This document shows, piece after piece, positions 1 through 64,000 of a stretch of 64,000 nt of DNA. Below the pieces are notes generated by a model that saw only the letters and a program-made list of their open reading frames with translations, did not search any database and was not told the origin of the DNA. The stretch covers positions 1,240,001 to 1,304,000 of the forward strand of contig NZ_CP136920.1 of assembly GCF_033100135.1 (NCBI RefSeq). Direction: 5' to 3'. Position 1 is the first letter of the stretch; the number at the start of each line of letters is the position of its first letter. The stretch is from Rubellicoccus peritrichatus (lineage in GTDB: Bacteria; Verrucomicrobiota; Verrucomicrobiia; Opitutales; Cerasicoccaceae). A program made the position numbers and the translations under genes.

Positions 1-165
1 AAAGTTTGTCGTCAGAATCAGAATCGATGCACGGTGAAAGGGCTTCCAGACCCGATGGGGGTCAAAAAACTTTACCAGGACAATACGGGTCCAGATTTCT
101 GAGCCAAATCCATGAATGGACACTGTGACAGCGACCATGAGCAGACTGATAAGAAATATAATCAT
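1..165 (-). CDS. Partial membrane protein, possibly a two-TM ion-channel family protein (N-terminus only)
   Basis: The first 55 residues of a minus-strand gene run off the left edge. The ATG is at 163-165 and no stop interrupts the frame to base 1. A hydrophobic helix (about residues 2-18) is followed by a polar loop (residues 22-47) and the beginning of a second hydrophobic stretch (ILILTTNF). The first helix with its internal HGFG resembles the N-terminus of small bacterial potassium-channel-like proteins. That assignment is from memory of the pattern only, because the pore region would lie outside the window. The ribosome-binding site is weak, so a slightly different start is possible. Confidence 0.45.
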   Translation of the reverse strand, partial: MIIFLISLLMVAVTVSIHGFGSEIWTRIVLVKFFDPHRVWKPFHRASILILTTNF

Positions 166-294
166 GCGCAATGATATCGGCGTGGTAACACCCTGTTCAT
201 AAAGGTGTTCTGCCAGCATTGCCTGAAGGAGGCAAATACTTCTTGTCCGACACAAACGCCGAAATGCGCTGAGTCAGAATTCTGTCGAAGCGCT
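166..294. other. Short non-coding stretch between the partial gene and the palindromic element
   Basis: I see no open frame or RNA gene here. The stretch would carry the promoter of the leftward channel-like gene. It contains a short imperfect hairpin around 217-232 (TGCCTGAAGGAGGCA), which is not followed by a T tract. Confidence 0.3.
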
Positions 295-601
295 CTAGGG
301 CGAACGGACATTCAAAAGCGTTTGTTTTAATGGCCTGAAGGGCCATTGCAAAATAGCCCAGGGTGGAATGAGGCACGAATGGAGCCCTGGGTAACAGTCA
401 TCATAAAAAGAAGGAGCCCTGAAGGGGTGAGGCAATGGAAGGAATGCCCTCGTTCGTGCGTCAGTCTTTCAGGCCTTTAACTATCTTTGATTCATGGGTC
501 CTAGGGCTACACTACGTTTCACCCTGGGCTTATTTGCCTCAGCCCTTCGGGCCTCAAAACTGGGAAAGAAATCAACCATCTTGAATGTCCGTTAGCCCTA
601 G
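295..601. repeat. MITE-like palindromic element with 21-bp terminal inverted repeats
   Basis: The left end (295-315, CTAGGGCGAACGGACATTCAA) and the right end (581-601) are inverted copies matching at 20 of 21 positions. Inside are nested short palindromes, for example AATGGCC/GGCCATT at 329-347, and CCCAGGGT near 358 pairing with ACCCTGGG near 522. The element has no coding frame of its own. Its right terminal repeat contains the TAG stop codon of the GH86 gene, so the element abuts the gene exactly. The form resembles non-autonomous palindromic elements scattered in Planctomycetes and Verrucomicrobia genomes, probably mobilised in trans by a transposase not present here. That last point is inference. 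Confidence 0.7.
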
Positions 602-3600
602 TTGACGAACGCGGCGTATTCAGGAATCAGCGCTACAGAAGTGATGTAGCCTCCGTCTTGGTTGATGCGAACGCTAATCGTATTGTCGGTTTTGATAATA
701 CTGGCGGGAACATCAAATTCTGCCCAACCCCAGTAACGCCCATCTTTACGCTCGGGAGTGAGTTCGATTTTGGCGGGCAGTTTTTTCTCATTAACCATGA
801 CAGTCATTGGTTCATCGAAACCGTTTTGACGGGATGCGCAGACTCGTAGCTTTGCCCTCACGATGTTGCCAGGCTCAATTTTGACTTTGAAGCGCGCCGA
901 CTTTCCAGTGGGTTGCAGGATTTTGTTGCCGTAAAAAGTGCGCTCGTTGAGCATCTTCGAAGTATTTGTCGGGCGGTCGAGAGTGATCTCAACAATAGTG
1001 GTTTCCTCAACGGCAACTGGTATTTCCTTCAAGTCTTCGAGAGGTATCGTTTCTTTAACGATACTCGCATTCTCCAGATACATACGATGCTGTTGGATGC
1101 GTTTTGCCTGGTTGCTGCCAAGGATCAGGTCAAGGTCCACTGCGATGCGGTGGGCATTCATGTTATTGATTGCGATATAAACCGTATCACCTGTTGTGAC
1201 TGCATGCGTATGGACTGCAGTATGCTCGGGACTTGTGCGTTTTATTGGCAGGAGCTTGCCTTGGTAGTCTTTCCAGAAATCCAGGTAGTACCCCAGTTTA
1301 TTATTTAAAACGATTTCTCCATTATCATTGACAATAAACAGCCCCTGATCGGTGCCTTTGTTCCAGTGTATGTAGGTGAGTAGGAAGGCACTGGTCAGGT
1401 GTAATTTATCCTGCTGGTTCATGAATCGGATGAGGTAGCCGTTATAGTTTTTAATCTCAATCCACTGCATGCGGTCACTGCCTCCGCCACCGAGTGTGCC
1501 ATACTCCGTGATGAGCCATGGTTTGATATTATCTGTCATGTAGCCATGATTCCACAAGAGGTCGATGACGCCTTCGAGACGTCCGGTCAGGTATCCGCCT
1601 GAGTGCTTTTCGCCACCGTTGAGAATCAGATCCGTGTTCTCGTAAAAGTGGTGCGAGTAAAAATCCATTTTGCCTTTGGTGTCGTCCATGAAATCCATCT
1701 GTTGCTTGCCAACATTGAAGTTTGCATGATCGAGAGCCATCCACGCACTGGTGGGGCCACCAACTTTGACATCAGGATGGTCTTTGCCGATGCGCTCAGC
1801 CATCGCGATGTGGAATTTGGCTAGTTCCTCCCAGCCATCATATCCGGGTTCCCCGTGAAAGGCCCACTCACTGGAGATCGTACTTTCGTTTTTCACTTCC
1901 CACCAGGTCGCAGTTTTACCTAAGAGGTCTTTCTCGGCCTGAATATACTTGGACGCGAGTTCGGCGGCAGCCTCGAAGTCTCTTGGCGTGCCGCGTTCGT
2001 TTGTGTTTTTAGTGTTCTCAAGCCTCATGAAGGTGGGCCAGTTGTCGAAGCAGTCCGCCCATACGAAGTCTTTGCCGAAGAGCTCTTCGCGCCGCTTTAT
2101 TTCACTTTTGTTTTCCTGGATATTCTTGAATATGGAGTAATCAGGGATGCCCGGTTTCCTCTTATTCTCGACGAGTTTTCTTCCTTCGAATCCCCAATGC
2201 TCGAGCCCGTCGAGCTTGCGAATTCCACGACCAGGATAGAAGCCTCGTTTGACAGGGTAGGATATTGTTTTTTCTCGCCCTGTTCCACCGCCGTTTGAAC
2301 CTGCGATTCGCCAGAAGCGGTCGCGCAGGAGATTGTGTTCGCCGTCAATACCTCGGTACTGGGTTGTATCCACTTGAATGGAAACTGGTTCAATCGGCTT
2401 GTCGGCTCCGAGCAAGGTCCACTGACTCATGTCGAAGTGCTGGCTGATGCCTCCGTCACTTTTCAGCTTCATTGATTTTATTTCTCCCGGACCCCGGTAA
2501 TCGATTGCGTAGCCCTCGTAGCCGGATTTGTCATTGGCTTTAAGTCTGTTGGCGTGCCCGGAGAGAATGGTTTCGCCTCCGCTATTTCTCGACCATGGGT
2601 GGAACGCTGCCCGCCCGATCGGTGTGACGAAGGCAATACTTCCCGATGTATTGATGCCATCGCCATGGAGTTCGAGGGTTCCGAATAATTTCCACACGCG
2701 GACAATTTCGGGGGGCAGGGGAATGATGCCTGTACTTTCATCCGCCGGAAAGCTGAGCTCGTAGACTCTGGGGATGTTGTCGTTGACCTGCACATTGATG
2801 ACACAGTCGTACTTCGGGGTCAGCGTTTCCCAGAGAAATTCCAACCTGTCTTTCTCAAGCTGGCCTTCTGCTGGTAGTCCACTTTCGGCTAGCAGGTTCT
2901 GCTCCATCTCGGTTTCATCAAGATCGTCGAGCTCCGACGCCACGGTGGATTGGATTTGCCCCTGGTGTGTACCTGTGACTGTTTGCAAAGTGACAGCTCC
3001 AAAGGTGAAGCCTTCTTCCTGGGGAAGCGAGAAGGCGATTTGGTTACTGGACTGAACGAGAGCTGGATCGACCGGGATTACAATGGTTGCTGCGAGTTCG
3101 GCTTCTTTGCTTTGAATACTGGGGCGCTCCAACACCTTTCCGTTAAGTGCTACCTTGAGTTCATTGATTGCACTTTGTGAGCCAAATGCACCGATGTGTA
3201 ACTCGGCGCGGATGAGCCCGGTTTGCTCTGGCACTTCTATGGTTGTACCCTTTTTCTGTACGATCTGATTGCCAATCGAATTGCCATAGTGAGTGAGGGC
3301 TTTTTGTTCGCCACTGATTGCAGGCAAAGCCTCGAGTGGTTCGGAAAAGATAACAACTGCTTCGCCTGCTTCGATTGTAACACCTTCTTGAACATTTGCG
3401 ACTTGGGAATCGATCGAAGCTGCTTCTACATCGTCGAGTAACAGGCGCCGTACGGTGAGGGACTGCCCGAAGTCCGGATTGAAAATGAGCGTTTTGGGCT
3501 CAGCAGATTGATTTTCTGCGATGACAACTACCTGAGAGTCATCGCGGAAGGCACGCACTTGGATTCGAGTATCGGACGATTCTACATTCAGCCGCTGTCC

Positions 3601-4431
3601 GTTCACTCCTTTGAAGAATTCATAGAACCAAAGGGCTGGGGTAGGTATCCACTCGCCACTGCTCGATACCATGAAGAGTGCATTCTCCAGGACGTTTCCG
3701 TCTGCGGGGATTTTGGTTTGCAGTTTGATCGGTGGGATAGCGTTATCAAAAATATGTGGATACTCCATCAATTGAATCGCATTTGAAACCTTCTGATTGA
3801 ACCGTTGAATGTCATCGTCTTCGGTAGAATCTGGTGCTATTCGATTGAGCTGTATCTCTTTGGAATATTGGGCGATCGCAGCATTCTGTAAGAGATTGAG
3901 CAGGGTTTCAAAGGTGTGAGTTGCGCCTTGGTCGTCCAGTGTCAGCAGGTCAATTGGAACACTATAAGCATCGTTTGTGTTTATGGTTGGAGCAATCTCC
4001 TGCAGCACTCGGAATAGTGACCGATAGTCGCCTTGAAAGTAGCTGGCGAGAGCTGGGATCGCCTGATCTTGCGTTCTGCTTTGATTGACCTGTATTTCGA
4101 GGTCATTCGTCAAGTAGGCTCTCAAGTGAGCCGGGATATTCGTGGCGCTTGAGCTATCGATTGAAAAATAATGCGACCGCTGGAGCTCGGTTTGGCCCTG
4201 GATGCTCAGGGTGGTAGTTGGATCAAGTGTTACGTTGACCACTTCATATTTCGGTGTGATTGGTGGTGTGACTTGGGTTTCCGCTTCTACTGGGGCTTTA
4301 GCCTCGACCTTAGGTGCTTCTGGCTCCTCATCCGGCTTGCTGCACGAGGCGAGGAAGACGGCGCTGATAAGGCATACTGGCTGAACAAACGCGACAAAGT
4401 AAGCTTTGGGGATATTGAAGGATTTAAACAT
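598..4431 (-). CDS. GH86-like beta-agarase/porphyranase lipoprotein with an internal degenerate module duplication
   Basis: This predicted exported lipoprotein of 1277 residues has a signal peptide ending in the lipobox LASC (Cys30) and a Pro/Glu-rich linker to about residue 60. The C-terminal half (about 520-1277) looks like a clan GH-A glycosidase of family GH86, which cleaves agarose or porphyran of red algae. WWEVKNES carries the presumed acid/base Glu849 and ITEYG the presumed nucleophile Glu976, a spacing of 127 residues. The N-terminal half (about 80-490) repeats the same plan without either glutamate. ALFMVSSSGEW at 251 parallels GLFIVNDNGE at 1030, and both are followed by a beta-sandwich segment and a terminal carbohydrate-binding-like segment beginning HYGN/FYGN. 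No other polysaccharide-utilisation genes are adjacent. The exact substrate is not readable from sequence. Confidence 0.75.
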   Translation of the reverse strand: MFKSFNIPKAYFVAFVQPVCLISAVFLASCSKPDEEPEAPKVEAKAPVEAETQVTPPITPKYEVVNVTLDPTTTLSIQGQTELQRSHYFSIDSSSATNIPAHLRAYLTNDLEIQVNQSRTQDQAIPALASYFQGDYRSLFRVLQEIAPTINTNDAYSVPIDLLTLDDQGATHTFETLLNLLQNAAIAQYSKEIQLNRIAPDSTEDDDIQRFNQKVSNAIQLMEYPHIFDNAIPPIKLQTKIPADGNVLENALFMVSSSGEWIPTPALWFYEFFKGVNGQRLNVESSDTRIQVRAFRDDSQVVVIAENQSAEPKTLIFNPDFGQSLTVRRLLLDDVEAASIDSQVANVQEGVTIEAGEAVVIFSEPLEALPAISGEQKALTHYGNSIGNQIVQKKGTTIEVPEQTGLIRAELHIGAFGSQSAINELKVALNGKVLERPSIQSKEAELAATIVIPVDPALVQSSNQIAFSLPQEEGFTFGAVTLQTVTGTHQGQIQSTVASELDDLDETEMEQNLLAESGLPAEGQLEKDRLEFLWETLTPKYDCVINVQVNDNIPRVYELSFPADESTGIIPLPPEIVRVWKLFGTLELHGDGINTSGSIAFVTPIGRAAFHPWSRNSGGETILSGHANRLKANDKSGYEGYAIDYRGPGEIKSMKLKSDGGISQHFDMSQWTLLGADKPIEPVSIQVDTTQYRGIDGEHNLLRDRFWRIAGSNGGGTGREKTISYPVKRGFYPGRGIRKLDGLEHWGFEGRKLVENKRKPGIPDYSIFKNIQENKSEIKRREELFGKDFVWADCFDNWPTFMRLENTKNTNERGTPRDFEAAAELASKYIQAEKDLLGKTATWWEVKNESTISSEWAFHGEPGYDGWEELAKFHIAMAERIGKDHPDVKVGGPTSAWMALDHANFNVGKQQMDFMDDTKGKMDFYSHHFYENTDLILNGGEKHSGGYLTGRLEGVIDLLWNHGYMTDNIKPWLITEYGTLGGGGSDRMQWIEIKNYNGYLIRFMNQQDKLHLTSAFLLTYIHWNKGTDQGLFIVNDNGEIVLNNKLGYYLDFWKDYQGKLLPIKRTSPEHTAVHTHAVTTGDTVYIAINNMNAHRIAVDLDLILGSNQAKRIQQHRMYLENASIVKETIPLEDLKEIPVAVEETTIVEITLDRPTNTSKMLNERTFYGNKILQPTGKSARFKVKIEPGNIVRAKLRVCASRQNGFDEPMTVMVNEKKLPAKIELTPERKDGRYWGWAEFDVPASIIKTDNTISVRINQDGGYITSVALIPEYAAFVN

Positions 4432-4638
4432 GCTCTATTGTGGTATTTCGATGGTCGCCGGTTTGGCGCGAATCCAACATAAGGTGATGTCTGCATCCCT
4501 CTGTTTTTTGCAAAAGAAGTGCTTATCGGGTTACTCCAATGATATGAATATCCGTGGTAGAGTAAGAAAAGGACTGGAACTTAGCATATTTTTCTATGAA
4601 TATCTTTCCGCATCTAACTTAACACTCTACTTAAAAGC

Positions 4639-5064
4639 ATGAATCATTGGCTATACCCTGCGAACACAAAGTTTTACGATGTTTTTGGTGCCCTTAAAGA
4701 ACCGGAGACCTACTGGCCGATGAATTCGAAGGTTGCTGTTGGCGACCGACTATTTATCTATCTTGCAGCTCCTTACAAGCAAGTTGGCTTTTTGTGTGAT
4801 GTGGTGGCGATCGATTTTGCTTTAAGCGAAATCCTGGAAAAGGTCCGTCCGTTCATCAAGGGAGAGCCAGATGGTGGTAAATCAACAAAACCATTTATGA
4901 AAATCAAATGTTCTCTGGCTATTGAAATTGAAGATGACTCGCCTTTTGCTTATTCGCATTTGGTAGATCACGGGCTTAAGGGCATGTTGATGGGGCCTCG
5001 AAAGTTGGAGAACAACATCGAACTATTGAGCTATTTGAAGGAGGCTGAAAATGGCTTACGATAA
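4639..5064 (+). CDS. EVE-domain (PUA-like) protein
   Basis: The 141-residue protein begins NHWLYPANTKFYDV and contains GDRLFIYLAAPYKQVGF (about residues 34-50), the layout of EVE/PUA-like domains that bind modified bases. The partner or substrate is unknown. It is the first of a run of small rightward genes; the next gene starts inside its last codons (14-bp overlap), suggesting translational coupling. The upstream 4432-4638 interval must hold the promoter and is shared with the leftward GH86 gene. Confidence 0.7.
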   Translation: MNHWLYPANTKFYDVFGALKEPETYWPMNSKVAVGDRLFIYLAAPYKQVGFLCDVVAIDFALSEILEKVRPFIKGEPDGGKSTKPFMKIKCSLAIEIEDDSPFAYSHLVDHGLKGMLMGPRKLENNIELLSYLKEAENGLR

Positions 5065-5356
5065 GATTGTCAGCAAATTGATTCAAGAGTCTGGTGTGGA
5101 AGAGTCCACCATGATGGGGACTCCCTGTTTGCGTTACAAGGGTGACTTTCTTGCCATGATGTTTGAGCGTGAAGACGCCCTCATTATCAAGGTGTCGCCC
5201 GCGCGTGTTGATGCGTTGATTGACGAGGGAATCGGCAGAGAGTTTAACTTTACGAAGAAGCGTTTCAAAGAATGGGTGCTGATTCCACGTGAACACGAAG
5301 AAGACTATGAAGGCTACATTCAAGAGGCATTGCAGTATGCAAAGTCGAAAAAATGA
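5051..5356 (+). CDS. TfoX N-terminal-domain-like protein
   Basis: This 101-residue protein contains MMGTPCLRYKGDFLAMMFERED and a C-terminal helix, the fold of the TfoX/Sxy N-terminal domain or the related MmcQ/YjbR family. It lacks the second TfoX domain, so a competence role cannot be claimed. A good ribosome-binding site (GGAGG) sits 7 bases before the ATG, inside the upstream EVE gene. It overlaps the next gene by four bases (ATGA). Confidence 0.65.
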   Translation: MAYDKIVSKLIQESGVEESTMMGTPCLRYKGDFLAMMFEREDALIIKVSPARVDALIDEGIGREFNFTKKRFKEWVLIPREHEEDYEGYIQEALQYAKSKK

Positions 5357-5862
5357 AAATTGATAAACCAACCTATCTCATTGCTGAGTTGTCTGGTGAA
5401 TTAAGTTCATTTGTTTCAGAGTGTCGCAAGCAATTCAATCCAGAGCGCGTTCATTGGCCAGTCGATATTACCATCATCGGGAGTTCCGGTGTGGGGACGT
5501 TTCGGGAAGGTCAGGATTTACAACTCTTGGTCGATTCCATTGCTCCTGTTATCCGGGAAAATTGCTTTGATAGTGTAGAGTTTTATTCCTACGGAATATT
5601 TCCAGATACAGGGATTTATTACTTTGCTCCTGATCGGAAAAATTTTGACCCATTGCATTCAAAAGTCAAAAGCTCCGGAGTTTTGTTTAACCAGAATAAC
5701 TGGCCTTACAATCCGCATTGCACTGTGAGGGCTGGAGATCGCCCGGATTGTGAAATCGACGCACTGTTGGATTCGATAACGTTGCCACAGAAAGCTTCAA
5801 TTGATTGCTTCAGCCTTTATCAGCCAGAGCCGAATGGAGGAACACGAATACATAGATTCTAA
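5353..5862 (+). CDS. 2'-5' RNA ligase-like (2H phosphoesterase superfamily) protein with one degenerate HxT motif
   Basis: The 169-residue protein has the LigT/2H layout. The second motif PHCTV (His122-Cys-Thr124) is intact. The position of the first HxT motif, after HWPV, reads DIT (residues 38-40), so one of the two catalytic histidines appears to be replaced by Asp. A nearby His34 cannot occupy the same place without a shift. Family members hydrolyse or ligate 2',5' or cyclic phosphodiesters. Catalysis by this one is uncertain. It is joined to the TfoX-like gene by an ATGA overlap. Confidence 0.6.
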   Translation: MKIDKPTYLIAELSGELSSFVSECRKQFNPERVHWPVDITIIGSSGVGTFREGQDLQLLVDSIAPVIRENCFDSVEFYSYGIFPDTGIYYFAPDRKNFDPLHSKVKSSGVLFNQNNWPYNPHCTVRAGDRPDCEIDALLDSITLPQKASIDCFSLYQPEPNGGTRIHRF

Positions 5863-5874
5863 CTTGATGACGTT

Positions 5875-6459
5875 ATGAGAAAAATAGCGATACTGACATT
5901 TCTGACACTCGATGGTGTCATGCAGGGGCCAAGTAGTCCGGAGGAAGATTCGTCAGGGGGATTTGCTCGTGGCGGTTGGGCGGTCAACTATTGGGAGGAC
6001 GTCATGGCACAAGTGATGGGGGAAGCGATGGCTGAGCCGTACGACTTACTGCTTGGGCGAAAGACTTACGAAATCTTTGCATCGCATTGGCCCAATGTCG
6101 GCGATAATCCCGTGGCTAACATATTGAATAATGCAAACAAGTTCGTTGTGACATCCGCTTTGGATCAGCTTGAATGGAAAAATACCATTCCGTTAACAGG
6201 AAATGTGGTATCGGAAGTCACACGGCTTAAAGAGCAAGAGGGTCCCTTACTCCAGATCCACGGAAGCTGGCAGCTCATTCAAACGCTACTGGCGCATGGC
6301 CTTGTCGATGAATTCCGACTGTGGACTTTTCCTGTTATGGTTGGCGGCGGGAAACGCTTGTTCAGTCAAGATGCACTGCCGACAGGATTAAAACTCGTTA
6401 AAACAAAAGCAACGTCGAGTGGCGTGATAATGAGTATCTACCGGCGTGAGCAGGTTTGA
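5875..6459 (+). CDS. RibD C-terminal/dihydrofolate-reductase-family protein
   Basis: The 194-residue protein begins MRKIAILTFLTLDGVMQGP and contains LLLGRKTYEIF (about residues 59-69) and a C-terminal FPVMVGGGKRLF (about 152-163). These are typical of stand-alone RibD-C/YwjB-type NADPH-dependent reductases of the DHFR fold. The in-vivo substrate is generally unknown for these paralogues. It lies 12 bp after the 2H-like gene, probably in the same transcript. Confidence 0.8.
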   Translation: MRKIAILTFLTLDGVMQGPSSPEEDSSGGFARGGWAVNYWEDVMAQVMGEAMAEPYDLLLGRKTYEIFASHWPNVGDNPVANILNNANKFVVTSALDQLEWKNTIPLTGNVVSEVTRLKEQEGPLLQIHGSWQLIQTLLAHGLVDEFRLWTFPVMVGGGKRLFSQDALPTGLKLVKTKATSSGVIMSIYRREQV

Positions 6460-6513
6460 TGAAATCGCAGGAATGTTACATCAGAACCCAATCACCTATT
6501 TGCACACTTTGAT

Positions 6514-7134
6514 ATGACCTTTGGGAGCGTGTTGGCACTGTTCGGGACGATGCTTGTGCTTGCGCTGATTCCAGGCGTCAGTGTGTGGGCGGTGTCGGCG
6601 AGGTCAGCTGCCTATGGGTTTGCTCACGGGGTTGCAGTCACACTTGGTATATTACTTGGTGACGTATTTTTTATCGTTCTGGCGATATATGGTTTAGTGT
6701 TTCTTGCTGAAATGATGGGCAGCTTCTTTGTTCTCATCAAGTACCTTGGGAGTGCTTATTTGATTTGGCTGGGAGTCGCGCTGCTGAGGTCAAGGTCTCA
6801 GGTTACAAAAAGCGAAGAGATTTCAAAGTCCACCATACTGTCCAGTTTTCTTATCGGACTGTTTATTACCTTGGGAGACCAGAAAGCGGTTTTGTTCTAT
6901 CTTGGTTTTCTTCCTGCTTTTGTTGATCTTCAAGCTGTATCATTTGGTGATGTCACCATGATTGTGGCAATTGCGACACTGGCTTTGGGGATTGCAAAAC
7001 TCGGTTACGCTTATCTGGCTCATCGCGGTAGTTTGCTTTTCAAGAGATCGGGAGCGAATCGTAGTGTTAAAGTCGCCGCTGGTTTGATCATGATTGGCGT
7101 TGGCGTTTTTATGGCAGTAAGCGCTTGGGATTGA
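6514..7134 (+). CDS. LysE/RhtB-family amino-acid exporter
   Basis: The 206-residue membrane protein has about six hydrophobic segments. It carries the family N-terminal signature LALIPGVSVWAVSARSAAYG (residues 17-36), close to the usual PGP motif but with PGV. The KYLGSAYLIWLG segment (about 76-87) is also characteristic. LysE/RhtB proteins export amino acids or derivatives. The substrate cannot be told. It follows the reductase gene by 54 bp. Confidence 0.85.
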   Translation: MTFGSVLALFGTMLVLALIPGVSVWAVSARSAAYGFAHGVAVTLGILLGDVFFIVLAIYGLVFLAEMMGSFFVLIKYLGSAYLIWLGVALLRSRSQVTKSEEISKSTILSSFLIGLFITLGDQKAVLFYLGFLPAFVDLQAVSFGDVTMIVAIATLALGIAKLGYAYLAHRGSLLFKRSGANRSVKVAAGLIMIGVGVFMAVSAWD

Positions 7135-7207
7135 ATATCATCGTTGAGGCAAAGTAATCCCGGAAAATAGGTTGCATAAGTGAAAGCAAGTCCATACAGA
7201 CAAATTA

Positions 7208-7780
7208 ATGAAATTAACTATAGCTATTCTCTTATGTGTATCGCTTTGTTCTTTGCGGGCAGAGCTGGTTTCCGTGGCGTTGGATGGTGCTGAGTCAAGT
7301 AAGATAACTGCGACGGCAGGTCAGATTATAAAAATACACAACATTATCACCTCAGAGCTGGAGTGGGATTCACCCGATGCTTCCAATGCCTCACTTCCGC
7401 GTGGTATTTCAGTTAGGCTTGTTATTAGCAGCCAGGGGATTGTTATAGAAAAAGATACGTTCAAGGCAACGGCAGATGTCAGTTTGAAAATTGCGTCGGA
7501 GCAGGATACATCGCTTCATGGCATGTTGATTCCCGGACCAGCAGAGATCTGGCTCAAGGGCATTGCTGACGAATCCCAGGCTTTGCTCGTTGCAGAAGTA
7601 CTGGAGAATGAAACATCCATTCTTGAGCCTGCCAGTACTTTTGTCCTCCCCTCTGCATCGGGGGATGTGGATTTGCAGCTGGAGAAAAGCTCCGACTTGG
7701 TAAACTGGGAGCCAGCGCTACTTGGAAATTACTCCAGTTCAAGTTCTCCTGTGTTTTTCCGCCTTCGGATTGTGAGGTAG
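7208..7780 (+). CDS. Secreted hypothetical protein with Verrucomicrobia-type SSDLVNW...FFRLR tail
   Basis: The 190-residue protein has a clear signal peptide (MKLTIAILLCVSLCSLRA, cleavage near residue 18). The middle is beta-rich and unrecognised. The C-terminus, LQLEKSSDLVNWEP followed by VFFRLRIVR, matches a terminal motif recurrent in exported proteins of this phylum. The function is unknown. The following gene begins 8 bp downstream with GTG. Confidence 0.6.
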   Translation: MKLTIAILLCVSLCSLRAELVSVALDGAESSKITATAGQIIKIHNIITSELEWDSPDASNASLPRGISVRLVISSQGIVIEKDTFKATADVSLKIASEQDTSLHGMLIPGPAEIWLKGIADESQALLVAEVLENETSILEPASTFVLPSASGDVDLQLEKSSDLVNWEPALLGNYSSSSSPVFFRLRIVR

Positions 7781-7787
7781 CTTTTAG

Positions 7788-8402
7788 GTGGGCATTTTAC
7801 GTTCAATATTCGGTCCATCAAAAGAGGAGATATGGAAGCAAGTTGCCGCATCGATAGAGGGTGACTATATTGATGGAGGTTTTTGGGGAAAGGATGAGCT
7901 GCGCTATCGTTCAGGTGAGTGGGAGTTCCTGCTTGATACTTACACGGTTAATAGCGGCAATAATACACAGACGACCTACACCAGGATGCGGGCTCCGTTC
8001 ATCAACAAAGACGGACTGCATTTTAAGATCTATCGGGAAAATTTCTTTAGTGGTATCGGTAAGTTTTTTGGAATGCAGGACTTGGTAATCGGCGATGATT
8101 TATTTGATAACAATTTCATCATTAAGGGAAATTACGAAGACAAGGTGAAGCTGCTGCTCGCCTCTCAAAAGCTTCGCGATTTGATCCGTCAGCAACCTTA
8201 CATTTCTATCGAGATTAAAGAGGATGATGGTTACTTTGGAACTAGTTTTCCAAGCGGGGTTGATATGCTTTACTTTACTTGTTATGGAGTGATTAAGGAC
8301 GTGACTCTATTGCATGGACTTTTTGAAATGTTCACTTGTGTGCTGGAGCGTCTGGTAGAAATAGATAGTGCCTATGAGTCCGACCCTAATGTGAAATTGT
8401 GA
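7788..8402 (+). CDS. Conserved hypothetical cytosolic protein
   Basis: The 204-residue protein starts with GTG. It has no signal peptide or transmembrane segment. The sequence has many aromatic and acidic residues (GDYIDGGFWGKDELRY, IYRENFFSGIGKFFGMQDL) and ends DPNVKL. I do not recognise the family with confidence; the central IGDDLFDNNFIIKGN segment is loosely reminiscent of DUF3137-like proteins. It lies between two exported proteins. Confidence 0.5.
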   Translation: MGILRSIFGPSKEEIWKQVAASIEGDYIDGGFWGKDELRYRSGEWEFLLDTYTVNSGNNTQTTYTRMRAPFINKDGLHFKIYRENFFSGIGKFFGMQDLVIGDDLFDNNFIIKGNYEDKVKLLLASQKLRDLIRQQPYISIEIKEDDGYFGTSFPSGVDMLYFTCYGVIKDVTLLHGLFEMFTCVLERLVEIDSAYESDPNVKL

Positions 8403-8471
8403 AGAGTGGGATGCATAGTCTGGTTTGCAAGTGATAGAATAGGTGAACGTCTTAAACCTGTATTCCATTCA

Positions 8472-8954
8472 GTGAAAATTCGATTGATTAGAATTTTGTC
8501 AGCAGTGTTTGTTTTTGCTTTGATATGCTCTTGCGATGCGCCACCGTTAATAGGTCCTGGGACGCATGACTTTCATGCACCAGTTAGTAATGGTTATAGC
8601 ATATGGCGTACATCATCTCATCAGATATCGATCGCTCCGGATAGTTATGTCAGTGGTTCAACAGCAATCATACCGACCAAAGTAATCGAATGTGATTTCG
8701 ATGAACGGTTTGTGATCGCCAAACGACAAGGTCTCAGACAAAGCAATCCAGATGATACACATAGTACCCACAAAGAGCCTGATCCGTCTGTGTTCGACTA
8801 CTGGATTCTTGATACCTCGCAGGCAGTTGTCTACGGACCGTTTAACAGTAACGAGTTTCGAGAAAAACGAAAAGAACTGGGTGTTCCCAATTCGCTCGCA
8901 CTGAAAAATGTATATGATTTCAAGCCAAAAGATGGACCTAGCACATCTAACTAG
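8472..8954 (+). CDS. Putative lipoprotein resembling DUF3997
   Basis: The GTG at 8472 is chosen because it gives a proper lipoprotein signal (VKIRLIRILSAVFVFALICSC); an upstream GTG at 8406 would add 22 unlikely residues. The mature part contains GYSIWRTSSHQISIAP, FVIAKRQGL and YWILDTSQAVVYGPFNSNEF, a pattern I associate with the uncharacterised DUF3997 family. No enzymatic role is known. Its stop lies 45 bp before the convergent regulator gene. Confidence 0.55.
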   Translation: MKIRLIRILSAVFVFALICSCDAPPLIGPGTHDFHAPVSNGYSIWRTSSHQISIAPDSYVSGSTAIIPTKVIECDFDERFVIAKRQGLRQSNPDDTHSTHKEPDPSVFDYWILDTSQAVVYGPFNSNEFREKRKELGVPNSLALKNVYDFKPKDGPSTSN

Positions 8955-8999
8955 CGAAGATGAATCAATTTGTTTCTGGGAACCTCCAATCTTTCATTT

Positions 9000-10040
9000 C
9001 TACTTTTGCTTTCGAACAGTTGTACCGCTCATCCAGGTGCTGCCGATGAGCATTGAGCGGGGAAACTCAGGAGCGCCGGATTCGTCGCGGTGGATCATGC
9101 CTTCGAGCATTTCGACTGCGGCTTCTCCGGTGACGTCATTGTGCTGATTCATGCCGGCCCATTTTGGTTCGGATGAACGCCATTCCAGCTGGACCAGGCC
9201 GATGTCTTTGGGCGCATGTATTTTCGCTTCTTTCAGCCATTTATGCACCGTATTATATAGAGTGAAGACAACATCAGGTCGATAGTTCTCGTACCAGTTC
9301 CAGAAGTGTCGGCGCTCTTTTTCTGCAACTTTGAAATCAAGCATTGGGATGGGGCTCGACGTCATTTGCGCAGCCTCTCTTCCGGCTTGGAATCCGGCTG
9401 AGAAGCGGCGTTCAACCAGACGGTCAATTCCCGCGTCGATGATCATGCCTGGGCGTTTGTAGCCGAGAGCTGCAACTTGGGCAACGGCTTCGTTGACCAG
9501 CATATGGTGGTCGGCACAGACAAACGATAGCGCAGGATTACGAGTTCGAACTCCAGTTACAATGCAGGGAAAGGCATCGATGAGTGGCTGGAAATGACTC
9601 GGTAGTTTGTTCTCCTTCATCAGGCCGACGATGAGTAATCCGCGGATGCTGCGGCTCTTGAGAATTCGCAGGAATGACTTTCCGCGTAGCTCAGGATCAT
9701 GGAGCCAGAATGAGTCAATGGCATAACCCAGTGTCGATGCAGTCCGGCGCACCCCATCAACGTAAACCGGAATGGTCGGGTGATTGGTGAAGGCCTTTGG
9801 ATCGGCGTTGGCATTGATCAACCCGAGTACCGCCTGGAAACCGGGTTGACGTGTTCGCCGCATGCGAACCATCAATTCGCTGACCACAGCGTTACGCTGA
9901 TAGCCCAGCTTTTCCGCCATGCGTTGAATGCGCTTTTGAGTTTTGTCCGGTATTTGCGGATCCTTGCGCAAGGCCAGTGACACGGTGTTTTTGGAAACAC
10001 CGGCGGCCTTTGCCACATCTGCCATACTTGGATTTTTCAC
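9000..10040 (-). CDS. LacI-family transcriptional regulator, likely of L-arabinose catabolism
   Basis: The 346-residue protein has an N-terminal LacI helix-turn-helix (MADVAKAAGVSKNTVSLALRKDPQIPDKTQKRI, about residues 6-38) and hinge (MAEKLGYQRN), followed by a periplasmic-binding-protein-like effector domain. The GTG at 10040 is used; an ATG five codons later (10025) is a fair alternative. It is divergent from araB with about 64 bp between them, so control of araBAD is inferred. The effector (L-arabinose or an intermediate) is not readable. Confidence 0.8.
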   Translation of the reverse strand: MKNPSMADVAKAAGVSKNTVSLALRKDPQIPDKTQKRIQRMAEKLGYQRNAVVSELMVRMRRTRQPGFQAVLGLINANADPKAFTNHPTIPVYVDGVRRTASTLGYAIDSFWLHDPELRGKSFLRILKSRSIRGLLIVGLMKENKLPSHFQPLIDAFPCIVTGVRTRNPALSFVCADHHMLVNEAVAQVAALGYKRPGMIIDAGIDRLVERRFSAGFQAGREAAQMTSSPIPMLDFKVAEKERRHFWNWYENYRPDVVFTLYNTVHKWLKEAKIHAPKDIGLVQLEWRSSEPKWAGMNQHNDVTGEAAVEMLEGMIHRDESGAPEFPRSMLIGSTWMSGTTVRKQK

Positions 10041-10054
10041 AGTTACATTACTGT
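10039..10054. promoter_or_regulatory. Candidate operator palindrome in the lacI-araB intergenic region
   Basis: ACAGT-TACATT-ACTGT is a perfect 5-bp inverted repeat around a 6-bp centre. It extends imperfectly on both sides and overlaps the GTG start of the LacI-type gene. The position between the divergent regulator and araB fits an auto-regulatory operator. Many LacI operators are longer with a central CG, so this is tentative. Confidence 0.35.
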
Positions 10055-10104
10055 CAAGTAAATGAAGCCTTTTCGAGTCTTAAAATTTGTATCAGTCTCA
10101 GGGC

Positions 10105-11778
10105 ATGAGTGTTACCCTAGGACTTGATTTTGGCACAAACTCCGTCCGCGCGCTACTCGTTCGTTGTAGTGACGGGACTGAACTCGGCACTTCGGTTGCC
10201 AATTATCCCAGCGGCAAGGAAGGCGTCCTTCTGGACGGCAAAGATGTGCATCTGGCGCGTCAACGTCCCAGTGATCACTTGCTTTCGATGGAGCAGTGCA
10301 TTACCGGTGCTTTGAAAGAAGCTTCCGAAAAGCACGCGGATTTTTCGCCGGCAGATGTCGTCGGGATTGGTGTTGATGCGACTGGGTCGAGTCCCTTGCC
10401 GGTTGACTCCAGCAATGTCGCGCTCGGGATGAAGCCGGAGTTTACTGACAACCTTTCGGCACAGTGCTGGCTATGGAAAGACCATACGAGCCATGCCGAA
10501 GCGGCTGCCATTACCGAGACCGCTCGTAAGCATCGCCCTCAGTATGTCGCAAAATGCGGTAACACATATTCTTCCGAATGGTTTTGGAGCAAAATCTGGC
10601 GTTGCTTAAAGGACGACCCTGCGGTTTTTTCCGCCGCACATAGTTGGGTTGAATTCGCGGACTGGATTCCGTCTCAGCTCGCTGGCATTAACGACCCGGG
10701 CGCCATTCAGCGTGGCGTTTGCATGGCCGGTCACAAGGCACTTTATGCCGATGATTGGGGCGGTTTGCCGGACAAGGAATTTCTAACCATGCTCGATCCG
10801 AAGCTGGCCGACTTGCGGGATCGCCTCTACGACAAAGCGCATGATGCCTCAACCGTTGCCGGTGAGCTCTCTCCTGAGTGGGCCGGGAAAACCGGTTTGG
10901 GTGCGGGCATTCCGATTGCGATTGGGGAGATGGATGTGCATTACGGCGCCATCGGTTGCGGTGTTTCGGAGGGGACACTTGTAAAGGTCATTGGCACGTC
11001 GACTTGTGATTGCGGTGTGGTTTCCGCCGATAAGGAAGTTGCCGACATTCCTGGTATTTGCGGTATCGTGAAAGGAGCGATCCTGCCTGGCTTTTACGGC
11101 ATCGAGGCCGGGCAGTCGGCCTGTGGCGACCTTTTCAAATGGTGGGTCGAGGGCGTTTGCGAAGGCAGCCCTGATCTTCATGCAAAACTGACGGCTGAAG
11201 TGGAAAACCTTCTCCCAGGCGAAAGCGGTTTACTCGCCCTGGATTGGAATAACGGCAACCGGACAGTGCTTGTCGATCAACGTCTGACCGGTCTCCTGCT
11301 GGGGCAGACTTTACATACAAGCCAGGCTGAAATTTACCGTTCATTGATCGAGGCAACGGCTTTTGGAGCGCGTATGATTATTGAGCGTGTGGAGGCCTAC
11401 GGTGTGCCGATTCAACGCATAGTTTGTGCGGGCGGCATTGCAGAGAAGAACGGCATGCTGATGCAAATCTATGCGGATGTCACCGGCCGCGAAATGCTTG
11501 TTTCAGGCTCCAGTCAGGCCTGTGCACTAGGTGCGGCTGTTGGCGCATCCGTCATTGCCGGTATTCATCCGGATTTCAAAACCGCACAGGAGGCCATGAC
11601 CACAGTTAAGGACATTGTTTATCAGCCTGACCTGGAAAATCACAAAATATACAATCAACTCTTTGAACTCTACCAGCAGGTTCATGACGCCTTTGGCGGT
11701 GTCAATCAAAGCGCTGACCTCGGTGCAGTGATGAAGGACCTGCTGAATCTTAAAGAAAGACAGACACAGAACAGCTAA
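10105..11778 (+). CDS. araB: L-ribulokinase (AraB)
   Basis: The 557-residue FGGY-family kinase phosphorylates L-ribulose to L-ribulose 5-phosphate. It begins MSVTLGLDFGTNSVRALLV, with the phosphate-binding GLDFGTNS motif at residues 5-12. It also contains the ribulokinase-specific GVGVDATGSSPLP-like stretch (GIGVDATGSSPLP) and the C-terminal CAGGIAEKNGMLMQIYADV. The ATG at 10105 is preferred over a TTG six codons upstream because it places the nucleotide-binding strand at the usual distance. The length agrees with the family. It is the first gene of araB-araA-araD. Confidence 0.95.
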   Translation: MSVTLGLDFGTNSVRALLVRCSDGTELGTSVANYPSGKEGVLLDGKDVHLARQRPSDHLLSMEQCITGALKEASEKHADFSPADVVGIGVDATGSSPLPVDSSNVALGMKPEFTDNLSAQCWLWKDHTSHAEAAAITETARKHRPQYVAKCGNTYSSEWFWSKIWRCLKDDPAVFSAAHSWVEFADWIPSQLAGINDPGAIQRGVCMAGHKALYADDWGGLPDKEFLTMLDPKLADLRDRLYDKAHDASTVAGELSPEWAGKTGLGAGIPIAIGEMDVHYGAIGCGVSEGTLVKVIGTSTCDCGVVSADKEVADIPGICGIVKGAILPGFYGIEAGQSACGDLFKWWVEGVCEGSPDLHAKLTAEVENLLPGESGLLALDWNNGNRTVLVDQRLTGLLLGQTLHTSQAEIYRSLIEATAFGARMIIERVEAYGVPIQRIVCAGGIAEKNGMLMQIYADVTGREMLVSGSSQACALGAAVGASVIAGIHPDFKTAQEAMTTVKDIVYQPDLENHKIYNQLFELYQQVHDAFGGVNQSADLGAVMKDLLNLKERQTQNS

Positions 11779-11797
11779 CTAGAATTTACCTGTATTT

Positions 11798-11922
11798 AAC
11801 CGCAGAGTGCGCAAAGACTGCAAAATTTTTTTAATAAACAAATTATAACCATAAACCTATTAATGACCTATCGCACTACGTTTAGGAAATTTCTTAGCGA
11901 TCTCTGCGTTCTTTGCGGTTTT
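11798..11922. repeat. Intergenic inverted repeat of the ACCGCAGAG/CTCTGCGGT family, araB-araA
   Basis: The left arm at 11798-11820 (AACCGCAGAGTGCGCAAAG) pairs imperfectly with the right arm at 11897-11922 (CTCTGCGTTCTTTGCGGTT). The loop is AT-rich and contains no gene. Related arms occur at about 14572, 24112, 44193 and 63192. Here it separates araB from araA and could slow RNA decay or attenuate transcription. Confidence 0.6.
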
Positions 11923-11995
11923 AACTAACTGGATAAATAAAATTCAAGCAATTCCATAAGTTCCACCTTAACCATTTGTAACAACATTAAATTCC

Positions 11996-13501
11996 ATGAG
12001 TATTGATATTTCACAAAACGAAGTCTGGTTTATCACTGGTAGCCAGCACCTTTATGGGCCGGAAGCACTCAAGCAGGTCGACATTGATTCTGCGCAGATC
12101 GCGAAAGCACTTGATGCGGATGCATCCATTCCGGTCAAGGTGGTCTTCAAGCCGGTCGTCACGACACCGGATGAAATCCGTAACATCTGCATTGAGGCCA
12201 ACACGAATGATCGATGCGTTGGCCTTGTCTGCTGGATGCATACCTTTTCACCAGCAAAAATGTGGATCGGCGGGTTGAGTGTTCTTAGCAAACCGTTTTG
12301 CCACCTTCACACGCAGTTCAATCGTGATATCCCCTGGGCGGATATGGATATGGATTTCATGAACTTGAATCAGTCCGCTCATGGCGGCCGTGAGTTCGGG
12401 TTTATCTGCACGCGTATGCGTCTGGAGCGTAAGGTTATCGTTGGTCACTGGGAAGAGTCCGATGTGCGTCGCAGTCTTGGTGTCTGGTGTCGCGCCGCTT
12501 CGGCCAGGGCAGAAATGCAACAGCTGAAAGTCGTGCGTTTTGGAGATAACATGCGCTATGTTGCTGTGACCGAAGGTGATAAAGTTGAAGCTGAGAAAGT
12601 TTTTGGCATGAGTGTCAACACACATGGAGTTGGCGATCTGGTTGCTGTCATCAAGGACGTTTCAGATGCTGATGTCGCTGAACTCTGTGCCGAGTATGAG
12701 GCGACTTATGCGGTCACGGCTGAATTGCGAAAAGGCGGTGATCGTCATGCTTCCCTGACTGAAGCTGCCCGGATTGAGCTCGGCTTGCGCGCCTTCCTGA
12801 GTGATGGTGGATATGGTGCCTTTACCGATACTTTTGAGGACTTGCATGGTCTGCCACAACTGCCGGGGATTGCCGCTCAACGTCTCATGGCGGATGGTTA
12901 TGGCTTCGGTGCTGAAGGTGACTGGAAACACGCCGCTCTTGTTCGTGTGATGAAGGTCATGGCTTTCGGATTGTCTGGTGGCACATCCTTCATGGAAGAT
13001 TACACTTATCATTTTAATCCAGCTGGAGCGCGTTGCCTTGGAGCGCATATGCTTGAGATTTGTCCTTCGATTGCTGCTGCAAAACCGAGCTGTGAAGTGC
13101 ATCCGCTCGGTATCGGCGGGAAGGAAGATCCGGTTCGCCTTGTCTTTGATGGTGCAACGGGCCCGGCGATCAATGCATCGCTTGTTGATTTGGGGAATCG
13201 CTTCCGCATCCTGGTTAATGAGGTTGAAGCGGTCGAGCCCGAGCAACCTCTGCCCAAGCTGCCTGTCGCAAGAACACTTTGGGATGCAAAGCCTGACCTT
13301 CGGACTGCGGCTGCCGCCTGGATTCTGGCTGGTGGTGCGCACCACACTGGTTATAGTTTGAGTGTAACGACCGAGTTTATCGAAGACTTTGCCGAAATGA
13401 CTGGCGTCGAGCTGGTCGTTATCGACAAGGACACGAACTTGCGTTCATTCAAAAACGAACTTCGAATGGCGGAGAGCCATTACGGGATTAAAGGGATTTA
13501 A
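11996..13501 (+). CDS. araA: L-arabinose isomerase (AraA)
   Basis: The 501-residue enzyme interconverts L-arabinose and L-ribulose. It contains [15 protein letters not shown] (residues 11-25), [15 protein letters not shown] (about 78-92), [11 protein letters not shown], and MEDYTYHF plus the C-terminal GGAHHTGYS, all AraA hallmarks including metal ligands in the central Glu and His segments. Its length is standard. The ATG at 11996 follows a 217-bp intergenic repeat; araD follows 2 bp after the stop. Confidence 0.96.
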
Positions 13502-13503
13502 AA

Positions 13504-14202
13504 ATGAACTACCAATCCATTCGCGAAGCCTGCTGTGAAGCCAATCGAAAACTTCCGGCTACTGGCCTGGTTGATCTTACCTTTGGTAATGTCAGTGTGC
13601 TGGATCCGGATAGCGGTGTCTTTGCGATAAAGCCAAGTGGTGTTGATTATGATGCATTGACTCCTGATTCGATGGTCCTGGTTGATCTTAATGGGGAGGT
13701 TGTTGAGGGTGAGTTGAAACCGTCATCGGATACGCCAACGCACCAGCGATTACTTCAAGCCTTTGGCGATGCTGGTGTGACTTCAGTTGTGCATACACAT
13801 TCTCGAAATGCCGTCGCTTTTGCACAGGCTGGCCGTGAGATTCCGTGTTTTGGGACGACGCATGCGGATTATTTTTTTGGAGCAGTTCCGATCACTCGCG
13901 AGCTTACCGCAGACGAAATCCAAGGTGAATATGAGTGGGCAACGGGTGAGGCCATCGTCGAGCGCTTTGCTGATTTGAAGCCACTCGATTTTCCTGCTGT
14001 TCTGGTTAAAAGCCATGGGCCTTTTGCCTGGGGAAAGACTGCGGATAAAGCAGTCGAGCATGCGCTCGCTCTGGAGATTATTGCTGATATGGCTTTGAAG
14101 ACACTGGCTGCCAACCCGTCAGCAGAACCAATCCCGGATGTATTGTTGAAAAAGCATTTCCTGAGAAAGCATGGTTCTTCAGCATATTACGGACAGGGAT
14201 AA
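13504..14202 (+). CDS. araD: L-ribulose-5-phosphate 4-epimerase (AraD)
   Basis: The 232-residue class II aldolase-fold enzyme converts L-ribulose 5-phosphate to D-xylulose 5-phosphate. It shows the GNVSVLD and FAIKPSGVDYD motifs, the zinc-binding VVHTHSRNAVAFAQAG (His97, His99) and FGTTHADYF. The start is 2 bp after araA, so the two are surely co-transcribed. With araB and araA it completes the route to the pentose phosphate pathway; no arabinose transporter is in the window. Confidence 0.95.
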   Translation: MNYQSIREACCEANRKLPATGLVDLTFGNVSVLDPDSGVFAIKPSGVDYDALTPDSMVLVDLNGEVVEGELKPSSDTPTHQRLLQAFGDAGVTSVVHTHSRNAVAFAQAGREIPCFGTTHADYFFGAVPITRELTADEIQGEYEWATGEAIVERFADLKPLDFPAVLVKSHGPFAWGKTADKAVEHALALEIIADMALKTLAANPSAEPIPDVLLKKHFLRKHGSSAYYGQG

Positions 14203-14273
14203 AAAGAGCGAAATGTAGCCAACTAAACTTACGCTTCTCTCCCGGGAAGGCTGATCCCCTGATCACGTTTTGA

Positions 14274-14357
14274 GGTAGGGCGCAGTCTCCAGACAAGCCG
14301 AACGTCACACAAAGCTCTGCATCATGGTGGCGGCTTGTCTGGAGACTGCGCCCTACC
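14274..14357. repeat. Perfect 27-bp inverted repeat, hairpin downstream of araD
   Basis: The arms 14274-14300 (starting GGTAGGGCGCAGTCTCC) and 14331-14357 are exact reverse complements across a 30-bp loop. It could stop transcription from the ara operon in a factor-dependent way, but no T tract follows. It has the same build as the perfect hairpin at 41007-41071, whose outer bases also read GGTAG.GCG. Confidence 0.8.
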
Positions 14358-14363
14358 TTTCTT

Positions 14364-14450
14364 ATCCAATATATCAAGCATATCCAATATATCAAAAGGA
14401 ACCCAATGATCCAAATGATCAAACATATCAAGTGCATCAAGCCGATCAAT
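14364..14450. repeat. Degenerate 9-bp tandem repeat (ATATCAAGC-like units)
   Basis: Successive units such as ATATCAAGC, ATATCCAAT, ATATCAAAA, ATGATCCAA, ATGATCAAA, CATATCAAG, TGCATCAAG and CCGATCAAT follow one another with one 8-bp interruption. The opposite strand reads as Leu-Asp-rich triplets (LDALDMFDHLD), which is a by-product of the 9-bp period and not evidence of a protein. Confidence 0.65.
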
Positions 14451-14571
14451 TGACGGCTTTTTTGGATATGTTATAATCGGTGGCATGAATGCACATCGAA
14501 TATACAAATATTTATTGTTAAGCGATTTTCTTTTCTGCGATTCCTATTACACAAATCCATGGGTTTCTGTT

Positions 14572-14661
14572 CTCGCGCAGAGGCGCGGAGACGCAGAGAA
14601 GAATCGTGTCACTGAATCGAGTATTCAGTTATTGCTCTGCGCCTTTGCGTCTCTGCGCGAG
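14572..14661. repeat. Inverted repeat of the CGCAGAG family
   Basis: The left arm CTCGCGCAGAGGCGCGGAG (from 14572) pairs with the right arm ending CTCTGCGCGAG (to 14661), leaving a loop of about 30 bp. It belongs to the same dispersed family as 11798-11922. Confidence 0.65.
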
Positions 14662-15201
14662 GCCTTCAGTCCGCCGTAGTAACGCTTCCCGAAAACACGA
14701 ATGGTGATTAATGGTTTTCCATCACGCGATTCTGCTTCGGCGGGGTCGGACTCGATTCAGTATCTAAATCAAGGACCGGGTTGATGTGAGGAAGACTTTT
14801 CCACGAGTGGTTTTTCGGCTGTCGTTGCAGGAGCTTTTTATAGCTCCGAGAAATCAGCCACGCTTGCCCAGGTGCGTAAGTGTGGGACCGCCCATGTCTT
14901 AAACGATTAGATGAACAAAAGCTGGAGGTTGCACTCTACGAGTGACTTATCACCGGACGGTAAACGTTCTTTGACAGTCAAGTTACGAGCGCTGAGTGTT
15001 AAATGCTGAGCGGGCACTCCATGCATGCCAATTTCCCGGAGGATGCGAGAATCCTTCTCATTTGTATCATTTGTGAAACACGGGAGTAACGGGAGGGTTA
15101 ATTTGTGGGTTGTCCACAATTTCACCTTTGCTCAAAGTCTCATAAATACTTAGCTTAGAAGCCCATAGTGAAAGTGCTACCTGCACAATAATTAATAAGC
15201 T

Positions 15202-16098
15202 ATGGCACAAAAACCAGTTTTAAAGTTCCGGACGATTATCCTTTCGGATATCCATTTGGGCACCAACGATTGTAAAAGCGATGAGGTGCTCTTTTTTCTC
15301 AAACACGCAAAGTGTGAGAAGCTTATTCTGAATGGCGATATCATTGATGGCTGGAGCTTGAAGCGTAAGAATGTCTGGCCGAAGAGCCATACGAGTGTCG
15401 TCCGCCGGATTCTCAAGTTGGCGGAAAAGAAAAATACGGATGTGATCTATGTAAGAGGTAATCATGATGATTTCCTGACCAGCTATCTGCCACTGGTTTT
15501 TGACCGCCTGCAAATTGTGGAGGAACATATCCACAAGAGCCTCAAAGGTGATTATCTGGTTGTGCATGGTGATTGCTTTGACGCAGTCACTACACACTCC
15601 AAGTTCATTTCGATTCTTGGTGACATTGGTTATCAGCAATTACTCCGTCTTAATCGTCTTTATAATAAATGGCGTGGCTTGTGGGGAAAGGAATACTACT
15701 CTGTCAGCAAGGCAATCAAGGCGCGGGTCAAGTCAGCGGTGAATCATATCAGCAAGTTTGAAGACCATTTACAGGACTTGGCTGCGAACCGTAAGTGTGT
15801 AGGTATTATTTGTGGCCATATTCATACGCCTGAGGACAAAATGATTGGTGATGTCCATTATTTGAACTCAGGTGACTGGGTGGAATCAATGACTGCCATT
15901 GTTGAGCATTCGGACGGCAGATTTGAGGTGATTGGCTATAAGGAGTTTTGCAGTCGTTTAAATGAAGTAGCTGCGGCCAGGCGCGATGGTGTGCAAGAGG
16001 CCCAAGAGTCATCGGCTCCGATTTCTATTACAGTTGGCAATTCAGGCCATCCATTCGACTGGATGCCGGAGGACGACGAGGCCGCCGTCAACGTGTAA
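15202..16098 (+). CDS. UDP-2,3-diacylglucosamine diphosphatase-like metallophosphoesterase
   Basis: The 298-residue calcineurin-like phosphoesterase carries the full metal-site set: SDIHLG (Asp16, His18), NGDIIDG (Asp46), GNHDD (Asn87, His88), VHGD (His122) and GHIHTP (His206, His208). The closest pattern is the LpxH2-type group acting on UDP-diacylglucosamine in lipid A synthesis, but the substrate is inferred. There is a hydrophilic C-terminal extension after residue 255. Its last 11 bases overlap the convergent gene. Confidence 0.75.
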   Translation: MAQKPVLKFRTIILSDIHLGTNDCKSDEVLFFLKHAKCEKLILNGDIIDGWSLKRKNVWPKSHTSVVRRILKLAEKKNTDVIYVRGNHDDFLTSYLPLVFDRLQIVEEHIHKSLKGDYLVVHGDCFDAVTTHSKFISILGDIGYQQLLRLNRLYNKWRGLWGKEYYSVSKAIKARVKSAVNHISKFEDHLQDLAANRKCVGIICGHIHTPEDKMIGDVHYLNSGDWVESMTAIVEHSDGRFEVIGYKEFCSRLNEVAAARRDGVQEAQESSAPISITVGNSGHPFDWMPEDDEAAVNV

Positions 16099-17473
16099 TG
16101 CCGATTGGAAACGGCCGACGGGTCTGCTTTTTCTTCACGGCTGGCCCTTGGCAAAAGCGTTCCGCCAGTGGCACCCAAACCTGGGTTACCATGCCGGCAT
16201 GATTGTCCCGGCCATGACCACGTGCGATTGCGCTGACGGTTCGTGCTGAAGTAGAGTGATCACGTCCATCCGCAAAAGCCCGTCGCGCCAAGACGACATA
16301 GCCGCGGGCCAGGTCCATCGCGCAGGCGGCCAGTCGGTCGTTGCCCGAGATTTCAGCCGCGAGACCGATCAATAATGGGCTGTGTTGCCGCACCTGGCCG
16401 TTTTCCCGCCAGCCTGGGATATCGCTTCGTTTTCCGATACCCTTGGGGCGGGACGCCTGGCGGACGGTGTCGTCCAGATCCAGTGAGTCTATGAAGTAAG
16501 GAAAGAGAGGTTCCACTGCGTGGAGGACGGCGACATCATAGAGGGCCTTGCCAGTGTGGTTTCTGTAATAGCGCACCGCAGCAACCAGTGCCGATGCGTC
16601 AGGATCGCCGATTTCATAAATCAGGACATCAAGGATTCTCTCCGCCGCGCTTAGAAAGCGTTTTTCCCGCGTAAACTGCCAGAGTTTCACAAATATCTGG
16701 ATGGCATCGCAGGTTAGCAGGTTTTCGGCACAGGCAAAATCGTCACTCTCGCTTGCTGCCTGTCCAAGGAATTCACGGTAGGCAATACCCTGGTGACGCG
16801 TCAGCTCATGGTGCGCACCGTTTTTACTGACGGCCGCCGGGATGCGATCATCCGCCAGAATGGCATCCGCCCAGACACCTCCGTGGGCTGAGGCAAGATT
16901 GAGGTAGCACACCCCGCCTCCCATTTGAAAGGCGGTTATTGCCATGTTGGCCAAGCGTAGATGGTCGGGCACGTTGAGGCCATAGCGGTCAGCTTCCTTC
17001 GCTCCATCAGTGCCCAGATAAATCGAGTGGAAGCAGCCGGTGTCCCAGTTAAACCAGGCAGGAACGTCTTCGTTCCAGTTACCCAGATGCTCTGCTGCAT
17101 CCAGAAAAACGGCCGTGACTGGTTCCACCTCAGGGTTCAAACGCCAGAGTTCCGTCAGGAAACAGCCGAAGTGCTGTGTTCCGTGATAGATTTCATGCAT
17201 GCGCCAATAGCCATGTTTCCATGAGCCATTGGCTTCGAAATGCTCGCGTATGGCGGCTTCGTATTGGTAGAGCCATGCCCTGGCTGGATGGTCTTTATGC
17301 TCACGCAGCCATGGTATCCAACCGGTGGTGTAATTCCCCTGATCATGGACATCCGTGATAGGGGCATCGACAGCGTCGGCGTGACAGGTTGTCACCCAAC
17401 TACCTATCTCTTTCGAGAATGCTTCAGCAGCCTCATGTGGGGTGCGGCTTAAGCCTGCTTTGTAGTGAAACAT
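16088..17473 (-). CDS. Uncharacterised protein with an all-helical (alpha/alpha)-toroid look
   Basis: The 461-residue protein has no signal peptide. Regularly spaced amphipathic helices with His/Trp-rich segments (GSWKHGYWRMHEIYHGTQHFGCF around 85-107, NEDVPAWFNWDTGCFHSIYLG around 135-155) suggest a helical toroid like those of glycosidases, epimerases or lanthionine-synthetase-like proteins. I do not recognise the family and no catalytic pair can be named. It is convergent with the LpxH-like gene and lies just downstream of the dUTPase gene on the same strand (30-bp gap), so the two may form one transcript. Confidence 0.6.
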   Translation of the reverse strand: MFHYKAGLSRTPHEAAEAFSKEIGSWVTTCHADAVDAPITDVHDQGNYTTGWIPWLREHKDHPARAWLYQYEAAIREHFEANGSWKHGYWRMHEIYHGTQHFGCFLTELWRLNPEVEPVTAVFLDAAEHLGNWNEDVPAWFNWDTGCFHSIYLGTDGAKEADRYGLNVPDHLRLANMAITAFQMGGGVCYLNLASAHGGVWADAILADDRIPAAVSKNGAHHELTRHQGIAYREFLGQAASESDDFACAENLLTCDAIQIFVKLWQFTREKRFLSAAERILDVLIYEIGDPDASALVAAVRYYRNHTGKALYDVAVLHAVEPLFPYFIDSLDLDDTVRQASRPKGIGKRSDIPGWRENGQVRQHSPLLIGLAAEISGNDRLAACAMDLARGYVVLARRAFADGRDHSTSARTVSAIARGHGRDNHAGMVTQVWVPLAERFCQGPAVKKKQTRRPFPIGITR

Positions 17474-17503
17474 GAGTAGTAGTAGCAGGGAGCGGAGGCG
17501 GCT

Positions 17504-17875
17504 TCAAATATGCTTCGAATCTGCCTCGTCTTTGGCCACGTAGCCGGAATCCTGCCGTTGGTGGTTTACTTTATTCTTTTTGGTGTATGCAGCGTAAACG
17601 TCCTCAGCCGACATGCCAAGCACTTGTGCAAGTGAAATTAGAAAATGGAAAAGGTCAACGACCTCGACGCGCGCATTTTGCTCGTCGAACTCCTGATACT
17701 TGGCCCACCACTTCCAGGGAACGGAATCAATCAACTCTGCGGTTTCCTGTTGCAGCGCCCGGGTGTAGTTCAAGACCCACTTGGTTTTCTCCTCTTCGCT
17801 TAAGTTCGACGTATCGATTCCGATACGTTGATTTAACGTTTCCTGAAGGGCAAAAATTTCTTCGAGTTTGTCCAT
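17504..17875 (-). CDS. Dimeric-type dUTP diphosphatase (all-alpha NTP pyrophosphatase)
   Basis: The 123-residue protein has the dimeric dUTPase plan: LFALQ.TLN-like start (IFALQETLNQRIG), the metal-binding QQETAELIDSVPWKWW (about residues 41-56) and NARVEVVDLFHFLISLAQ (about 67-84), whose Glu and Asp residues coordinate Mg2+. It hydrolyses dUTP to dUMP, protecting DNA from uracil. This all-alpha type is unrelated to the common trimeric Dut. It could share a transcript with the downstream toroid gene. Confidence 0.8.
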   Translation of the reverse strand: MDKLEEIFALQETLNQRIGIDTSNLSEEEKTKWVLNYTRALQQETAELIDSVPWKWWAKYQEFDEQNARVEVVDLFHFLISLAQVLGMSAEDVYAAYTKKNKVNHQRQDSGYVAKDEADSKHI

Positions 17876-18106
17876 AGGGGAACCGAAATCCAGAGCTGCC
17901 TCCTCCGCAAGCTCAAAGCCTCACTGATGAGGCTTAAAAAAGCTTGAGCAAAAGGGCGGCTTATAGTGTCATCCGACACTTCCCTGAGTATCGACCGCGC
18001 CGACCAGTATCTGGTTGTGCAGCAGTCGACTGGCGGATCCACGCGGCAGGCTCGCAAACTAAACGAATTCTGCAGAGCCGCCAATAAGACACACAACACA
18101 TAGAAA

Positions 18107-19324
18107 ATGCCTTCATTTGAACACACCGATTCTCAAGCCGAGTCCAATAACGAACCGATTTACCAACCCGGGAAAAACGAAAACGCCGTAAACGAGGCCA
18201 ATAACGAAAGCGATTCCGAAACTGCATCGACACCGTTACCGGTTAGCAAGCCACAGGTCACCCACAGTGGTGACATTGAAGCTTCAGCGATCATTGCTGA
18301 AAAGGAGCAGAAAGAAAAAGAGCGGAAAGAGGCCGAAGCTAAGGCTGCTGCCGAGGCGAAAGCAAAAGCTGAGGCCGAAGCTGAAGCCCAGTCAACTGAT
18401 GGCGATGGTGATCCCATCATTCCCAAGGCTGAGCGCAATCCTGGCCGTGCTCCCACATTTATTGATTCACATTTGCCTGATCCGGGCCCTTCTATTTTAC
18501 AGAATGTGAAAAAATCACCTGCGAAGGCCTCCAAGCCAAAGCGTTCCGGCCTGAAGGGGAGGAATCGTAACAGTGCGCCAGCTCCCACTGGAACAAAGAG
18601 CGGTGTCTTGGAGTTTGGCGAAGTCTCTGCCTCAGAAGCGAGTGAAAGTCTTACAGGCAAGCGGGTTAAGGATGGAGCTCTGATTCCACCTCCGGAGAAG
18701 AAAGATTTCGGTGATAAAGCTTTGGATAAACCTAATTCTGATAAGCCAAAACGCTCTCCCAAGCCAGGCACATCAGGTGATTCACAGAACAAAGGGAAAG
18801 AGAATCAGCCTAAGAACAAGGACGGGCAACCCAGGGAGAAACGCCCTCGTCAGGATCGTGGTCCCAAATCCGGTGAGAAACGTGAACCAGGCCAGCGTCA
18901 AAAGCAGGGGGACAGAAAGCCCCGCAATAACAACAATCGTCGGAACGACAAATCACGTCAGCAAAAGCCTGCACCTCAACCAAAGGTTGAAGAGCCCAAG
19001 ACCTTGCTTGGCAAGGTAAAGAAATTCTTTGGCGATTTGTTTGGTGGTGATGAGCCACGTAAAATGACAGCTCCTCCAGCCCAGCCTAAAACAGGGCAGA
19101 AGAAGCAGGGTGGTAACAACCGGAAAAGACCTCCAAATAATCAGCGGAAGGATGGCGAAGGTCGTCCTCAGGGCAAGCGCCCGAATAATCGTCGTGGCGG
19201 TCGAGGCCGTGGTGGCCGTGGGCGCGGTGGCCAGGGAAAGGCTCAAGGTCAGGGCCAGCAGCAGGGGCAAAACCGGAATAATAATAACCAGAAGCGTCCG
19301 CGCCGCGAAGGCGACGCGAATTAG
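18107..19324 (+). CDS. Intrinsically disordered, highly basic protein with an RG/RGG-rich C-terminus, upstream of murA
   Basis: The 405-residue protein is almost entirely low complexity. It has an acidic/polar N-terminus, an Ala-Lys-Glu stretch (about 62-95) that could form a charged helix, and a Pro/Lys region. A long Arg/Asn/Gln/Gly-rich tail follows, with GGRGRGGRGRGGQG around residues 365-378. One short amphipathic helix stands out (TLLGKVKKFFGDLFGG, about 300-315). The composition suggests binding of RNA or another polyanion, as in RGG proteins. No enzyme domain is visible. Its stop is 2 bp before murA, indicating a common transcript. I do not know its function. Confidence 0.75.
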   Translation: MPSFEHTDSQAESNNEPIYQPGKNENAVNEANNESDSETASTPLPVSKPQVTHSGDIEASAIIAEKEQKEKERKEAEAKAAAEAKAKAEAEAEAQSTDGDGDPIIPKAERNPGRAPTFIDSHLPDPGPSILQNVKKSPAKASKPKRSGLKGRNRNSAPAPTGTKSGVLEFGEVSASEASESLTGKRVKDGALIPPPEKKDFGDKALDKPNSDKPKRSPKPGTSGDSQNKGKENQPKNKDGQPREKRPRQDRGPKSGEKREPGQRQKQGDRKPRNNNNRRNDKSRQQKPAPQPKVEEPKTLLGKVKKFFGDLFGGDEPRKMTAPPAQPKTGQKKQGGNNRKRPPNNQRKDGEGRPQGKRPNNRRGGRGRGGRGRGGQGKAQGQGQQQGQNRNNNNQKRPRREGDAN

Positions 19325-19326
19325 AG

Positions 19327-20631
19327 ATGGACGTATTGCGCATCACTGGCAGTCAGCCATTGGAGGGAACCATTACGGCAAGTGGTGCCAAAAACGCATG
19401 TCTTCCCATTTTTGCAGCCACTTTACTGACAGGTGAAACCTGCGTCATTGAGAATGCGCCGGATTTGTCCGATGTACGTTTTATGGGCAAATTGCTCGAA
19501 GCGCTTGGCGCTGAAGTCGAGCGTCCCGCGCCGAATACCTGGCGGATAACGGCCAAAGAGATCGCCCATCGCGCACCTTACGATCTGGTTCGCAAAATGC
19601 GCGCATCGGTTTGTCTGCTTGGCCCGTTGGTTGCTCGCATGAAGCAGGCTGAGGTTTCACTACCCGGTGGTTGCGTTATTGGCCCGCGCCCAATCGATTT
19701 GCATTTGAAAGGGCTTTCCAAGCTCGGCTGCGAGGTTGAGGTCAAAAATGGCTACGTTTTTGTCGACGCAAAAAATGCGCACGGTGGGCACGTTTTTCTC
19801 GGTGGCCGGCATGGCAGCACTGTAACCGGAACCGCCAATCTCGTCATGGCTGCGGTCATGACACCTGGCATCACGCGGATTGAGAGTGCGGCTTGCGAAC
19901 CGGAGGTCGTTGATCTTTGCAAAATGTTACTCAGCATGGGGGCCAAGATTGACGGTGTTGGCAGTCATGCGCTCACAATCGAGGGCGTCGAGCGGCTTGG
20001 TGGGACAACTTTTCGGGTCATCAACGACCGGATTGAAGCGGGCAGTTTCCTGCTGGCTGCGGCGATGACCGAGAGTAATGTTCGTGTGGAAGGTGCTGAA
20101 GCCGAGCATCTTGCCGCGCTTCTGGACAAGCTTGAGGAAGCCGGCTTGGATTACTCGATTGAGAGTGCGGATGCCATTCGTGTTCGGGGTAAGCCCGGCA
20201 GCCTGAAGCCGGTTGACATCATTACCTTGCCTCATCCGGGTTATCCGACGGATGTTCAGGCGCAGATGTGCACACTCATGAGTATGACTCCGGGGCTGTC
20301 CATCATCACCGAACGTATTTACCCGAACCGCTTTATGCACGTTCCTGAGCTCCAACGCATGGGGGCGGATATCGCAATTGAAGGCGCCAGTGCCATCATC
20401 AAAGGTAAAAGCAGTCCGCTTTCCGGTGCTCCTGTCATGGCGAGTGACCTTCGTGCCAGTGCTGCACTTGTTCTGGCCGGGCTCGCCGCAACAGGCGACA
20501 CCTGGGTTCAGCGCATTTACCACCTTGACCGGGGTTACGAGAAGCTCGATGAGAAACTACGCGGCCTGGGGGCCAAGGTTGAGCGTCTGCCGGATTCCGA
20601 GATGCCCAAGGACGAAGATACCGCGGCGTAG
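19327..20631 (+). CDS. murA: UDP-N-acetylglucosamine 1-carboxyvinyltransferase (MurA)
   Basis: The 434-residue enzyme transfers enolpyruvyl from PEP to UDP-GlcNAc, the first committed step of peptidoglycan synthesis in the cytosol. Lys22-Asn23 (SGAKNACLP) and the fosfomycin-target Cys116 in LPGGCVIGPRPIDLHL are present, as is the C-terminal LRASAALVLAGLAATG. Cys at 116 predicts fosfomycin sensitivity. It is directly coupled to the preceding disordered-protein gene and convergent with the sigma-54 activator gene. Confidence 0.95.
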   Translation: MDVLRITGSQPLEGTITASGAKNACLPIFAATLLTGETCVIENAPDLSDVRFMGKLLEALGAEVERPAPNTWRITAKEIAHRAPYDLVRKMRASVCLLGPLVARMKQAEVSLPGGCVIGPRPIDLHLKGLSKLGCEVEVKNGYVFVDAKNAHGGHVFLGGRHGSTVTGTANLVMAAVMTPGITRIESAACEPEVVDLCKMLLSMGAKIDGVGSHALTIEGVERLGGTTFRVINDRIEAGSFLLAAAMTESNVRVEGAEAEHLAALLDKLEEAGLDYSIESADAIRVRGKPGSLKPVDIITLPHPGYPTDVQAQMCTLMSMTPGLSIITERIYPNRFMHVPELQRMGADIAIEGASAIIKGKSSPLSGAPVMASDLRASAALVLAGLAATGDTWVQRIYHLDRGYEKLDEKLRGLGAKVERLPDSEMPKDEDTAA

Positions 20632-20655
20632 GATTGGGTTGTCAACTCAAGTGGC

Positions 20656-22107
20656 TCAAACTTTTCCCGCTTTGCGCCAACGATAAAGTGTTGTTGGATG
20701 AATACCGAGTTGGGCAGCCGTCCAGGTTAAATCTCCATCGCTTTGATTGAGTAGCTCGCGTGCCAGCTGTTGGCGTTCACGTTTATTCAAAGGCATGCCA
20801 TGCCGCGATTGCAGCGAAGCCGCCGCTGGCTGTGCTGGCATGACACTGGGTGGCGGTCTGAACGGTGTCGGAGTGACGGGACTAGCGGGAGTCGCTGATG
20901 GAAAAGGAGCTACGGTTTGTTTGACCACTTCGACCGCGAAAGGCGGCTGACTGCCCGAGCCTTTTGGTTTTAGAGTTGGAGGTGGGATTTCCCACCAGCT
21001 TGCGCGCATGACCGGGCCGTCGTAGTGAATCGCCAGTCGTTCAACCACTTGCTTCAGCTCACGCACATTGCCAGGCCAGTCATGTTGCTGGAATTTGAAA
21101 GCAAGTTCGGGTTCGATGGTTTCAAAGTTTTTGCCAAAACGAATAGCGGCGCCATCCAGAAAGACTCTGGCCAGGTCGGGAATATCTTCCACGCGATGCC
21201 GGAGCGGAGCTGTGTTGAGAATGATTTCGGAAAGCCGGTAATAAAGATCGAGCCGAAAGCGATCATTATCACTTTCGATACGCAAATCGCGGTTTGTGGC
21301 GGCAACGATGCGCACATTACATTGATATTCCTTGGTTGAGCCCACACGACGGGCTCGATGCGTTTCCAGAAAGCGGAGGAGCTTGGGCTGGAGTTGCAGA
21401 TCGAGCTCACCAATCTCATCCAGAAAGAGCGTCCCGCCGGCCGCTTCCTCAACGAGCCCCTGCTTACTCTGATTGGCTCCAGTGAAGGCACCTTTTTCAA
21501 CTCCGAAAAGCTCACTTTCCAAAAGATCCCCAGGTATGGCAGCACAATTCATGGCGATGAAAGGACCTTTGCCCCAGGCTTTGTGGATCGCTTCCGAGAC
21601 GCGCTCCTTTCCGGTGCCGGATTCTCCCATTACCAGGACACTGGCGCGGGTCGGCCCGATGCGCTGAACGGACTCGCGCAGGCTTTGCATCACGGCAGAA
21701 CGTCCAACCAGGCTGTTGTCATCGGGTTTTTCCGCTGCTCCGTAAAGTTGCCACCAGAGTGATTGAGAGGAGGCGCAAGAGCTGATTGCCTGATCCCAGC
21801 GGCTGTCTTCATCCCGTTGGTCGATCACATCGTTGGCGCCATCACGGGCGGCGGCTACGATGTTTGCCGTGGATAATTCAGAGCCGTAGACGAGATAAAA
21901 CCGACTGGAACGCGCCAGCCGAACTCGGATTTCCGCCCATTCCGGCTTCTTGGATTCTTCAAAAGGCACCAGATAAACCAAGTCCGAGGAAGCACCATCC
22001 AGTGCTTTGACTTTGCCGGTTGCTTCGGTCTGCACGCGATGCCCGAGCATTTGCAGGCGTTTGAGGGCCTGCGGTTCAGCTGCTCCAGATAGCACCGTCA
22101 GTCGCAT
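20656..22107 (-). CDS. Sigma-54-dependent transcriptional activator with a pseudo-receiver N-terminus
   Basis: The start at 22107 (GATAAAAGGATG) is chosen because the frame upstream lacks domain character; this gives 483 residues. Domains are: a degenerate receiver-like region (1-115) in which the strand after which the phospho-Asp should sit reads DLVYLVPFEES; and an AAA+ domain with Walker A GESGTGKE (161-168), the sigma-54 contact loop GAFTGA (206-211) and Walker B LFLDEIGE (227-234). A Pro-rich linker and a Fis-type HTH (TWTAAQLGIHPTTLYRWRK) at the C-terminus complete it. It should open sigma-54 promoters without classical phosphorylation. It is divergent from the S55 peptidase gene. Confidence 0.9.
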   Translation of the reverse strand: MRLTVLSGAAEPQALKRLQMLGHRVQTEATGKVKALDGASSDLVYLVPFEESKKPEWAEIRVRLARSSRFYLVYGSELSTANIVAAARDGANDVIDQRDEDSRWDQAISSCASSQSLWWQLYGAAEKPDDNSLVGRSAVMQSLRESVQRIGPTRASVLVMGESGTGKERVSEAIHKAWGKGPFIAMNCAAIPGDLLESELFGVEKGAFTGANQSKQGLVEEAAGGTLFLDEIGELDLQLQPKLLRFLETHRARRVGSTKEYQCNVRIVAATNRDLRIESDNDRFRLDLYYRLSEIILNTAPLRHRVEDIPDLARVFLDGAAIRFGKNFETIEPELAFKFQQHDWPGNVRELKQVVERLAIHYDGPVMRASWWEIPPPTLKPKGSGSQPPFAVEVVKQTVAPFPSATPASPVTPTPFRPPPSVMPAQPAAASLQSRHGMPLNKRERQQLARELLNQSDGDLTWTAAQLGIHPTTLYRWRKAGKV

Positions 22108-22172
22108 CCTTTTATCAAAAAACGCCCATGCTCGAATTGCAATGCATTTGCAAAGGTGACCAAGGGCTTTTC

Positions 22173-22188
22173 CGCTATGTTGTTGCCA
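22173..22188 (-). promoter_or_regulatory. Possible sigma-54 (-24/-12) promoter for the activator gene
   Basis: On the minus strand this reads TGGCAACAACATAGCG. It has the GG and GC dinucleotides ten bases apart and a good TGGCA -24 half but an imperfect -12 half (TAGC for TTGC). It lies about 65-80 bp upstream of the activator start, consistent with auto-regulation. The match could be chance. Confidence 0.25.
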
Positions 22189-22223
22189 AATTTGCGTTCT
22201 TCGATTCGCTGCCAGTAAACCCA

Positions 22224-24047
22224 ATGACTCGATTCCGTTTCAACATTTCTCTTCCAGTCCTGCTTTGCGGGTTGTTCTGTCTATCTGCGAGTCTGACTCA
22301 AGCCCAGGAACAGATGCCGATTGAGGATATTGAGCGCGGGATGAAGGGATACTGGGAGACTGTCGTTACCGGGAATGATATTGAGCGTTTCAATTTCGAG
22401 ATTATTGGAATCAGCCCAAATTTCATTGGTCCGCAGCGTTCTGTCATTCTGGCAAAGGCGACCGACGCCAGTCAGGTTCTCTCTGGACCAGTTGCAGGAA
22501 TGAGTGGCAGTCCCTGCTATATTGATGGCAAGTTGATCGGCGCCTATGCTTATGGCTACACTTGGCCCAAAGAGCAGGCCATCATTGGCATTACTCCAAT
22601 CAAAGACATGCTGGAGACATTCGATTTCACCGGAGAGGTTTCCAGCCCGGGCACCGCAAGCCATCGTGGTGGTGGTAGTCAGATTGATTGGAAGGAGCGG
22701 CTGGCCGCGATTGGTAATCCTGAAAAAACGGAAGCTTTGATCGCAAAGCTCTCAGACGCACCACCGACGCAAAGTTCGAGTGACTTTCCTCTAAAAGCAT
22801 TGCCGACACCTTTGTTTTCTTCCGGATTGTCGCAGTCGGCGATTGATGGGTTTGCTCCGTTGTTAAAAGCCGAAGGTTTAAGAACCTCGGGTGCTCCACT
22901 GGGAGATGCCAGAAAACTAACGGCTGCTGATTTGAAGCCAGGGGCACCGGTTGCTGCGGTTCTACTGGATGGCGACTTTCGCATTGCGGCAACAGGGACC
23001 GTTACGTGGCGTGACGGGGATCGGCTCCTTGGTTTTGGTCATCCTTTTCTGATGTCCGGTGATGTTGATATCCCGATTGCTCCCGCGGAAATCCTGACCG
23101 TTATCCGTTCGGTGCAAAGCTCTTTCAAGCTTTCCAATGTGGGTCCGGTTGTCGGTGCTTTGACTCAGGACAGGTTGACTGCTATTGCGGCGGAGGTTGG
23201 TCGGATTCCAGAGCGTACCAGTTTGAATATCGATTTAAAAGTACCCGGAGAAAAAGCTCCCAGTTATTCGGGAGAGCTTTTTCAGGGCAAGCGTCTGGCA
23301 CCTTTGATCTCAGCGATTGCACTTTTGCAAACGCTGACCGAGAGCATGGATTTTGAGGAAGAACAGACATTTTTCTACACTGTAAAATACGGCATTCCCG
23401 GTGAAGAACCACTTGTTTTGAAGAGTGTTGGCAGTGGTCCGGGCGGGGCAATGTCATTGGCCATGCAGCAATGGCTGACGATGTCCGCGCTGGTTGATAA
23501 TCCATTTAGCGAGCCTCGGGTTGAGACACTCGACTTTGACATTGATATTGAGGAAGGCTGGAAGTTATCGACTCTTGAAGGACTCAAAGTCCTGAGCAAA
23601 TCGGCCAAGGCGAGAGAGGATTTCAATGTGGCTTTGACGCTCGGCAATTACATGGCGCCCGAAGTGCGTCACGATGTTTCCATCCCGATTCCAGCAGGAG
23701 TTGAAGGTGAGAAACTTTCCCTCTTTGTCGGAGATGCCAGCTCAGCCGATATCCTGGACAAGGGCTGGTCGGTTAATTCGATTACCTCTTTTGATGGCCT
23801 GCTTCGATACTTAAGGAATACGCGGAGTAATGATCGTATTTATGTGAAACTACTCCGCTCAGCTCCAGGTTTGCGAATCAACGGCCAGGATATGCCGTCC
23901 TTGCCCTTGTCGGTACGTATGTTGATGGAAAGTCCACGGAATCGTTCACTCATTGAGGACTCCACCTGGGAGACAATCTGGGAATCCGAGATAGATGTTC
24001 CTGGTTCTTTCGAAGGAAGTTACTTCCTGCCGATCGAGGTGATGTGA
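22224..24047 (+). CDS. Exported SpoIVB-type (peptidase S55) domain protein
   Basis: The ATG at 22224 gives a 607-residue protein with a clear signal peptide (MTRFRFNISLPVLLCGLFCLSASLTQAQ). An upstream in-frame start at 22128 is rejected because it would bury this signal. Residues 30-120 carry the S55 signature: MPIEDIERGMKGYWETVV, then GMSGSP (92-97) with the presumed nucleophile Ser94. A second family landmark, GFGHPFL, follows near 265-275. SpoIVB in Bacillus is a sporulation signalling protease, but homologues occur in non-sporulating Verrucomicrobia, where their role is unknown. It is divergent from a sigma-54 activator that may control it. Confidence 0.8.
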   Translation: MTRFRFNISLPVLLCGLFCLSASLTQAQEQMPIEDIERGMKGYWETVVTGNDIERFNFEIIGISPNFIGPQRSVILAKATDASQVLSGPVAGMSGSPCYIDGKLIGAYAYGYTWPKEQAIIGITPIKDMLETFDFTGEVSSPGTASHRGGGSQIDWKERLAAIGNPEKTEALIAKLSDAPPTQSSSDFPLKALPTPLFSSGLSQSAIDGFAPLLKAEGLRTSGAPLGDARKLTAADLKPGAPVAAVLLDGDFRIAATGTVTWRDGDRLLGFGHPFLMSGDVDIPIAPAEILTVIRSVQSSFKLSNVGPVVGALTQDRLTAIAAEVGRIPERTSLNIDLKVPGEKAPSYSGELFQGKRLAPLISAIALLQTLTESMDFEEEQTFFYTVKYGIPGEEPLVLKSVGSGPGGAMSLAMQQWLTMSALVDNPFSEPRVETLDFDIDIEEGWKLSTLEGLKVLSKSAKAREDFNVALTLGNYMAPEVRHDVSIPIPAGVEGEKLSLFVGDASSADILDKGWSVNSITSFDGLLRYLRNTRSNDRIYVKLLRSAPGLRINGQDMPSLPLSVRMLMESPRNRSLIEDSTWETIWESEIDVPGSFEGSYFLPIEVM

Positions 24048-24111
24048 ATGTAAGATCCTCAGTGTTTAATGATTATCCACAGAGTCACCGAGAACACAGA
24101 GCTGGTTTTTA

Positions 24112-24203
24112 TTAGCCGCAGATGGAACACGGATTTTCGCTGATAAAGTAAGAGATCATTTGAATTTAATCCGCGTTTAGTCCGCGTTCATCCGTGGCTA
24201 ATA
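24112..24203. repeat. Inverted repeat (TTAGCCGCAGATG.. / ..CATCCGTGGCTAAT)
   Basis: The left arm around 24112-24144 (TTAGCCGCAGATGGAACACG) and the right arm 24165-24203 (ending GTTCATCCGTGGCTAAT) are imperfect complements. A related TCCACAGAGTCACCGAG fragment lies just upstream at 24074. It belongs to the dispersed hairpin family and separates two convergent genes. Confidence 0.6.
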
Positions 24204-24214
24204 TTATTGTTATA

Positions 24215-24991
24215 TTAATCCGTATCATGTTCGACTTTGTGCACAAGCGAAGTGCGGTCCACCGTGAAATCTGCTTTCAAAAAAGCTTTGCTCATCGGAA
24301 GCTTCATCTCGAATTTGCTCAGCTTCATTACAGACACCTTTGCCTGGTCCGTTGAAAAGCCCAAAATGTGTCCACCTTGCTTACGGTCATTCGTCAAAAA
24401 GTGAAAGTGGTAGCCAGGGACATTGATGCCTTTGACGTAGCCCGGGCACCGAAATCCGATCATGGTTCCGCTTACGTTCTCCAGATTGAAAATGGATTGA
24501 TGCTCCACGATTTCTGAGACTGGAGGATAGGGTTGATTTTGTTTTTCCACGCTGCGTGCCTTGACCATGTTGAAAGTACCTTCGATGCGAATAGCATAAA
24601 AAATATTCAATGACTCCAGCTTCGCATCCATTGCCTCTTTAAAATCATCATAGCTGGATGCCGACATGGTCATGTTCTGCGCGGAGTCTTTGTCGAAGTG
24701 GCAAACCGTACTAAACGGGCTTTCTTCCTCATCGGAAACTTCAGCAACGGTTCCATCTGCACTGATACGGTAGAAGACGCCATCCATGGCAATCATCTCA
24801 CCATTCATTCCATTGTAGGTTCCGAGGCCGAAGCCTCCTTTATCCTTCAATTCTCCGACTGTGATGTTGCCATCGTAGACTCGGTCGAGCAGGGCATCGA
24901 TTGTCGAATACTGAAAAACTTTGCCACTTCCCCTGGCAAAGCCAGCCAGAGTAACAGCAAGAGCGAGGGTAAGAATATATGGTTTTAGCAT
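24215..24991 (-). CDS. budA: Alpha-acetolactate decarboxylase, predicted exported
   Basis: The 258-residue protein matches acetolactate decarboxylase: QYSTIDALLDRVYDG, GLGTYNGMNGEMIAMDG (about 54-70), FRCPGYVKGINVPGYHFHFLTNDRKQGGHILGF (about 178-210) with the three zinc-binding His of HFH and GGH. The enzyme converts acetolactate to acetoin. A hydrophobic N-terminus (MLKPYILTLALAVTLAGFARG) looks like a signal peptide, as in some secreted Bacillus-type enzymes. Such a location would draw on acetolactate outside the cytosol. The upstream hypothetical gene is 16 bp away on the same strand. Confidence 0.85.
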   Translation of the reverse strand: MLKPYILTLALAVTLAGFARGSGKVFQYSTIDALLDRVYDGNITVGELKDKGGFGLGTYNGMNGEMIAMDGVFYRISADGTVAEVSDEEESPFSTVCHFDKDSAQNMTMSASSYDDFKEAMDAKLESLNIFYAIRIEGTFNMVKARSVEKQNQPYPPVSEIVEHQSIFNLENVSGTMIGFRCPGYVKGINVPGYHFHFLTNDRKQGGHILGFSTDQAKVSVMKLSKFEMKLPMSKAFLKADFTVDRTSLVHKVEHDTD

Positions 24992-25007
24992 ATGTGGATG
25001 TATTGTA

Positions 25008-25379
25008 TTAAAGCGTCATTGATGAGTATTCGACCAGGACAGACTGAACCAGGTCCGCCAATTCAGGCTCCAGGGACTCTGAATCCTGGGCAAAGGAATC
25101 CAGTAAACCTTGAGCAGGGCAGTCGAGCTTTTCTTTCAACAAAGGGCTCCCGGCCACAAATGGCCCGCGGCTGCCGGTATCAATGCGTCTTACTGATGCC
25201 TTTTTTCCCGGATGCCAGGTCAACGCCATTTCGTGGCCCTTGTGGTAAAAGCATAGCTGAAATCCGGTGATCTCCTGGTCTTTCTTGTACCAGACGAAAA
25301 GCTCCAATTCGCCGTTGCCAAAGTAGCGTCTCGGTACGTCCTGGGAGTTTTGTTTTACCTGTTTGAATTCGCGGAACAT
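25008..25379 (-). CDS. Hypothetical protein
   Basis: The ATG at 25379 gives 123 residues (MFREFKQVKQNSQDVPRRYFGNGELELFVWY). A GTG at 25427 would add 16 residues but would leave only 3 bp to the divergent gene's start. The protein is soluble and mixed alpha/beta, with a beta-hairpin-like first half (LELFVWYKKDQEITGFQLCF) and a helical C-terminus. I do not recognise it. It lies 16 bp upstream of budA and probably shares its transcript. Confidence 0.55.
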   Translation of the reverse strand: MFREFKQVKQNSQDVPRRYFGNGELELFVWYKKDQEITGFQLCFYHKGHEMALTWHPGKKASVRRIDTGSRGPFVAGSPLLKEKLDCPAQGLLDSFAQDSESLEPELADLVQSVLVEYSSMTL

Positions 25380-25430
25380 GTGATATCGATGTTTGCATAA
25401 TAAAGCGATTTCGGCGAGAATTTCCACAAC

Positions 25431-26369
25431 ATGCGGCTGGGCGGATATTCAATAAAATCGGTTCTGGGGGTTGTGGCCCTGATTATCGGTGTTATTTGGA
25501 CATGGGAGCAAACCCGGACCATCAATCAGCCCGATGGCCAGTTGGCTCCAAAAATGCCAATTCAGAGCCCGATGAAGACTTCAGACCCGAAAATTATTCG
25601 GAAGGGGGACTGGAGCATCATGCCGCTCCAGAATTATTCGATTCGCGCCAGAGTGTTGAGCCGAAAGCGTTACCGGAATGATGGATCATCTGATATTTCT
25701 CCTATAGATTTCGCCCTTGGCTGGGGACCGATGTCGGACAATGTAAACCTTGATGGCATTTCGATCAAACAACGCCATCGCTGGTTTTTTATCGGTGATG
25801 TTCGCTCTGATCAAATCGCTGATATGCACTTTGCGGCCAACACGCACATCATCCCTGCCGATGAAGACATCAGGCGATCGGTTTTGGCGGTTCGCGAAGG
25901 CCATGTCATCGAAGCAGAGGGCTATCTGGTTGAGTGTATTCAGGGGAATAATCCGCCCTGGCGCAGTTCACTGAGCCGCACGGACACAGGTGATGGCGCT
26001 TGCGAAGTCTTTTACGTCAATTCCATCAAGCTCTTTGATGGCGACGATCTGGGTTCCGATAAAGAGCCTGAAGTCGAGCAACCGGCACCTAATATAGTAT
26101 CGCGTCGGCAGTTGCCATCCATGGAAGAATCCCAGCCAGTCGTTGAGGTTCCAACAAATGAAGTGGTGGAAGAGATTCCGATTGAGGACAGATTGAAAAT
26201 CAGTGCCATTAACCGGCGTGGAGCCATCATCAATGGGGACTTTTGCCGCATCGGCCGGCCTGTTAGCAGTGTCGATGGGGTCTATCTGGCCGCGATTGAA
26301 GGCGAGACGGTCCAGTTTGAGACAGAAGATGGAGAGACTTTCTCGATTGAATTTGAAATAGATTTGTAG
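25431..26369 (+). CDS. Membrane-anchored conserved hypothetical protein with a GspB-like C-terminal strand domain
   Basis: The 312-residue protein has an N-terminal anchor (about residues 8-25, VLGVVALIIGVIWTW). The central domain (about 55-200) contains SIRARVLSRKRY, SPIDFALGWGPMSD, FAANTHIIPAD and VREGHVIEAEGYLVE. This combination recurs in an uncharacterised family seen in many Gram-negative bacteria. After a Glu/Pro linker, the last 60 residues (RLKISAINRRGAIINGDFCRIGRPV...) resemble the GspB/PilP-type periplasmic beta domain. The function is unknown. Confidence 0.55.
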   Translation: MRLGGYSIKSVLGVVALIIGVIWTWEQTRTINQPDGQLAPKMPIQSPMKTSDPKIIRKGDWSIMPLQNYSIRARVLSRKRYRNDGSSDISPIDFALGWGPMSDNVNLDGISIKQRHRWFFIGDVRSDQIADMHFAANTHIIPADEDIRRSVLAVREGHVIEAEGYLVECIQGNNPPWRSSLSRTDTGDGACEVFYVNSIKLFDGDDLGSDKEPEVEQPAPNIVSRRQLPSMEESQPVVEVPTNEVVEEIPIEDRLKISAINRRGAIINGDFCRIGRPVSSVDGVYLAAIEGETVQFETEDGETFSIEFEIDL

Positions 26370-26525
26370 GCATTTTTCACGGATACTTGCGTGGCGAGTT
26401 CATGGTTTTCGGTGTCAACAAAGTATGTGATTATTCTCTCGCCCGCTTCGCTCAAGACGCAAAGACGCCTTGATGGTTGCGGATAATGGATTTAGGGTTC
26501 AGATTTATACCGTAAACTAAATTCT

Positions 26526-28157
26526 ATGAGATCCATCCGTCATATCTCCCTACTGTTGTTTTCAATATACGCTTTCACCATAAACCTGATGGGTGAAGTT
26601 GAGGGCACACCCAGCGACACTGCTGAAGAAGCTGAGCCAGCCGCAGTTGAATCCACTCCTGAAGAACCGTTGCCCGCAGACTCTGATGCCCCTCCCGCCA
26701 ACGCATCTGAAGCCACTGATGAGCCTGATTCGGAAGAAACGGTTACTGAGGAAGAAGCTTCCGTTGCTGAGCAGGTTGCAACTCCTGTCGAGAAAGTTCC
26801 GCTGCCAGAGCCACCCGAGGGCGGTTGGGATGTTTACGTCGTTCCAATCGAAGGTCCGATCAACAGCCCGCAGCTTTACATTTTGCGTCGGGCCTTGAAG
26901 GAGGCGATTGAGAATGACGTCGAAGTTGTCATCCTCGACATGGATACGCCTGGTGGTGAGTTGGGCGTAACTCTGGAAATGATGGAGGCGCTGGATAACT
27001 TTGAAGGTGAAACGATCACATTTGTGAACAGTGAAGCCATCTCTGCCGGCAGCTACATCGCGATCGCAACCAATGACATTTATTTTTCGCCAAGAGGCAT
27101 TATGGGTGCGGCTGAAGCGGTTACCGGAACCGGCGAAAATATCAACGAGAGCATGCAGCGAAAGATCAGCAGCTATTTGCGGGCAAAGGTCAGGGTGCTT
27201 TCAAAGACGCATCGTTACCGCGGTGATGTGCAAAGAGCCATGATGGACCCGGATTATGTGTTGGAGATTGATGGCGAAGTTTTGAAGGAAGAAGGCGAGC
27301 TTCTGAGTGTAACGGCTGATGAGGCGGTGGCTCTCTACGGCAATCCACCCCAGCCGTTGCTTGCTTCAGGGATTGCTGACTCCGTTGAAGACCTGCTTGC
27401 TCATAAATATGGCGAAGGCAACACGAACATCCGCACTTTTGAGGTAACCTGGTCGGAAGAACTGGCCAAGTGGTTCAAGGGGATCGTACCTTTGCTGATG
27501 GGGGTTGGTGTCATTCTGCTTTTCATCGAGATGAAGACACCAAGCTTCGGTGTCGTCGGAGGCATTGGCATCGGGCTGATCTTGCTCGTATTTGCGAGCA
27601 ACTACTTTGCCGGTATGGCCGGGCATATGGAGGTGGTTGTTTTCATCATTGGTGTCCTGCTGGTAGTGGCCGAGGTCTTTTTGTTTCCCGGTACACTTGT
27701 CGCTGGCCTGGTGGGTGCGTTGATGATGGCAGGTGCGCTTCTTTGGGCGATGGCTGACATCTGGCCCACTTCTGAAGGTGGCTATAAAGTGGACTGGTCA
27801 TCGGTTGAAAAAGGTGTTCAAAATCTCCTGATTGCTGGTGCGATTGCACTGGCCGGCATGGCTGTTCTCTGGCGATTTCTGAAGGGGAGCGGGCTTTACC
27901 GGCATGTCGTATCGGAAGGTCATTCCGGCGAAGTGGACCCGGTTTCTGTCGCAGGTGGCAAAAGCCAGGCAGGTGCAACACTGCCCGATCTTGGAACTAA
28001 AGGGGTTGCCATAACAAATTTACGCCCCACGGGCATGGTCGAAATTGACGGTTATCGTTTTGAAGCTACTGCAACAGCGGGTCAGATCGATCAGGGCAGT
28101 AAGATTGTGGTCGTTGGCCGAGCCAGTTTCTCGCTTAAAGTGGAGGCAAGTAACTAA
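26526..28157 (+). CDS. NfeD-family membrane-bound ClpP-class serine protease
   Basis: The 543-residue protein has an N-terminal signal/anchor and an acidic Pro/Glu-rich spacer (25-98). A ClpP-class protease domain (102-265) follows, with ILDMDTPGGELGVTLEM, the presumed nucleophile Ser173 in SEAISAGSY and general base Lys221 in YLRAKVR. Then come four to five membrane helices (about 310-455) and a C-terminal NfeD OB-fold (GTKGVAITNLRPTGMVEIDG). Related proteases cut membrane substrates such as stomatin C-termini. The gene precedes a short NfeD and FloA, the classic partners. Confidence 0.88.
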   Translation: MRSIRHISLLLFSIYAFTINLMGEVEGTPSDTAEEAEPAAVESTPEEPLPADSDAPPANASEATDEPDSEETVTEEEASVAEQVATPVEKVPLPEPPEGGWDVYVVPIEGPINSPQLYILRRALKEAIENDVEVVILDMDTPGGELGVTLEMMEALDNFEGETITFVNSEAISAGSYIAIATNDIYFSPRGIMGAAEAVTGTGENINESMQRKISSYLRAKVRVLSKTHRYRGDVQRAMMDPDYVLEIDGEVLKEEGELLSVTADEAVALYGNPPQPLLASGIADSVEDLLAHKYGEGNTNIRTFEVTWSEELAKWFKGIVPLLMGVGVILLFIEMKTPSFGVVGGIGIGLILLVFASNYFAGMAGHMEVVVFIIGVLLVVAEVFLFPGTLVAGLVGALMMAGALLWAMADIWPTSEGGYKVDWSSVEKGVQNLLIAGAIALAGMAVLWRFLKGSGLYRHVVSEGHSGEVDPVSVAGGKSQAGATLPDLGTKGVAITNLRPTGMVEIDGYRFEATATAGQIDQGSKIVVVGRASFSLKVEASN

Positions 28158-28172
28158 CCTCATTCTGCTAAC

Positions 28173-28631
28173 ATGATCTGGATCATCGGCCTCATCGTTC
28201 TCGCTTTTGTTCTCCTCTTTCTGGAGATATTTGTTCCCGGTGGTTTGTTGGGAATGCTGGCGGCAGCTTGTATTCTGGGGGCGGGCTACATCGCCTTTAC
28301 CGAGTATGGTCTCGCCATTGCGACTTTTATTACGGTCGGCTCCATTGCCTTGGCTTGCCTGATGTTTTTCATCGAGATCAAACTCCTTAAGGCAAGTGGC
28401 CGTTACATCAGCGTTGATAACAAAATCACCTCCAGCTCTGTCAAAAGGGCAGATGCATCAGCAATTGTCGGAAAGTGCGGGGTGGCATTGACAACGCTGT
28501 CGCCGGGTGGCAAAGTCCGCGTTGAAGGGAAGGACTACGAGGCTTCGTCCATCAGCGGATTGCTGAAAAAGGGGCAGAGCATCGAGGTCGTTCGCGTTGA
28601 AGCATTTAAGATCATTATCAAAAAAACCTGA
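28173..28631 (+). CDS. Short NfeD-family protein
   Basis: The 152-residue protein has two N-terminal membrane segments (about 2-24 and 28-68) and a C-terminal OB-fold domain (IVGKCGVALTTLSPGGKVRVEGKDYEA). It lacks the protease domain. It probably assists FloA assembly in membrane microdomains. It is 15 bp after the long NfeD gene and 12 bp before floA. Confidence 0.85.
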   Translation: MIWIIGLIVLAFVLLFLEIFVPGGLLGMLAAACILGAGYIAFTEYGLAIATFITVGSIALACLMFFIEIKLLKASGRYISVDNKITSSSVKRADASAIVGKCGVALTTLSPGGKVRVEGKDYEASSISGLLKKGQSIEVVRVEAFKIIIKKT

Positions 28632-28643
28632 GCCAAGTATCCT

Positions 28644-29663
28644 ATGTATATTGCCTACATCATTCTCGGAATCATCTTATTGGTGGTTGTTATTCTCGTG
28701 CTGTCATTCCTCAGCGTCTGGCTGAAGGCAATGTCATCCGGAGCACCGGTCAGCATGAGCAACCTGATCTACATGCGCTATTTGCGTAAGTTGCCTTACT
28801 CGCTGATCGTTGATGCCCGCATTATGGCGGTGAAGGCAGGGATCGATTTGAGCGTCAATGAGCTGGAAACCCACTTCATGGCGGGTGGTGATATCATTCA
28901 GACCGTTCAAGCCATCATTAACGCACAAAAGGCCGGAATCGAATTGGAGTGGAACAAGGCATGCGCCATCGACCTGGCAACCAAGGGCACGAACAAGAGC
29001 GTCTTGGAGGCGGTTCGCACATCGATTAATCCAAAGGTTATTGATTGCCCTAATCCTGAGAGCGGCAAAGCAACCATCGATGGCGTGGCCAAGGACGGAA
29101 TTCAGGTCAAGGCAAGAGCGCGAGTGACCGTGCGTTCGAATCTCGAGCATTATGTTGGCAGTGCCCAGGAGGAGACGATTATTGCCCGTGTTGGTGAAGG
29201 TATTGTTACCACGATTGGTAGTTCTGATACTTACAAATGGGTTTTGGAGAATCCGGATTCCATCAGTAAAAACGTGCTCAATCGTGGTCTGGATACCGGC
29301 ACGGCTTTTGAAATTATTTCCATCGACATCGCCGATGTCGACGTAGGCGATAACATCGGGGCAAAGCTCCAGGAACACCAGGCGGTTGCCAATAAGAATA
29401 TGGCCCAGGCTCAGGCTGAAATTCGGCGTGCAGCCGCGGTTGCTCTTGAGCAGGAAATGAAGGCCAAGGTCGAAGAGATGCAGGCCAAAGTGGTCGAAGC
29501 TGAAGCCCAGGTCCCACTCGCATTTGCCGAAGCTTTACGCACTGGAAAACTTGGAGCCATGGATTACTACCGCCTCCAGAATATAGAAGCCGATACCAAG
29601 ATGCGCACGAACATTGCCAAGCCGGAGGATCAGGGATCATCAGGCGAGCATCATGTTGAGTAA
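28644..29663 (+). CDS. floA: Flotillin-like protein FloA
   Basis: The 339-residue protein is a FloA/YqfA homologue. It has an N-terminal membrane hairpin (about 4-28), followed by [40 protein letters not shown], a PHB/SPFH-like domain and a C-terminal Ala/Glu coiled region ([27 protein letters not shown]). FloA oligomers organise lipid-raft-like membrane domains. Its place in an nfeD-nfeD-floA operon supports the call. A hydrophilic tail rich in Gly, Ser and His ends the protein. Confidence 0.93.
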
Positions 29664-29685
29664 GCCGTAGTTTAAGATCTTTTTC

Positions 29686-29711
29686 ATTGGACAGCTGCAA
29701 AGCTGTCCAAT
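29686..29711 (+). other. Perfect 11-bp stem with a GCAA tetraloop between floA and the DUF2059 gene
   Basis: ATTGGACAGCT-GCAA-AGCTGTCCAAT folds into an uninterrupted stem with a GNRA loop. No T tract follows, so it is not a simple intrinsic terminator. It may stabilise the 3' end of the floA transcript. Confidence 0.6.
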
Positions 29712-29747
29712 TCGCCGTCAATAAACATCAAAAACTAAAAATACATT

Positions 29748-30512
29748 ATGAAAACTAATATCATTCCATCTGTTATCATCCTTGTCATTGGCTCATGCCT
29801 TTCTGCTTTTGCGGAGAAGCCTGAAGACTCCGGGATTGTCCTTCGTGGCGTCCTCGACATGGGCTCAAAGAAACTCTTTTCCGTCAGCACGCCTGGAGGT
29901 TCCTCCAAGGACTGGGTTGAACTGGGAGGCGGTTTCCGCGAATACGAACTGGTGTCCTATGATCCTGAAACGCAAATGCTGACGGTTGTCCGCGATGGCG
30001 AAGAACTGAAAGTGCCGATGGCGGGAGCGACCGAGGTCAATGCCTCTGCCGAAGAAATCTCGATGGAAGAACGCGTTGCCGAAGCACGTCGTATCATGGA
30101 CATTATCAATTTTGAAGAGACTTTGGACAAAACCCTTGAAGCTCAGATGAAGGGGATGACGAATGTCATGCGTCAACAAATGCAGCAGGCCGGCGGCAAT
30201 GACGAAGAGCTGGTCAATTTTCAAATGAAGGCCATGGAGGAGATGTTTGCTGACATGGACTGGGGGACAATTAAGGACGGCTTGATCGAGGTTTATGCCG
30301 AGGTTTTCACCAAAGACGAACTCACGGGAATTGTGGATTTCTATGCGACACCATCCGGCCAGGCCAGTCTTGATAAAGCCCCTGAGCTGAATGTGAAGAC
30401 CATGGAAATTATGACCCCAATGATTCTGGAAGCATCTCAGAACATGCAGCAGAAAATGATGCAATTTCAGCAGGAGCGTCAGAAAAAAGCTGCTGAAGCA
30501 GCAGCTGAGTAA
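29748..30512 (+). CDS. Exported DUF2059-domain protein
   Basis: The 254-residue protein has a signal peptide (MKTNIIPSVIILVIGSCLSAFA). The first mature domain (GVLDMGSKKLFSVSTPGG...ELVSYDPETQMLTVVRDGE) is a small beta unit like those in type II secretion accessory proteins. Residues 105-235 match DUF2059: helical, with VYAEVFTKDELTGIVDFYATPSGQASLDKAPEL. DUF2059 proteins are periplasmic with unclear function. The C-terminus is Gln/Met/Lys-rich. Confidence 0.8.
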   Translation: MKTNIIPSVIILVIGSCLSAFAEKPEDSGIVLRGVLDMGSKKLFSVSTPGGSSKDWVELGGGFREYELVSYDPETQMLTVVRDGEELKVPMAGATEVNASAEEISMEERVAEARRIMDIINFEETLDKTLEAQMKGMTNVMRQQMQQAGGNDEELVNFQMKAMEEMFADMDWGTIKDGLIEVYAEVFTKDELTGIVDFYATPSGQASLDKAPELNVKTMEIMTPMILEASQNMQQKMMQFQQERQKKAAEAAAE

Positions 30513-30546
30513 GGCGCCCTCTTTTCGATTCCCGTCTTATCTTTAG

Positions 30547-30656
30547 TATTGGGCTGGGCCCAATTTCGATTTTCGGCCCAACCCAATAACCTTTTGGGCG
30601 GTTCCCAATGATCTTTTTGGCTGGGCCCAAAAGACTGATGGGCCTAGCCCAATTTC
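30547..30656. repeat. Array of five short GGGCC-centred palindromes between convergent genes
   Basis: TTGGGCTGGGCCCAA (30549), CGGCCCAACCCAA (30574), TTTGGGCGGTTCCCAA (30593), TTGGCTGGGCCCAA (30616) and TGGGCCTAGCCCAA (30638) follow each other about every 20-25 bp. They fill the gap between the DUF2059 gene and trpF. The array could work as a bidirectional stop or a protein-binding array. Confidence 0.65.
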
Positions 30657-30660
30657 ACAT

Positions 30661-31299
30661 TCAGCCAAGCGCGGCAAAAAAACCACGTAGCTTGTCGTGA
30701 TCTTTAATGCCTGGTGATGCTTCAACGCCGCTGTTGACGTCGACGACCCGTGCGCCGGACTGGCGGACTGCTTCGCGGATGTTGTCTGGTGAAAGACCAC
30801 CGGCGAGGATGAAGCGCGTGTCGGGATAGCTGGCCATTAAATTTGCAAAGCCAGTCCAGTCTCCGGTTTCGCCCGTGCCGCCTACTTGCCCTTTTTTATA
30901 GGTGTCGATAACGAAAGTGTCGGCATAAGGGAGAAGCGCCTTGGGAAAGTCCTGATCAGGTGGGAAATGCGGGGCCAGCCACAGGTTTTCTTTTCCCACG
31001 ATCTCAGACCACGCAGCTATCGTTTCCAGAGGGACATCCAGCTTGAAGTGAATCTGAAAATGGTCAAAGCCGAGGTCGCCATGATGTTCCAGTTCTTTGA
31101 TGCTTGGAGCAACATCGACACATACGCGTTTGCCTACGGGAAAGGAGTTGGACAACAGGCGTGCCTGCGCTTCTGTAGCCATGCGTGCTGAGCCATCATA
31201 GCGAATCACTCCGAGATAGTCCGCACCAAGCTCAAGTGCGAGCAAACCATCTTCGACTTTCGTGAGTCCGCAGACTTTGATATGTGTGGAACCGACCAT
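30661..31299 (-). CDS. trpF: Phosphoribosylanthranilate isomerase (TrpF)
   Basis: The 212-residue TIM barrel of tryptophan synthesis has the catalytic Cys in IKVCGLT (residues 8-14) and the catalytic Asp in FVIDTYKKGQVGGTGETGDW, followed by FILAGGLSPDNI and VDVNSGVE. The usual LQLHG strand reads FQIHF and the second strand GVIRYDGSAR differs from the common GFIFxxxSPR, so the sequence is a divergent member. It stands alone, away from other trp genes. Confidence 0.85.
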   Translation of the reverse strand: MVGSTHIKVCGLTKVEDGLLALELGADYLGVIRYDGSARMATEAQARLLSNSFPVGKRVCVDVAPSIKELEHHGDLGFDHFQIHFKLDVPLETIAAWSEIVGKENLWLAPHFPPDQDFPKALLPYADTFVIDTYKKGQVGGTGETGDWTGFANLMASYPDTRFILAGGLSPDNIREAVRQSGARVVDVNSGVEASPGIKDHDKLRGFFAALG

Positions 31300-31367
31300 T
31301 GGCTCTTAAGATAAGTGAGAAGTCAGAAGTGAGAAGCCAGAAGTTGTTCTATGTCAAAAAACCTCTT

Positions 31368-31406
31368 ATAAAAAAGCCACTGTGCATTTGCGCGTCAGTG
31401 GCTGAA
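31368..31406 (-). terminator. Intrinsic terminator of the 31429-32145 PEP-CTERM gene
   Basis: Read on the minus strand, CAGCCACTG pairs with CAGTGGCT(G) around a 13-base loop, followed directly by TTTTTTATA. It starts 23 bp after the stop codon. Confidence 0.8.
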
Positions 31407-31428
31407 AAATTGAGTGATTGTGAAAACG

Positions 31429-32145
31429 CTAGGCCATTTTTTTACGTTTGCGCCAGTGTCGCAGACCAGCTGCTCCAAGGGCAAGCGCACCTAAGCCGGC
31501 GACTGTTGTCGCAGGTTCGGGAATAGCGCTGGGTGTTGTAATTGGAGCGCCTGAATCTTCGTAGGCCCAGCGGTGAATGGTGAGGCTGGCTGTTGAGAGC
31601 GGAGAGTTGTTCCATTCAACTTCGGCCCAGCCGAATAAATCCGGACTGGAATCTGTGTGGTTAAAAATGAAGCCAATGAAGACAGGTGTGTTCATTGGTA
31701 TTTCTGGTGAAGCAAACCTTGCTACAGATGAAGCATTTCCAGTCGCAAACTTAGTCGTGTTTACTGAGAAATCGTAACCAACATTTTCTATGTTATGAGT
31801 AGCTAGATAAAATGTTTTAACAAGGACCGTCGCAAACCTGTGTGCCTGTTTTGCACCAGCAAAAATTGTGCGATTTAAAACCGTTGTAGTGGTATTGGTG
31901 CCGCGTTGTATAAAAAAGCCTGCATCTGCAGAATCGTAAGGATGGACAAAGCCTGCGGTGAAGTCAGAAATGCCTGTTACGTTTGCTGTGTTGATGACTT
32001 CACCATCGATATCCCAATAGAGTGCGTTCGTTCCTGGCAGTCCGATGGTGGCTGAATTGTTATAGGTTACTACGGCGGCATCGACCGCAGGCGCTGTGAT
32101 TAATAGGCTGGAGAGCGAATTCCGAACAGTTGCGTTATTTTTCAT
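31429..32145 (-). CDS. PEP-CTERM protein (paralogue 1 of the tandem set)
   Basis: The 238-residue exported protein has a short signal-like N-terminus ending AVDAAVV. A beta-rich body contains YWDIDGE (about 43-49) and IHRWAYEDSG. The C-terminal sorting signal is IPEP followed by a hydrophobic helix (GLGALALGAAGL) and the basic end RHWRKRKK. Exosortase should cleave near PEP. The two neighbouring genes encode proteins with the same WDIDG and WAYE landmarks. No exosortase gene is in the window. Confidence 0.85.
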   Translation of the reverse strand: MKNNATVRNSLSSLLITAPAVDAAVVTYNNSATIGLPGTNALYWDIDGEVINTANVTGISDFTAGFVHPYDSADAGFFIQRGTNTTTTVLNRTIFAGAKQAHRFATVLVKTFYLATHNIENVGYDFSVNTTKFATGNASSVARFASPEIPMNTPVFIGFIFNHTDSSPDLFGWAEVEWNNSPLSTASLTIHRWAYEDSGAPITTPSAIPEPATTVAGLGALALGAAGLRHWRKRKKMA

Positions 32146-32209
32146 TTTCAGTGTTCTTAGTAGAGTTAATAAATTGTGTTAAAATGAATTAACTATTGCA
32201 GCTCTGGTA

Positions 32210-32248
32210 AGAAAAAAGCCGTCCTGCTTATGGTAACAACGGCTTGGT
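32210..32248 (-). terminator. Intrinsic terminator of the 32252-32956 PEP-CTERM gene
   Basis: On the minus strand, AAGCCGT and ACGGCTT form a 7-bp stem around 16 bases. The A/T-rich run CTTTTTTCTT follows, immediately downstream of the stop codon. Confidence 0.75.
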
Positions 32249-32251
32249 GTT

Positions 32252-32956
32252 TCAGTTCGTTCGTCTGTTCTTACGCCACTGGCGAAGTCCGGCTGCTCCC
32301 AAGGCTAGAGTACCCAGGCCGATTGCTGTTGTGGTCGGCTCAGGAACGGGTGTCACAATGGGAGTGTCCGGGTCAGTTTCATAGGCCCAGCCTTCGATTC
32401 TGAAAATCCCATCCATTTCTACTGTATCATCAAAAATGACGTTCACATAGCCATAGTTGAAAGTAGTCCCTCCATCCGTGCTGAAACGAAATCCAATGAT
32501 CCCAGGCGTGTTTATCTGGAACGGACCACAGGTGCAGTAAGAAAAATAACCGATGCCGTAAGGTGCGGTATTAGTGAAATTCGATGGGCCGAGCTGATAA
32601 CTGTTGCCAAGATTCTGAGCTATGGGCCCGGTCGAATTTTGAATACTGCCGACGCGGCTGGTAACCGCCGTATTGAGTTGTGCGCCAATGAAACCAAGTG
32701 AAACCGCATTGAAGACCATGTTCACACTGGTTTTTGATGCGACCATGCTGGATATTTGAGTCGGCCCACTGACCAGGGCCGTACTGCTGTTGTTTCCATC
32801 TATATCCCAAAATAGTGTGTTATCACCAACTCCCGGAGGACCGAAAGAAAAGGTTGTATTATTGAAAACGACAGCGGCATCGAGCATTCCAGTGGCAGCA
32901 AATAAGCCCGCAAGGGCTGAGGTGGTAGTCTTTATAGTAGTAGTATCGTTATTCAT
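32252..32956 (-). CDS. PEP-CTERM protein (paralogue 2)
   Basis: The ATG at 32956 gives 234 residues and a proper signal region (MNNDTTTIKTTTSALAGLFAATGMLDA). A longer open frame upstream only reads through the preceding gene's terminator hairpin. Landmarks are LFWDIDGNN, TPGIIGFRFSTDGGTTFNYGYVNV and IEGWAYETD, followed by VPEP, a hydrophobic segment with LALGAAGL and RQWRKNRR. It probably forms a surface-anchored beta-sandwich protein. Its close likeness to the next gene points to tandem duplication. Confidence 0.85.
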   Translation of the reverse strand: MNNDTTTIKTTTSALAGLFAATGMLDAAVVFNNTTFSFGPPGVGDNTLFWDIDGNNSSTALVSGPTQISSMVASKTSVNMVFNAVSLGFIGAQLNTAVTSRVGSIQNSTGPIAQNLGNSYQLGPSNFTNTAPYGIGYFSYCTCGPFQINTPGIIGFRFSTDGGTTFNYGYVNVIFDDTVEMDGIFRIEGWAYETDPDTPIVTPVPEPTTTAIGLGTLALGAAGLRQWRKNRRTN

Positions 32957-32993
32957 TACGGTAATATTTTTAGTAAAACTTCTGTAAGAGCGC

Positions 32994-33030
32994 AAACTAA
33001 AAGCCGCCGGGCACAATGCACCGGCGGCCT
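32994..33030 (-). terminator. Intrinsic terminator of the 33054-33752 PEP-CTERM gene
   Basis: GCCGCCGG/CCGGCGGC form an 8-bp GC stem around a 10-base loop containing GCA/TGC, followed on the minus strand by TTTTAGTTT. The sequence is nearly identical to the terminator at 33788-33824. Confidence 0.88.
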
Positions 33031-33053
33031 CAAAAGCATGTAAACGCCTCAAC

Positions 33054-33752
33054 CTAACTTGCTTGCTTGCGCTTGCGCCATTGACGAATTCCAGCTGCCC
33101 CTAGTGCTAACACCGCAAGGCCTTTTGCAACATTCCGAGGCTCGGGCACTGGTGCGACTGTTATAGCCGTATCTGCATTGCTTTCATAGGCCCAACCATC
33201 AATTACGAGTGAGTTCGCTTCTAATGTCACCACAGCATAGCCATAGTGATAGCTGGTGCCGTTGTCATTGCTAAAGCGGAATCCCAGATATCCGGGCGTG
33301 TCTGTTGCGAATTGGGGACCTCGAATATAGCCGAACCCAGCTGTCGGTTGAGCGTTTTGAAAGTTACTCGTTCCCAAAACATAGCCACTTGCTAAGTTTG
33401 CCGCCGAACTAAAGGTCGCAGTTTGCACACTGGCGATGAGAGAGGTGGTTCTCTGCCATTGTGCTCCCAGCATAATTGGAAACTGGCCTCGTATGACGAA
33501 CTCCGCACTGGTTTGGTTTTGGAAGAATACAGAGGTTATGTTACTAGGGATAGTCGAGACGGGCGATTTGGAGTAAACCTGAGTATTGTTTCCATCAATA
33601 TCCCAAATCAGTACATTGTTGTTACCAACGGTGTCGCTTACAGTGAAGCTACTTGTGTTCGTTACAACAGCGGCAGAGGCCGCTTGGCTGGCCGCTATCA
33701 GGCCGGTGATGCTGGGGATTGTTGATTTAGCTTTATTGTAGTAGTGTTTCAT
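33054..33752 (-). CDS. PEP-CTERM protein (paralogue 3)
   Basis: The ATG at 33752 is chosen (MKHYYNKAKSTIPSITGLIAASQAASAA), giving 232 residues; the longer frame upstream crosses the aldolase terminator. Shared features are VLIWDIDGNN, DTPGYLGFRFSNDNGTSYHYGYAVV and IDGWAYESNAD, followed by VPEP and GLAVLALGAAGIRQWRKRK. It should be exported and anchored by the exosortase route. Its function is unknown. Confidence 0.85.
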   Translation of the reverse strand: MKHYYNKAKSTIPSITGLIAASQAASAAVVTNTSSFTVSDTVGNNNVLIWDIDGNNTQVYSKSPVSTIPSNITSVFFQNQTSAEFVIRGQFPIMLGAQWQRTTSLIASVQTATFSSAANLASGYVLGTSNFQNAQPTAGFGYIRGPQFATDTPGYLGFRFSNDNGTSYHYGYAVVTLEANSLVIDGWAYESNADTAITVAPVPEPRNVAKGLAVLALGAAGIRQWRKRKQAS

Positions 33753-33787
33753 TGCCTTTTCTGAAGACAAAGCCCTACGACTTGTCA

Positions 33788-33824
33788 AACTAAAAGCCGC
33801 CGAGCACAATGCACCGGCGGCCTG
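33788..33824 (-). terminator. Intrinsic terminator of the class I aldolase gene
   Basis: The stem GCCGCCG/CGGCGGC with loop AGCACAATGCAC is followed on the minus strand by TTTTAGTTTG. It differs at only a few positions from 32994-33030, including the flanks, suggesting duplication of a DNA segment carrying it. Confidence 0.88.
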
Positions 33825-33846
33825 AAAGGTTTTGTTGTGACTCTAC

Positions 33847-34914
33847 TTATGCGACAGTAACTTCGTCGCAGAGGTAAACGTCCTGAATCGTGTGGAGGAG
33901 CTTTGCGCCTTCGTCGATTGGGCGTTGGAATGCCTTACGACCAGAGATCAGACCCATGCCACCGGCACGCTTGTTGATCACAGCAGTCTTGACTGCGTCG
34001 CCGAAGTCATTGGCACCGGATGCACCACCGGAGTTGATCAGACCCTGGCGGCCCATGTAGCAATTTGCGATCTGGTAACGGGTCAGGTCGATTGGATTAT
34101 CGCTGGTCAGTTCCGTGTAAACACGTTCGTCGATCTTACCATAGCTTGAGCCACCCATGTTGAGTGCCTTGTAGCCGCCGTTATTCTCAGGGAGTTTCTG
34201 CTTGATGATATCCGCTTCAATGGTGACACCGAGGTGATTGGCCTGGCCGGTGAGGTCGGCTGACACGTGGTAATCAACACCGTCTTTCTTGAAGGCATCA
34301 TTACGGGTGTAGCACCAGAGGACAGTCGCCATACCGAGCTCATGTGCGCGGTAGAAGGCTTGGGAAACTTCGATGATCTGACGGTTGCTTTCTGGTGAGC
34401 CGAAGTAAATCGTTGCACCGATTGCAGCGGCACCCATGTCAAAAGCCTGTTCAACCTGGGAGAACATGATCTGGTCAGCCTGATTCGGGTAGGTCAGCAG
34501 CTGATTGTGGTTCACTTTGACCATGAACGGAATCTTGTGCGCATACTTGCGCGAGTTGCTACCGAGGACGCCGAGAGTTGAGGCGACACTGTTGCAGCCA
34601 CCTTCGATTGCGAGCTTGATGATGTTTTCGCTGTCGAAGTAGTCCGGGTTCTTGGCGAACGATGCGCCGGCACTGTGCTCAATGCCCTGGTCGACAGGGA
34701 GGATGCTGACATAACCTGTGCCCGCCAGGCGGCCAGTGTTCAAAATCCATTCAAGGTTATTGAGGACGCGCTGGTTGCGGTCAGTTTGTGCAAAAATACG
34801 ATCAACAAAGTCTGAACCTGGCAGGTGCAGGCGATCCTTGCTGATGGTTTTGCATTCGTGTGTTAGCAGATCCTTGGCGTCATCGCCGAGGTATTCTTCA
34901 ATCTGGTTGATCAT
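33847..34914 (-). CDS. fbaB: Class I fructose-bisphosphate aldolase (FbaB type)
   Basis: With the ATG at 34914 ([17 protein letters not shown]) the protein has 355 residues; an upstream in-frame start at 34959 is less likely. It shows the archaeal/FbaB-type aldolase features: [27 protein letters not shown] (lysine region), a Schiff-base strand region around [19 protein letters not shown], and [14 protein letters not shown] near the C-terminus. It cleaves fructose 1,6-bisphosphate in glycolysis or gluconeogenesis. It is followed by a strong intrinsic terminator. Confidence 0.9.
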
Positions 34915-35123
34915 GATTGAGCTTGTTTTTGGTTGTCTGGTGAAAAAAGAGTCGGGCATTTAATGAGGTGTATTTTAAAGGAAGCGAGAAAAAAGCGTCG
35001 ATAGCCATCAGGTATTCAATAGCCGAATTGCATATATTAAACTCATCTGCAGCCGGGCATGTTTTTTCTCCAGCGAATAATTTCAGTCTTCTCACTTCGC
35101 CTTTCTCACTTCATCTTCAGATT

Positions 35124-35963
35124 GTGTTTAAGACCGTTCAGCCGAATTTACTCTCTTTCGATATCGAGTGGATCCCCGATCCTGTTGCAGCTCAACGACT
35201 TTATGGAGTGAAGTTGGATGGCCCGGCTTCAGAGCACGATGCCTTCAAACGCCTTTGGGCGGAAGGTGGCGCCACTGAGGAAATGCCTCGGCCATACCTG
35301 AAGACCATGCTTTGCCGCATTGTTACCATTGCCGGAATTTTTCGTGAGGTGGATCGCAACGGCGATGTCAGCTTACGTCTGGTGTCACTGCCTGTTGACA
35401 TTAATGATCCCGAGAAATGCTCAGAGAAAAACATCCTTGATGGTTTCCTGCGCGGCATTGGGCGCAAAAAGCCCCAGCTGGTCGGTTACAACTCCGCTAA
35501 TGCTGATATCCCCATTCTGATGCAGCGTGCTGTCGTGCATGGCATGGGCGGGCACGGTTTTGGGGCCCGTCCGGATAAGCCCTGGGAGGGAGCGGACTAT
35601 TTTTCGACCGCCGGTGACTACAGTGTGGACCTGGCCAAAGCGTTGGCCTGGGGAGCCAACACGCCCCGTCTGCATGAAGCGGCCACCGTCAGTGGGATTC
35701 CGGGTAAGGTCGATACCGCCGGAGATCAGGTCTGGGAGCTCTATTTAAAAGGACAACTTGGCAAGATCCGTGACTACAATGATTTTGACGCTTTTACCAC
35801 GCATTTGCTTTGGGCCAGAATTGCCCGCTTTGGTGAACTTCTGACCAAACAGGAATACGAGCATGAGCAGAAACTCGTCCGCGAACTCATCCAAAAGGAA
35901 ATCGACGGCGGCAAGGTCCATCTTGAGCGCTATCTAAAGGCTTGGGATGCGCTGAGGGGATGA
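35124..35963 (+). CDS. Predicted 3'-5' exonuclease of the PolB-like DEDDy family
   Basis: The GTG at 35124 (VFKTVQPNLLSFDIEW) gives 279 residues. Upstream in-frame codons run through a CTTCTCACTT repeat and are not protein-like. Exo I is FDIEW (Asp and Glu), Exo II is VGYNSANADIPIL, and Exo III lies in IRDYNDFDAFTTHLLW (Tyr and Asp). These match the stand-alone DNA_pol_B exonuclease-like family. The biological role is unknown, probably nucleic acid repair or turnover. It is divergent from fbaB. Confidence 0.8.
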   Translation: MFKTVQPNLLSFDIEWIPDPVAAQRLYGVKLDGPASEHDAFKRLWAEGGATEEMPRPYLKTMLCRIVTIAGIFREVDRNGDVSLRLVSLPVDINDPEKCSEKNILDGFLRGIGRKKPQLVGYNSANADIPILMQRAVVHGMGGHGFGARPDKPWEGADYFSTAGDYSVDLAKALAWGANTPRLHEAATVSGIPGKVDTAGDQVWELYLKGQLGKIRDYNDFDAFTTHLLWARIARFGELLTKQEYEHEQKLVRELIQKEIDGGKVHLERYLKAWDALRG

Positions 35964-36108
35964 AGGTTATTTTGGATGCCTTTCATTCAAAGCAACTTGC
36001 TGGAAAATGTGGCCAAACTGAATGCTACATGAATTTGGTTTGAAATAAATACAAAAAGAGTGTTTAAGCCTTTACGCCCTGGGATGCTTCTCATTTCATG
36101 AGAAGATT

Positions 36109-36672
36109 ATGCTGAAACCAATTATTGCTCTTTTATTCGGCCTGGCTTCACTCAATGGAGCAATGACGGTTACGATTCAGGAGTCTGGAGCGGATGTTGT
36201 AATGAGCTTCTCCGGATCGATCAATACGACAGATCTCGATGCCGGCAGCAGTGACACTTCACAGGGATTGGTTGAGCCGGTTGTAGGTGTCCTGGTCGTC
36301 GGGCCGGCTACGAGCACAGCTGTCCAGGAATATGACGCCAAAGCTTCTTTTCCCATAACCGGGCCGACTTCATTTGGAACTGGGGCTATTGGATTTGCTG
36401 ATTCCGGCTCTGGAGACATCTTTGGAATTCTTTCAAACGGAGGTTTCCTGCTGCCATCGGTATATGGATCAGGCACTTCGTTGAGTGGTGGTTCCACTTA
36501 CTCGGGCAGTTTGAATGACCTTGGGCTAACGGCTGGCACCTATAACTGGAGCTGGGGAAGTGGGGGCGGTGCTGATTCCGTTACACTCACCATTGTTCCG
36601 GAGCCAGGTACTTATGCCGCATTTTTTGGGCTCGCTGCGCTCGGGTTTATTATTTTCCGGCGTCGTAATTGA
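36109..36672 (+). CDS. Small PEP-CTERM protein (pair member A)
   Basis: The 187-residue protein has a signal peptide (MLKPIIALLFGLASLNGA). The Gly/Ser-rich beta body contains SFGTGAIGFADSGSGDIFGI and NWSWGSGGGADSVTLTIVPEP, ending in a hydrophobic helix and FRRRN. The body matches the next gene segment by segment. It is preceded by a short TTCTCAT/ATGAGAA hairpin just before the start. Confidence 0.85.
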   Translation: MLKPIIALLFGLASLNGAMTVTIQESGADVVMSFSGSINTTDLDAGSSDTSQGLVEPVVGVLVVGPATSTAVQEYDAKASFPITGPTSFGTGAIGFADSGSGDIFGILSNGGFLLPSVYGSGTSLSGGSTYSGSLNDLGLTAGTYNWSWGSGGGADSVTLTIVPEPGTYAAFFGLAALGFIIFRRRN

Positions 36673-36699
36673 TTATCAGTTGCTAGCTTCATTTTGCTA

Positions 36700-36734
36700 T
36701 GGCCGTAGACATTGAGTCTGCGGCTTTTATTTTG
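36700..36734 (+). terminator. Intrinsic terminator after PEP-CTERM gene A
   Basis: GCCGTAGAC pairs with GTCTGCGGC (one T-G pair) around ATTGA and is followed by TTTTATTTTG. Confidence 0.85.
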
Positions 36735-36796
36735 CTAAACATTCAGATCTGTGCACTATGTGTCAATATTCACTATTAAATCACTTACTACACTGA

Positions 36797-37360
36797 ATGA
36801 GACTATTACTTTACCCTTTTGTATTATTGTTCATGGCGGTGACCTCTTCATTACATGGCTTGATAACAATCACCGTGATGCAGCAAGCTTCGGATGTCGT
36901 GATTACGGCTTCCGGGACTGCCAATATCAATGATCTGGGTGTGCCACTTAATGCTGATTATCACAGTCATGTTCATACCAACATTAATCAAGTGTTTGTG
37001 GGGCCAGCTACGGGGATGCATTCAGGCAAGGCCTATTTGGGGCTTTCCAGTTCGGAGCCTTTTGGAACAGGTAATTTCAGGTTAGCTGATTCTGGCTCCG
37101 GTGATGCCTTTGGCATCGCTAATACTCAGCTAGTGGTGCCGGATGGTTATAACACAGGAGATAATCTCAGTGGCTCCGGGACATATGAAGGTACGACCAT
37201 TGCACTCTTGGGGATCACGGAGCAGACATGGACCTGGGGTAGCGGACCAAATGCTGATTCTGCCACCTTGACCATTGTGCCCGAGCCGTCGATCTGGGCT
37301 ACGTTGCTTGGCTTGATGGCATTGGGGTTTGTTGCTTGGCGTCGCGGTTCTAAAAGCTGA
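36797..37360 (+). CDS. Small PEP-CTERM protein (pair member B)
   Basis: The 187-residue paralogue of the preceding protein has exactly the same length. It has a signal peptide (MRLLLYPFVLLFMAVTSSLHG), shared segments PFGTGNFRLADSGSGDAFGIAN and WTWGSGPNADSATLTIVPEP, then a hydrophobic helix and RRGSK. It has a His-rich insertion (DYHSHVHTNINQVFVG, about 55-70). It is convergent with the sigma-factor operon, with 10 bp between stops. Confidence 0.85.
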   Translation: MRLLLYPFVLLFMAVTSSLHGLITITVMQQASDVVITASGTANINDLGVPLNADYHSHVHTNINQVFVGPATGMHSGKAYLGLSSSEPFGTGNFRLADSGSGDAFGIANTQLVVPDGYNTGDNLSGSGTYEGTTIALLGITEQTWTWGSGPNADSATLTIVPEPSIWATLLGLMALGFVAWRRGSKS

Positions 37361-37370
37361 CAAAGGTGAT

Positions 37371-37820
37371 CTAGTTGCTCAAGATGAGTGTTTTATGGCC
37401 GTTTGCATTGATCTCGATACGCGGAGAGCGATGGGCGAAGAGTTGTAATAATTCTTCATCTGAGATGTGGGGAACACGAAGCTGAAATGCTTCGGTCGAT
37501 ATAACATCGATGAAATCGGTACTGGTTTGGACGACAATGGCCAGTCCGGGTTGAGTCTCAACGGTTTCATATAAAGTTGGTGGGAGGTCGATGACTATCG
37601 GTGGTGTTTCTACGATCTGATTCGTTTCGGGGAGATTTATCTGCATGAGCAGACTGAAGCCTAGAAATAGAATCAGAACCGTTGTAATCGCTCGATTTCT
37701 TTGGCGTCTTAATCGTGAGGCACGTACGATGTCAGCAATAGTGGATTGAGCAAAGTTCGGAGGCAAAGCATCTGTCATAATTGCTTCCAACAAAATATCT
37801 TCTGCGGATTTTTTAGGCAT
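37371..37820 (-). CDS. Single-pass membrane protein coupled to an ECF sigma factor (possible anti-sigma)
   Basis: The 149-residue protein has a basic cytosolic N-terminus (1-44), one membrane helix (about 45-61) and an extracytoplasmic domain of about 85 residues. Topology and an 8-bp overlap with the sigma gene are those of an anti-sigma factor. However, I do not see a ZAS zinc motif or a clear FecR signature, so the role is inferred from position. The outer domain contains TLYETVETQPGLAIVVQTSTDFIDVI and ends NGHKTLILSN. Confidence 0.6.
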   Translation of the reverse strand: MPKKSAEDILLEAIMTDALPPNFAQSTIADIVRASRLRRQRNRAITTVLILFLGFSLLMQINLPETNQIVETPPIVIDLPPTLYETVETQPGLAIVVQTSTDFIDVISTEAFQLRVPHISDEELLQLFAHRSPRIEINANGHKTLILSN

Positions 37821-38358
37821 CTTTCAGTAGCCTTTCCATTTTATCCCTGAGTGATGACCGAGCGCGGGCCAGTCGGTTTTCAACTGCCTTCCCTGTCAAA
37901 CCAAGTTGCTGTGCGATTTCTTCATAGCTGGATTTCCGGAAGTACTTTGCTTCAATCAAATCCCTTTCTGTTGCTGGCATTGCTTCGAGTGCTTTTTGTA
38001 AGGCCTCATTAAGGTGGTCTTCGACCGGTTCGTTGGAAATGGGTTCGGCACGGAAGCGATTAAGCATGCGCCAGTAGCGCCCTTGCTTTCGTGTGTGGTC
38101 AAGGAATACGCTTTTAGCAACTGCCCTTAACCAGCCCCAAAAGACGGCTTCGTCATCAAAACAACGGATGTGTTTGGCCACTTTAAGAAAAGTGTCCTGC
38201 ATAGTCTCACGTGCGGCTTCAAGGTTTCCTGTGTGCAAAGCAACGAGATAACGTAAAAGTCGTAGTGAGTATTTGTCATAGAATTCACGGTAGGCCATTT
38301 CATTGCCCTTGCGCATCCTTCGGGTCAGTTGGCGGATATCAGGCTCATTGGACTCCAC
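37813..38358 (-). CDS. ECF-type RNA polymerase sigma factor
   Basis: The 181-residue protein has sigma region 2 (AYREFYDKYSLRLLRYLV...ARETMQDTFLKVAKHIRCFDDEAVFWGWLRAVAKSVFLDH, about 22-88). Region 4 follows a Pro/Asn linker (ALEAMPATERDLIEAKYFRKSSYEEIAQQLGLTGKAVENRLARARSSLR, about 124-172). It lies 9 bp downstream of the SLBB-type gene and overlaps the membrane-protein gene. The three are almost certainly one transcript. Confidence 0.9.
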   Translation of the reverse strand: MESNEPDIRQLTRRMRKGNEMAYREFYDKYSLRLLRYLVALHTGNLEAARETMQDTFLKVAKHIRCFDDEAVFWGWLRAVAKSVFLDHTRKQGRYWRMLNRFRAEPISNEPVEDHLNEALQKALEAMPATERDLIEAKYFRKSSYEEIAQQLGLTGKAVENRLARARSSLRDKMERLLKDA

Positions 38359-38367
38359 CTTTTACGG

Positions 38368-39354
38368 TCAATTGGAGGTTCGTTGTGATCGTGGTATGAT
38401 TCTCCGTGTTCTAGAAGTGGGAATCGGATTGCTTCCTTCTTGTCTGTCGAACCATACGGTTTGAAAAGGTTCGATAATAATATCATCTCCGGGATCGTTA
38501 ATGATCTCCGAAAAATTACCTTCCTGGACGAGTTTCGAGTCTTGATCCACTTTCTCAAAAATCTCGTACTGTACAGGCAGGTTTTTGCCTTCAACTCCGC
38601 CTGCCCGGTAGAATGCTTCAATCAGTGTTGGGCGATGGTTGAATGAATATCTTCCTGGATAGCGGATGCTATATCCATATATTCCGACCTTTATCGCCTT
38701 CTTTGCGATCTCTTCCTTGAGCAGCTGCAGGACGGTGAACGCTCCTTCAATCTGTGTAGTAGTTCCTCTCATGATTAGGAGCTGGGTCTCGGGATGGAAC
38801 TTGATATCAGGTTTCGTTGTAGACTCTGCATCGGTCCCCCAAACGAGACTGATTGCGGTCGAGATATCATCAATGGAATAGTTGTCGAGGTAATCACCAA
38901 TGCTAACCGGTTTGACAATCATGTTTGGTGGCCTTTCGGGAGTGCTTATTACTTCCAGGAACCAGATTCCGCTTGCTCTTGGGCCAGCTCTTGGAGTCCA
39001 CCTATATCCAATTTCATTGATCTGATGACCTGAGTTGCTTGTTTGCCTCCAAACCTGCTCCATTTCATGGATGCTCGTTAGCAGCTCAAAGGTGGTCACA
39101 TTATGGACTTCAAACTCCGGGATGTGAATACTGCGTCCATTTTCCGGGATGATCGCATTGGTCGGTTGGCCGGAAGCACTGGATATGGCTGTGATCAGCT
39201 CTTGTGCGCTTCCGCCAGGGAAATTGAGGTCGAATCGAACCTCCTCGTCATCGGCAAAAGAGACAGGCTTAGGATCTTCGTTTTCTGCCAGAAGATTGGA
39301 GCTCAAACACGGCAAGAGCGGGCAGATTAGTAAGGCTAGGATGAGATAACGCAT
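38368..39354 (-). CDS. Exported protein with secretin-N-like and SLBB-like domains, first gene of the ECF sigma operon
   Basis: The 328-residue protein has a signal peptide (MRYLILALLICPLLPCLSSNLLA). Residues 38-90 (VRFDLNFPGGSAQELITAISSASGQ...) resemble a secretin/TonB short N-terminal domain. Residues 150-200 (IDDISTAISLVWG...HPETQLLIMRGTTTQIEGAFTVLQLL) look like a secretin N1 repeat. Residues 220-310 (KVGIYGYSIRYPGRYSFNHRPTLIEAFYRAGGVEG...DPGDDIIIEPFQTVWF) resemble the SLBB fold of polysaccharide export proteins. It is probably periplasmic, acting in an export or sensing complex. The combination with a sigma factor is unusual. Confidence 0.6.
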   Translation of the reverse strand: MRYLILALLICPLLPCLSSNLLAENEDPKPVSFADDEEVRFDLNFPGGSAQELITAISSASGQPTNAIIPENGRSIHIPEFEVHNVTTFELLTSIHEMEQVWRQTSNSGHQINEIGYRWTPRAGPRASGIWFLEVISTPERPPNMIVKPVSIGDYLDNYSIDDISTAISLVWGTDAESTTKPDIKFHPETQLLIMRGTTTQIEGAFTVLQLLKEEIAKKAIKVGIYGYSIRYPGRYSFNHRPTLIEAFYRAGGVEGKNLPVQYEIFEKVDQDSKLVQEGNFSEIINDPGDDIIIEPFQTVWFDRQEGSNPIPTSRTRRIIPRSQRTSN

Positions 39355-39525
39355 GTCGAGTTTTTACGGTTATTGTTTTGTGACTACAAATACAATACGC
39401 CGCTCCTTTCAGAATCCCTCAGGAAATTTCAATTTCTCAGCACATTTCTTTGCGATTGACTCATGCCGCAAAAATTACGGGATGGTTGGCTCCTTTTCAA
39501 ATAACAGCCAATAAACAACAGACAC

Positions 39526-40272
39526 ATGCACAAGCTCGTCCTTTTGCGCCACGGTGAAAGCCAGTGGAATCTTGAAAACCGTTTCACCGGGTGGACCGAT
39601 GTTGACCTTACGGCAACGGGCGAAGCCCAGGCCCGTGAGGCCGGTGAGGTCCTGAAAGCTGAAGGTTTTGCCTTTGATGTGGCTTTCACTTCGATGCAAA
39701 CCCGTGCGATCCGCACCTTGAACCTCGCCCTTGAGTCCATGGATCAGGTTTATGTGCCGGTTATCAAGCACTGGCGCCTGAACGAGCGTCACTACGGTGC
39801 GCTTCAGGGCTTGGACAAGGCAGAAACGGCTGCCAAGCACGGTGAAGACCAGGTCAAGATCTGGCGTCGCAGCTACGATGTCCCGCCTCCGCCACTCGAA
39901 GAATCTGATGAGCGCAATCCTGCTCTGGATGCACGCTATGTAGATGTTCCGGATGAAGATCTGCCATTGACTGAGTGCCTCAAGGACACTGTGGAGCGCT
40001 TCCTTCCTTACTGGGATGTCGAGATCAAGCCATTGGTTGCGGCAGGAGAAAGTGTTATCATTGCGGCCCATGGCAATAGCCTGCGTGCGCTTTACAAGCA
40101 TTTGGCCGGTATTTCGGATGAGGACATCATTGGCGTTAATATCCCAACAGGCATGCCTTTGGTCTTCGAACTCGACGAAAAGCTCAAGACTCAGAAGTTC
40201 TACTACCTTGGAGACGAGGAAAAGGTGAAGGCTGCGATGGAAGCCGTTGCCAATCAGGGCAAGGCCAAGTAA
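39526..40272 (+). CDS. gpmA: 2,3-bisphosphoglycerate-dependent phosphoglycerate mutase
   Basis: The 248-residue histidine phosphatase-fold enzyme interconverts 3- and 2-phosphoglycerate. The active-site RHGES (residues 8-12, His9) is followed by [19 protein letters not shown]. Other motifs are the [16 protein letters not shown] block and the second catalytic His in [10 protein letters not shown]. The length is that of GpmA. It is a separate transcription unit. Confidence 0.95.
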
Positions 40273-40289
40273 GCGAAGTTGCGCTTCTG

Positions 40290-40362
40290 AAAATGCTGAA
40301 TGCTAAGTGCAGGATGGCTTGGCGTTACGAAATGGTTATTTGCTTAGCGTTCAGCATTTAGA
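40290..40362. repeat. Imperfect inverted repeat downstream of gpmA
   Basis: AAATGCTGAATGCTAAG (from 40291) pairs with CTTAGCGTTCAGCATTT (to about 40361). No T tract follows. It may form the 3' structure of the gpmA message. Confidence 0.5.
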
Positions 40363-40428
40363 GGCTAGCGTTTCGAACACGCTTGCTTGATCGCTTGGGC
40401 ATGGTTACTTTTCCTCTGATTCGCACTT

Positions 40429-41007
40429 ATGCTGAAAAAGCTCAAATCACTTTTTTTAGGTGGCCCACCACCTGAAGTTGAAAGCAGGTCATCTCGTCGG
40501 AAAGGAAAATCCAAGCCCAGAGAAGCTTCTGATGAAGCCGGAGGGAATGATGAATCTTCAGTTTCCGAGGATGGGAGGCTTGCTCATGGTATGCCTGGGG
40601 AGTTTGAGCGTGTCTTTGGTCGCGATGAGGTGGATTCCTCTGCCTGGATTGGTGTTGATTTGGATGGTACGCTGAGTGTTCACACCGAGGATATTGATAT
40701 TCATAAGATCGGTCCTCCGGTGCGGACGATGGTTGCACGGGTCCAGGACTGGATCGGGCAGGGATATGTTGTTAAAATCCTGACTGCACGTGCCTCGTTG
40801 CCTGAAGGCATCCCACCCGTCAAAAAGTGGTTGAAGGAAAATGGATTGCCCGAGTTGGAGGTCACTTGTGAGAAGGATCTGCATATGATCGAACTTTGGG
40901 ATGATCGGGGTGTTCAGGTCATTGCCAATACCGGTCAGCCGGTTGGGCCTTCGTCACTGGATGCTCCTGAAGAAGAAGAGCCGGAAGACGAAGAGCCCAA
41001 AGGGTAG
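40429..41007 (+). CDS. HAD-like hydrolase domain protein with a basic N-terminal extension
   Basis: The 192-residue protein starts with a basic/disordered 70-residue stretch. A compact HAD-like core follows: WIGVDLDGTLS (about 73-83, with the DxDGT motif), VKILTARA (motif II Thr) and CEKDLHMIELWDDRGVQVIANTG (acidic motif). It resembles phage-type or nucleotide-related HAD phosphatases. The C-terminus is very acidic (EEEEPEDEEP). The substrate is unknown. The stop codon lies at the edge of the following hairpin. Confidence 0.65.
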   Translation: MLKKLKSLFLGGPPPEVESRSSRRKGKSKPREASDEAGGNDESSVSEDGRLAHGMPGEFERVFGRDEVDSSAWIGVDLDGTLSVHTEDIDIHKIGPPVRTMVARVQDWIGQGYVVKILTARASLPEGIPPVKKWLKENGLPELEVTCEKDLHMIELWDDRGVQVIANTGQPVGPSSLDAPEEEEPEDEEPKG

Positions 41008-41071
41008 CGTCCAGCGTCCCCGCTGGACATTCTGCCTCAAAGAACGTTTGTCCAGCGGGGACGCTGGACGC
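41007..41071. repeat. Perfect 22-bp inverted repeat hairpin
   Basis: The arms at 41007-41028 (GCGTCCAGCGTCCCCGCTGG..) and 41050-41071 are exact complements across a 21-bp loop. The left arm begins at the last base of the upstream stop codon. Its form is like 14274-14357, suggesting a repeated hairpin type that settles at 3' ends of genes. Confidence 0.8.
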
Positions 41072-41168
41072 CACCCTTTACGTTCCAAACGGTTTCAGTT
41101 TGTTGCCATGGAAACGTCACGAAAATAGCGATTGTTTGGGGGCTGACATTTTCCTAAGCTCACATGTG

Positions 41169-43571
41169 ATGAGCGAGAAACTGCCAACTTCCGGTAAGCC
41201 AGAGGCGGAGGATTCGTGCTACGAATCGCTTCGCGATGTGGTTGAGCATACGCCGGGAATGGTTGGTGCGGAAGTAGACCGTGAGCATGGAGCCATCCGT
41301 GTTGAGTTTGATGCGGATAGCTTGAGCAAGGATGAGATCAAGACGGCGACACTGGCCGTAGAGTCCAAACTTGGGCGAGTGGCCAATAAATGCATTTTTC
41401 GCCTGGATGGCCGAGGCTGCGAAGCTTGTGCCGATCGTCTGGCTTATCGTCTGGAGGCGGCCAAAGGTATTCATCGTGCAACAGCATCTTACATGGGCGG
41501 TGCGTTGACCGTTAATTATGATGATCAACATACGGACCCGGATAAGGTGTTGGGCGATGCGCGTTCGGTGGGCATGAAGGCAAAGCCATTGGAGCAAGCA
41601 CTCAGTGATGAGAAGGCTGAACGCGAGGCCGCGCGGCAGTCCTTGATGGCGCGTATCCGATATTGGCTCACCGGTGAACGCCTCGAAGCGGTCTTTTCCG
41701 CCCTTACCTTGGTTATGATGTTGCTTGGTTTTGCTGCGAGTAAACTGGGTGCATCGGTTTATGTTTATAACGGTCTCTATGTTCTGGCATACCTGTTTGG
41801 TGGATACTTTGGAACGCTTGCAGCCTATGAGTCTTTGCGTAACAAGGTCATGGACATTGATTTGCTCATGGTCCTGGCAGCCTTGGGGGCAGCCTATGTT
41901 GGTGCGCCTTTTGAAGGCGCAATGCTTCTGTTTTTATTCAGCTTTTCCAATTCCCTGCAGGCCTTTGCCATGGAGAAGACTCGTGGTGCAATTGAGGCCC
42001 TGGCTGAGATGCGCCCGCAGAGTGCGCACGTGATGAAGGCAGGCCAAATTATCGATGTGCCGATTGATCAAATCAGTCTCGGTGAAAATATTATCATCCG
42101 CCCGGGCGATCGTGTTCCTTTGGATGGCAAAGTTGTCGAAGGAGAAAGCAGCATCGACCAGAGTTCGGTTACGGGTGAGTCGATGCCGGTGAATAAGAAA
42201 GCCGGGGATGATATCTTTGCCGGAACGATCAACCAGTATGGTGGCCTGACAGTTGCCGTGACCAAGCGGGCCGAAGATTCAACGATTGCGCGGCTTATAC
42301 AACTCGTCGAAGAGGCACAAAGTACCAAAGCCAGAACTCAACGATTTCTTGATACAGCAGAGCAATACTACGCAATGTTTGTTATCGCGCTTACCGTTGC
42401 GTTGGGCTTTCTGCTTCCAACCGTATTCGGTGTGCCATTGGATGAAGCGCTCTATCGTGCCATCACGGTGATGGTGGTTGCTTCGCCTTGCGCTCTGGTT
42501 ATCAGCACACCGGCCTCGATTCTTTCGGCCATTGGGAATGGCGCCCGGCGCGGCATTCTTTTTAAGGGCGGTGCCTATGTTGAGCAGGCTTCAACCATTC
42601 GCGTTGTTGCGTTTGATAAAACCGGTACACTGACCCTTGGTCAACCCAGGGTCACGGATGTGATTTCCCTTTGCGAGCTTTCCAATGATGACTTGTTGTC
42701 GGCTGTGGCTTCCATTGAAACCAAGTCAGAGCATCCACTGGCGCAGGCAATTGTTGATCATGCAATTGAGAAAAAACTGACCTGGGAAGAATCCACTTCA
42801 TTTCATTCCTTCGCGGGTAAGGGCGCCTGGGCGAAATGCGGTGACGAGCGTATTGCGGTAGGCAGTCCTAACTGGATGAATACTTTTAACTGTGAAAAAT
42901 GCGAAGAAACCCAGGCGCAAATCAAGACCCTGCAGGAAGAAGGCAAGACCGTCGTTACAGTTGCCCATCTTGCGGATGATGAAGAAACCGTCGATATCGT
43001 TGGATTGATTGCAATCGCAGATCAGCTTCGGCCTGAATCAAAAGATGTGGTTGCGCAGCTTAAAAAGATGGGTGTCAAACGCGTTGTCATGCTGACAGGG
43101 GACAGCGAGCGCGTTGCTAAGACGGTGGCCGAAGAAGCGGGAGTTGATGAGTTCTATGCCGATCTTTTGCCGGAGGATAAAGTCCGCCTCATGCGCAAGT
43201 TAGCTCAAGGTGAGAATGTCGCGATGGTGGGGGATGGGACAAATGACGCCCCCGCTTTGGCCACGGCAACTGTTGGCATAGCGATGGGAGCGGCCGGTAG
43301 CGACGTTGCGTTGGAGAGTGCTGACATTGTTCTGATGGCAAACGATCTGAAAAAGATTCCCTACACCATTGCCCTGAGTTACCGCACCAAACGCATCATG
43401 ATCCAGAACCTGGTTTTCGCCGGAGGTGTGATCGTTGTTATGGTTTTAGCCACGCTTTTCCTGCCCTTGGCTGGAATCGACGTGCCATTGCCACTTGGGG
43501 TTGTCGCTCACGAGGGCGGCACGGTTCTGGTTTGCTTAAACGGTTTGAGATTACTTGGATTTAAATCATAA
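41169..43571 (+). CDS. P1B-4-type heavy-metal-translocating ATPase (Co2+/other divalent metal exporter)
   Basis: The ATG at 41169 gives 800 residues. The N-terminus holds two HMA-like units: one without cysteines pairs (about 15-70) and one with CEAC (about 80-140). The P-type core follows with TGES, the transmembrane SPC (439-441), the phosphorylated DKTGT (Asp483), SEHP, GDGTNDAPAL and the last-helix HEGGT (from His781). SPC together with HEGGT is the P1B-4 signature, associated with export of Co2+ and in some cases Fe2+ or Zn2+. Most P1B-4 pumps lack N-terminal metal domains, so the double HMA-like extension is unusual. The downstream gene is a cobalamin adenosyltransferase. Confidence 0.85.
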   Translation: MSEKLPTSGKPEAEDSCYESLRDVVEHTPGMVGAEVDREHGAIRVEFDADSLSKDEIKTATLAVESKLGRVANKCIFRLDGRGCEACADRLAYRLEAAKGIHRATASYMGGALTVNYDDQHTDPDKVLGDARSVGMKAKPLEQALSDEKAEREAARQSLMARIRYWLTGERLEAVFSALTLVMMLLGFAASKLGASVYVYNGLYVLAYLFGGYFGTLAAYESLRNKVMDIDLLMVLAALGAAYVGAPFEGAMLLFLFSFSNSLQAFAMEKTRGAIEALAEMRPQSAHVMKAGQIIDVPIDQISLGENIIIRPGDRVPLDGKVVEGESSIDQSSVTGESMPVNKKAGDDIFAGTINQYGGLTVAVTKRAEDSTIARLIQLVEEAQSTKARTQRFLDTAEQYYAMFVIALTVALGFLLPTVFGVPLDEALYRAITVMVVASPCALVISTPASILSAIGNGARRGILFKGGAYVEQASTIRVVAFDKTGTLTLGQPRVTDVISLCELSNDDLLSAVASIETKSEHPLAQAIVDHAIEKKLTWEESTSFHSFAGKGAWAKCGDERIAVGSPNWMNTFNCEKCEETQAQIKTLQEEGKTVVTVAHLADDEETVDIVGLIAIADQLRPESKDVVAQLKKMGVKRVVMLTGDSERVAKTVAEEAGVDEFYADLLPEDKVRLMRKLAQGENVAMVGDGTNDAPALATATVGIAMGAAGSDVALESADIVLMANDLKKIPYTIALSYRTKRIMIQNLVFAGGVIVVMVLATLFLPLAGIDVPLPLGVVAHEGGTVLVCLNGLRLLGFKS

Positions 43572-43618
43572 GAATAGGCAAAATCACTTCTGCCTTCTAA
43601 CTTCTCACTTAGAAAATT

Positions 43619-44179
43619 ATGTCATTTCCTGATATTGCAACAAAGACCGGTGACGATGGTGAAACCTCGCTCTGGTGTGGTAAACGTGTTCCCAAAACAG
43701 ACCCGCGTGTTCGGACTGTCGGGCAGATCGATCTAGCGCTTTCCGCTTTGGGGCGCTGCTATTACTATCTTGATGAAGAAGATGCGTTTTCGGCAGAAGT
43801 GAAGACAGAGCTGCTGGCTTTACATCGGCGCTTTGTTACGTTGATGGGTGAGATCGCGACCCGTGAGAAGAAGAAAGAAGAGTATGTGAAGAAGCAGAGT
43901 GCCATCAGTAAGGCGGATGTCGCTGCCTGCGATGCACTTTATGAAAAAATCAGGGCTGCATTGGGGGATCGCGGTGAAAAGCCTGTGCGGTGGCGCATTT
44001 ATGGCGAGGGAGGACCTGCTGCCGCAGAATTTTATTATGCCCGTGGTGTTTTTCGCCAATCCGAACTGGCTCTTTGGAGTCTACGGAAGCAGGGTTTTGT
44101 CATTCGCAATCCCATTCTGAAGTTCCTCAACCGCTTTTCTGACCTGCTTTTTTATATCGCCGTCTATTTGGAGGAGTGA
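43619..44179 (+). CDS. PduO-type ATP:cob(I)alamin adenosyltransferase
   Basis: The 186-residue helical-bundle protein begins with the ATP-binding KTGDDGETSLWCGKRVPKTDPRV (about 9-31). It contains a family helix VRTVGQIDLALSALG and ends with FLNRFSDLLFYIAVYLE. The usual RRAER helix reads VFRQSELALWSL, and VDELN reads IDLAL, so this is a divergent member. It would transfer adenosyl to the cobalt of cobalamin. It follows the P1B-4 ATPase by 47 bp. Confidence 0.8.
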   Translation: MSFPDIATKTGDDGETSLWCGKRVPKTDPRVRTVGQIDLALSALGRCYYYLDEEDAFSAEVKTELLALHRRFVTLMGEIATREKKKEEYVKKQSAISKADVAACDALYEKIRAALGDRGEKPVRWRIYGEGGPAAAEFYYARGVFRQSELALWSLRKQGFVIRNPILKFLNRFSDLLFYIAVYLEE

Positions 44180-44192
44180 TTTACAGAATAAT

Positions 44193-44243
44193 TTACCGCA
44201 GAGCCTAGAGTCGTTCTTCACAGCTCTGTGCCTCTGTGGCTAA
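44193..44243. repeat. Short inverted repeat of the ACCGCAGAG family
   Basis: TTACCGCAGAGCCTAGAG (44193) pairs with CTCTGTGGCTAA (to 44243). It resembles the copies at 11798, 14572, 24112 and 63192. Confidence 0.5.
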
Positions 44244-44319
44244 TCTTATCAAGACCTATATTCTTTGGTATTATTTCTGTCTTCTCACTTTCCCAAAATC
44301 CCCCTAGAACACCACTACC

Positions 44320-45351
44320 TTGAGAATCGCAATAGTTAATGATCTCGCCATTGCCCGCGAAGCTCTGTCCAGGGCTTTAGATGAAGGGGGGTATGAGACT
44401 GCATGGATTGCGATTGATGGCAACGAGGCGGTTACCAAAGCCCATAAGGACCGGGCGGATCTCATTTTGATGGATCTGGTGATGCCAAATCTTGATGGAG
44501 CCGCTGCGACCAAGCAGATCATGAAGTCTGCTTCGTGTCCGATTCTGGTGGTGACCGCATCAGTCGGTGCAAATAGTGAGCTGGTTTACGAGGCGATGGG
44601 CAATGGTGCGCTTGATGCAACCACAACCCCTCATGTGGGGCCGGATGGTATCGTCCATGCTGAAACGCTACTCAAAAAAATCGAGCAAATCGGGTTGATT
44701 ACCGGAAAGTTGAAAGGTGAGCAGGCATCCTGGGTTACGCGGGCGCCATTCGCGGGAAAGTGTCCGACTCATCCACCTTTTCTTGCCATGGGGTCTTCAA
44801 CTGGCGGCCCTCAGGCACTCGCGACGATACTAGGAGCCTTGCCCGCTGACTTTCCTGCAGTCATTGGAATTGTCCAGCATGTCGATACGGAGTTTGCTCC
44901 TGGTCTGGCCGAGTGGCTTGATCAGCGGACGGAGTTAGCTGTTTCCATTGCCCAGCCCAAGCAGCATGCCCGGCCAGGTCATGTTTACCTCGCCGCAGGC
45001 AATGAACATCTACGGGTTGATTCGATCGGGCGTTTCATTTACACGGAAGAGCCGTTAACGGCTATTAACCGCCCGTCGATTGACATCCTGTTCAAGAGCC
45101 TGGCCTATGCCTATCCCAGACCTGGATGCGCCGTTTTGCTCACTGGCATGGGCCGGGATGGGGCGGAAGGGCTAAAAGCGATGCGTGACAGTGGCTGGCA
45201 TACATTGGCTCAGGACAAGGCCAGTTCTATCGTCTACGGCATGCCCAAAGCTGCAGTTCAAGCGGATGCCGTGATTGAAGTGCTGCCTTTGAAGAAAATT
45301 GCCAAAGCAATTCGTTCATTTTTCATCTCAATTGAGGAAGAGACGGCTTAG
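44320..45351 (+). CDS. cheB: Protein-glutamate methylesterase/deamidase CheB
   Basis: The 343-residue protein starts with TTG. The receiver domain (1-120) has Asp52 in MDLVMP; the acidic pair at the start reads N7-D8 instead of DD. The methylesterase domain (about 155-340) carries GSSTGG (Ser160), QHVD (His187) and GMGRDGAEG (Asp280), the complete catalytic triad. CheB removes methyl groups from chemoreceptors. No cheA, cheR or receptor gene lies nearby, so it is an orphan or part of a dispersed pathway. Confidence 0.9.
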   Translation: MRIAIVNDLAIAREALSRALDEGGYETAWIAIDGNEAVTKAHKDRADLILMDLVMPNLDGAAATKQIMKSASCPILVVTASVGANSELVYEAMGNGALDATTTPHVGPDGIVHAETLLKKIEQIGLITGKLKGEQASWVTRAPFAGKCPTHPPFLAMGSSTGGPQALATILGALPADFPAVIGIVQHVDTEFAPGLAEWLDQRTELAVSIAQPKQHARPGHVYLAAGNEHLRVDSIGRFIYTEEPLTAINRPSIDILFKSLAYAYPRPGCAVLLTGMGRDGAEGLKAMRDSGWHTLAQDKASSIVYGMPKAAVQADAVIEVLPLKKIAKAIRSFFISIEEETA

Positions 45352-45442
45352 GCTGAGCCAACTCGCCCCTCAAAAAATGCTTAACAATGCGTGGGCTGTG
45401 ACCCTCTAAGCGCGAGGGGCGACAATTGAAGGGTGATTTCTC

Positions 45443-46153
45443 TTAGGCAAAGTCGCTGAAGAGTTCTTCCAGGGCACGATCATGGGTGGCATCGTAATCG
45501 AACACTGTGCTCAACGGGTTCCAGCCGACTCCATCCAGATAAAGGCAGTAATTACGAAAACGGACAGACTCGGGGGTTACACCGGAGTCGTCATTCAAGA
45601 GCGGAGTTCCTTCCGAAAGTAGGTGTGACCCTTTGGCCATGCTGATGAGGCCGAATAAAATGCAGACATCCTCCGGGCTGCCCTCGGGCAGGTCACCACT
45701 TTCGCGTGCCTGAGCCAGTATCTGATAAGGGGCGGACATACACTTCTCAGTCGCGGCGAAATAGGCTTCGTGGTTTTTGGGATTGGCCTTTTCCCAGATC
45801 GAATGGGTGCGTGCCAGTTGCATGACGCTGAAACCATGTGGCATTGCTTTGGCCAGGACTTCATCGGCGACACCAACGGCGCACATACGCTCGCGGGCGC
45901 TGCCGTCGAAGGATAGAGTGCGTGAAAATAAATCGGCCCGCATTTCACAGTGGCGGACTGCGACGCCCAGGATCAGGTCTTCCTTATTCTGGAAATGATT
46001 ATAGATCGTCGCTTTGGAATAATCGATACGCTCGGCCAGGGTATCCAGATTCAAACCAAGGTAACCACCTTCGCGCAGCATGATATCGGCCTCAGTCAGG
46101 ATGAGGTCGGTTCGCTGCTGCCAGGCGCGTTGTTTTCTTTCGGAGATGCTCAA
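45443..46153 (-). CDS. TetR-family regulator divergent from an RND efflux operon
   Basis: The 236-residue protein starts with TTG at 46153; no nearer ATG would keep the DNA-binding domain. The HTH (about 17-60) reads ILTEADIMLREGGYLGLNLDTLAERIDYSKATIYNHFQNKEDLI. The ligand domain is longer than average (to 236) and unrecognised. Placement 170 bp from the divergent efflux genes indicates it represses them. The inducer is unknown. Confidence 0.85.
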   Translation of the reverse strand: MSISERKQRAWQQRTDLILTEADIMLREGGYLGLNLDTLAERIDYSKATIYNHFQNKEDLILGVAVRHCEMRADLFSRTLSFDGSARERMCAVGVADEVLAKAMPHGFSVMQLARTHSIWEKANPKNHEAYFAATEKCMSAPYQILAQARESGDLPEGSPEDVCILFGLISMAKGSHLLSEGTPLLNDDSGVTPESVRFRNYCLYLDGVGWNPLSTVFDYDATHDRALEELFSDFA

Positions 46154-46323
46154 GGGTAAATTTATGTCTGTTTTATAAGAGTTTCCTTGCAGTTTACAAT
46201 AAGGTCAACCCTGCCATTGGGAAAGCAAAGATTCTCTTTTTATTCCAAGTAATATGGAGAAAAGTTGAAAGGATTTCAAGTCCGGTTTGACAAATAGAAA
46301 AAAAGTGACTCAAAGTTATAAAA

Positions 46324-47418
46324 GTGAAAACGACTACCACACTTTACTCTCTGATTGCCGTTTTTCTCCTTGGTGGATGCGGTAAGGAAGAGCCATCGGC
46401 TGAGCGGCGTGTGCTCAAGGTCGAAACCGTCGAAGTCGTTCCACAGACTGGCTACGAGCGTGAAGCTCGCTTTCTGGGAATGGTAGAATCGGTTCAGACC
46501 AGCGCCCTTGCCTTTGAATTGAGCGGGACTGTTGAGGCCATTCTCGTTAATGAAGGCGATACAGTAAAGGCGGGCCAGGAAATCGCACACCTCGACACTT
46601 CACGTCTTGAAGCTCGTGAGAAAGCCCAAAAGGCTGCAGTCAAGGAGGCCGAAGCGACGCTCAAACTCGCCGAGATTACGATGAGTCGCCAACAAAAGCT
46701 GGTTTTTGCTGATGCGAGTTCGGAACAGGAACTGGATGAGGCAAGGCAAAGCCGCGATGTCGCCGAGGCAGCAGTTTCCCGGTTGGAAGCAGAGCTGGAG
46801 TCGACCGAAGTTGACCTCAGGAAATCCATCCTCCTGGCCCCCTATGATGCAGCCGTTGCTCGCAGGTATGTCGATGTAGGGGCGAGCATTTCGCCGACAC
46901 AGTCGATTGTTGAGCTTTTGGAAAACGACATTCCCGAGATCCGGGTTGGGGTGAGTCCGCAGGCGGCAAATGAAATCCGCCTTGGGGATCAATTAACCTT
47001 GTCGCTGCCGGGGCGTGAAAAATTAAGTGAGCCCGCAAAGGTAATTCGCATTTTACCTCAGCGTGATGCGTCAATCAGAACGGTGGACATCATTTTGCAA
47101 CCAGTGAAGGCTTCGTTTGAATTGCGTCCCGGCGACACAGTCGAAGTTGTGATTCCCCAGCGGATTGAAGCTTCGGGTTTTTGGATTCCACGAAGTGCTT
47201 TGACCGAAAGTGTGCGCGGACTTTGGGCGGTGTTTGCTGTTGTTCATTCAAAGCAGGCGGCGGATCACCCGATGTTGGATCGTCGCTCGGTCGAAGTGAT
47301 TCACTTTGATGAAAACCGGGCTTATGTGGATGGGCCACTACAACCCGGTCAGCTCGTGGTCGCGAGTGGGCTGCATGCCTTGTCGCCCGGACAGCATGTT
47401 GAAACAGTAAGCAACTGA
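46324..47418 (+). CDS. RND efflux periplasmic adaptor (membrane fusion) lipoprotein
   Basis: The 364-residue protein starts with GTG. The signal ends in a lipobox LGGC (Cys19). A lipoyl/barrel-sandwich half (ALAFELSGTVEAILVNEGDTVKAGQEIAHLD, about 59-89) and a coiled-coil hairpin (about 95-160) are followed by a second lipoyl half (ILLAPYDAAVARRYVDVGASIS) and the beta-barrel. It links the inner-membrane pump to an outer-membrane channel, which is not encoded here. The pump gene begins 10 bp after its stop. Confidence 0.9.
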   Translation: MKTTTTLYSLIAVFLLGGCGKEEPSAERRVLKVETVEVVPQTGYEREARFLGMVESVQTSALAFELSGTVEAILVNEGDTVKAGQEIAHLDTSRLEAREKAQKAAVKEAEATLKLAEITMSRQQKLVFADASSEQELDEARQSRDVAEAAVSRLEAELESTEVDLRKSILLAPYDAAVARRYVDVGASISPTQSIVELLENDIPEIRVGVSPQAANEIRLGDQLTLSLPGREKLSEPAKVIRILPQRDASIRTVDIILQPVKASFELRPGDTVEVVIPQRIEASGFWIPRSALTESVRGLWAVFAVVHSKQAADHPMLDRRSVEVIHFDENRAYVDGPLQPGQLVVASGLHALSPGQHVETVSN

Positions 47419-47427
47419 TCATTGGCC

Positions 47428-50400
47428 ATGACTGCTGGAAAGGACACTCGACCGCATCCACTCGCACGCTTGTTTTATGAGAACCGGCATTTGCTGATTC
47501 TTGTCATGGTTGTCATTGCGGTTGGTGGGATCACGGCACTGCGGACCATGCCGAGGCTCGAAGATCCAGTCATCGTTAATCGCAATCCGCAAATCCTGAC
47601 TTTGTTTCCTGGTGCTTCGGCTGATAGGGTGGAAGCACTCATTAGTGAACCGATTGAGCAGGCCTTGCAGGAGGTTCCCGAAATCAAGTTCGTCAAGTCA
47701 ACGTCATCGAATGATATTTCCGTGGTTGTTATCGAACTCAAGGATGACATCGGTACGCCGCAAAACAAACGCATTTTCTCCGAGATCCGTGACAAGCTGA
47801 ATGATGCAGCCGCCAATTTCCCACCTGGCGCCGAACCACCGTTTTTTGATGACAAGCGAAACGCGGTTGGCTTCACCTTGATCGTTTCATTGGGTTGGGA
47901 GGAAGGTGAGCCGAACATGCGGATCCTCAAGCGCTTGTCGCAAGACCTGGCTGATCGCCTAAGGAGTGTTCCCGGGACGGAAGTGGTTCGTCTTTTCGGC
48001 GATCCCAATGAAGAGATCGCAGTGACGATTGATCCTGCCCATCTGGCCAATCTCGGTTTACAGCCATCGGATGTAACCCGCGCCTTGCAACAAGCAGACA
48101 GCAAGACGCCCGCAGGCACATTGTTCGGAAGTGAAGTCGATTTGCCGATCGAGGTCGTTGGTGAATTGGATACGGTTCAACGTATTACATCAGTTCCTGT
48201 TGCGCAGGATTCCCTGGGGCGTACAGTTCGAGTGGGTGATGTCGCAGAAGTGAGGCGCGATATTCAAACACCTGCATCTGCCATCTCAATGGTTGATGGT
48301 GAGCGTACTGTGCTTGTGGCTGCGCGTGTCGTATCAGACAATTTGGTTGATGTCTGGACAGAGCGTGCTCAGGCCGAAGTAGACGCTTTCAAAGCTGAAG
48401 TGGGCGGCGGTATCAATGTTGAAGTAATTTTTGAGCAGGATCGTTACATCGTTGAGCGTCTACGCTCACTTGGAGAGAACTTGCTGCTCGGCGCCTGTGT
48501 TGTCCTCATCGTGATCCTGCTCTCAATGGGTTTACGTTCTTCGATAATTGTCGGGGCAGCTCTACCATTAACTGCGGCAATGACGCTTTTCATTATCAAC
48601 ATCACGGGTGGCAAGTTGCATCAGATGTCGATCTTCGGAATGATCATTGCCCTTGGTTTATTAATTGATAATGCCATTGTCGTAACCGACGAAGTGCGGA
48701 AGCATCGACGCAATGGGTTATCTCCTCTGAATGCAGCTTCGGCAGCGATCCGTCATTTGTTTTTTCCTTTGTTGTCATCGACTTTGACCACGGTGCTTTC
48801 GTTTATGCCGATTGCTTTGCTCACAGGCGGGGCAGGGGACTTTGTCGGGTCGATTGCTATCAGTGTAATCATTGCAGTGATTTCATCATTTTTCATATCA
48901 ATGACGATAATCGCCTCCTTGGCTGCGATGAGCAAAGTGCCATCCGAAAGCGAACGTGGGCGCTTCGCATGGATTAGAAGCGGACTTTCAGGCAAACACC
49001 TTGCTCAATACTTTGGCAGCTTGCTTGGCTTCTTTTTAAAACATCCGGTCATTGCGATTCTGTTCAATTTGGCACTTCCGCTCCTTGGTGTCATGCTTGC
49101 TGGAACGCTCGGCAGTCAGTTTTTTCCGAGAACGGATCGGGATATGTTCGAGATTGATGTCTGGCTGCCACCTGAGACCTCAATTGACAAAACCAGCCAG
49201 GTGGTGGCGTTTCTGGAAGATCATCTTGAGCAGGACGAAGAGGTGCGCCGAGTCTCATGGTTGATCGGTGGAAGCTATCCGACGGTTTATTATAATTTGA
49301 TCGTCAACTCCGATGAATCTCCTTTCTATGCCCACGGCATTATTACAACGACTGACGCAGATAATACGGACCGTATCGTCAAGGAGTTTCAGGATTGGGC
49401 TGATGAAAATGTTCCGCAGGCACAGATTGTTGCGAGGAAGTTTGCCCAGGGCCCACCTGCTGATGCAGATGTTGAGTTGCGCCTTTATGGACCGAGCATT
49501 CCCCGCCTTCAAGAATTGGGCGAACAGGTGCGTCTCGTTCTGGCCGAACAGCCAGGCATTCTTCACACGCGGATGACGATTCCGCGCGGTCAGCCTAAGC
49601 TTTGGCTTGATGTTTCCGAGGAAGACCTTTCCCTCGCCGGACTTTCTCTAACAGAGTCTGCTGCGCAATTGCAGAGTCAACTCTCAGGCGATGTTGCTGG
49701 TATTGTGATCGAGGGCATTGAAGATCTGCCTATTCGAGTGCGCCGACCGGATGAGCAACGGGCTTCCTTGGCGGATGTTGAATCGATTACATTGTCTGAC
49801 TCAAGCCTGGCCGGAGGCTGGTTGCCTGTGTCTGCAATAGGTGAGTTGGAGCTTCGTCCAAGTGAAAGCAGCATTGACCGCCGAAAAAACGAACGCCTTA
49901 ACAGTGTTTTGGGGTTTGCCCGGACCGGGACTTTACCCATCGATATCACAAACAATGTTATTGCCGAATTGGAAGAAAAGGGCTTTGAGCTGCCCGCCGG
50001 CTATCGTCTGGAGCTTGGCGGCGAATCAGAGAATCAAGGCAACGCAGTCGGGAACCTGAAAACCTTTCTGCCAGTTTTGGTCGTTACGATGGTTGCGGTG
50101 CTGATTCTGTCTTTCAGGAACTTGCGGCTTGCCCTCATCTTATTGGTGGCGGCTCCACTTTCCGTGGGTTATGGTTTACTTGCAACTTGGGCGATGGGTT
50201 TTCCGCTCAGCTTCAACACAATCATTGGTTCGATGGGATTGATGGGATTGGCTTTCAATGACAACATCGTTGTCCTCGCCGCCCTGCATGCTCGGCGCAA
50301 GGAGTGCGCTGCTGACAATCAAGTGATCATTCACGAAGTACTGGATTGCGGTCGTCATTTGATATCAACGACATTGACCACGATCGGCAGCTTTTTGCCG

Positions 50401-50541
50401 TTGTTGTTAATTATCGGCGGTGAATTCTGGCCACCACTGGCGATTGTCCTGGCGGGTGGAGTTGGCGGTGCAACCCTCATTGCTTTCACGCTCACACCGG
50501 TGCTTTATCGGATTACTGTTGCGAAGTTCGAGAAGATTTAG
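47428..50541 (+). CDS. RND-family efflux pump, inner-membrane subunit
   Basis: The 1037-residue protein uses the ATG at 47428 (a TTG two codons earlier is possible). It has the 12-helix AcrB/MexF-like plan. TM1 follows LFYENRHLL; the porter domain has NPQILTLFPGASADRVEALISEPIEQAL; TM4 reads GMIIALGLLIDNAIVVTDEV, where Asn replaces the second Asp of the proton relay DD. The second half repeats the layout, with GLMGLAFNDNIVVLAAL. It exports an unknown compound by proton motive force. It is an operon with the adaptor gene and controlled by the divergent TetR. Confidence 0.92.
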   Translation: MTAGKDTRPHPLARLFYENRHLLILVMVVIAVGGITALRTMPRLEDPVIVNRNPQILTLFPGASADRVEALISEPIEQALQEVPEIKFVKSTSSNDISVVVIELKDDIGTPQNKRIFSEIRDKLNDAAANFPPGAEPPFFDDKRNAVGFTLIVSLGWEEGEPNMRILKRLSQDLADRLRSVPGTEVVRLFGDPNEEIAVTIDPAHLANLGLQPSDVTRALQQADSKTPAGTLFGSEVDLPIEVVGELDTVQRITSVPVAQDSLGRTVRVGDVAEVRRDIQTPASAISMVDGERTVLVAARVVSDNLVDVWTERAQAEVDAFKAEVGGGINVEVIFEQDRYIVERLRSLGENLLLGACVVLIVILLSMGLRSSIIVGAALPLTAAMTLFIINITGGKLHQMSIFGMIIALGLLIDNAIVVTDEVRKHRRNGLSPLNAASAAIRHLFFPLLSSTLTTVLSFMPIALLTGGAGDFVGSIAISVIIAVISSFFISMTIIASLAAMSKVPSESERGRFAWIRSGLSGKHLAQYFGSLLGFFLKHPVIAILFNLALPLLGVMLAGTLGSQFFPRTDRDMFEIDVWLPPETSIDKTSQVVAFLEDHLEQDEEVRRVSWLIGGSYPTVYYNLIVNSDESPFYAHGIITTTDADNTDRIVKEFQDWADENVPQAQIVARKFAQGPPADADVELRLYGPSIPRLQELGEQVRLVLAEQPGILHTRMTIPRGQPKLWLDVSEEDLSLAGLSLTESAAQLQSQLSGDVAGIVIEGIEDLPIRVRRPDEQRASLADVESITLSDSSLAGGWLPVSAIGELELRPSESSIDRRKNERLNSVLGFARTGTLPIDITNNVIAELEEKGFELPAGYRLELGGESENQGNAVGNLKTFLPVLVVTMVAVLILSFRNLRLALILLVAAPLSVGYGLLATWAMGFPLSFNTIIGSMGLMGLAFNDNIVVLAALHARRKECAADNQVIIHEVLDCGRHLISTTLTTIGSFLPLLLIIGGEFWPPLAIVLAGGVGGATLIAFTLTPVLYRITVAKFEKI

Positions 50542-50610
50542 CGAACGATGCAGAGGTTTTAGGATGATAGTTTTGACTTTTTCTGGTTCAAAATTAAACA
50601 GGATTGATTG

Positions 50611-51933
50611 ATGCCTGATGGACCTAAATTAACAGCCCTCGAAAAATTGAATGCCCTGCGATCGGGAGAGGTAAATCTTATCACTTATCTTGAATCGATT
50701 TGCGATTTGATTGAAGAAAAGGAGCCTAGCATTCATGCGTTTGTTGATGGTACCTATGATCGGGCTCGAATTCTTTCTGATGCAGAAGCTTTACTCGCTC
50801 GCTTTCCTGATCGGGAGAGGCGCCCATCACTCTTCGGGCTTGCGCTGGGGGTTAAGGATCTGATTCGAGTTGATGGCATTCCGACACGCTGTGGTTCGAA
50901 GTTACCTCCTGAATTGTTTGATGGCAAAGAAGCTGATTGCGTTACGCGCCTGATCGATGCAGGTGCGATTGTAATGGGCAAAACCATCACGCCGGAGTTC
51001 GGGACTCGTGCTCCGGTGCCTACCTGTAATCCGTATAATCTTGCACATACTTCGGGTGGTTCCAGTGCTGGTTCGGCAGCGGGCGTTGCCAGTGGTTTTT
51101 TTCCAGTAGCATTTGGCACTCAGACTGTTGGCTCTATTATTCGTCCGTCGGCATATTGCGGCGTAGTTGGGTTCAAGCCGTCGTTGCCGCGTATCCCAAT
51201 GAGCGGCGTCATTCCTTTTGCTCCGATTTGCGATCATGCCGGAGTCATTTGCCACGACATATCAATTCTCCCTGAAATCGCATCCGTCTTTTTGGATGAC
51301 TGGCAACTTGTTGATCCACCTAAGATTGAATCTCTTACAATAGGAATCTTCGAAGGGCCTTATATGGAAATGGCTTCAGAGAATGAGAGAGCTTTCTTTC
51401 AGTCCGCCGCACGTCATATCGAGTCACTGGGTGTGGCCTTGAAGCAGAGTCGACAATGGGAAAACATTGGTGATTTGAATCTATTACACCGCCGCATGGC
51501 TTTTGCTGGAATTGCCAGATCACATGCCGATTGGTACCGCGAATACGGAAATGTTTATTCTCCCCAGGCCATTAAGGTAATCGAAATTGGCCGTGCTGTT
51601 CCTGATGAGGAATATGGAGCTCTTTGTGCGGCAACGATAGATAATCGTACCGCGATTGAGCAGGTAATGGACGACCTTGAAATTGATTGCTGGATGACTC
51701 CGGCAACGCCTGACCATGCGCCTCACGGACATCAGTCAACAGGTGAGGCATCGATGAATATGATTTGGACGAATACCGGCATGCCGGTTATCACGATCCC
51801 CTATGTCTTTGATCAATTAGGTTTGCCTCATGGCCTTCAGCTTGTTGGCCGTTTGGGACAGGATGAAGCCCTCGTAGAGATTGCCAAGCTGATTGCTGGA
51901 ATGTTCCCGTCCATTGATGGCAAAGAGATGTAG
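50611..51933 (+). CDS. Amidase-signature-family hydrolase
   Basis: The 440-residue protein uses the ATG at 50611. The catalytic triad of the family is visible: Lys in LGVKDLI, cis-Ser in SGGSSAGSAAGVASG and the nucleophile Ser in GTQTVGSIIRPSAYCG. A C-terminal segment MIWTNTGMPVITIPY is typical. GatA-specific features are not evident and gatB/gatC are absent, so a catabolic or detoxifying amidase is more likely. The substrate is unknown. Confidence 0.88.
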   Translation: MPDGPKLTALEKLNALRSGEVNLITYLESICDLIEEKEPSIHAFVDGTYDRARILSDAEALLARFPDRERRPSLFGLALGVKDLIRVDGIPTRCGSKLPPELFDGKEADCVTRLIDAGAIVMGKTITPEFGTRAPVPTCNPYNLAHTSGGSSAGSAAGVASGFFPVAFGTQTVGSIIRPSAYCGVVGFKPSLPRIPMSGVIPFAPICDHAGVICHDISILPEIASVFLDDWQLVDPPKIESLTIGIFEGPYMEMASENERAFFQSAARHIESLGVALKQSRQWENIGDLNLLHRRMAFAGIARSHADWYREYGNVYSPQAIKVIEIGRAVPDEEYGALCAATIDNRTAIEQVMDDLEIDCWMTPATPDHAPHGHQSTGEASMNMIWTNTGMPVITIPYVFDQLGLPHGLQLVGRLGQDEALVEIAKLIAGMFPSIDGKEM

Positions 51934-51998
51934 AACCATTCACTCTGCAGTTTCCGCGCTCTATAATTCGTATCCTGAAAATGCGGTCTAGTTATCGT

Positions 51999-52883
51999 TC
52001 AATTCAGCTCCTGCATTTGGAGTGAGACTTGCATCGTTGATGCCACTTGCTCATCGTGAAAGTATTTACCCTGAATTGGATTAACCCACTCAGCTCGATT
52101 GGATACCGCTGCGGTCAAATAGTAATGATTGGTTAAAATTCCATTGGTTGGGTCGAAGCCGAGCCAACCGGCCCCGGGCAAAAAGACTTCCGCCCATGCA
52201 TGCATGGCGTTGTTGTTTCCAACAAATGCCTGAGCATCATCTCCGCTCGGTGGAACGTAAAGATAGCCGCTTGCAAAGCGCGCTGCGATTCCGAGTTGAC
52301 GGCAAACAGATATGAAAAGTTGCGCCATGTCACGGCATGATCCGCTGCGAAGTTCCAGGGTTTGAGCTGTAGATTGAATGCCTTCATCATCGCGAACGAC
52401 ATAACTGATGTCGCGTTTTATTGCTTGGTTGATGTCGAGGAGCCAGCCGACAATATCAGTGGATTGATTGGGCTCTTTCACTGCCATGTAAAACCAGTCC
52501 AGTGCTTTACCTGATCCTGCCGGAACGGCATCGTTGAGATATGGTGCCAGAGCACTGCGTTCGCGCTCATCGTATTTAAAGGGGTAGCCGGTAGCACGCG
52601 GGTCGAGAATGAAATTGAATGGATTATCTTCATCGACCGTGAAGACCACTGTGTTCCGGAATATCAATTTGTCCGTTTGATCGAGTCCGAAGTTTGCCAC
52701 AGCGACAACGTTGCTGAAAGCATCATGTATCCAGCGTATTTTTCCGGCCGGTTCGCTTTCAAATTGAAATGATTCAACACGTAGCGTTTTGCTTTCCCGC
52801 GGCCTTAAATAAAGATGGTGATCCCCAAAGCTAACCGGCTTTTCGTAATGATATTCAGTTCGGTGATCAACAGATAGTCGCAT
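51999..52883 (-). CDS. Transglutaminase-like cysteine protease-fold protein (second of a pair)
   Basis: The ATG at 52883 (MRLSVDHRTEYHYEKPV) gives 294 residues; a longer frame from 52979 would overlap the upstream gene. It has the N-terminal beta domain seen in bacterial transglutaminase-like proteins. The catalytic Cys is in SGSCRDMAQLF, His in MHAWAEVFLP and Asp in GFDPTNG. Such proteins probably act on peptides or amides; the substrate is unknown. It is the downstream partner of a similar gene, 55 bp away. Confidence 0.85.
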   Translation of the reverse strand: MRLSVDHRTEYHYEKPVSFGDHHLYLRPRESKTLRVESFQFESEPAGKIRWIHDAFSNVVAVANFGLDQTDKLIFRNTVVFTVDEDNPFNFILDPRATGYPFKYDERERSALAPYLNDAVPAGSGKALDWFYMAVKEPNQSTDIVGWLLDINQAIKRDISYVVRDDEGIQSTAQTLELRSGSCRDMAQLFISVCRQLGIAARFASGYLYVPPSGDDAQAFVGNNNAMHAWAEVFLPGAGWLGFDPTNGILTNHYYLTAAVSNRAEWVNPIQGKYFHDEQVASTMQVSLQMQELN

Positions 52884-52938
52884 GATACTTGTGGTGATTT
52901 TATCGAAAGCAGCATTCCTGCCTATTGCAGCCAGGAAG

Positions 52939-53859
52939 TCATTTTGTTGTGACGGTTTGTATGTCGTCAACTGAGTCATGGAATTTATCTTCAGCGCGCT
53001 TCATGCGCTCAAGTGAGACCATGACTTGTAGCCGCTGGTCCTGAGCACCTTTAAAGGTTCCTCGCATCGGGGCAACATCATCATAGTCACGCCCGGTGGC
53101 GACTTTGACATGTCGTTCACCAACAATCTGGTTGTTCGTTGGATCAAAGCCAATCCAGTGTTCGCCAGGTAAGTAAACTTCGACCCAGGCATGACTGGCT
53201 GCGGCACCGATCAGTGCGTTGTCTGACTTTTCGGGATCGAAGGCTTCTATGTATCCGCTGACATAGCGCGCCGCCAAGCCGTTGGATCGCAGGATCGCCA
53301 GCATCAGATGAGCGAAGTCCTGGCACACACCTTTACGCGTTTCCAGCACTTTTGGTAAGGGTGTGCTGATGTCGGTTGCACCAGGTGTGTAGGAAAAGTT
53401 TTTATAGATCCATGTATTCAGGCGCAGTAAGCACTCTCCGATATCGTCGGCTTCTTTGAAAAACGGTTTGTTGTTCTTTAGGTCGAGTCCCGTCAGCGGA
53501 ACTTTTGCAGTTGGTTGGCGGAATTCGAAAAGCTGGTACAATTGGCCATTTAGAATCTGGCGGGCGTCACCCAGGGGTGTTTCAAGGACAGCATCAAGAT
53601 TTGGCCCGGGGTGCGTCTCCACCACGGCGACAGAACTAACGGACAATTCGCTATGTCGGTAGGGTATGGAAAAAAATTCAACTTTGTTTCCGAAATAGTC
53701 CTCATAGTGATCAACAGGTGTCCAGGGATCTATTTTCAGTTCCCGTTCCAGCACCTTCTGCTCGGGGGTATCCTGTGGCCAAATGCGCAACTCCGCAAAA
53801 GATTCAGAAGCGGGTTGACTATATTTATACTGGGTCGTGTGTGTTACCGTAAAGCGCAC
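52939..53859 (-). CDS. Transglutaminase-like protein (first of a pair)
   Basis: The 306-residue protein starts with GTG. It opens MRFTVTHTTQYKYSQPASESFAELRIWP, the conserved N-terminal beta domain, then KGVCQDFAHLM (Cys), SHAWVEVYLP (His) and GFDPTNN (Asp). Cys, His and Asp are all present. In other bacteria such pairs sit with alpha-E and ATP-grasp genes, which are missing here. Confidence 0.87.
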   Translation of the reverse strand: MRFTVTHTTQYKYSQPASESFAELRIWPQDTPEQKVLERELKIDPWTPVDHYEDYFGNKVEFFSIPYRHSELSVSSVAVVETHPGPNLDAVLETPLGDARQILNGQLYQLFEFRQPTAKVPLTGLDLKNNKPFFKEADDIGECLLRLNTWIYKNFSYTPGATDISTPLPKVLETRKGVCQDFAHLMLAILRSNGLAARYVSGYIEAFDPEKSDNALIGAAASHAWVEVYLPGEHWIGFDPTNNQIVGERHVKVATGRDYDDVAPMRGTFKGAQDQRLQVMVSLERMKRAEDKFHDSVDDIQTVTTK

Positions 53860-53943
53860 AGTGAGCCAGAATCGTCATAGATGAGGCGAGCCTCGTCAAG
53901 TCTGGTGAAAAGATAGCGCCGCAAGATTACTTTTAGGGCCTTT

Positions 53944-55497
53944 CTATTTCACCCAATCGGGCAGCTCGCCAACGACTATCCCGAAAGCAGGAATGAGGAT
54001 GAAGTATGCGGCCAGGGTCACGAGGATGATACCGATGATATTGAGCCCCAGACCGCTTCTGACCATTTGAGGAATGGTTACACATCCCGAGCCAAAAACG
54101 ATTGCATTTGGTGGGGTGGCGACGGGCAACATGAAGGCAAACGATGCGGAAAGGGCTGCTGGTGCGAGGAGGAGGAGAGGGCTTTCCTCAAGGCCGATTG
54201 CGATTCCTCCTAGGACTGGCATCAGCATACTTGCGGTAGCGGTGTTGGAAGTCAGCTCAGTTAGAAAGATAACCATGATAGTAATGCCAAATATCAGGGC
54301 GATAATCGGCATTCCTGACAGGAACTCGATTTGGTCGACGATCCATTTTACCAGTCCGGATTTTTGAAAGCCTGTTGCGAGCGAAAGTCCACCGCCAAAT
54401 AGAACCAAAACTCCCCATGGCAGTTTGGAAGCCCACTCCCAGTTCATGACGAAATCATGCTTTTTCAGATTCACAGGGATCACAAACAGGACAAGCGCCC
54501 CCAGCATGGCGATTGTAGCGTCCTTGATCATCTTGGGTTCGATAAAGAAGTCTGCTAGATAGGGCCGGGAAATCCAACCCAACGCCGTGAGGCCGAAAAC
54601 CACCGCGGTCCAGCGTTCGCCCGGGCTCATGGAACCCATTTCCTTGATTTCTTTTTCGATGACTTGTTTGCCGCCAGGTAAGGACAGTCCCGGCATCGGA
54701 TTGGCAATGCGTGTCAACCACCACCATGACAGTGGCAGGAATATGATAACCAATGGCATTCCCACGAGCAACCAGTGAGCAAAGCCAATTTCATAATTAT
54801 AGACAGATGATAGATAGCTGGCCAGGACGGTGTTGGGCGGAGTTCCAATTAAGGTGGCGACGCCACCAATGGATGCCGCATAGGCTATCCCCAGCATCAA
54901 GTTGACTCCCAATGCATCGAGGGCGCTCGTATGATCCTTCGCACTTGCTTGCTCCAGCTCGGTCTTGGTTTGAAGCATAACAGCCAGACCGATTGGCATC
55001 ATCATCACGGCAGTTGCAGTATTGGAAACGAAGGCTGATAGGACGGCAGTCGCCAGCATGAAGCCGAAGACCAGTCTCCCAGGTGAAAACCCAACACAGT
55101 AGATGATGCAAAGGGCGATTCGGCGGTGGAGATTCCATCGCTGCATTGCCAGTGCGATAATAAAGCCTCCCATAAAGAGAAAAATCAGATGACTTGCATA
55201 AGGCGTGGTGGCCTCACCGGTTGGCATGATTCCCAGCAATGGAAAAAGCACAATTGGAAGTAAGCTGGTAGCTGGGATCGGCACTGATTCAGAAATCCAC
55301 CAGATGGCCATTAAAGCTGCGATTGCAGCCATTCGCTTTGCCTCGGGCCCCATCCCTTCAGGGGCGGGAAGCAGTAGAACGACAAGGAAAACCAATGGCC
55401 CAGCCCAAAGGCCTATGCGTTGTCTGTTGCCTATTGTGGCGTTTTGTTTTTTCAGTACAACTGGCTTGTCCTGTTCTGAGGTGGTTTTGCTGCTCAT
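53944..55497 (-). CDS. DASS/SLC13-family anion:Na+ symporter
   Basis: The 517-residue protein has about eleven to twelve membrane helices. The two family Ser-Asn-Thr motifs are present: SNTATAVMMMPIG (about 161-173) and TSNTATASMLMP (about 416-427). ISESVPIPATSLLPI is the conserved loop near the N-terminus. Family members import di- and tricarboxylates or sulfate with sodium. The substrate here is not evident. Confidence 0.88.
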   Translation of the reverse strand: MSSKTTSEQDKPVVLKKQNATIGNRQRIGLWAGPLVFLVVLLLPAPEGMGPEAKRMAAIAALMAIWWISESVPIPATSLLPIVLFPLLGIMPTGEATTPYASHLIFLFMGGFIIALAMQRWNLHRRIALCIIYCVGFSPGRLVFGFMLATAVLSAFVSNTATAVMMMPIGLAVMLQTKTELEQASAKDHTSALDALGVNLMLGIAYAASIGGVATLIGTPPNTVLASYLSSVYNYEIGFAHWLLVGMPLVIIFLPLSWWWLTRIANPMPGLSLPGGKQVIEKEIKEMGSMSPGERWTAVVFGLTALGWISRPYLADFFIEPKMIKDATIAMLGALVLFVIPVNLKKHDFVMNWEWASKLPWGVLVLFGGGLSLATGFQKSGLVKWIVDQIEFLSGMPIIALIFGITIMVIFLTELTSNTATASMLMPVLGGIAIGLEESPLLLLAPAALSASFAFMLPVATPPNAIVFGSGCVTIPQMVRSGLGLNIIGIILVTLAAYFILIPAFGIVVGELPDWVK

Positions 55498-55852
55498 TCA
55501 ACTTTGGGGATCCTATACTTTGGCCACATTCGCATCGGAATACGCCTTCAACTATAACGTTCAACTATTACGTATGCACAGTCAAAGCAAGTCGTCTTAA
55601 TAGACGAGAGAAAATTTCTTTCATGCCCTTGATGGATTTTATCCAAGGTTTGGCAGGGCTTACTCCTGTACAGATTTAGATTTCCGGCCTCATGAGAAAA
55701 ATATCTGAAGTGCGAAACGTGCTTGTAATTGACGATTTGAAGCCTTCCATGTCTTTCTTTAAGCACCAAAACCAGTGGCTATCGGGTATAAACCCGTGGT
55801 CATTCCTGCTTGCGAGGATCAGAGCCATGTGACAAAGTGACCGTTTAATACT
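55498..55852 (+). other. Intergenic region with a possible 46-codon receiver-like fragment (55692-55832)
   Basis: This 355-bp gap separates two divergent genes. An ATG at 55692 opens 46 codons, MRKISEVRNVLVIDDLKPSM.., ending at TGA 55832. The VRNVLVIDDLKPSM part looks like the first strand of a response regulator, but the rest does not continue the fold. It may be a decayed duplicate of the neighbouring receiver gene or chance. No terminator or RNA gene is clear. Confidence 0.25.
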
Positions 55853-56950
55853 ATGCCAACCTTGCTACTAGTTGACGATATCGAAGGCATCCACGACATG
55901 TTGGATGTTGTGTTTGAGAACACAGGTATCGAATTGGAGCATGCTTATCTGGGACAGCAGGCACTCGAAATATATCAGGAGAAGGAAATCGATGTCGTCC
56001 TCAGTGACATTTGCATGCCAGGGATGGACGGTTTGGAGTTGTTTGAAAAGCTCAAGGAGATCGACCCTGCATTGACCATGATTATGACAACCGCTTCAGA
56101 GCAGCGGGATTATGTTATTCGGGCTTTGCGGCTGGGCGCTTTTGATTACATCGAAAAACCTTACAACGAGGAAAACCTTCAGAAAAGCGTGAAGCGTGCC
56201 TTTATTGAGCGTCGCAAGCGGGTGGCTCGCACCTCGGGAGAATCCGTTTCCGATGAGGAAATCGAACACTTGAAGCAAGAGCTGGCGGCTCGGGATCAAG
56301 CGATTGCCGAAATTGACCAGAAGAATGCCGAAATCGAGCAGCTTAAGCAGGAGCTGAATGCCCAGAAAGAGGTCCTGACCGCCAGTGAGAAGAAGCGTAA
56401 AGCGCTGGATAAGTTGCGGATGGAGTTGGAAGTGAAAGAAGGCGCGATGAAGACAATGGAAGCGGTGATGAAGGAGCGAATGGAAAAGCTCAAAACCGCT
56501 CAACAGGATCAAAAGCGCGAGGCTAAAGGCGGGCTTTCTGCAGAGGCAGAGGCGCAGTTGGAAGAACTTCAGGCCAAGCTTGAAGCACGCGAAGCTGAAT
56601 TGACTGAGAAGGAAATGAGCGTTCAGGAGCGTGAGTTATTTGTTACTGAGACCGAAGAGTCTCTCATGGAAAAGGGCATGCGGCTTACAGAAATTGAAGC
56701 CGAGTTAGAACAGATGCGTGAAGACATCGGAGCAGGCGGTGGCGGCGGAGGAGGCATGAGTGCCGAAGAGCAGGCCGAGCTTGAGGAAATGAAATCCAAA
56801 CTCGCAGAGAAGGAGGAGGTCTTACGTAATCTGGAGGAGTCCATCCACGAAAAGGAAAAATCCATCGAGAAGGCAGAAAAGCTGGTTAAGATCCGTGAAC
56901 AGTTTCTGGAGCAGAGTGAGTCTATCCTTTTTGGTGACTCCAAAGGGTAA
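55853..56950 (+). CDS. Response-regulator receiver fused to a long coiled coil
   Basis: The 365-residue protein has an N-terminal receiver (1-120) with Asp8-Asp9, phospho-Asp52 (LSDICMPGMDG), a Thr switch in IMTTASE and Lys in YIEKPYNEEN. All receiver residues are present. From about 135 to the end it is a charged heptad-rich coiled coil (Glu/Lys/Leu), broken once by a seven-glycine hinge (GAGGGGGGGMS, about 295-305). There is no DNA-binding or catalytic output domain. It may control assembly or polar localisation, by inference. No cognate kinase is adjacent. Confidence 0.85.
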   Translation: MPTLLLVDDIEGIHDMLDVVFENTGIELEHAYLGQQALEIYQEKEIDVVLSDICMPGMDGLELFEKLKEIDPALTMIMTTASEQRDYVIRALRLGAFDYIEKPYNEENLQKSVKRAFIERRKRVARTSGESVSDEEIEHLKQELAARDQAIAEIDQKNAEIEQLKQELNAQKEVLTASEKKRKALDKLRMELEVKEGAMKTMEAVMKERMEKLKTAQQDQKREAKGGLSAEAEAQLEELQAKLEAREAELTEKEMSVQERELFVTETEESLMEKGMRLTEIEAELEQMREDIGAGGGGGGGMSAEEQAELEEMKSKLAEKEEVLRNLEESIHEKEKSIEKAEKLVKIREQFLEQSESILFGDSKG

Positions 56951-56967
56951 GCTCTTATTTTTTTATT

Positions 56968-57501
56968 ATGACGATTACCGAGCGCCTGCAGAGATTTCTT
57001 GAATGTGATCCGAAAATTGACTCCACGGCTTATGTGGCCAAGGACGCAGTGGTTATTGGTTCCGTGATGGTTGGGCCGAAGGCCAGCATTTGGCATGGCT
57101 GTGTCTTGCGTGGTGATATTGAACGCATCGTCATTGGCGAAGGGTCAAATGTCCAGGACGGCACCGTCATTCATCTGGCCGACGGTCTGTCTGCTATCGT
57201 CGGGCGCTACGTTACGATTGGGCACAAGGCAATGATTCACGCTTGCACGATCGAAGACGAATGCCTGATCGGAATGAGTGCCACGATTTTGGATGGTGCC
57301 GTGATCGGAGCACGATCGATTGTTGGGGCCGGAGCGGTGGTGACCAAGGGAACTGTTGTTCCGCCGGGTTCGCTTGTTCTGGGAACACCAGCCAAGGTGG
57401 TACGTTCTTTGTCAGACGAGGAACAGGGCGGACTTAAGGAGTGGGCCGACAAATATGTCGAAGTTAGTGCCTATCATAAGGCGAAGTTTCAAGGTGACTA
57501 G
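56968..57501 (+). CDS. Gamma-carbonic-anhydrase-like hexapeptide-repeat protein
   Basis: The 177-residue left-handed beta-helix protein has I/V-G-x-x hexapeptides throughout. The putative metal-binding residues are in VIHLADG (His), IGHKAMIHAC (two His) and a conserved RGDIERIVIGEGSNVQDG. The family includes YrdA/PaaY-type proteins and true gamma carbonic anhydrases. Activity cannot be inferred. It follows the receiver-coiled-coil gene by 17 bp. Confidence 0.87.
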   Translation: MTITERLQRFLECDPKIDSTAYVAKDAVVIGSVMVGPKASIWHGCVLRGDIERIVIGEGSNVQDGTVIHLADGLSAIVGRYVTIGHKAMIHACTIEDECLIGMSATILDGAVIGARSIVGAGAVVTKGTVVPPGSLVLGTPAKVVRSLSDEEQGGLKEWADKYVEVSAYHKAKFQGD

Positions 57502-57564
57502 ACTTACTAATAGTTGTTGTGATGTGTTGATTTAGACAATCGACCGGATAGAAAGCTACTTTAT

Positions 57565-57885
57565 ATGAAAGCCAAAGATGCCATTCATCGTCTACGAGTC
57601 ATCGGCCTGATTGAAGGAATTTCCTTCCTTCTCCTCATGGGGATCGCGATGCCATTGAAATATATTTGGGACATGCCCATGGCGGTCAAAGTCGTCGGTT
57701 GGGCGCATGGGGTCCTGTTTATCGGCTTTTGTATCTTGCTTCTTGTCGCAATGATTCTAGCCCGCTGGAGTTTTGCCCGCGGTGCTTTGTTTTTTGTTGC
57801 CGCGTTGATTCCCTTTGGGCCGTTCCTTGTCGATAAGCGCCTGCGTGTTTACGCGGATGAAGCGGAAGCCGCTACAGGTGCTTGA
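57565..57885 (+). CDS. DUF3817 small membrane protein
   Basis: The 106-residue protein has three membrane helices and the family features RLRVIGLIEGISFLLLMGIAMPLKY and GWAHGVLFIGFC, followed by PFGPFLVDKRL. It is a conserved integral membrane protein of unknown function. It is convergent with hemE (6 bp between stops). Confidence 0.85.
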   Translation: MKAKDAIHRLRVIGLIEGISFLLLMGIAMPLKYIWDMPMAVKVVGWAHGVLFIGFCILLLVAMILARWSFARGALFFVAALIPFGPFLVDKRLRVYADEAEAATGA

Positions 57886-57891
57886 GGAGTC

Positions 57892-58920
57892 TTACTTCCA
57901 GCTTGTCACGGTTTCAACCAGAGTCTGCATACACTCGATCTTTGCGTTCGGTGTGATTCCGTGACCGAGATTAAAAATATGCCCTGATTTGCCACGCATT
58001 GACTCAAGAATCTCCTTTGCAGCTTCTTCGACCAGAGGAGGGCTGGTAGTCATTAGCACAGGATCGAGATTGCCCTGAACGGCAACTTTGCCTCCGAGGG
58101 AATCATGGACTTCATTGATTTTTGCGGTCCAATCAAGGCTGAGTATCGATGCTCCAGTGGCTGCCAGTGTCTTGGCATGGAGCGCCATTCCTTTGGCAAA
58201 AATGATGACTGGTGTTTCAGCAGGGAGCTTTTGAATGACAGATTCGATCCAGCGCAATGACCAATCCCAGTAGCGATTGCCAGGGCAGGCAGCACCCCAG
58301 GAATCAAAGATTTGAACGGCATCCGCTCCGGCTTCGATTTTCATTTTCAACAACTCGGCAACGGATTCAGCCAGAGTTTCCATGAGTCTGCCGAAAAGAG
58401 CTGGTTCATCCAGAGCCAGGGTTTTGATGCTGGAGAAACTGTCAGAAGAGCCTCCTTCCACCATGTAACAGGCCAGCGTCCAGGGAGATCCCGCAAATCC
58501 AAGTAGCGCCTTGTCTTTGGAAATTTCCTTACGGGTAAGTTTCAAGGCGTCGGCTACGTAGTTGAGGTTTTCGCGAATAGCCGAGCTGTCACGCAAGTTC
58601 TCAAAATGCCTTGGCTCGTTGAGCGCGAAGTCCATTCCAATGCCACCTTGATCACGAAAGTGATATGGTTGTCCAAGCGCTTCAGGAATAATTAGTATAT
58701 CAGAAAAGATAATGGCAGCATCGAGGGCAAATCGCTTGAGAGGCTGGAGTGTCACTTCAGTGGCCAGCTCGGGCGTTCTCACCATTTCCAGGAATGAATG
58801 CTTGGTTTTTAGTTCGCGATATTCTGGAAGATAGCGCCCTGCCTGCCGCATGACCCAGATGGGGGGTCTATCGGTTGCTTGGCAATTGGCTGCGGCTAGG
58901 AAGCGTTGGCGTGAAGTCAT
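57892..58920 (-). CDS. hemE: Uroporphyrinogen decarboxylase (HemE)
   Basis: The 342-residue enzyme decarboxylates uroporphyrinogen III to coproporphyrinogen III in the cytosol. Signatures are PPIWVMRQAGRYLPEYR (about 19-35) with the substrate-binding Arg residues, IIFSDILIIPEALG with the catalytic Asp, and NLGHGITPNAKIE at the C-terminus. It lies downstream of hemF in the same direction (79-bp gap), so successive heme steps are linked. Confidence 0.95.
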   Translation of the reverse strand: MTSRQRFLAAANCQATDRPPIWVMRQAGRYLPEYRELKTKHSFLEMVRTPELATEVTLQPLKRFALDAAIIFSDILIIPEALGQPYHFRDQGGIGMDFALNEPRHFENLRDSSAIRENLNYVADALKLTRKEISKDKALLGFAGSPWTLACYMVEGGSSDSFSSIKTLALDEPALFGRLMETLAESVAELLKMKIEAGADAVQIFDSWGAACPGNRYWDWSLRWIESVIQKLPAETPVIIFAKGMALHAKTLAATGASILSLDWTAKINEVHDSLGGKVAVQGNLDPVLMTTSPPLVEEAAKEILESMRGKSGHIFNLGHGITPNAKIECMQTLVETVTSWK

Positions 58921-58932
58921 AGTGTTTCAGGC

Positions 58933-59028
58933 AGCAATGAGAAGATAGAAGGCAGAAGAGCCAAATGAAAAATGGAAACCATGAATTTCTTCTGCCTTCT
59001 CACTTCTCACTTTTCACTTCCTCACCAA
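58933..59028. repeat. Inverted CTTCTCACTT/AAGTGAGAAG-type repeat between hemF and hemE
   Basis: AATGAGAAGATAGAAGGCAGAAG (from 58935) faces CTTCTGCCTTCTCACTTCTCACTT (58990-59017). The right part overlaps the hemF 3' end (last codons ..EEVKSEK). Similar purine-rich stretches occur at 31312, 35083, 43591 and 44279. Confidence 0.55.
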
Positions 59029-59932
59029 GCCAATCCTTAGAGATCAGATACTTTTCAAGTAGCTCAGACTCAGCGGTATTCGGCTCTGGCTGATGGTTAT
59101 AGGCCCAGTGCACTTCTGGAGGGAGTGACATCAAAATCGATTCGGTTCGACCTTTGGATTGCAAACCGAATAGCGTCCCACGGTCATAAACCAGGTTGAA
59201 TTCAACATAGCGTCCCCGCCTTAGCTTTTGCCAGTTTCGTTCGCGCTCTCCATATTGGGTTGCCATCCGGCGCTTTACGATTGGGCCGTAGCCCTGCCAA
59301 TAATGATCCCCGACGCTTTTCATGAATCCAAAAGCGTTTTTAAAGCCACCTTCGTTGAAGTCGTCAAAGAAGAGTCCGCCGATGCCTCTTGGTTCATTTC
59401 TGTGAGGCAGGAAAAAGTACTCATCGCACCATTGTTTGAAGCGTGGATAGAGTCCGTCGCCGTAGGGCAGGCAAGCCTCCCTTGCGGTTTTGTGCCAGTA
59501 AACGGCATCTTCCTCAAAGCCATAGTAGGGCGTTAAATCGAAGCCACCACCAAACCACCATACCGGAGTCTCACCTTCTTTTTCCGCTACCAGAAAACGT
59601 ACATTCGCGTGAGAAGTCGGTGCGTATGGATTGACTGGATGAATAACTACGGAAACACCCATAGCGCGAAAACTGCGTCCGACAAGTTCAGGCCGTCGGG
59701 CCGTAGCGGCGGCGGGCAGGGCGGCTCCGGAAACATCAGAGAAATTTATCCCGCCTTTTTCAAAAACCGAACCTCCGGAAAAAGCACGCGATTCGCCACC
59801 GCCGCCTTCTGGTCGATCCCATCGATCAATGGTGAAGCTGCCCACCTTGTCGATTTCTTGCAGGCCATTGCAAAGTTTGTCCTGCAGGGAACGCAAATAA
59901 TTGCCGATGGCATCTATGTCAGGCTCTTCCAT
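59000..59932 (-). CDS. hemF: Oxygen-dependent coproporphyrinogen III oxidase (HemF)
   Basis: The ATG at 59932 ([20 protein letters not shown]) gives 310 residues. Typical motifs are [25 protein letters not shown], a conserved [44 protein letters not shown] and the C-terminal [33 protein letters not shown]. It oxidatively decarboxylates coproporphyrinogen III and needs oxygen, so the organism respires aerobically at least at times. The C-terminal codons overlap a repeat and may be added sequence. Confidence 0.95.
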
Positions 59933-60010
59933 AAAATTACAAACCGAAAAAGAAGCCCTTGGGCTTGCGCTTTGCAATGGTTAACTAAGGTTAATAGCAA
60001 GCTACTTCTG

Positions 60011-60748
60011 ATGATTAAGGAAAAACCGAACCGCTTCTGTATTGGCCTGCTTGACTGGTATCTGACTTATCAGTTTCGCCGCCGATTTTTCAGTGTGCAT
60101 GTGGACGGTTTTGATGGGTTTGATGCCTTTTTCAAAGATGCGGGCAGCTTTCCCATCCTTTTCTATGGTAATCATCAGAGTTGGTGGGATGGCTTTTTTG
60201 CGTTTCAACTGGCCAGGCGCTATGGCATCGATCAACGGGTCATTATGGAGGAAAAGAACCTCCAGCGTTTTCCTTTTTTCCGTTATGTTGGGGTTTTCGG
60301 CGTGGATTTGGACCTGAAGGAAGGGCGAGCTCAAAGCCTGATGCATTGTGTTCGCACTCTTAAAGTCGATAAACCGCGTCGTGCACTGCTTATGTATCCT
60401 CAAGGGCGTCTGGTATCTCCGTTGGAAAAGGCCTGGCCTCCATTTAAGCCAGGTATTGAAACGATCTTGAAATTGTGTCCAGCGGTTAAAGCCGTACCTA
60501 TCATTCACGAGATTGTATCTGGGAAGCACCAGCTTCCGGAGGTATTTATAGAGATTGGCCAGCCTATTTCGGCTGCGAATCAACCAGATGCTACCGTTCT
60601 TGAGGCAGCGCTCAAGGATACCCGCGAAATCATGATTGAGAAAGTGCTCGCAGGGTCAGTTCCTCAAAATGGCTTCTATTTAAGTAAACCTGCCAAGCAT
60701 ATGCATGGAGAAACGGGCTCTTCTCCCCGGCATGCTGATGCAAAATAG
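60011..60748 (+). CDS. PlsC-like 1-acyl-glycerophosphate acyltransferase family protein
   Basis: The ATG at 60011 (MIKEKPNRFCIGLLDWYL) gives 245 residues; the longer frame upstream is antisense to hemF. The H(x)4D acyltransferase motif is NHQSWWDGFF (about 46-55). MYPQGRLVSP (about 130-139) corresponds to the second substrate-binding motif. No clear membrane helix is present. It likely acylates a glycerolipid or another lipid at the inner membrane. It may be transcribed towards the opsin-like gene, 153 bp away. Confidence 0.8.
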   Translation: MIKEKPNRFCIGLLDWYLTYQFRRRFFSVHVDGFDGFDAFFKDAGSFPILFYGNHQSWWDGFFAFQLARRYGIDQRVIMEEKNLQRFPFFRYVGVFGVDLDLKEGRAQSLMHCVRTLKVDKPRRALLMYPQGRLVSPLEKAWPPFKPGIETILKLCPAVKAVPIIHEIVSGKHQLPEVFIEIGQPISAANQPDATVLEAALKDTREIMIEKVLAGSVPQNGFYLSKPAKHMHGETGSSPRHADAK

Positions 60749-60901
60749 GGTGGCAGGTAGTTGGCATTCTGTTTGACCAGTCTATTGGCAGCACAAACAT
60801 TTGAACTATGACCAATTGCTTTACTTAAAGGGTTTACTAAGAAAAATGATTGCCATTTATCAAATTATTTACCAATTTGGTATGTCCAGATTCTAACTCC
60901 G

Positions 60902-62026
60902 ATGGCAGAAAAAGCAGTATTAGTAGATAAACTCCCCCCGGTTAAGAGCAACGTTGCTTCGACGCCACCACCAGTTGAACCCAAGTCTGTAACGGTAGAA
61001 CCCAAGTCTGCACCGATACCTGAACCCGTTGAGATTGAGACGATGTCGATCAACGATCCGGTGCCACCAGCCTTTCAATTGGCGGCTGGGGTCGATCGTT
61101 CTTCCACAAATAAGAAAGCGCAGGAGAAGGAGGTTGTCATTGAGAAGCCTGTTAAGCCAGAGCCGGAAATTCTTTTGGCAGATGCGCAACAGCCTCCAAT
61201 TGAAGGAGAGGCGCTGACGAAAGAGCCTGAAACTCAAGAAGCATCCATTTCTGGATTTCAGAATGTTACCTATTATACCTTTATTCTCAATTTACTCGTT
61301 TTTGGCTTCGTAGGTATCTTCTTCCTGTCGCGTGGATTGAACAAAAAGGCTGATGTTCGGCATCGCCCAATGATCAATTACGGTATTTTTCTCCTGGTTC
61401 TCGCTTTTGTCTATTATTACATGAAAGGCGCTTTTGCGTCTTACCTATGGGGTGAGATCGACTCTGCGCCACTTGCTGTGAGATCCCTCAGTTGGATGAT
61501 TCTGGCACCAGTGCTATTCCTTCTGATTGCGAATTTACTGAGAACTGGAAAAGCTGAGCAGAAGCGCTTTTTAATTATCAGTGGATTGGCGGTCCTGCTC
61601 TTTGGATCGATTGCCATATCTGCGGTTCACGACATTGGTCAGGGCATCCGCATTACTTTCACTATTCTCTCCTTTATTGCTTCTATTGGCGCATGTTTTC
61701 TTCTGTTTCTGGCCTATCGCGATTTTTCCGAAGACCTCAATCCTCATGTTGCGAAAGGGTTCACCATCATTGTCGGCGTGATTGCCGGAGGCTGGTTTCT
61801 TTACCCTTGGCTTAACGCAGCATCGGTGTTCTTTAATGCTCCATCCGTCTTCCTCTTCCTGCTCAATTTCGTGGATTTAGGCCTGATGGCGGGAGTCACT
61901 TATGGTGTCTATGAAAGCACCGCCAAGGTCTCTGAAAATATTGCCGTGAAGCCCAAGGCACCAGTAGCAATGAAGCCCCAGGGGCCAAAGCCCAAGGCAC
62001 CTCCGGCTCCTAGAAAAGCCTCCTGA
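60902..62026 (+). CDS. Seven-helix microbial-rhodopsin-like protein lacking the retinal-binding lysine
   Basis: The 374-residue protein has a polar Pro/Glu/Lys-rich N-terminus (1-118). Seven predicted membrane helices follow: A 124-143, B 158-180, C 191-212, D 222-241, E 249-271, F 283-306, G 313-338. The tail is Pro/Lys-rich. Rhodopsin landmarks are: helix B end YYYMKGAF; helix C Arg194 and Trp198 with Pro203, in the same spacing as R-x-x-D-W...P of proteorhodopsin; helix F WFLYP (298-302) as WxxYP; helix G Asp325. However, the acceptor Asp position is Ser197, the donor position (11 residues later) is Leu208, and the Lys expected four residues after Asp325 is Met329. It therefore cannot bind retinal as a Schiff base. 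Opsins without this lysine have been reported in other bacteria. The function is unknown; a signalling or scaffold role is inference. Confidence 0.75.
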   Translation: MAEKAVLVDKLPPVKSNVASTPPPVEPKSVTVEPKSAPIPEPVEIETMSINDPVPPAFQLAAGVDRSSTNKKAQEKEVVIEKPVKPEPEILLADAQQPPIEGEALTKEPETQEASISGFQNVTYYTFILNLLVFGFVGIFFLSRGLNKKADVRHRPMINYGIFLLVLAFVYYYMKGAFASYLWGEIDSAPLAVRSLSWMILAPVLFLLIANLLRTGKAEQKRFLIISGLAVLLFGSIAISAVHDIGQGIRITFTILSFIASIGACFLLFLAYRDFSEDLNPHVAKGFTIIVGVIAGGWFLYPWLNAASVFFNAPSVFLFLLNFVDLGLMAGVTYGVYESTAKVSENIAVKPKAPVAMKPQGPKPKAPPAPRKAS

Positions 62027-62256
62027 GCCGCCGAGTTTCGGGCACTTTCGCCTGCTTCGGAGTGATTTCTCTTCAAGTGTTTCCAGCTTGAGCGAAGTTT
62101 TGATGCTCATTATTTCGCTTAATCAGGATCACTTTAGTTGAGTGATTCATTATAGACAGTTTACTAAACGCCTTCTTATACATGTTTGTTCTGTGCCTAT
62201 CCCACATAAGTAAGTTTGTTCGTTGCAGATTTCGATATGGGCGCTTCCCTGTGTGA
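62027..62256. other. Intergenic region between opsin-like gene and epimerase gene
   Basis: These 230 bases contain no convincing gene. A short imperfect hairpin (GATCACT..AGTTGAGTGATTC, about 62128-62148) is the only structure noted. It presumably contains the epimerase promoter. Confidence 0.35.
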
Positions 62257-63171
62257 ATGGAATCAAGCAAGTCGATTGTCATTTTAGGATGCGGCTACGT
62301 TGGGGCAGCCATGGCTGAACAAGCTCTGGCGCGAGGAATGCATGTCATTGCATTGACTCGAAACGCTGACAAGGCAGCTGGGCTTAGAGCCAAAGGTGTG
62401 CAATGCGTTGTGGAAGCGGATCTGGGGTCGGACGATTGGCACACGCAAATCGAGCCTCGGCAAGACTATGTATTCAATTGCGTTAGTTCTGGTGGCGGTG
62501 GTCTGGATGGTTACCGGAAGTCTTATGTTGCCGGTCAGCAGTCGCTGTTGCGTTGGGCAGCAAAAGGCAATATCGGAACTGTCATATATACAGGAGCGAC
62601 CAGTGTTTACTCGCAATCTGATGGCGAAATTGTCGATGAGGATTCAACCTCTGGAGACTTGTCGCCCTCAGGTGAGATATTATTGGAGGCTGAAAAGGTT
62701 TTATCTGAGGGAGCGGCTGCAGCGAAGATTGCACGCTGGTTCGTCCTCCGGCTTGGTGGAATTTATGGCCCTGGCCGTCACTACCTGCTCGATAAATTGC
62801 GTGCGGGTGAAACAGCTTTTCCTGGGAGTGGTGATTTTTATGTTAACATGATCCATCGCGATGATATTGTCTCAGCCGCCTTTGCGCTTTTTCAATCACC
62901 CGAAGTAATCAAAGACCGCATTTACAATCTTGTTGATGGAGATTATCCGAGCAAAAGTGAGATGGTCGAGTGGTTGGCGGATCGTCTTAGTGTGGGGAAG
63001 CCGCATTTTGATCCTTCGCAATCCATGAATCGCGAAGGTCGTCGTCGTAATACTGAAGGAAAGCTTCCTAATCGTCGTGTTTCCACCGAACGGATACGAA
63101 GTGAGCTGAACTGGAAACCGACTTATCCAAGTTTTCGCGACGGGTATGAGGAGATTTTGGCAGGGAGCTGA
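62257..63171 (+). CDS. NAD-dependent epimerase/dehydratase family (SDR) protein, YeeZ-like
   Basis: The 304-residue protein has a Rossmann N-terminus with GCGYVGAAMA (about 11-20). It has a TGATSVYS segment in place of the usual catalytic Ser, and GIYGPGRHYLLDKL (about 168-181), where the typical YxxxK is not obvious. FYVNMIHRDDIVSAA is characteristic of extended SDR proteins, and the YeeZ-like group is closest. The catalytic role is uncertain because of the missing YxxxK. Confidence 0.75.
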   Translation: MESSKSIVILGCGYVGAAMAEQALARGMHVIALTRNADKAAGLRAKGVQCVVEADLGSDDWHTQIEPRQDYVFNCVSSGGGGLDGYRKSYVAGQQSLLRWAAKGNIGTVIYTGATSVYSQSDGEIVDEDSTSGDLSPSGEILLEAEKVLSEGAAAAKIARWFVLRLGGIYGPGRHYLLDKLRAGETAFPGSGDFYVNMIHRDDIVSAAFALFQSPEVIKDRIYNLVDGDYPSKSEMVEWLADRLSVGKPHFDPSQSMNREGRRRNTEGKLPNRRVSTERIRSELNWKPTYPSFRDGYEEILAGS

Positions 63172-63191
63172 TCACGCAGAGGATATACTTT

Positions 63192-63241
63192 ACCACGGAG
63201 GAACGGAGCTGCTGGCTTCGCGTCTTCGTGCCCTCCGTGGT
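63192..63241. repeat. Inverted repeat ACCACGGAGG/CCTCCGTGGT
   Basis: ACCACGGAGGAACGGAG pairs with CCCTCCGTGGT at the end, and CACGCAGAGG lies just upstream (63173). It is related to the CGCAGAG hairpin family and lies between two convergent genes. Confidence 0.6.
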
Positions 63242-63249
63242 TAGTATTC

Positions 63250-64000
63250 TTAGCGAGATTGTACAGTACTTTTTACAGATACAATGGCATCAGCCTCCAA
63301 TGTATCTGTTGCAGTGATTTTTTTTCGATTCAGGCCAAAGCCCCAGAGCATACCGACCGAGATTGCTCCAATGACAGGAGCAATGATCAAGTAACTCTGG
63401 CCGAAAAATTCATAGAGGAAGATTCCGGCCGGTGGTCCGATCATACCACCTGCTGCCCATGAAAGCATTACGACGCCGAGATATCGTCCTCGCATGTGAT
63501 CGGGAGCCAGCGTATTTACATAGACCGAACTGATCGGGAAAGAAATCATTTCGCCCAGTGTGAAAACTGCTTTCAGGATGACGAATGCGGCAAAGCTATG
63601 GGCAAAGGCAATGCCACCCATTGCAATTGCTATGAGTCCATAACCAATTGTGATGGCCAGCTTTGGCGGCAGCCTTCGTGTGTATTGAGAAAGCGGTAAC
63701 TCGCAGAGCAGAATCATCATTCCGTTTAAACCAAGCAGCATCCCATAGTTGGTGTCACTCAACCCGTTACTCTTGACGATGAGTGCCAGGGGAGCAAAGA
63801 GCTGCATGACGACGATCACGGTCAGAAATTGAGCACCGATAAATCTTCGGAACTCTTGGTTCGTCCGCATATCCTGACCGGCCGCCTGTAAACGACCCCA
63901 TGCGACCTTGAAGGGGTTTCCTGCGGGAGCGCGTTCACGCAAGCCATGAGGCAGGTATGCCAATACCAGCATCGCAAAAATAAACGACGACATGGCATCG
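63250..64000 (-). CDS. Major facilitator superfamily transporter (C-terminal part)
   Basis: The gene enters from beyond the right edge and about 250 codons are present, ending at 63250. The last six or so membrane helices are visible, with a helix-loop motif NTLAPDHMRGRYLGV characteristic of MFS drug-transporter-like proteins, and a polar tail. The substrate cannot be given. The true start lies outside the window. Confidence 0.8.
   Translation of the reverse strand, partial: DAMSSFIFAMLVLAYLPHGLRERAPAGNPFKVAWGRLQAAGQDMRTNQEFRRFIGAQFLTVIVVMQLFAPLALIVKSNGLSDTNYGMLLGLNGMMILLCELPLSQYTRRLPPKLAITIGYGLIAIAMGGIAFAHSFAAFVILKAVFTLGEMISFPISSVYVNTLAPDHMRGRYLGVVMLSWAAGGMIGPPAGIFLYEFFGQSYLIIAPVIGAISVGMLWGFGLNRKKITATDTLEADAIVSVKSTVQSR

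Follow-up and report, generated by a model that had tools for sequence, protein, structure and literature searches.

A fused reading frame and its intact half

The window analysed here is a stretch of 64,000 nucleotides from Rubellicoccus peritrichatus, and it holds an ATG-initiated open reading frame made of two GH86-like halves joined in one chain (Table 1). The coordinates of the frame were verified as exact, and the frame is also open in the single-contig genome of the host; given one contig and one open frame, an assembly error is not suggested. A promoter scan was uninformative, giving 5 sites where 3.5 were expected. The N half is taken here as residues ~61-490 and the C half as residues ~505-1277.

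Table 1. Layout of the fused reading frame (positions are those of the window)
Feature	Residues	Positions	Strand	Remark
Whole fused ORF	1-1277	598..4431	(-)	1277 aa, ATG start
Signal peptide with lipobox LASC at its end	1-30	4342..4431	(-)	predicted lipoprotein (Cys30)
Linker rich in Pro/Glu/Ala	31-62	4246..4341	(-)	from sequence
A-type GH86 barrel remnant	63-285	3577..4245	(-)	first and final portions present; central portion and both catalytic Glu absent
N-half beta-sandwich 1, PF18206-like	286-372	3316..3576	(-)	boundary approximate
N-half beta-sandwich 2, BPA_C-like	373-488	2968..3315	(-)	boundary approximate
Junction	489-516	2884..2967	(-)	matches to free-standing C-type enzymes start at ~aa 516
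N-terminal accessory domain of the C-type subfamily	517-678	2398..2883	(-)	
Intact GH86 barrel	679-1072	1216..2397	(-)	
Glu of the N-E motif, within WWEVKNES	E849	1885..1887	(-)	
Nucleophile Glu, within LITEYGT	E976	1504..1506	(-)	
Porphyranase beta-sandwich domain 1 (PF18206)	1073-1173	913..1215	(-)	
BPA_C domain (PF18040) and stop	1174-1277	598..912	(-)	

The first-pass annotation described the protein as a degenerate, non-catalytic GH86-like part joined to an intact one, and this description is borne out by sequence matches, a phylogenetic tree and the catalytic columns of the family alignment. Both halves match four distinct solved GH86 sequences, the C half with E values of 9e-27 to 6e-17 and the N half with 7.5e-7 to 1.1e-4. 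Scanned alone, the C half scores 44.0 bits for PF18206 (cut-off 27) and 40.3 bits for PF18040 (cut-off 26.2). It has both the acid/base and the nucleophile glutamate, E849 and E976, the two residues singled out beforehand; E849 we take to be the acid/base from its role in this enzyme clan. E976 aligns with the glutamate mutated to glutamine in 5ta0 (E322Q; PMC5849685). The AlphaFold2 model of the C half (pLDDT 89, pTM 0.90) superposes, as a predicted model, on BpGH86A with Z 41.2 and rmsd 2.8 over 530 aligned residues, while the accessory domain is hardly covered among the 50 solved-structure matches listed, the earliest of which starts at residue 665. The C half is a complete GH86 enzyme by sequence, one predicted to hydrolyze agarose or porphyran.

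The closest solved GH86 enzymes are BpGH86A (4aw7, a beta-porphyranase) and the agarases BuGH86 (5ta0/5ta1/5ta5) and Aga86A_Wa (8h97). The C half resembles them in its barrel, its pair of Ig-like domains and its two catalytic glutamates, and the N half shares their two sandwiches along with some of the barrel. Each solved chain, however, aligns as a single GH86 unit, whereas the fusion adds a preceding dead unit and the accessory domain.

Two subfamilies and two export signals

The two halves are significantly similar to each other. BLASTP aligns them over 249 residues (E 3e-4, 22%), their Smith-Waterman score of 82 was reached in none of 300 shuffles (mean 37, sd 4), and the N half matches the profile of the C-type alignment over 306 columns with a probability of 99.3 and an E value of 7e-21. 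The short parallels first noticed by inspection lie at residues 251-261 and 1030-1039 (ALFMVSSSGEW and GLFIVNDNGE) and at residues 381-384 and 1166-1169 (HYGN and FYGN). Significant self-alignment and a domain order common to both halves would be expected if the C half had been duplicated internally and the first copy had then decayed, but the N half is closer to another subfamily than to its own neighbor: blastp against the A-type sequence L004 gives E 8e-26 over 440 residues, with the barrel start matching additionally at E 1e-6, and in the same ranking the C half reaches only E 0.003. In a tree of 71 rows and 411 columns the N half joins 15 A-type rows with support of 98*, on a branch of 2.65 whose length makes the placement less sure, and the C half falls among 33 C-type rows. 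The tree was built from 80 rows, of which 69 were kept and joined by the two window halves; left out were the full-length row of the window (entered as halves), L024|3, L025|7929, L025|9009, L029, L046, L061, L062, L070 and both L085 frames. The AU test rejected a grouping of the N half with the C half (p-AU 0.003), and forcing the N half inside the C-type clade was marginally rejected (p 0.044). Ahead of the first barrel there is a lipobox of the A-type kind and nothing resembling the C-type accessory domain. Blastp ranking, tree, AU test and signal type rule against an internal duplication, which is strongly disfavoured and in our judgment very improbable; the word "copy", in so far as it meant a duplicated C half, was mistaken.

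The two subfamilies also differ in how their members appear to be exported. A lipoprotein-like signal was called in nine of 12 A-type rows and none of 32 C-type rows, and in the fusion itself, where the signal peptide ends in the lipobox LASC with Cys30, by a pattern and hydropathy rule of our own and not by a trained predictor. The 12 A-type rows omit L066, L080 and L086, which have no usable start, and keep L016, which likewise lacks one; with rows without a usable start included the count is 9/15, and scanning the first 110 residues of all rows gives 10/15 and 0/32. A stricter first pattern, applied to the first 90 residues, found 4/15 and 2/32, missing AGGC and PAGC, and the looser pattern and hydropathy rule were devised after these misses had been seen. 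From this motif we would predict that the fusion protein is lipidated and displayed at the surface.

The nearest relatives of the N half are A-type enzymes (L004 and L005, of the same genome, and others of the order or phylum); unlike the N half, most are free-standing proteins of ~650-720 residues, and all 15 tree rows have both glutamates. C-type enzymes, for the most part free-standing (L051, L023, L024, L010 and L053), have the accessory domain, barrel and sandwiches of the C half at identities of at most 38%, but each has its own N-terminus without a lipobox and no GH86 unit upstream. The free-standing C-type relatives, mostly ~760-900 residues long, start near the fusion junction, and their signal peptide has no counterpart in the fusion.

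Losses and constraint in the N half

In the N half the barrel still begins as in the family (TTTLSIQGQTELQRSHYFSI) but is incomplete, with a large inner part lost and a shortfall of ~190 net residues, the acid/base segment among them; the first-pass annotation overlooked both this and the origin of the N half in another subfamily. Both catalytic glutamate columns are gaps, and the nucleophile falls opposite a gap in the C-type profile alignment too; among the 70 other alignment rows the first glutamate is present in 69 and the second in all 70. The N half is a pseudo-glycosidase in the sense of having lost its catalytic residues, and it is derived from GH86 without being a working member of it. 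Of the sandwich profiles, PF18206 scores 24.8 bits in the scan of the half protein and 28 bits in a six-frame search (cut-off 27) and PF18040 (BPA_C) 17.1 bits, under its cut-off of 26.2. The AlphaFold2 model (pLDDT 80, pTM 0.83) has BpGH86A as its best solved match (Z 36.8, rmsd 2.8, 414 aligned). In the N-half model the sandwiches are retained along with about half of the barrel; the half-barrel has pLDDT of 50-75 in places, and the GH86 proteins in the alignment behind the model bias it to the GH86 fold.

Such partial retention of the fold against drift could mean that the N half is a true galactan-binding module, its barrel remnant and sandwiches holding agar or porphyran beside the active site of the C half. 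The family of the cellulose synthase subunit BcsB, which contains sugar-binding jelly-roll domains, matches residues 424-471 of the second sandwich (PF03170, 21.5 bits), a match in favor of such a module but a short one, barely above the cut-off of 21. Glycosidases that lost catalysis and kept binding are also known (PMC7828330). However, a large share of the barrel expected to hold the sugar has been deleted, and the conserved A-type columns gone from the N half are 57 of 137 in the barrel but two of 50 in the sandwiches. The ligand contacts of GH86 are described as lying in active-site subsites that surround the catalytic machinery (PMC5849685), which also speaks against binding by such a remnant. 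We regard this reading as unlikely.

The N half might instead be a relic with no function past its signal peptide, persisting as in-frame deletion is rare and the frame must stay open. An open N half is uninformative by itself because translation of the C half needs the frame. The very long branch, the large deletion, the occurrence in one genome only and the unrelated genes that adjoin the fusion gene, which have no visible galactan role, would all fit a relic, as would the third-position G+C, lower in the N half (0.52, 0.48) than in the C half (0.63, 0.60, 0.54). Against it, the retained residues and the substitutions obey family constraints beyond what drift would leave. In the main test, where every simulated row was realigned, hydropathy over residues 262-490 correlates at r 0.44 compared with 0.21 (sd 0.07) under neutral drift, a value reached in 0/100 simulations; the share of family residues and the excess of conserved over variable identity were each reached in 0/100, and the share of conservative substitutions in 2/100. 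An earlier test on the original alignment, which is biased toward the observed row, comprised 300 simulations, which reached the observed values 14, 6, 0 and 0 times for the half-barrel and 12, 0, 0 and 1 times for the sandwiches. The substitutions of the dead half still follow the fold, and a relic seems to us unlikely. Constraint from before the loss could account for part of the trace in the drift tests.

Relatives and the probable origin of the fusion

Sequence searches of other genomes found no fused GH86 relative in one reading frame. In part of these searches no more than two candidates were scored in each genome, such that a weaker second match may escape, though a fused relative should rank first among them. 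Searching genome contigs with the N half gave 33 stretches, no relative among them, and with C-type sequence 33 loci, none showing the fusion apart from L029 and L046, which are cut at the 5' end and not open to judgment; among viral contigs one stretch matched and is not a relative. A six-frame search with PF18206, in which the best 12 candidates were scored in four genomes including that of the window, found 63 matches in 62 open frames, with two in one frame only in the window's ORF, and decayed copies may score under the threshold of this search. The other long frames are of different make. A few C-type enzymes are joined instead to sulfatase domains (upstream in L038, downstream in L048) or to an apiosidase-like domain (L034), those of L066 and L070 combine a sulfatase-modifying-factor domain and cadherin with an A-type enzyme, and in L119 a stretch weakly matching a sulfatase C-terminus (20.5 bits, cut-off 30.9) precedes a GH86 typed as A-type by its blast match only. 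Seven genomes of one family contain both types, and in five of them the A- and C-type genes lie within ~7 kb on one strand, with the C-type gene first. This closeness speaks for a fusion of two paralogs, but the order is the reverse of that in the fusion, which therefore did not arise by simple read-through of such a layout.

With the homology, subfamily origins, catalytic loss and retention, lipobox and fold-like constraint given by computation, we consider it reasonably probable that the gene arose by fusion of two GH86 paralogs, the dead one serving as a lipid anchor and fold-retaining spacer and perhaps binding galactan. The upstream partner would have been an A-type enzyme, probably a lipoprotein, whose (beta/alpha)8 barrel is now ~190 net residues shorter, the acid/base segment and the nucleophile among the losses; this rules out hydrolysis by the GH86 mechanism in the N half. 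The downstream partner would have been a complete C-type enzyme, now stripped of its signal peptide. The dead half would then export the live half from the cytoplasm and anchor it by lipid, the half-barrel remnant, two sandwiches and linkers spacing it off the membrane; the dead half may also contact galactan, any such binding being putative. Of the binding or positioning role first proposed for the N half, positioning gains some support from the lipoprotein-like signal that this half supplies and from the fold-like constraint. This explanation as a whole is made slightly less likely by the reverse gene order in the linked genomes and the lower third-position G+C. Within the searches described, the fusion occurs once, which weakens the case for its being old or useful. 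That half-barrel and sandwiches make up a new lipid-anchored galactan-holding module, serving a live enzyme of the other subfamily as scaffold and binding partner, we think quite unlikely.

Klotho, with GH1-like repeats, and PgaB, with an active and an inactive esterase domain, likewise carry a dead carbohydrate-enzyme unit and a sister unit in one chain, and these dead units are described as binding (PMC7828330), whereas that of the fusion has about half of its barrel deleted and is only putatively a binding unit. The case also points to a pair of GH86 subfamilies that differ in export signal and are neighbors in several genomes within a single family. If the fusion protein is made and used, a polysaccharide degrader would have turned a failing enzyme into the carrier for another, and the protein would offer a clean test of the non-catalytic sandwiches of GH86, which are here present without a working barrel.

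An intact C-type enzyme and a decayed partner

The GH86 family, its fold and its catalytic glutamates are already known. The fused open reading frame joins two GH86-derived halves that fall with different subfamilies, which we call A-type (N half, residues about 61-490) and C-type (C half, about 505-1277), and the fusion is real and well delimited. The intact C-terminal enzyme proposed in the first-pass annotation is borne out: a sequence search pairs the C half with four GH86 sequences of solved structure, both of its sandwich domains score above the cut-off, and the alignment places glutamates at E849, which we take to be the acid/base from the enzyme clan, and at E976. The latter aligns with the glutamate that distinguishes wild-type BuGH86 from E322Q, an inactive nucleophile mutant according to PMC5849685. 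The predicted C-half model (pLDDT 89, pTM 0.90) resembles BpGH86A with a Z of 41.2 and an rmsd of 2.8 A over 530 aligned residues. Its barrel is preceded by a C-type-specific accessory domain of about 160 residues, which none of the families in a Pfam scan matched and which solved structures barely cover among the 50 matches listed. This domain is common to many C-type relatives, most of them free-standing and about 760-900 aa long, in records from Verrucomicrobiota, Lentisphaera, Kiritimatiellales, Planctomycetes, Spirochaetes and Epulopiscium.

The N half does lack both catalytic glutamates, as the same annotation had claimed. The start and last part of its barrel are retained, the segment carrying the acid/base is deleted, and the alignments show no glutamate at the nucleophile position. 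Relative to L005, an A-type enzyme of the same genome, the net loss is 189 residues (401 positions from R62 to D463, against 212 at residues 75-287 of the fused protein), appearing in pairwise alignments as several gaps that may reflect one or several deletions. Among 187 columns conserved in A-type sequences, 57 of the 137 barrel columns are deleted and 31 kept, while 2 of the 50 sandwich columns are deleted and 20 kept. The predicted N-half model (pLDDT 80, pTM 0.83) is mostly above 80 in the sandwiches and 50-75 in parts of the barrel remnant; its similarity to BpGH86A (Z 36.8, rmsd 2.8, 414 aligned) shares the bias of the GH86 alignment on which it was built.

Coordinates of the fused gene and of related features
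Feature	Position	Strand	Record
Fused ORF, 1277 aa	598-4431	minus	window
Accessory domain, aa 517-678	2398-2883		window
BcsB family match, aa 424-471	3019-3162		window
Arabinose operon	9000-14202		window
Full-length GH86 with Ile at the acid/base position	L008:907-2760		window's genome, contig 1, about 2845286-2847139
C-type GH86 + N-terminal sulfatase	L038:6171-10304		Verrucomicrobiales
C-type GH86 + C-terminal sulfatase domains	L048:7509-13256		Verrucomicrobiales
C-type GH86 + apiosidase-like domain	L034:7422-11396		Verrucomicrobiales
Sulfatase-modifying-factor domain + cadherin domain, then A-type GH86	L070:1-3855	minus	
Weak sulfatase C-terminal match, then GH86	L119:1474-3834	minus	
Consecutive C-type GH86 genes	L025:7929-15544; L027:7932-12767		Epulopiscium contigs

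Origin of the N half

The two halves can be aligned with each other, yet by blastp the N half is far closer to A-type GH86, two of which (L004 and L005) are encoded in the same genome. In a quick tree restricted to the 411 columns occupied by the N half, this half groups with 15 A-type rows (support 98, terminal branch length 2.65), and the C half falls among 33 C-type rows. A single clade of the two halves was rejected (p-AU 0.003). Of the "degenerate copy" first annotated, the degenerate GH86 is supported, but "copy" would be wrong in the sense of a duplicated C half. Placement inside the C-type clade was only marginally rejected (p 0.044). Since that branch is long and the tree was quickly built, the assignment to A-type also draws on the order of the blastp matches, on the export signal and on the missing C-type accessory domain ahead of the first barrel. 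A pattern scan finds a lipoprotein-like signal in 9 of the 12 A-type proteins whose start could be used and in 0 of 32 C-type proteins; the fusion qualifies by this pattern (LASC, Cys30).

No fused relative was found, and the fusion is unique across the genomes and collections searched. Any match at all occurs in 5/54, 2/10, 16/372, 10/387 (N-half query) and 9/384 genomes, in overlapping sets that include the window's own genome, and in 8/29 genomes of one family, a set that overlaps the others but leaves out the window's genome. The contig collection gave 33 stretches and 0 relatives with the N half as query, and 33 loci, two of which are truncated 5', with a C-type query. Dead glycosidase units next to live ones are known from other families (PMC7828330); among the entries listed by our literature searches, none described two GH86 units in one protein or a GH86 unit that is dead.

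Constraint on the dead half

The open frame of the N half is weak proof of constraint, since a stop there would also kill the C half, and its substitutions were therefore set against simulated neutral drift (n=100, starting from an A-type consensus and run to roughly equal identity, with realignment of every simulated row). At residues 262-490, hydropathy correlation (0.44 versus 0.21, sd 0.07), the share of residues that occur in the family (0.48 versus 0.27) and conserved-minus-variable identity (0.28 versus 0.06) were equaled in 0/100 simulations, and conservative substitutions (0.27 versus 0.21) in 2/100. Because these values exceed drift, the fold has been constrained along much of its branch, though some of that constraint may predate the loss of activity. 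Third-position G+C counts against retention for function, at 0.52 and 0.48 across the N half and higher, at 0.63, 0.60 and 0.54, across the C half. The second sandwich also gives a short match to BcsB, a cellulose synthase subunit family (21.5 bits, cut-off 21).

Gene neighborhoods and a possible role

Both types occur in 7 of the 29 genomes of that one family, some rows being typed by match range only, outside the tree. In five (G403, G448, G561, G693 and G944) the two share a strand and are separated by no more than about 7 kb; G948 and G961 have them on separate contigs. An A-type protein of G561 has an identical counterpart in L031, a Pontiellaceae locus, which makes Pontiellaceae the probable identity of the family. 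The C-type gene comes first in all five, the reverse of the fusion, which rules out simple read-through of this arrangement as its source.

Elsewhere in the window's genome, the Ile-bearing L008 lies immediately downstream of L005. It reads YSPLSIPFV in place of the YEPMNEPFV of a close paralog, keeps its nucleophile, and is the sole row without the acid/base glutamate among 70 rows other than the N half; from its sequence it is a candidate second dead GH86. The Epulopiscium contigs carry 2-3 GH86 genes in succession, one split into two frames.

The fused gene is flanked on one side by ion channel, glycosyltransferase, exosortase and RNase Y genes, and on the other by small proteins, a LysE-type exporter and the arabinose operon, in which a LacI-type regulator faces an FGGY-family kinase, L-arabinose isomerase and a class II aldolase-type gene. 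Other GH86 genes in this genome are found close to sulfatase, GH43, GH88 and fucosidase genes. Sulfatase, GH2, GH43 and GH94 genes close by in the Pontiellaceae locus L031, together with the sulfatase fusions L038 and L048, fit sulfated galactans, for example porphyran. In the simplest working model, a C-type enzyme that was formerly secreted would have gained a lipid anchor through the fusion, the dead A-type half acting as a spacer and its sandwiches possibly having a binding role.
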